Shown: positions 1 to 18,017 of the stretch, in pieces
Layout: each line of letters opens with the position of its first letter
How positions within the stretch are numbered: the stretch's first letter is position 1
Origin: a bacterium
GTDB lineage: Bacteria; JALSQH01
Assembly (NCBI GenBank): GCA_026985515.1
Contig: JALSQH010000037.1
Span: 1-18,017 of the forward strand
Length of the DNA stretch: 18,017 nt
Reading direction: 5' to 3'
Position numbers and translations under genes: made by a program
Notes under the pieces: generated by a model
The model's database searches: none
What the model saw: only the letters and a program-made list of their open reading frames with translations
What the model was told of the DNA's origin: nothing

Positions 1-2
1 AG

Positions 3-77
3 TACACAGCAAAATATGGAGGTTATGTGGCAGCAGAGAGATTGAAACGATATGTTAAAAGATTAATGGAAAAATGA
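3..77 (+). CDS. C-terminal end of an unidentified protein (partial)
   Basis: An open frame enters from the left edge and ends at TGA 75-77; the 24 visible residues include AKYGGYVAAERLKRYV and the frame ends RLMEK. The stop overlaps the ATG of the next gene (ATGA), which points to translational coupling in one operon with the glycosyltransferase. The tail is basic and probably helical. Too little is visible to assign a family; a sugar-metabolism or glycosylation enzyme would fit the neighbour but is only a guess. Confidence 0.6.
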   Translation, partial: YTAKYGGYVAAERLKRYVKRLMEK

Positions 78-1219
78 AGGTCCTCTTTTTCACAACTTCA
101 TATCCTCTCTCAGAGAATGACCCATTCCCGGGAGGGATATTTATCCACAAACTTGCCCTTCACCTGCAGAAAAGAGGGATAAAGGTTACCGTTGTTGCCC
201 CTCATGTAAGAGATGTACCCGACAACTACTTTATTGAAGGCATCGAAGTTATAAGAGTGAAATACTTCTTCAAAAAGATGGAAAACCTCTCAACTTTTCC
301 CGGAGGAATTCCCGGTCTGCTGAAAAGGGGCAGTCCCTTACTTTTCACGCTTCCCTTTCTCATGGGGGCAGGTACCTACAAAATATTCACCCTTGCAGAG
401 GAGTATGACCTTCTCCATGTTCACTGGCTATTCAATCTTTACGCGGCGATTCCCTTCAAATTAAAAGTGAAAAAACCGGTTTTAGTTACTGTTCACGGAA
501 GTGACTTCAATCTTTTTGAAAAACTTTCACCTGCCCGCATACTCATGAGATACTGTGACGCAATAGTAACCGTAAACACCACACAGGAAAGAAAACTGAA
601 GAAAAAATTTCCCCATGTGTATCACATTCCCAATGGTGTGGAAGATAACTTCTCACCTCTACCATCTGGCATCACAACCATTGGTGGTACAGGAAGTTTC
701 TCAAAAAATAAAAACTTCAAAACCCTGGCAAAGGCTCTTCTGCTGCTCAGAAAAGAGGGAATTAAATTCAGGGCAATTTTTATTGGTGACGGAGAGGAGA
801 GGGAAGAAATTGAGAGAATAGTGCAGCCATTGAGGGAAGACATCCAGATAACAGGATATATTCCCAACAGAGAAGTTTTAAACATGTTGAAAAAACTTCA
901 CATATTTGTCCTCCCCTCCTTCTCAGAAGGTCGCTCCATTGCTCTTTTAGAGGCAATGGCAACAGGCAGGGCGATTGTGGCATCAGATATTCCCCAGAAC
1001 AGAGAAATAATAAGAGATGGTGTAAATGGACTTCTTTTTGACCCGAATTCACCGGAGGATCTCAAAAATAAATTGAAATCCCTCATTGAAAACAGGGAAA
1101 GGTTGATTTTTCTGGCAAAAAACGCCTATACTACTATAAAGGAAATGAAACTCTCATGGGAAGAGGCTGCCAGAAAATATGCTGAACTCTACGAAAAACT
1201 TTTAAAAGGAGGGAGTTGA
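74..1219 (+). CDS. GT4-family (GT-B fold) glycosyltransferase
   Basis: Predicted retaining glycosyltransferase that moves a sugar from a nucleotide-sugar donor to a glycan or lipid acceptor at the cytoplasmic face of the membrane. The N-terminal Rossmann domain (1-190) shows the acceptor-side glycine loop PFPGGIFIHKL (18-27), HVHW (115-118) and TVHGSDFN (139-146). The C-terminal donor-binding domain (about 200-370) contains IPNGVE, IGDGEE and the EX7E motif (E285 in SEGRS, E293 in LLEAMA), typical of glycosyltransferase family 4. The length of 381 aa is normal for the family. The start ATG overlaps the stop of the preceding gene, and the stop lies next to the start of the aldehyde dehydrogenase. 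Acceptor and donor cannot be read from sequence; surface polysaccharide or glycolipid synthesis is the usual role. Confidence 0.9.
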   Translation: MKVLFFTTSYPLSENDPFPGGIFIHKLALHLQKRGIKVTVVAPHVRDVPDNYFIEGIEVIRVKYFFKKMENLSTFPGGIPGLLKRGSPLLFTLPFLMGAGTYKIFTLAEEYDLLHVHWLFNLYAAIPFKLKVKKPVLVTVHGSDFNLFEKLSPARILMRYCDAIVTVNTTQERKLKKKFPHVYHIPNGVEDNFSPLPSGITTIGGTGSFSKNKNFKTLAKALLLLRKEGIKFRAIFIGDGEEREEIERIVQPLREDIQITGYIPNREVLNMLKKLHIFVLPSFSEGRSIALLEAMATGRAIVASDIPQNREIIRDGVNGLLFDPNSPEDLKNKLKSLIENRERLIFLAKNAYTTIKEMKLSWEEAARKYAELYEKLLKGGS

Positions 1220-2640
1220 TGCCTGAGAAGAAAAGGCTGTTTATCAACGGGGAGTGGAGGGAAACAGAGGAATATGAGGAAAACATCAACCCCTACAATG
1301 GAGAACTCATAGGGTACATTCCCATTGCATCTGAGCGTGATGTAGAGGATGCCATTCAGGCCGCAGTTAAAGCCTTTGAGAAGACCAGGTGGCTCTCAGC
1401 CTACGATAAATCAAAAATTCTGGAGAGAATCAGGGATGGCATAGAAAAAAGGAAAAAAGAACTCACAGAAATGATAGTGAGAGAGTCGGGCAAACCATAC
1501 CAGTATGCCCTCGGTGAAGTAAATAGAGCAGTAGTAACCTTCACATTTGCAGCAGAAGAGGCAAAGAGAATTGGTGGAGAAGTTTTCCCTGTGGATATTC
1601 AGGAGAACACAAAGAATTATCGTGCATTTTACAAAAGATTTCCTCTGGGACCAATACTCGCCATAACCCCCTACAACTTTCCTCTGAATCTGGTAGCTCA
1701 TAAAGTTGCTCCAGCCATTGCAGCAGGAAACACAGTGGTGCTGAAACCACCACCACAGGCGCCCTTCACCTCACTGATCCTCGCTGAAATTATTGAAGAA
1801 GCGGGAGCTCCTCCGGGAATGGTAAATGTGGTTCCAACCACAGTGGAAAGGGCAGAGAAGATGGTAAGGGACGAAAGATTTAAACTCCTCTCCTTCACAG
1901 GAAGTCCAAGAGTTGGCTGGTACCTGAAGAGTATTGCGGGAAAGAAAAAGGTTCTGCTTGAACTGGGAGGAAATGCTGGAGCAGTGGTGGATGAAAGTGC
2001 TGACCTGGATTTTGCTGCATGGAGACTCGCAATTGGAGGTTTTGCCAATGCGGGGCAGGTATGCATAGCTGTGCAGAGAATCTATGTTCACTCCAGGATT
2101 TATGACCAGTTTCTGGAAAAATTTAAGAGAGAGGTGGAAAAACTGAAAGTGGGAGACCCAATGGATCCAGACACAGTTTTTGGACCCCTCATTGATGAAA
2201 AATCTGCAGACAAGGTGGAGAGGTGGATCAAAGATGCCATTGACAATGGAGCCATAATTATTACAGGAGCAAAGAGACATGGAAACATCATTGAGGCAAC
2301 CATAATTTCAGATGTGAGAAAGGATCTTCCTGTCTACTGCGAGGAGGTCTTTGGACCCGTTGTCATAACAGAACCCTTTGACAGATTTGAAGAGGCAATA
2401 GATAAGGTCAACGATTCTCAGTACGGATTACAGGCGGGAGTTTTCACCAATAATCTCAAAAACACCTTCTACGCCATTGAACACCTCGATGTTGGAGGAG
2501 TAATAATCAACGATTATCCAACATTCCGCGTGGACAACATGCCATATGGAGGCATAAAGGATTCAGGGCTGGGGAGGGAAGGCTTAAAATACGCCATTGA
2601 AGAGATGACAGAAATTAAAAACGTTGTTTTCAGATTTTAG
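1219..2640 (+). CDS. Aldehyde dehydrogenase superfamily protein (GAPN/lactaldehyde dehydrogenase-like)
   Basis: NAD(P)-dependent oxidation of an aldehyde to the acid, cytoplasmic. From the ATG at 1219 it is 473 aa, the usual length. Seen: the oxyanion-hole Asn in TPYNFP (N153), cofactor-binding Lys in LKPPP (K176), FTGSPRVGW (227-234), the general base Glu in LLELGG (E248), the catalytic Cys in NAGQVCIAVQR (C282) and EEVFGPVV. In-frame TTG 1216 lies only two bases after GGAGGG (1208-1213), whereas ATG 1219 is correctly spaced and partly overlaps the upstream TGA (1217-1219), so ATG is preferred. The closest recognisable groups are non-phosphorylating glyceraldehyde-3-phosphate dehydrogenases and archaeal-type lactaldehyde dehydrogenases; the substrate cannot be fixed from sequence alone. 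Confidence 0.9.
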   Translation: MPEKKRLFINGEWRETEEYEENINPYNGELIGYIPIASERDVEDAIQAAVKAFEKTRWLSAYDKSKILERIRDGIEKRKKELTEMIVRESGKPYQYALGEVNRAVVTFTFAAEEAKRIGGEVFPVDIQENTKNYRAFYKRFPLGPILAITPYNFPLNLVAHKVAPAIAAGNTVVLKPPPQAPFTSLILAEIIEEAGAPPGMVNVVPTTVERAEKMVRDERFKLLSFTGSPRVGWYLKSIAGKKKVLLELGGNAGAVVDESADLDFAAWRLAIGGFANAGQVCIAVQRIYVHSRIYDQFLEKFKREVEKLKVGDPMDPDTVFGPLIDEKSADKVERWIKDAIDNGAIIITGAKRHGNIIEATIISDVRKDLPVYCEEVFGPVVITEPFDRFEEAIDKVNDSQYGLQAGVFTNNLKNTFYAIEHLDVGGVIINDYPTFRVDNMPYGGIKDSGLGREGLKYAIEEMTEIKNVVFRF

Positions 2641-2679
2641 AACAAAACATGAGAATAGGATAATTAAGAGTATAACTTT

Positions 2680-2709
2680 TCTTGTCAAGATTATGATGAA
2701 TCTTCAAGA
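2680..2709. terminator. Hairpin between convergent genes
   Basis: TCTTG (2680-2684) pairs with CAAGA (2705-2709) and AAGATT (2687-2692) with AATCTT (2699-2704), with a 2-nt bulge and a 6-nt loop. It lies between the stop of the aldehyde dehydrogenase and the stop of the convergent lipoprotein gene. It has no clear U-tract on either strand, so a terminator role is only suggested by position. Confidence 0.35.
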
Positions 2710-2711
2710 GA

Positions 2712-4064
2712 TCATTGAGGAGAAGGGAGAGAAAATTGGAAAAGTGGAATAACCTGCTTTTCTCCTCCTGCCGGTATTTTTAGATTTAACTCGCTCCCGG
2801 TGAGTATGGGGGAAAAGCTCTGAAAATCATCATTAAGATAGAAGAGTTTCCCTATTTTTACCTCACACTCATCGCCAGAGAGATTTATCAGTGCTATGTT
2901 TTTAATAGTCAGAGAACTGACCGGAGCTGGCAATTTTAAAACAACTCTCTTCCAGCCTTTGAAATTCCAGGCGAGGGAAGAAGTAGCATTGGAAATTTCC
3001 TCACCACTGTCAAGAAGAACCCGCATGCCAATCTGACAATCGTCATCATCAATGTACAGGTCCATGTAGAGATAATAGTTAAGAGGGGCAAGGGAGTTAA
3101 CCTGATCAGTGAGATCCTCAGTTGAAATCTTTTTCTCCCTCTCCATCTCCCACTCCATAATAAGATAGCTCCAGGGAAGCTGATCAAGGTAATCCTCCCT
3201 TGTGTGAAGGGAGAGGTCTGGTAAAATCAGAGGAGCAAACAAAAGCTGACCACTCTGATCCTCAACCTTTCCCTCAGCTACAAGGCCATGATCTGATGGG
3301 GCAACGGAAAGAAGGGGATGACCAAGATAATTTTCACCTTTAAATGGAGTGTCTTTGGTTTCATTATCCCTCTTCCACATTTCGCCACTCTCAAGGTCCA
3401 CAGTGAAAGCGTTTTCAATATCGGCAGTTCTCCCCCAGGCATACATAAGATAACCGGGTACCAGTCCGGTGCCACCATCCTCATTGGAGTAGTAAAGAAC
3501 ATAGATCAGTTTTGAACCATCCCTTCTGCACACCCAGAAAAGGGGAAGATCAGAGAGTGAATTGTAGGGAACGCTTCTTCCATTAACCGAGAGGCTTTTT
3601 GCAGAGTATCCCAGAAGATATGGATAATGCTCCAGACACTCTTCAGGAACTGAGGAAATCCTTTCAAGCCGAACCTTCTCAAGGGTTACCTTTCCCTTTT
3701 CTGCTGGACTCTTATCCACTGAATATTTAAGGGTGACCTGAAACTGCCCCTTCTCAAGCCTCCCCACAAATAGCCTGTATGTAAAATGCGGGTTCCAGAG
3801 CACAAGATCCCCAAGCCAGTTTTCAAGGGAATCGTAGGCATCAATAACCACGGAACTTTCCTCTCTGTCCCATCTGAATCCCTTTCCTTTAACTGAGAGC
3901 GTCAAATAATACCATCCCGTCTCCGTAACAGGAAGAGAAAATGTTACCTGCGGAAAGGAGGAGGAGAGGACAACTTTCTCTTCTTCCTCCTTCCCCTTCT
4001 CCTTACAGGAAAAAATCAAAATCCCTGAGAAAACCAAAAGCAACAGAGATAAATACCTTCTCAT
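2712..4064 (-). CDS. Predicted lipoprotein of unknown function
   Basis: 450 aa. The N-terminus is a lipoprotein signal: MRRY, a hydrophobic stretch, then lipobox IFSC with Cys20, followed by the charged stretch KEKGKEEEEK. The mature protein should therefore be lipid-anchored outside the cytoplasmic membrane or at the outer membrane. The body is rich in beta-strand-type sequence with many Trp and Tyr. The region near residues 25-135 and the C-terminal region near 330-425 (LLDSGEEISNATSS, then FKGWKRVVLKLPAP) resemble jelly-roll carbohydrate-binding-like modules, but I recognise no family. It is the last gene of the operon, and its ATG overlaps the stop of the HPF-sigma gene by four bases. Whether it is a stress output of that operon or a passenger cannot be decided from sequence. 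Confidence 0.8.
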   Translation of the reverse strand: MRRYLSLLLLVFSGILIFSCKEKGKEEEEKVVLSSSFPQVTFSLPVTETGWYYLTLSVKGKGFRWDREESSVVIDAYDSLENWLGDLVLWNPHFTYRLFVGRLEKGQFQVTLKYSVDKSPAEKGKVTLEKVRLERISSVPEECLEHYPYLLGYSAKSLSVNGRSVPYNSLSDLPLFWVCRRDGSKLIYVLYYSNEDGGTGLVPGYLMYAWGRTADIENAFTVDLESGEMWKRDNETKDTPFKGENYLGHPLLSVAPSDHGLVAEGKVEDQSGQLLFAPLILPDLSLHTREDYLDQLPWSYLIMEWEMEREKKISTEDLTDQVNSLAPLNYYLYMDLYIDDDDCQIGMRVLLDSGEEISNATSSLAWNFKGWKRVVLKLPAPVSSLTIKNIALINLSGDECEVKIGKLFYLNDDFQSFSPILTGSELNLKIPAGGEKQVIPLFQFSLPSPQ

Positions 4065-5050
4065 TCCTCTTTAAGTTTCTTCAGCAGTTTTTTCAGAGCA
4101 TTTATGAGTGTTTCGTGAATTTCTTCCGTTTTCTTCCCTAAAACCATAGCAATTTCAAAAGGTTCAAGTTCTTCAAAAATGAAGAGTGTCAGTACTTTTC
4201 TCTCCATCGGAGAAAATCCTGGAAGAATTTTCTTTATTTTATCAACAATTTCCTCTTTCATCGCTGTGAGGTCAGGAACATCCTGAAGTTCTCCCTCCAC
4301 ATCAACAGAGGGAATGAGATCCTCCAATTTCAACCACGCATCAGGCTGATAAAAATCGAGTATCTCGCTTCCAAGATCAGAAACCTCCTCCTCTGGAGGC
4401 TCAAGAGGAACATCCTCATCAATGCTAACCTCTTCGCTTTTCTCCTCTGAAATTGTTTCAATCTCCTTCATCAGAGTTTCTGCCACTGCTTTGTACAGCA
4501 ACTTCTTGTTAATATTGGCACTCTTTACGAGACCCTCTTCAACAGCTCTCTCAATGGCTTCATCAACTACATCTTCAAAGTCAACAAGTTTCAGTGATTC
4601 CCAGTCATGGTAGAGATGAGCTGCTGCCATCCTTCTGGCAAATGAAATCAACTCTGGCCTTAACTTTGCAATGGCACTCTGAATTTCAGGGGTTAACTTT
4701 CTTGTAAGAAAAGCTATTTTCTCTTCTTTTTCAATTCTGTGGTTATCAATAATCTTTTCTTTCCTCCTCTTCACCTCCCTTATTAAGGCCTTGAAAAGGC
4801 CATCCATTGCATGGGCAAGCTGTGAATGGGAATTGCTCACAGTAAGATCAAGATCCTCTGGTACATGAAGGTATCCCTTAAGGAGAAACTCCTTAGTTCT
4901 GTTTGAGCGATCTATCTCCAGCCTGAGGGATGGGTTGTGGCTGGAAAATTTTCCAAGAACTCTCTCAAGTTTTTCAACTTTTCTCTTCAGAATCTTTTCC
5001 TCTCTGTTGCTCAGAACAACATCCTCTTTTTTTACGATCTGGAGTTCCAT
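4061..5050 (-). CDS. HPF/RaiA-like domain fused to sigma-70-like regions 2 and 4
   Basis: 329 aa with three recognisable parts. Residues 1-105 match the S30AE ribosome-hibernation fold: a helix with KVEKLERVLGKF, strand SLRLEIDRSN, strand GYLHVPEDLDLTV, then a helix with AMDGLFKALIREVKRRKEK. Residues about 125-200 (LRPELISFARRM, then DFEDVVDEAIERAVEEG) look like sigma-70 region 2. An acidic linker (about 200-265) follows. Residues 268-328 (ILPGFSPMERKVLTLFIFEE, then EPFEIAMVLGKKTEEIHETL) look like the region 4 helix-turn-helix. SD GGGAGG stands 4-5 nt before the ATG. The gene follows the Clp-fold protease by 15 nt and overlaps the lipoprotein gene. It could tie ribosome state to transcription, or be a ribosome-associated factor that has reused sigma-like helices. 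Domain calls are by eye; the HPF part and region 4 are clearer than region 2. Confidence 0.8.
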   Translation of the reverse strand: MELQIVKKEDVVLSNREEKILKRKVEKLERVLGKFSSHNPSLRLEIDRSNRTKEFLLKGYLHVPEDLDLTVSNSHSQLAHAMDGLFKALIREVKRRKEKIIDNHRIEKEEKIAFLTRKLTPEIQSAIAKLRPELISFARRMAAAHLYHDWESLKLVDFEDVVDEAIERAVEEGLVKSANINKKLLYKAVAETLMKEIETISEEKSEEVSIDEDVPLEPPEEEVSDLGSEILDFYQPDAWLKLEDLIPSVDVEGELQDVPDLTAMKEEIVDKIKKILPGFSPMERKVLTLFIFEELEPFEIAMVLGKKTEEIHETLINALKKLLKKLKEE

Positions 5051-5065
5051 ACTACCTCCCGTTTT

Positions 5066-5896
5066 TTATTTGTTGTTTCCTTTTTTATATGGTGCCGGAA
5101 TGTATTCCACAGCAGGCTGATGCCTTACCGGCTGAGGGAAAAGAGCCATTAGCTGATACACTTCCCTCGGAATCTCGCTCTTCACATTCAGTCCCAATTC
5201 CACAGCCCTTTCATAGGTAATTGGAAAATCATGGGTGAAATATCCCTCAGAAAGTAACCTGGCCACTTCTTTTGCCCTCTCATCTTCCATTTTATCCTTG
5301 AGCAACCAGTAAACAAAATCATAAACCTGCTTTATTGCCTTTTTTGACATATCAATGAGGACAAGGGTTCTATCTTCTATTTTATCATACGGTTTCATTT
5401 CTGGAATTTTTACCAGGCTTGCCGCAGGAAGTTCCCCAAGTTGCGGATCCACCGGCCCAAGAACTGCATTTGGATCAAGGTAGATTTCATCAGCTGCAAG
5501 AGCTATCAATGTTCCTCCACTCATTGCGTAGTGGGGTACAAAGACTCTCACGGGACCTTTGTGATTTTTAATTGCCCTTGCAATCTGCTCGGCGGCAAGG
5601 ACAAGGCCACCGGGGGTGTGAAGAATAAGATCAATGGGCATATCGTCAGGAGTGAGCCTGAAGGCTCTCAAAACTTCTTCAGAATCATTCACATCAATGT
5701 ATCTGAAAACGGGGAAACCAAGGAAACTCATGGTTTCCTGACGATGAATGAGAGTTATTACCCTCGATTTCCTCTTCTTTTCTATTTTGTGAATAAGATT
5801 CAACCTCGCACTCTCAAGCATCTGCTGTTTGATCCACGGCAGCAGAGCTATAAGCATTAAAAACAACCAGAAAATACTGTTAATGGTATGGTCCAT
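5066..5896 (-). CDS. Membrane-anchored Clp-fold serine protease (SDH/SppA-like)
   Basis: 276 aa from ATG 5896. An in-frame TTG at 5902 abuts the Shine-Dalgarno AGGAGG (5903-5908), while ATG 5896 has a 6-nt spacer, so I use ATG. One N-terminal membrane segment (about 7-22, IFWLFLMLIALLPW) is followed by a soluble Clp/crotonase-fold domain. Seen: LHTPGG (93-97), a ClpP/SppA-type oxyanion loop, and the nucleophile Ser126 in HYAMSGGTLIALAADEI, then LGPVDPQLG. This matches the SDH proteinase family common in archaea and thermophilic bacteria and related to signal peptide peptidase; a Lys general base is expected for the family but I cannot assign it. Likely role: cleavage of membrane or secreted peptides. 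It sits 16 nt after the rhomboid gene. Confidence 0.85.
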   Translation of the reverse strand: MDHTINSIFWLFLMLIALLPWIKQQMLESARLNLIHKIEKKRKSRVITLIHRQETMSFLGFPVFRYIDVNDSEEVLRAFRLTPDDMPIDLILHTPGGLVLAAEQIARAIKNHKGPVRVFVPHYAMSGGTLIALAADEIYLDPNAVLGPVDPQLGELPAASLVKIPEMKPYDKIEDRTLVLIDMSKKAIKQVYDFVYWLLKDKMEDERAKEVARLLSEGYFTHDFPITYERAVELGLNVKSEIPREVYQLMALFPQPVRHQPAVEYIPAPYKKGNNK

Positions 5897-5912
5897 AACC
5901 AACCTCCTTTTA

Positions 5913-6617
5913 CTACCAGGGCCTCATCACATGGATGATGCTTACCTCTTCTTTTTTAAAAACCCTCATTATCAATCCCCATACCACCCCGAAGGAAAAT
6001 CCACCTATGTGTGCCCACCAAGCCACTCCTCCCTGATGAGGTAGAAAGGCCATTGTTGTTCCATTTATGAACTGAATGAAAAACCAGAGAAACAGGTATA
6101 GAAAGGCAGGCAAGTAAACGATGTCTATGAAAATAAAAATTACGAGAAGAGTCAATACCCTCGCATAGGGGTAGAAAACCATATAGGCACCCAGTACTCC
6201 CGCTATGGCTCCACTGGCGCCGATGAGAGGAATGCTTGAATAAGGGTTAAATATGTACTGGAGAAAGACGGCAAAAAAACCTGAAGCTATGTAGAAAAAA
6301 AGATAGTGTAGATGACCAAGCCTGTCCTCCACATTGTCGCCAAAAATGTAGAGAAACCACATGTTACCTATTATGTGAAACCACCCTCCGTGGAGAAACA
6401 TCGATGTCAAAACTGGCAGAAACAGAGTTTCAAGGGGGAACCCCCTTTCAAGTCCAACTGTGAATCTGATCGGAACAAAACCATAGTGGGCTATGAACAA
6501 CTGCAGATTTCTCCCGAGGGAAAGTTCAAAGAAAAAGACAAGAAAGTTCAGAACAATGAGGGAATAATTGACAATGGGAAATCTGCGTGAGGGAATATCA
6601 TCCTTCAGCGGGAACAC
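5913..6617 (-). CDS. Rhomboid-family intramembrane serine protease
   Basis: 234 aa integral membrane protease that cleaves transmembrane segments. Seen: the HxxxN motif in FHIIGNMWFLYIFGDNVEDR (H81, N85), the nucleophile in GASGAIAGVLGAYM (S135) and the dyad histidine in WWAHIGGFSFG (H203). About six to seven hydrophobic segments are present and the length is typical. The start is GTG (complement of 6615-6617), supported by AAGGAG seven bases upstream; that SD overlaps the stop region of the upstream baeRF gene. Pairing with a second membrane protease immediately downstream suggests sequential proteolysis or joint membrane-protein quality control; the substrate is unknown. Confidence 0.93.
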   Translation of the reverse strand: MFPLKDDIPSRRFPIVNYSLIVLNFLVFFFELSLGRNLQLFIAHYGFVPIRFTVGLERGFPLETLFLPVLTSMFLHGGWFHIIGNMWFLYIFGDNVEDRLGHLHYLFFYIASGFFAVFLQYIFNPYSSIPLIGASGAIAGVLGAYMVFYPYARVLTLLVIFIFIDIVYLPAFLYLFLWFFIQFINGTTMAFLPHQGGVAWWAHIGGFSFGVVWGLIMRVFKKEEVSIIHVMRPW

Positions 6618-6628
6618 CTTCTATCTCC

Positions 6629-7777
6629 TTATACGAACCTGAGCAGGGCAGCCATTCCACCCTTCTCTTCAATCTTCGTTTTCAGGTAATTAACATGCTT
6701 AACCCTGGAATTGTTTATGATGGCTAAATCGTAGGTCTTTGTGAGTATATTCTCCACCTTCTCCATTCTGCTACCACAGTAGGGACACTCTTCCCCTTCC
6801 AGGGTGATGTAATAGCAGGATGGACAGGCAACACCCTCCCTGCTGAAGTAGGGTGAAACAAGCAAAATATCCACCTTACCCTCATACAGGGCATCCAGGG
6901 TTTCCTTTACACCGGTTACACCTTTTCCATTTTTACCAATTTCTTCTTCAAGCTTTTTGAACAATTCCTCTTCCTCTTCCTTCTTTATTTCCTTTTCTAT
7001 TTCCTCCATCCTCTTAAGGATATCGCCTCTTGTTGCATTCATGTCCAGATTGGTAACTTCCCTGATAACCTTTGATTTAACCTCATAGATAAGGTTCTCT
7101 TTAAACTGGGGAAGTAGTTCCTGGTGGGAGGCAAGAATAACATAGTCAATATCCTCCTCCTCTATGATCTGTCTTGCTATGAGCATGATGTTCTTAAAAT
7201 GCCGGTAAATATGGTACATCACGTGCCTCTGAATTCTCTTTTCCACTGCACCAAAATCGTTGTAATCTTCCAGTTTGTGCATTCTCTCTCTCAGATTCAT
7301 GTGTTCCCTGATCTTTTTCATAAAGTATTCCACAAACCTCACCCTCTCCCTGTCAAAAAGAATGAGCAGATACCTTTTGAAGTTAGCCATGACCTCATCT
7401 AAAAGGAGATAGTTGGGTAAATCTGAAACAACAATGAAATCGTTTCTTGGTAGTTCCTCCGGTATTTTGAAAAGTGTGTCAAGGTTGTTGGCACTGCTGT
7501 AAAACCACACAACAGACTCCACTCCAGAGAGATCAATGGAATTCAATTCTCTCTCCATGTAATCAAGGTCAGAATAGATTCTCTTCAATTCATTTCTCGT
7601 GTATCTGGCCTCTTCCCTCAGCTTTTCCTTTGTCTCCTTGACGAGATCCTTCAGTTTGATCTTCCACTCCTTTGCCTTGAACCAGACTGGATTGACAGAG
7701 AGATAAAGATTGATTATTGGATGTTCACTCTTGATAAACTCCCTCAGTGCCCGGATTTCTCTGTTCTGAACAATCAT
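6629..7777 (-). CDS. Bacterial archaeo-eukaryotic release-factor-like protein (baeRF) with zinc ribbon
   Basis: 382 aa, resembling bacterial relatives of eRF1/Pelota/Vms1. The N-terminal part (1-110) is charged and helical. The middle domain (about 112-240) has the eRF1 domain 2-like pattern: FIVVSDLPNYLL, YLLILFDRERVRFVEYF, then FGAVEKRIQRHVMYHIYRHF and DYVILASHQELL. The C-terminal domain-3-like part (ETLDALYEGKVDILLVSPYF) has a zinc ribbon inserted, with C318, C321, C331 and C334 (CxxC-x9-CxxC). A long Glu/Lys coiled coil lies at about 255-282. I see no GGQ motif, so peptide release as in eRF1 is not indicated; ribosome binding, rescue or tRNA handling is more likely. First gene of the operon: SD GAGGAGG is 5 nt before the ATG. 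Confidence 0.82.
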   Translation of the reverse strand: MIVQNREIRALREFIKSEHPIINLYLSVNPVWFKAKEWKIKLKDLVKETKEKLREEARYTRNELKRIYSDLDYMERELNSIDLSGVESVVWFYSSANNLDTLFKIPEELPRNDFIVVSDLPNYLLLDEVMANFKRYLLILFDRERVRFVEYFMKKIREHMNLRERMHKLEDYNDFGAVEKRIQRHVMYHIYRHFKNIMLIARQIIEEEDIDYVILASHQELLPQFKENLIYEVKSKVIREVTNLDMNATRGDILKRMEEIEKEIKKEEEEELFKKLEEEIGKNGKGVTGVKETLDALYEGKVDILLVSPYFSREGVACPSCYYITLEGEECPYCGSRMEKVENILTKTYDLAIINNSRVKHVNYLKTKIEEKGGMAALLRFV

Positions 7778-7791
7778 TTCAACCTCCTCAC

Positions 7792-7819
7792 TTGTTTTCG
7801 CTTTTCCGCTATCTATAAT
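7792..7819 (+). promoter_or_regulatory. Sigma-70 promoter for the thioesterase gene
   Basis: -35 TTGTTT (7792-7797), 16-nt spacer, -10 TATAAT (7814-7819), a perfect -10 hexamer. A start near 7826 gives a leader of roughly 29 nt before ATG 7855. Confidence 0.6.
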
Positions 7820-7842
7820 ATAACATAATCAGCCTTTTTGAA
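7815..7842 (-). promoter_or_regulatory. Possible promoter for the baeRF operon
   Basis: On the minus strand: -35-like TTCAAA (complement of 7837-7842), 16-nt spacer, -10-like TATTAT (complement of 7815-7820). It shares its -10 bases with the oppositely directed thioesterase promoter. The -35 is weak, so this is tentative. Confidence 0.4.
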
Positions 7843-7847
7843 AAAGG
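7833..7847 (+). repeat. Perfect inverted repeat overlapping the ribosome-binding site
   Basis: CCTTTTTGAAAAAGG is self-complementary around its central G and overlaps the AAGGA used by the thioesterase ATG 7855. It could be an operator half-site pair or a weak RNA hairpin that hides the SD. The sequence is AT-rich, so chance is possible. Confidence 0.3.
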
Positions 7848-7854
7848 AAGTACC

Positions 7855-8223
7855 ATGGAACAAAAAGCAAGGCTCCACGCATCAAGGCAATGGGTGGGAG
7901 AACCGGTTTACATCGGGGATGGATATGCAGAGGTGGAATTCTTCACATTCTCCGAAATGGCAGTTGAAGTTGATGGAACTGTAAACAACGGCTTCATATT
8001 TGGCCTTGGAGAATTTGCTGCGGCTATTGCCGTCAATATTGAAAATGTCTTCATAGAAAGGGCTGAAGTAGAGTTTTTAAAACCGGTTAGAATTGGTGAA
8101 AGGGTGGAAGCCACAGGGAGGGTGGTGGAGAAAAAGGGGGAGCGCTACATAGTGGAAGTGGAGGCAAAAAGTTTTGAAGGGGTCGTGATGAGGGGAAGAT
8201 TCTGGTGCAGGGTGGAGGGATAG
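7855..8223 (+). CDS. Hotdog-fold thioesterase-like protein
   Basis: 122 aa, the size of a single hotdog domain. The central helix NNGFIFGLGEFAAAIAVN matches the PaaI/FapR-like pattern in which an acidic residue, usually D and here E in GLGEFAA, sits on the long helix. The C-terminal strands AEVEFLKPVRIGERVEATGR and YIVEVEAKSF are typical of acyl-CoA thioesterases. Likely hydrolyses or binds an acyl-CoA/acyl-ACP; cytoplasmic oligomer. It stands alone, divergent from the baeRF operon, and the RM genes downstream have their own promoter. There is no DNA-binding domain, so it is not a full FapR. Substrate unknown. Confidence 0.82.
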   Translation: MEQKARLHASRQWVGEPVYIGDGYAEVEFFTFSEMAVEVDGTVNNGFIFGLGEFAAAIAVNIENVFIERAEVEFLKPVRIGERVEATGRVVEKKGERYIVEVEAKSFEGVVMRGRFWCRVEG

Positions 8224-8228
8224 GTTAC

Positions 8229-8257
8229 TTGTTTTAAAAAGATTTGCAGATTATACT
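8229..8257 (+). promoter_or_regulatory. Promoter of the restriction-modification pair
   Basis: -35 TTGTTT (8229-8234), 17-nt spacer, -10 TATACT (8252-8257). The predicted start near 8264 is only about 5 nt before ATG 8269, and there is no Shine-Dalgarno, so the methyltransferase mRNA may be leaderless. Confidence 0.55.
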
Positions 8258-8268
8258 AAGTAAAAACG

Positions 8269-9522
8269 ATGGACCATATCGTTAAAATTATCATCGGCGA
8301 TAGCCGTAAGATGTTAGAAATTGGAGATAATACCGTTCAATTAGTTGTTACTTCCCCTCCTTACTGGTCCATAAAAAATTATGGCATCAAAAATCAAATT
8401 GGATATGGCCAGACGCTCCATGAATATCTAAAAGACCTCTACAGAGTCTGGAAAGAAGTCTACAGGGTCCTGGAACCAGGAAGAAGGATGGTTATAAACA
8501 TAGGAGACCAGTTTGCAAGATCCATAGTGTACGGGAGATACAAAATTATACCTCTTCACGCAGAAATAATCGCCCAATGTGAAGACATCGGTTTTGATTA
8601 CATGGGCTCCATAATATGGCAGAAAAAAACAACAATGAATACCACTGGTGGAGCAAATGTGATGGGTTCCTATCCATATCCTCCAAATGGAATGATTGAG
8701 ATAGATTACGAACATATTCTGATATTCAAGAAACCGGGAAAGACAAAAAAAATACCAAAAAACATCAAAGAGCAATCCAGACTAACTAAAGAGGAATGGA
8801 AAGAATATTTTTACGGACACTGGAATTTTGGAGGTGCGAAACAGATAGATCATCAGGCAATGTTCCCGGACGAATTACCCAAAAGGATAATTAAGATGTT
8901 CAGTTTTGTTGGAGAAACTATACTTGATCCTTTTTTAGGAAGTGGTACCACTGCAACAGTTGCCATGGAGTTGGGGAGGAAGGTAATCGGATACGAAATT
9001 AACGAAGACTTCCTGACAATAATCAAAAGTAAAATCAAATTTGACGATTCTACAATATTCAAAAATGAAATTGAAATTATCAAAAGAAATAAACCTATTG
9101 AGCCTGAGCCTATTTTTTACACGCCAAGAATAAAAGATGCGAGTCCGATAATTCAACCGGACAAGCTGAGATTTGGTAAAAACAAGCTTTATAAGGTCAT
9201 GGAAATACTTGAAGATGGAAAATTAAAATTGGATACAGGACTTGTTGTAAAACTTAGAGGGATAATTATAAGGGATAAAGATGCCACACTATCCTACATG
9301 AGAAAATATTTACTTAAAAAGCAGGTTTATTTAAAATTTGACAAAGGCTATATTGCAAGTAAAGAGGGTGTGGAAGCATATATTTATCTTAAGAACAGAA
9401 TATTTGTGAACAAGTACCTCATCAAAAACGGCTTAGCTACAGTAGATAGACAACTTGATTTTGATATGAAGGAGAAATTTATTGAAATTGAGGAAACATC
9501 TCATCAAAAGATTAAAAACTAA
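8269..9522 (+). CDS. MjaI-type DNA methyltransferase with C-terminal SNase-like domain
   Basis: 417 aa. Residues 1-255 form a beta-class amino-methyltransferase with motif IV first (TSPPYW, 28-33, the SPPY form typical of N4-cytosine enzymes) and the SAM-binding motif I late (DPFLGSGTT, 220-228, then GYEINEDF). The following restriction gene resembles MjaI, so methylation within CTAG is likely. Residues about 305-395 resemble a staphylococcal-nuclease OB fold: KLDTGLVVKLRGIIIRD, KKQVYLKFDKG, EAYIYLKNRIFVNKYLIKNG. The catalytic Arg/Asp/Glu/Arg set of true SNases is not seen, so the domain is probably non-catalytic and may bind DNA or the partner. The gene is more AT-rich than its neighbours, suggesting transfer. 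ATG is used without an SD. Confidence 0.85.
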   Translation: MDHIVKIIIGDSRKMLEIGDNTVQLVVTSPPYWSIKNYGIKNQIGYGQTLHEYLKDLYRVWKEVYRVLEPGRRMVINIGDQFARSIVYGRYKIIPLHAEIIAQCEDIGFDYMGSIIWQKKTTMNTTGGANVMGSYPYPPNGMIEIDYEHILIFKKPGKTKKIPKNIKEQSRLTKEEWKEYFYGHWNFGGAKQIDHQAMFPDELPKRIIKMFSFVGETILDPFLGSGTTATVAMELGRKVIGYEINEDFLTIIKSKIKFDDSTIFKNEIEIIKRNKPIEPEPIFYTPRIKDASPIIQPDKLRFGKNKLYKVMEILEDGKLKLDTGLVVKLRGIIIRDKDATLSYMRKYLLKKQVYLKFDKGYIASKEGVEAYIYLKNRIFVNKYLIKNGLATVDRQLDFDMKEKFIEIEETSHQKIKN

Positions 9523-9554
9523 TTAAAGGAAACATCAGGTCACGGAGATCTTAA

Positions 9555-10160
9555 ATGGAATTCAAAATTACAATTAAGGAAATCAGAAAGCTAATGGAAA
9601 TAGATACTCCCGATTTTCCAAAATATGCAACTCAGATAATAAATCTTGCCAACCAGAATGCGCAAGCGACAAGACCCAGGGTTGTCGGGCAGATGAGTGA
9701 ACTGATAAGAGAATTTACTGGTAAGACCCTAAAAGAATGGGAAGATTGGTATCTGAAAAGGTATCCAGATTCAATAGACATAGCCACTAAGAAGATACTG
9801 GATATGATAAATAATTTCAAAGATGTTATTAACCAGATAGACGAAGAAATGATAAAACAATGGGTCAGAGACCTGGTAATAGTAAAAACTTTTATCGGTT
9901 TGCGGTTTCAGGAAGCTATTTTAAAGAAAATTGCTGAAAAATTTAATACAGAATACAGACTTGCAACATCTGAAGAAGAAAGTAAAGGAATTGATGGGTA
10001 TATTGGGAATATTCCTATCAGCCTGAAACCTATTTCATATCAATCCAAAAAAATGTTAACTGAATTGATAGATGTTGACATTGTTTATTATGCCAAACAG
10101 AAAGATGGGCTAAAAATTATGATCCCGGATGAATTAGAAAATAAGTTAAAACAATTGTGA
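9555..10160 (+). CDS. MjaI-family type II restriction endonuclease
   Basis: 201 aa. The N-terminal half has the family pattern NLANQNAQATRPRVVGQMSE, then GKTLKEWEDWYLKRYPDSID. A PD-(D/E)xK-like centre is visible: a helix with E120, then D147 in GIDGYIG and S156-L-K158, in which Ser takes the usual acidic position. Family members (Methanocaldococcus MjaI) cut CTAG; the specificity here is inferred. It lies 32 nt after the methyltransferase with GGAG seven bases before the ATG, so methylase is made first. Same AT-rich composition as the methyltransferase. Confidence 0.82.
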   Translation: MEFKITIKEIRKLMEIDTPDFPKYATQIINLANQNAQATRPRVVGQMSELIREFTGKTLKEWEDWYLKRYPDSIDIATKKILDMINNFKDVINQIDEEMIKQWVRDLVIVKTFIGLRFQEAILKKIAEKFNTEYRLATSEEESKGIDGYIGNIPISLKPISYQSKKMLTELIDVDIVYYAKQKDGLKIMIPDELENKLKQL

Positions 10161-10229
10161 TTAAAAATAAAAAGAATACAAAAAATATTTACTCTGGAAA
10201 TAAATTCAAGAAGCTTCTAAAAAATCTTC

Positions 10230-12635
10230 TTACCCACCATACACCACCAGATCCCACCATCTCTCAACGGCGGGGATAAATTCAAATCTGTTGCCTCTGT
10301 CGTCGCTGATTTCAATGGACGAATCTGCTTTGCTCTTCACCCTTATCTTCACCCCCTGGGGCAGGGTATAGAAACAGGGTGGTGAGTTCCCCTCACAGGA
10401 TTTAAGATACTGTGAGTTCAGTTTCAGAGTGGAAAGATCCAGCGCATTTACAACTGAATTTACGAACTCATTTCCCTCATAATCCTTCCATTTAACGGTA
10501 TGCTCTCCGGGGAAAACCCATACTTCCCGCCAGTTATTCCTTCCTTCCAGCGTCACCACATTCTCAGACTCCTGAAAGGCGGAAATTGTATCAATGTCCC
10601 CCGCTATCAGTTCAAGAATTGCACCATCCCTCACAAAAACAGGTATCCTCTCAAGGGGGGCATTTGCCTCTATCCATTCACCCCTTGAATTGACTGACCA
10701 TTTTTCCCAGAAATCATACCACTTCCCCCGGGGCAGATAGAGAATCCTGTGTCGTGCCCCCCTTTCAATGACCGGTGCAACAAGTAAAAATGGGCCGAGC
10801 ATATACTGATAAGGCATATCATAGAGGGAGGCATCCTCGGGAAACTCCATGAGCATGTGTCTTATGAGGGGGATACCCTTCTTTCCCTCTGTTACAGCTT
10901 CACTGTAAAGATAGGGGAATAGTCTCTGATGCCAGATTGCATAGAATCTGTACCAGTTGAGGGTATACTGATCCCGGTAAAAATTCCAGTTTTTAAATGC
11001 AAAATATCCGTGATGTGTTCTCATAACAGGGGAGAAAGCACCAAATTCTGTCCATCTGATGAAAAGTTCCCTGTCTGATGGTGGGTTACCGAGGGACATA
11101 TACCCGGCAATGTCGGACCCGTACATCAGCATTCCACTCCAGCTCAGATTAACCGCCACTGCAATGGCAGTTGGTAAACCATCATCAACTGCAAAATCTG
11201 TGCTCTGGTCTCCCGGCCAGTAAACAGGGGTTAAAGCCTGATCCCCAATATAGCCTGATCTGGTAAAATAGACAAAGTTTCTTTCATCACTGTACTTTTC
11301 CATCACTTCAAGGTTCAGCCTGTGCCAGAGGAGGGGGTAGAGGTTGTGAAATTTTTTCCCCTCTCCTTCCGCCACCCTGCTGTCATATGGGAGCCACTCA
11401 CCATAATCAGCCATCCAGCCATCAACACCCATTTCAATTGCCTTTTTCATCTTATTCTCCGCCCACTCCCATGCCGCAGGATTGGTGAGATCAAGGATGG
11501 AACCCCAATCCAGGGTCGGAATCAACATCATGTAGGGTGAGCCATCTTCATGCTTTATGAGATAATCATGCGGGATCTCATTCCAGATACGGGACTTTGA
11601 ATCAACAAATGAGTTAAAATAGACCAGGAAGTGAAATCCCATTCTGTGGAGTTCAGCTACCATTGTCTCAAAATGGGGATAGAGATCCCTGCCCAGATCC
11701 CAGTTGTAGGTAAATGAGTAACTACCATCCTTTCCCCTTTTCACCCCACCACCCCAATCCTCCGTCCAGATAACTGCTGAAGGTATGTGATTTTCCCTTA
11801 TGATTCTCGCCACCTCAAGAACCCTGTCCTCCCCACCAACTGCATCATTCCAGGGAGAAAAGTACCACTTCTGGGGCAGGAGAGGCTTGCCTGTGAGATC
11901 TGTGTAGATCTCCACGCTCCTTTTGGGGGAATCAGCAATCAAAACATATATTTTCAGCTTAGAAGTATCACCCTCCATGCTCCATTGATCCTCCCTGTTG
12001 TGGCAGAGATCAAACTCGGTCAGGTATGGAGTATCCACCAGGAAGCCAAAACCTGCAGGATTGTAGAAATATGGAAGCGGATAGTAAGAAGAATGCCTGT
12101 TGCCAACAACCATCCAGAGTGGATTTACATCTGATTCAAGCAACTTCCTCAATCCTTCTTCAGATGTCCAGACGGGTATATACTCTCCTTTCTGGTCACT
12201 CTTTATAGTCTGGGCTCCAAAACCCAGAAAATGGTCATTACTCCTGCAACTGAAGATCAACTTCAGGGCGTTTCCATTTCCAGAAGCCTCAATTTTCACA
12301 ATATTTTTTCCTGAGAGGGAGAAATTCATCTTTACACCGTTGTTCCACTCAACAACTCTCCCGGAAACTCTTTTTATTTTTTCACCTACCCTTTCCCATA
12401 TATATTTTTTCTCAAACTTCGTACTTCCACCAAAAAAATATGTTTTCAATTCTCTCAAAGAAGAGACTGTACCTTTAATTTCAAAGATCTCCTTTCCTGC
12501 GGAGTAAAGCACAACTGAATTATCAGTGACATAGAGGTATGTTCCTCCACCAAGGGATACTGTTTTGTTCATTCCTGATGGAACACAGGCAAAAAGAAAA
12601 AGGAAAAGAAAGATAATAACGGCTCTCCCTTTCAT
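10230..12635 (-). CDS. GH31 family alpha-glycosidase, predicted lipoprotein
   Basis: 801 aa retaining glycosidase. The lipoprotein signal MKGRAVIIFLFLFLFAC has lipobox Cys17, so the enzyme should be surface- or periplasm-anchored. N-terminal beta-sandwich to about 250, then a (beta/alpha)8 barrel: IWTEDWGGG, nucleophile D410 in DGWMADYGEWLP, acid/base D476 in YWPGDQSTDF, YGSDIAGY, RWTEFGAFSPVMRTH; C-terminal beta domains follow. The WMADYGE form is shared with YihQ-type sulfoquinovosidases, but the RxxW pair that binds the sulfonate in YihQ appears as SFTY here (about 307-310), so an ordinary alpha-glucoside or another substrate is more likely. The ATG overlaps the stop of the DppC-like permease by four bases, suggesting that its product is imported by that transporter. 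Confidence 0.92.
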   Translation of the reverse strand: MKGRAVIIFLFLFLFACVPSGMNKTVSLGGGTYLYVTDNSVVLYSAGKEIFEIKGTVSSLRELKTYFFGGSTKFEKKYIWERVGEKIKRVSGRVVEWNNGVKMNFSLSGKNIVKIEASGNGNALKLIFSCRSNDHFLGFGAQTIKSDQKGEYIPVWTSEEGLRKLLESDVNPLWMVVGNRHSSYYPLPYFYNPAGFGFLVDTPYLTEFDLCHNREDQWSMEGDTSKLKIYVLIADSPKRSVEIYTDLTGKPLLPQKWYFSPWNDAVGGEDRVLEVARIIRENHIPSAVIWTEDWGGGVKRGKDGSYSFTYNWDLGRDLYPHFETMVAELHRMGFHFLVYFNSFVDSKSRIWNEIPHDYLIKHEDGSPYMMLIPTLDWGSILDLTNPAAWEWAENKMKKAIEMGVDGWMADYGEWLPYDSRVAEGEGKKFHNLYPLLWHRLNLEVMEKYSDERNFVYFTRSGYIGDQALTPVYWPGDQSTDFAVDDGLPTAIAVAVNLSWSGMLMYGSDIAGYMSLGNPPSDRELFIRWTEFGAFSPVMRTHHGYFAFKNWNFYRDQYTLNWYRFYAIWHQRLFPYLYSEAVTEGKKGIPLIRHMLMEFPEDASLYDMPYQYMLGPFLLVAPVIERGARHRILYLPRGKWYDFWEKWSVNSRGEWIEANAPLERIPVFVRDGAILELIAGDIDTISAFQESENVVTLEGRNNWREVWVFPGEHTVKWKDYEGNEFVNSVVNALDLSTLKLNSQYLKSCEGNSPPCFYTLPQGVKIRVKSKADSSIEISDDRGNRFEFIPAVERWWDLVVYGG

Positions 12636-13432
12636 TCTCCACCACCCGGCTGAATTTTCTCCTGGAGCCAGTCCCCGATGAAGTTAAATGCCATCACAGT
12701 TAACATTATCATAATTCCCGGAAAAATGGAAATATGGGGTGCCTCTCTCAGAAAATCTATGCCATCGCTCAGTATTCTTCCCCAGCTGGGAATATCCTGC
12801 GGCCCGAGTCCCAGAAATGAAAGGGAAGACTCGGCAAGTATCGTCCCTGCCATTCCAAAGGTTGCCTGCACTATCACCGGTGGAAGAGTTTCAGGAATGA
12901 TGTGAATATAGAGGATTCTCCACAGGGGCAAACCTTCAGCAATTGCCGCCTGAACAAATTCTCTCTCTCTGATAGATAGGACCTGTCCCCTCACAAGTCT
13001 GGCATATCCCACCCATCCCATTGCAGAGAGGGCAATAATGATATTTTTCATCCCGGGACCAAGGAAAGCTGCGAGGGCTATGGCCAGGAGAATTCCCGGA
13101 AAGGCAAGAAGAATATCTATTAATCTCATAATGAGTTCATCAACGATTCCACCCACATAGCCGGAAATACCACCAATCAGGATCCCTGCAATAAAAGATA
13201 TGGCAACGGCAGTTGTGGAAATGGTGAGGGAGACCCTGGCACCATAGGCAACCATTGTGAAAATATCCCTGCCAAGTTTGTCCTGTCCCATGGGATGGGC
13301 AAGGGAGGGACCCCTTAATCCCTGATCAAGGTGTATTTCATAGGGGGAATATGGTGAGAGTAGTGGACCAAAAACTGCAAACAGAATCATGAGAAGCACA
13401 ATCACCACACCGGTTATAAACAGTTTCCTCAT
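12632..13432 (-). CDS. Dpp/Opp-type ABC transporter permease, DppC-like
   Basis: 266 aa membrane permease. N-terminal segment LFITGVVIVLLMILFAVFGP, then the characteristic HPMGQDKLGRDIF, and the cytoplasmic EAA loop (FVQAAIAEGLPLWRILYIHI, then IPETLPPVIV) that contacts the ATPase. LAESSLSFLGLGPQDIPSWG is typical of DppC/OppC. Four-base overlaps on both sides place it between DppB and the GH31 glycosidase. No ATPase or solute-binding protein gene lies in the window, so they must be encoded elsewhere. The substrate may be an oligosaccharide, as in sugar-importing members of this family in thermophiles, rather than a peptide. Confidence 0.93.
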   Translation of the reverse strand: MRKLFITGVVIVLLMILFAVFGPLLSPYSPYEIHLDQGLRGPSLAHPMGQDKLGRDIFTMVAYGARVSLTISTTAVAISFIAGILIGGISGYVGGIVDELIMRLIDILLAFPGILLAIALAAFLGPGMKNIIIALSAMGWVGYARLVRGQVLSIREREFVQAAIAEGLPLWRILYIHIIPETLPPVIVQATFGMAGTILAESSLSFLGLGPQDIPSWGRILSDGIDFLREAPHISIFPGIMIMLTVMAFNFIGDWLQEKIQPGGGE

Positions 13433-14349
13433 TTTTCCAGTCTTACTCTCGGATCAATGATTGTGTAGGTTATATCCACAAGGGTATTTACAATCACATA
13501 TGTGAGTGCAATGACAAGGACCGTCCCCTGCACCAGGGGATAATCTCTGGTATTTATGGCATCAATGAGCAACCTCCCTATGCCTGGCCAGCTGAATATT
13601 GTTTCAGTTATAATTGCTCCTGAGAGAAGGGCACCAAATTGAAGTCCCATAATTGTAACAACAGGGATCATGGCGTTTCTCAGGGCATGTTTCACAATAA
13701 CCCGAAACTCAGGGAGACCCTTGGCTCTTGCTGTTGTAATGTAAGCTTCCTTAAGCACTCCTGTAAGGGAGCTTCTCGTTATTCTGGTGAGAATGGCAGC
13801 CAAAGCAGTTCCCAGAGTTATGGATGGAAGGACATAACTCGCAAATCCACTCTTCCCTGATACGGGAAACCATCCCAATTTAAGAGAAAAGAAGAGAATG
13901 AGAACCGGGCCCAGGAAAAAATTGGGGATGGAGACACCCAGAAGGGAAATAACCGCTGTCAAATTATCCCAGAAGGAGAATTGCTTTACCGCAGCATAAA
14001 TCCCGGGAGGAATTGCTATTAAAATTGCCACAATCATTGAAACTAAGGCGAGGGTGAAGGTGGCGGGAAATCTCTCCTCAATGATTTTCATTACCTTTTC
14101 TTTGTAGAAGATGGATCTACCAAGATCAAGATGAACTACCCTGTTGAGGTAATCAACATATTGACGATAAAGGGGCTTATCAAGACCAAGCTGATGACGA
14201 AGAGCAACTCTGTCAGCCTGGACAGCATTTTCCCCCAGCATAATTTCAACCGGGTCCCCCGGTGTGAGGTGAATCAGAAAAAAAACGAGGGTTACAACTC
14301 CCCAGATTGTGGGGATGAGAAGAAGAACCCTTCTTACAAGAAATCTCAT
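13429..14349 (-). CDS. Dpp/Opp-type ABC transporter permease, DppB-like
   Basis: 306 aa. Starts MRFLVRRVLLLIPTIWGVVT, followed by LTPGDPVEIMLG, a DppB/OppB hallmark. About six membrane segments. EAA loop AYITTARAKGLPEFRVIVKH, then ALRNAMIPVV. C-terminus with ETIFSWPGIGRLLIDAI and TIIDPRVRL. It forms a heterodimer with the DppC-like protein. The ATG overlaps the stop of the upstream DUF523 gene (ATGA), and its own stop overlaps dppC's start, so the order and stoichiometry are set by coupling. Confidence 0.94.
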   Translation of the reverse strand: MRFLVRRVLLLIPTIWGVVTLVFFLIHLTPGDPVEIMLGENAVQADRVALRHQLGLDKPLYRQYVDYLNRVVHLDLGRSIFYKEKVMKIIEERFPATFTLALVSMIVAILIAIPPGIYAAVKQFSFWDNLTAVISLLGVSIPNFFLGPVLILFFSLKLGWFPVSGKSGFASYVLPSITLGTALAAILTRITRSSLTGVLKEAYITTARAKGLPEFRVIVKHALRNAMIPVVTIMGLQFGALLSGAIITETIFSWPGIGRLLIDAINTRDYPLVQGTVLVIALTYVIVNTLVDITYTIIDPRVRLEK

Positions 14350-14777
14350 TCTACCCCTATTATCTCGATTCCTTCCCTTTCAAATAAAGCAGAGGTTACG
14401 CCTCTCCCGTCTTCAAGATTTCCATCTATGTAGACCCTGTTTACCCCACAGGATGGACTCTTCTCTTTCATATAGGCTCTCTTAATACCTGCAAGTCTGG
14501 CCAGTTTTAACACCTCCTCCGCCCCTCTAATAAAGTTCTCAGTCACATCTTCCCCAGTTTCAATCACCACAACCCTTGCCCTCCCTTCCAGGACAGATTT
14601 TCCCTCTCCTCCGGTGAAATAAGCGGGTTTCCTCGGTGTGGGCAGTCCACCTAACTGTTCAGGACAGACTACTATCCCGCCCTCCCTCTGGAAAATTTTC
14701 ACAATCTCTTCCCTCATTGAGTTTTTTCCGTCGTAGCGACAGTTAATACCAAGGAGACAGGCAGAAAAGAGGTTCAT
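14346..14777 (-). CDS. DUF523/TudS-like Fe-S protein
   Basis: 143 aa from ATG 14777. A TTG at 14789 would add four residues, but family members begin directly before SACLLG, so ATG is preferred; it lies one base after the upstream TAG. Three conserved cysteines are present: C7 in SACLLGINCRYDGKN, C38 in VVCPEQLGGLPTPRKP and C110 in KEKSPSCGV. In the characterised thiouracil desulfurase TudS the equivalent three cysteines hold an Fe-S cluster that removes sulfur from thiolated pyrimidines; many DUF523 proteins are uncharacterised, so activity here is inferred. Its place between a DUF2378-like gene and sugar/peptide transporter genes is unexplained. Confidence 0.85.
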   Translation of the reverse strand: MNLFSACLLGINCRYDGKNSMREEIVKIFQREGGIVVCPEQLGGLPTPRKPAYFTGGEGKSVLEGRARVVVIETGEDVTENFIRGAEEVLKLARLAGIKRAYMKEKSPSCGVNRVYIDGNLEDGRGVTSALFEREGIEIIGVE

Positions 14778-14778
14778 T

Positions 14779-15345
14779 CTACCATTCAATCGTGAATTTC
14801 AAGTAGTTGCCTTTTTCATCTTTGCCTATTTCATATTCAACATTTCTCACGGGGGTATTCACAAGGTAAAAAACCTCATTAATCCAGCCCACTGATCTCT
14901 CTGCAAGTATTTTTGTAAAATCATTCTCACCAATGGGAGTCCCTCTCAAAATGTAGACAATGGTATTGTCACCGGGCTGATATATTTCAGGTTTTATTCC
15001 TCCAAAGAGCATATCTGCAAGAAGGGGAACAAGTCCTTTTACTGCATCAACAGGGGTTGTTAACTTTTTCTTAAAGACTGACGAGTACAGTTCCATGGAT
15101 GCTTCAGCAGTTGACTTTCCAATATCCTGCCATAGCTTTCCGTCAGTATCAAAAAGATCTCTTAAAACTTTGTGCAATTGAATGTAGATCTCCGCATCGT
15201 AGTAACCACCGGGGAGAATGATTTTTTTTAGCTGGGCAGAAATCTTTTCAGGGAGATTCTCAAGCACCTTTTCCCACCCATCATTACCAAAGCGGTTTTT
15301 AATGTAGTCCACAGTTCCGGTTAGAAGAACACCTTTTATCTTCAT
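14779..15345 (-). CDS. DUF2378/TIGR02265-like protein
   Basis: 188 aa, soluble, single domain. The pattern WEKVLENLPEKISAQLKKI, ILPGGYYDAEIYIQLHKVLR, IGKSTAEASMELYSSVF, then a C-terminal beta strand with LKFTIEW resembles the DUF2378 family best known from Myxococcales and related loosely to heme-NO-binding/V4R folds. I see no catalytic motif; a small-molecule sensor or binding role would fit the fold. SD AGGAG is 8 nt before the ATG. First gene of the five-gene operon. Confidence 0.6.
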   Translation of the reverse strand: MKIKGVLLTGTVDYIKNRFGNDGWEKVLENLPEKISAQLKKIILPGGYYDAEIYIQLHKVLRDLFDTDGKLWQDIGKSTAEASMELYSSVFKKKLTTPVDAVKGLVPLLADMLFGGIKPEIYQPGDNTIVYILRGTPIGENDFTKILAERSVGWINEVFYLVNTPVRNVEYEIGKDEKGNYLKFTIEW

Positions 15346-15374
15346 TTATCCTGCTCCTTTCCAGGTTATATTTC

Positions 15375-15403
15375 AATTTACCACGGGGGGAAAGAAAAGG
15401 CAA
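15375..15403 (-). promoter_or_regulatory. Possible promoter of the DUF2378-GH31 operon
   Basis: Minus strand: TTGCCT (complement of 15398-15403), 17-nt spacer, TAAATT (complement of 15375-15380), about 30 nt upstream of the ATG. Both hexamers are four of six matches, so it is tentative; read-through from the HEPN cluster is an alternative. Confidence 0.3.
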
Positions 15404-15436
15404 GAGGAGAGATCATTAAGGGTACATTCAACCAAA

Positions 15437-15530
15437 GGCTGAGATAGATATGCTGATCCTTGTTACTCCAGACTGCCTGAGTTTATCCCTGTTTTCCTCT
15501 GAGTTTTTGAAGGATTGCTTCGTGGGTCAT
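15437..15530 (-). pseudogene. Fragment of an MNT nucleotidyltransferase gene (5' end only)
   Basis: Read from ATG 15530 on the minus strand it gives MTHEAILQKLRGKQG and then a stop. The DNA aligns closely with the first codons of the intact MNT gene at 16831 (MTREEILQKLRESRDK). One inserted base after the LQKLR codons shifts the frame; in the shifted frame KLRQSGV and RI follow, as in the intact gene (KLRQFGVKRI). Similarity fades near 15437, before the catalytic motif. A decayed duplicate, not a gene. Confidence 0.75.
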
Positions 15531-15555
15531 GGTGGGGGAGCCCCTCCATGTAGGT

Positions 15556-15945
15556 TTAAAATTTATAAATTAACTTATCCGTTTCCTCAAGAAATTTCTC
15601 CGCCTTTTTTAGCCAGTTTTCCACTTCCTCCTTGTCAAATTCAACAAGTTCTCCATAATCACCATATTTTCTATGCTCAAACATGCGGTTAAAAAATTTG
15701 CCCAATTCCTTATCTATCCTGCCAGTTTTCACAAACTCTCTGTTAAATGCAGACATGACACCACTGTGCTTGGAAAAAGAGAGACCATTAATAAGCAACA
15801 GAGCTGAAACCTGATAAAACATCGCATAATAAATTCTGTTCACAGCAGAAAAAAACCGATTATTCTGGACTAATAGTTTTGCATCTTCAAGAGATTCTCT
15901 TGCTCTTTTACGCCAGTATTCGATAACTTCCTCTTTTTCTTTCAT
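15556..15945 (-). CDS. HEPN-domain protein (toxin partner of an MNT-HEPN module)
   Basis: 129 aa from ATG 15945. A longer frame to 16008 is open, but ATG 15945 overlaps the MNT stop (ATGA) and gives the family start KEKEEVIEYWRKRARESLED. All-helical HEPN domain: ARESLEDAKLLVQNNRFFSA, RIYYAMFYQVSALLLINGL, HSGVMSAFNREF, then EHRKYGDYGELVEFDKEEVE. A strict RX4-6H ribonuclease motif is not clear, so RNase activity is uncertain. HEPN-MNT pairs act as toxin-antitoxin systems or as accessory nucleotidyl-transfer modules; here the pair is translationally coupled. Confidence 0.85.
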   Translation of the reverse strand: MKEKEEVIEYWRKRARESLEDAKLLVQNNRFFSAVNRIYYAMFYQVSALLLINGLSFSKHSGVMSAFNREFVKTGRIDKELGKFFNRMFEHRKYGDYGELVEFDKEEVENWLKKAEKFLEETDKLIYKF

Positions 15946-16256
15946 ACCACAATTCCCTCTTTTTCCACTCTTATTGCAAAAGGGAGAACCTTCCTGTACC
16001 TGTCCCACTCAAACTTTGAAAACACACTAACATCAAGAACAATATCGTATTTAAGTTCAATTTCATAAGCAATATCATAAATTTTTTCTCTTACCAGTGT
16101 ATTAACCTCCCTGTCCAGAATCACCAGCACATCAATATCTGATTCTTCTTCAGCATCTCCTCTTACCTGTGATCCAAATAAAATAAAAACAGCATTCCCA
16201 AATTCCTCAAGAACCTTCTTCTTAAATTCGCTTACAACAGGAGTAAGATTTACCAT
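15942..16256 (-). CDS. MNT-type minimal nucleotidyltransferase (antitoxin-like)
   Basis: 104 aa. The nucleotidyltransferase signature FILFGSQVRGDAEEESDIDV is complete (GS-x10-DxD), with a third acidic residue in YDIVLDVSVFS. Known MntA proteins AMPylate their HEPN partner and neutralise it; by analogy this protein controls the HEPN product of the overlapping downstream gene. SD-like GGGAGGGA precedes the ATG by about ten bases. Confidence 0.88.
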   Translation of the reverse strand: MVNLTPVVSEFKKKVLEEFGNAVFILFGSQVRGDAEEESDIDVLVILDREVNTLVREKIYDIAYEIELKYDIVLDVSVFSKFEWDRYRKVLPFAIRVEKEGIVV

Positions 16257-16270
16257 AGTGCCATTCCCTC

Positions 16271-16319
16271 CCTCTAACTATATAAGTTTATCCCTGTTTT
16301 CTCATGTTTTTTCAGGATT
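16271..16319 (-). pseudogene. Short second remnant of an MNT 5' end
   Basis: Positions 16285-16301 are identical over 17 bases to 15480-15496 in the MNT fragment at 15437-15530 and differ at two bases from 16782-16798 in the intact MNT gene; weaker similarity extends on both sides. No usable frame remains. Best read as a third decayed copy of the same gene start. Confidence 0.5.
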
Positions 16320-16367
16320 ATCAGCGGTATAAAGTTTATTATTCCTCATAATCAATCCCTCATTCTC

Positions 16368-16534
16368 CTATGCTTCTAACAAAATCTTTTCTATCTGTTT
16401 TCTTATCTCTGGAATTTTATTTATAACCACATCCCACACGATGCCATAATCTACACAAAATATTCATGAATAAGTTTATTCCTCATTCCTGCGATCTTTC
16501 TCCATTCAATTCAAGTATATGTTTCAAAAACACT
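16368..16534 (-). pseudogene. Truncated, frameshifted HepT (HEPN/DUF86) toxin gene
   Basis: Directly after the MNT stop, the minus strand reads IEWRKIAGMRNKLIHEYF, then after a frameshift VDYGIVWDVVINKIPEIRKQ and IEKILLEA followed by a stop. This is the C-terminal half of a HepT protein, including the RX4HXY motif (RNKLIHEY), the RNase centre and AMPylation site of the family. A TGA interrupts the frame just upstream, a frameshift follows HEYF, and the N-terminal half (about 60 residues) is missing. The toxin is therefore dead while its MNT partner is intact. Confidence 0.85.
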
Positions 16535-16831
16535 TTACATTGCTTCAAAGAGAACCTCCTTCTCTATGTAAGGCTTAACAAATGGACTTACACTCTGCGG
16601 AGTAATGAGATCAACTTTCCTGTCAAAAAGCTCCTCAAGAAAAAAAGCTAACTCAATGAAATTGTCAAAATTCTTTTTTCCCTCCTCAAACTCCACAATC
16701 ACATCAATATCGCCATCTTCCCTCAACTCATCCCTGACAGCAGAACCAAATATACCGATCCTCTTCACTCCAAACTGCCTGAGTTTATCTCTGCTTTCCC
16801 TGAGTTTTTGAAGGATTTCTTCGCGGGTCAT
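16535..16831 (-). CDS. MNT-type nucleotidyltransferase (MntA-like antitoxin), partner lost
   Basis: 98 aa. Seen: MTREEILQKLRESRDKLRQF, GIFGSAVRDELREDGDIDVI (GS-x10-DxD) and a third acidic residue in RKVDLITP. Full length for MntA, which AMPylates and inactivates HepT. The downstream HepT is a pseudogene, so this antitoxin has lost its local target. SD GGAGG lies 12-13 nt from the ATG, longer than usual. Its 5' end is the parent type of the two MNT fragments in this cluster. Confidence 0.88.
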   Translation of the reverse strand: MTREEILQKLRESRDKLRQFGVKRIGIFGSAVRDELREDGDIDVIVEFEEGKKNFDNFIELAFFLEELFDRKVDLITPQSVSPFVKPYIEKEVLFEAM

Positions 16832-16988
16832 AGCGGGTTTGAGCCTCCTTCATCAAAAAGGGTTTACTATCCTTTTATTTTTAGATTAGCACAGAAGGGC
16901 GGAGGGTTCAATTATGATGGGTAATAACAGATAACAGCAGTACAAGGCTTACCATTGTGTAAAGGCCCATAGCCACTCGGAGATCCTC

Positions 16989-17618
16989 TCACTTCATTAT
17001 TTCTTTTAAACCTACTTCCACGAGAAAATCTGCATTATTCTTCAACTCTTCTTTAACTCCATGACCAAGAGTAGCAAGCATAACCTGGATCCCGTTTCTC
17101 CTTGCAAACTTCATTGCAGGGACGAAATCAGAATCACCTGTTATGAGTACGATTCTTTGTGCTATTTTTTCAAGGCTAATCCAGGCAATATCAAGCCCTA
17201 TCTTTATATCTACCCCTTTCTGTATAATCTCAGGTACAAAATCATCATCTCCCAATTCTTCCCCTTTAATAACTTTTTTATCGCCCCTCTTTTTAACTTC
17301 CATCCCTTATAAATCAAAAAACCTTCCCTTACTGACACCAAATCTGTGCGTTTAAGATCAGTCAGTAAAGCCATTTTGTTTTTATAAACATCGGTTTCCT
17401 CTAAGTTGATTATTTCACCAGAAAAAATCTTTTTTATTCTTTCCCTTGAAGGAGGACTATCATAATAATAAATTCTGAAAACTTCAAAAATTAGGATTAA
17501 ATTGGATATGAAATTTCTCTATGAAATCTTTTACTTCGTTTGCCGATGGTGGATGTTCATAAAAAGATCTAAATTTCTTAAAAAAGAACCCGCCATCTAC
17601 TAAATATACACAAAACAT
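16989..17618 (-). pseudogene. NYN-domain (PIN-like nuclease) gene with frameshifts
   Basis: Three consecutive minus-strand frames together make one NYN protein of about 210 codons, the usual length. Frame one from ATG 17618: MFCVYLVDGGFFFKKFRSFY to HIQFNPNF, then stop. Frame two: VFRIYYYDSPPSRERIKKIF to EGFLIYKGWKLKRGAIKKLL. Frame three: DDDFVPEIIQKGVDIKIGLD, IVLITGDSDFVPAMKFARRN, to the stop. The acidic residues of the NYN centre (VDGG, KGVDIKIGLD, GDSDF) survive. The isolated 104-aa frame (16989-17303) is the C-terminal half only and has no good start. One break is in a T-run, so a sequencing error could explain it, but two breaks favour decay. Confidence 0.8.
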
Positions 17619-17625
17619 CGTCTCA

Positions 17626-17682
17626 TAAAAAAAGACGGGGTTGGGACACCCACCGGTGTTTAGATAAACCCAACCCTCGTCT
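17626..17682 (-). terminator. Strong rho-independent terminator
   Basis: Thirteen base pairs in two blocks with a single bulged base, GC-rich near the loop, followed on the minus strand by about seven U (A-run 17627-17633 on the plus strand). It should stop almost all transcripts coming from the promoter at 17707-17734. Confidence 0.75.
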
Positions 17683-17700
17683 CTGCTTTTTCGCTATCCA
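17626..17700 (-). ncRNA. Candidate small RNA ending in an intrinsic terminator
   Basis: A consensus promoter would start transcription near 17700. The RNA of about 75 nt has a small GC-GAAAAA-GC hairpin and then a long one: AGACG (17633-17637) with CGTCT (17678-17682) and GGGTTGGG (17638-17645) with CCCAACCC (17669-17676), one bulged base, and an inner stem ACACC/GGTGT (17646-17650/17655-17659). A U-tract follows directly. It could be a free-standing sRNA or an attenuator in front of the broken NYN gene, whose ATG is about 8 nt beyond the U-tract. I recognise no known RNA family. Confidence 0.55.
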
Positions 17701-17706
17701 TTTTTT

Positions 17707-17734
17707 ATTATAATATAGAAATTTGTTTTGTCAA
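17707..17734 (-). promoter_or_regulatory. Consensus sigma-70 promoter
   Basis: Minus strand: -35 TTGACA (complement of 17729-17734), 16-nt spacer, -10 TATAAT (complement of 17707-17712). Both hexamers are perfect matches to consensus, the best promoter in the window. It points away from the transposase toward the small-RNA hairpin. Confidence 0.75.
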
Positions 17735-17809
17735 CCCTACGCTTTAGCTCAAAAATAATCTTACCGAAAAAGGTGGTGTTTACTCAGAAAAATTCCCATA
17801 ATAAAATTC

Positions 17810-17837
17810 GTGGCCGCACCAAGAAAGGCACGGCCAC
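17810..17837 (+). repeat. Hairpin in the leader of the transposase gene
   Basis: GTGGCCG (17810-17816) and CGGCCAC (17831-17837) form a perfect 7-bp GC-rich stem with a 14-nt loop, 25 nt before the transposase ATG. There is no U-tract. Such hairpins near IS ends can limit transposase expression from outside transcripts; that role is inferred. Confidence 0.5.
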
Positions 17838-17862
17838 ACCTAAACTTAACAAGGAGAGTCAT

Positions 17863-18017
17863 ATGAATATTATCTTACCAACAAAAGGATATAATCACAA
17901 CCAGAAGAGGACCATTGTTGCAATTAACTATAAACTTTACAAAAGTGCTCCCAAGAAGAAGAAAAAAGAGATTCTTGATGATTTAGAAGAAGCTACAAAA
18001 TATCACAGGAAGTATTT
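17863..18017 (+). CDS. Transposase N-terminus (integrase-core type), partial
   Basis: 51 codons before the window ends. SD AAGGAG lies 6 nt before the ATG. The segment VAINYKLYKSAPKKKKKEIL, then DDLEEATKYHRKYF, matches the start of integrase-catalytic-domain (DDE, IS481-like) transposases, where a short helical element with the pattern KKEK-ILDE-TGYHRKYA precedes the DNA-binding domain. The catalytic region is outside the window, so family assignment is tentative. Confidence 0.65.
   Translation, partial: MNIILPTKGYNHNQKRTIVAINYKLYKSAPKKKKKEILDDLEEATKYHRKY

Follow-up and report, generated by a model that had tools for sequence, protein, structure and literature searches.

The S30AE proteins HPF and RaiA (YfiA, protein Y; PF02482) occupy the mRNA/tRNA channel of the 30S subunit, and in long HPF the S30AE domain is combined with a C-terminal dimerisation domain. 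The ECF sigma factors (TIGR02937; e.g., sigma-E, AlgU, SigW and SigL) are built from region 2, an acidic linker and region 4 in that order, and PhyR, which binds the anti-sigma factor NepR, joins a sensory receiver domain to an ECF-like domain that is no sigma factor. We know of no single protein that touches both the ribosome and RNA polymerase in the way considered below. In starving Escherichia coli, transcription and translation are silenced in coordination, through separate factors (Rsd; RMF/HPF) and shared regulation (PMC6904343). Hibernation is known of RNA polymerase as well and has a dedicated factor there, HelD (PMC11102965), and the genes of the aeRF1-related Balon most often lie beside raiA (PMC10901736). 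S30AE fusions (long HPF, and HibA with its CBS module) and sigma mimics (PhyR) are known, and the combination of S30AE with a sigma-like module is without description in the literature searched, as a sequence-only reading of the present locus had supposed; an earlier sighting is possible, since PMC13324472 reports having scanned bacterial HPF fusions with CD-search.

We analysed a contiguous stretch of bacterial DNA of 18,017 nucleotides (hereafter the window), in which a gene on the reverse strand (4061-5050) encodes such a combination in a single chain of 329 residues. Its reading frame begins with ATG, runs for 329 codons without an internal stop and is directly preceded by a Shine-Dalgarno-like GGGAGGT (5054-5060, reverse strand); promoter and terminator scans stayed at chance level. 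From the N-terminus, the protein comprises an S30AE (HPF/RaiA) domain (residues 1-103; 4742-5050), a sigma region 2-like domain (residues 118-206; 4433-4699), an acidic linker predicted to be disordered (residues 207-259; 4274-4432) and a sigma region 4-like helix-turn-helix (residues 260-329; 4064-4273), all on the reverse strand. Relative to HPF and RaiA, the N-terminal domain has the same fold and most of the rRNA-contacting basic residues. Whereas long HPF ends in its dimerisation domain, the fusion has a sigma-derived half in that place: no Pfam match to the former was found in the window protein, and the C-terminus is sigma-like. Likewise, no receiver domain of the PhyR kind was found by Pfam in the window protein or its relatives, S30AE taking its place, and the window protein has no Pfam match to a CBS module. 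In comparison with HibA (PMC13324472), the fusion is bacterial, has the reverse order with S30AE first, and bears a sigma-like module instead of CBS.

The two-part design of this chain is real. The window protein alone is sub-threshold in Pfam for both halves, with 18.1 bits against PF02482 (cut-off 23.7) and 13.9 bits against Sigma70_r4 (cut-off 24.1), and a judgement from these scores alone was dropped for that reason; both halves are nevertheless certain because of the scores of the relatives. The orthologue in G001 (JALTID010000235), a genome of the same family and a sister genus in which the gene order is identical, scores 32.6 bits with PF02482, above the cut-off; because a few consecutive N interrupt the linker in that record, the parts on either side were folded separately, and they were joined with X for the Pfam search. 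Three distant full-length relatives, 25-28% identical to the window protein, all pass PF02482 (40.8, 28.2 and 32.1 bits) and also lie above the cut-off of PF08281, the model of sigma-70 region 4 (29.5, 35.7 and 26.0 bits). The curated sigma-70 family model TIGR02937 is passed by the window protein itself (47.5 bits against a cut-off of 42.9, residues 126-326).

We further modelled the window protein and its relative from G215 with AlphaFold2 without templates, using alignments of 11 and 15 rows, respectively. Both models show an S30AE fold, a helical region 2-like domain, a disordered acidic linker and a region 4-like helix-turn-helix, at moderate confidence (mean pLDDT 69.5 and 75.7); in the window protein pLDDT falls below 50 at residues 205-249. 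In structural comparisons the S30AE domain matches the HPF structure 4hei with Z 14.7 and rmsd 1.6 Å over 90 aligned residues, and RaiA from the Balon-RaiA-ribosome structure 8rd8 with Z 13.5. Over residues 118-329 the matches are ECF sigma factors with Z of about 10-11; the free mutual placement of the two sigma domains makes the rmsd large there. When taken by itself, region 4 superimposes with an rmsd of 1.4-1.9 Å over 63-69 residues (3mzy, Z 10.3, rmsd 1.9 Å; 5fgm, Z 10.0, rmsd 1.4 Å). A profile search of PDB sequences recovered the HPF/RaiA and sigma families independently. The sequence-only reading, which had placed an S30AE pattern in the first ~105 residues and region 2-like and region 4-like segments around an acidic linker, is thus upheld by the predicted structures on both counts, the C-terminus matching sigma region 4.

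In order to evaluate the ribosome-binding half, we compared it with 21 ordinary HPFs at the basic positions that we take to contact 16S rRNA, namely RaiA R22, K25, K28, K79, R82 and K86. Five of the six are basic in the window protein, with K, K and R at R22/K25/K28, R and R at R82/K86, and Ala at K79; a lysine two residues past the K86 position is present in 14/14 family members. Judged by what is known of the family, this half appears intact enough that we would expect it to bind 30S. In its own genome (97.6% complete), no S30AE protein other than the fusion was found, a second weak S30AE match there (C20) being a coiled-coil lipoprotein.

For the sigma half, 33 ordinary ECF sigma factors served as the reference, with 14 family members used for region 2 and 12 for region 4; these members are kin, so the residue counts are not independent events, yet they span at least five phyla. 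The region 2.2 Gln, which contacts beta-prime, is found in 31/33 ECFs and in 0/14 fusion members, where Asp mostly replaces it, in the window protein among others, and the region 2.3/2.4 Asn is similarly depleted (29/33 against 1/14). In the recognition helix of region 4, a Gly (22 of the 33 ECFs) is Glu or Asp in all 12 members, the first Arg (18/33) is absent from all of them (0/12), and the second Arg (25/33) survives in one of 12, while nine of the 12 retain K or R two residues before the first Arg. This helix carries a net charge of -2 to +1 in the fusion family and of +1 to +5 in the ECFs. A further member, G427, was found later and stands outside these counts; its recognition helix has the second-position Arg and lacks the first. 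Concomitantly, the region 4 scaffold is kept: Ala in 12/12, Glu in 11/12, Val/Ile in 11/12, a second Ala in 11/12 and Leu/Ile in 12/12. In a quick tree with some long branches, the sigma parts of the fusion members form one clade apart from the 33 ECFs (SH-aLRT 100).

Of all segments, the linker differs least between the two genera of the window's own phylum, with 86% identity as against 66% for region 4, 59% for S30AE and 50% for region 2. Its motif FYQPDxxLxLEDLxP is present in most of the distant members; the part LEDLxPD...P resembles ordinary sigma linkers, and the FYQPD part looks family-specific. Like the ECF sigma factors, the fusion has a region 2 fold, then an acidic linker, then a region 4 fold; unlike them, it sits behind an S30AE domain, forms its own clade, and no longer has the Gln of region 2.2, the Asn of region 2.3/2.4 or the residues that recognise the -35 element. 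Since the promoter-reading residues are lost across the family and the fold, order and linker are kept, a mimic is favoured: this half is sigma-derived and unlikely to be a working sigma factor. The loss of recognition-helix and region 2 residues likewise makes promoter occupancy unlikely. The earlier reading of this half as resembling a sigma factor therefore holds for its derived fold and domain order, whereas "sigma factor" is too strong a term given the family-wide loss of signature residues.

The relatives were collected with a two-row profile, which brought in the first full-length members from other phyla, and then with wider profiles. The search for the same architecture across genomes, proposed in the sequence-only reading, yielded full-length fusions in 13 genomes from at least five phyla: both of the two genomes examined from its own phylum, 6/40 from the phylum of G345 and G215, 2/4 from that of G365 and G098, 2/8 from that of G349 and G427, and G363, which belongs to none of these four. 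The fusion is rare, with seven full-length copies among 384 genomes of a broad sample, and one scan of genome contigs returned the known sister orthologue as its sole match. No relative was found in the viral contigs and phage records searched; structure matches in BFVD include S30AE-like phage proteins, e.g., of Cronobacter phage GAP32 and Escherichia phage PBECO4. Matches of ~26% identity from Acinetobacter and enterobacterial plasmids, annotated only as "hypothetical protein" in the rows shown, were excluded from the relatives, and long reading frames near the ordinary HPFs of G051, G325, G173, G189, G044 and others, considered as candidates, are not sigma fusions. Fusion genomes from other phyla, where checked, also encode another S30AE protein, in most cases an ordinary HPF.

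The near relatives in G348 (L082, 1495-2178) and G218 (L083, 1477-2178) have S30AE and the region 2-like domain without region 4, and in G074 (L044, 1235-1938) stop codons directly follow S30AE, whose frame is open, and the sigma part is gone. The sigma half is thus dispensable in some lineages. At the broken G074 locus the next gene is a short ORF carrying HxxxCxxC, as is typical for zinc-type anti-sigma proteins, and giving no Pfam match; with this exception, no anti-sigma gene was found next to the fusion, and in the window neither Pfam nor inspection of the ORFs revealed a recognisable one adjoining it.

In the window, the fusion is the fourth gene of a tight reverse-strand cluster of five, with gaps of 11, 10, 15 and -4 nucleotides. 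The cluster begins with a Balon-related protein of baeRF family 10 with CxxC...CxxC pairs near its C-terminus (6629-7777; PF18854, 60.9 bits against 27.1), followed by a rhomboid-family membrane protease (5913-6617; PF01694, 120.3 bits) and an SDH-family Clp-fold serine protease (5066-5902; PF01972, 421.9 bits; NF047768, 424.4 against 250). Downstream, and overlapping the fusion stop by 4 nucleotides, lies a putative lipoprotein gene without a Pfam match (2712-4064); it follows the fusion in the sister genus too, where the cluster is spread over two contig ends with its gene order unchanged. The Balon-like protein matches the NCBIfam hibernation factor models MSMEG_1130 (1.8e-10 over residues 22-381) and Rv2629 (7e-9); it is below their equivalog cut-offs (40.4 bits versus 480 and 35.3 versus 320), and by these scores it is a homologue, not an equivalog, of the hibernation factors. 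It thus resembles Balon (PMC10901736) in being aeRF1-related, in matching hibernation models over nearly its full length and in lying near an S30AE gene, and differs from it in falling far below the equivalog cut-offs and in belonging to baeRF family 10 in Pfam.

The order in G365 is GroES, GroEL, fusion and Balon-like gene on one strand (GroES and GroEL being named by sequence). The Balon homologue there is closer to Balon than that of the window, matching at 1.7e-21 the NCBIfam family AOC03_06830, which we take to be Psychrobacter Balon. The SDH and rhomboid genes of G363 adjoin the fusion in convergent orientation, and the Balon-like gene of that genome (L104, 2043-3182, reverse strand) adjoins another S30AE gene, whose product has a cold-shock-like C-terminus by sequence (1506-2033, reverse strand). 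In the other fusion genomes the Balon-like gene is unlinked to the fusion or was not found. Elsewhere in the window, a DNA methylase with an SNase-like C-terminus (PF01555; 8269-9522, forward strand) and an MjaI-type restriction endonuclease (PF09568, 240 bits; 9555-10160, forward strand) form a restriction-modification pair. On the reverse strand, a HEPN gene overlapping a nucleotidyltransferase (MNT) gene (15556-16256) and a second MNT-like gene (16535-16831), the latter recognised from its sequence only, resemble a toxin-antitoxin pair near an NYN-domain protein (16989-17303), and 14779-15345 gives a weak haem-NO-binding (HNOB) match (21.0 bits against a cut-off of 25.5).

The explanation that we favour, with about an even chance of being right, is that the protein is an HPF/RaiA-type hibernation factor with an ECF-derived sigma mimic that does not read promoters and would couple hibernation to transcription. 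On idle ribosomes, the N-terminal domain would lie in the mRNA/tRNA channel of 30S, with the Balon-like protein from the same gene cluster probably acting alongside it. The sigma-derived half would use its folds and acidic linker to bind the core of RNA polymerase, or else an anti-sigma factor, but would not guide the polymerase to promoters; ribosome idling would then be physically coupled to transcription, with the polymerase parked or the availability of sigma factors changed. Both this partner and the direction of the coupling are what we infer. The observations from sequence and predicted structure that count in favour are the architecture, maintained at 25-28% identity over at least five phyla, with both folds present in the models of two members; the conserved rRNA-contacting basic residues, the lost promoter-reading residues on a preserved scaffold and the strongly conserved linker; and the linkage to the gene of a Balon homologue, seen in G365 and in both genera of the window's phylum, together with the status of the fusion as the only S30AE protein found in its own genome. 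The adjacency of Balon genes to raiA (PMC10901736) and the hibernation of RNA polymerase with HelD (PMC11102965) point the same way. Against it count the dispensability of the sigma half in G348/G218 and G074, and the presence in most other fusion genomes of an ordinary HPF and of a Balon-like gene elsewhere; moreover, the change of the region 2.2 Gln to Asp could weaken, rather than keep, polymerase binding. We regard as rather unlikely the proposal of a dual hibernation factor, in which S30AE would block the 30S decoding channel and a sigma decoy would park RNA polymerase through core contact, with the acidic linker in the cleft and no promoter reading, thereby bridging both idle machines.

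A somewhat unlikely alternative is that the sigma fold has been co-opted to bind the ribosome, to dimerise or to serve as a scaffold in place of the C-terminal domain of long HPF, making the protein a pure hibernation factor with no link to transcription. This would accord with the sole S30AE protein found in its own genome lacking that C-terminal domain, with the disappearance of the DNA- and core-contact signatures, and with the lineages in which S30AE persists after partial or complete loss of the sigma half. However, the members retain the full ECF-like layout (region 2, linker, region 4) despite their large divergence, and the ordinary HPF in most other fusion genomes indicates that the fusion does not simply fill that role there.

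PhyR offers an analogy, not membership: the fusion too combines a sensory domain with an ECF-like domain, though its S30AE domain, not a receiver, is N-terminal, and a NepR-type partner was not found. Titration of the PhyR kind on its own, in which the mimic would bind an anti-sigma factor and free an unrelated stress sigma upon ribosome idling, leaving RNA polymerase untouched, is contained in our favoured explanation and appears distinctly unlikely as the whole of it. The loss of DNA contacts on a retained scaffold fits a mimic, the PhyR or PhyR-sigma-like structures 3n0r and 2lfw are among the PDB-sequence profile matches, and the PhyR sigma-like model PF22233 is passed in G215 (32.4 bits against 27.0). 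That is the only member above its cut-off, the window protein not being listed, whereas other members score higher on ordinary region 4 than on the PhyR model; nor was an anti-sigma gene found beside the fusion, the G074 ORF excepted.

Still less probable is a genuine alternative sigma factor under the control of ribosome state, tethered by S30AE to idle or free 30S and transcribing upon release, or the reverse. The passing of TIGR02937 by the window protein and of PF08281 by its relatives would agree with it, as would the region 2.3 Trp-Leu-Tyr-Arg still found in some members (e.g., G365); the low recognition-helix charge, the family-wide loss of the DNA-contact Arg/Ser/Gly and the core-contact Gln, and the lack of a recognisable anti-sigma gene beside the fusion in the window speak against it. 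Finally, an assembly or annotation artefact fusing two neighbouring genes, suggested by the sub-threshold Pfam scores of the window protein, has a negligible chance and is already refuted by independent genomes, as the frame is continuous with its own ribosome-binding site, the fused layout is identical in all 13 genomes, and third codon positions are the most variable in all main segments (own phylum, two genera).

In conclusion, a hibernation half and a sigma-derived half in one chain, clustered with a Balon homologue, mean that a single purified protein would suffice to test how the hibernation of ribosomes and of polymerase is coordinated, and the fusion adds a possible precedent for sigma mimicry outside PhyR.
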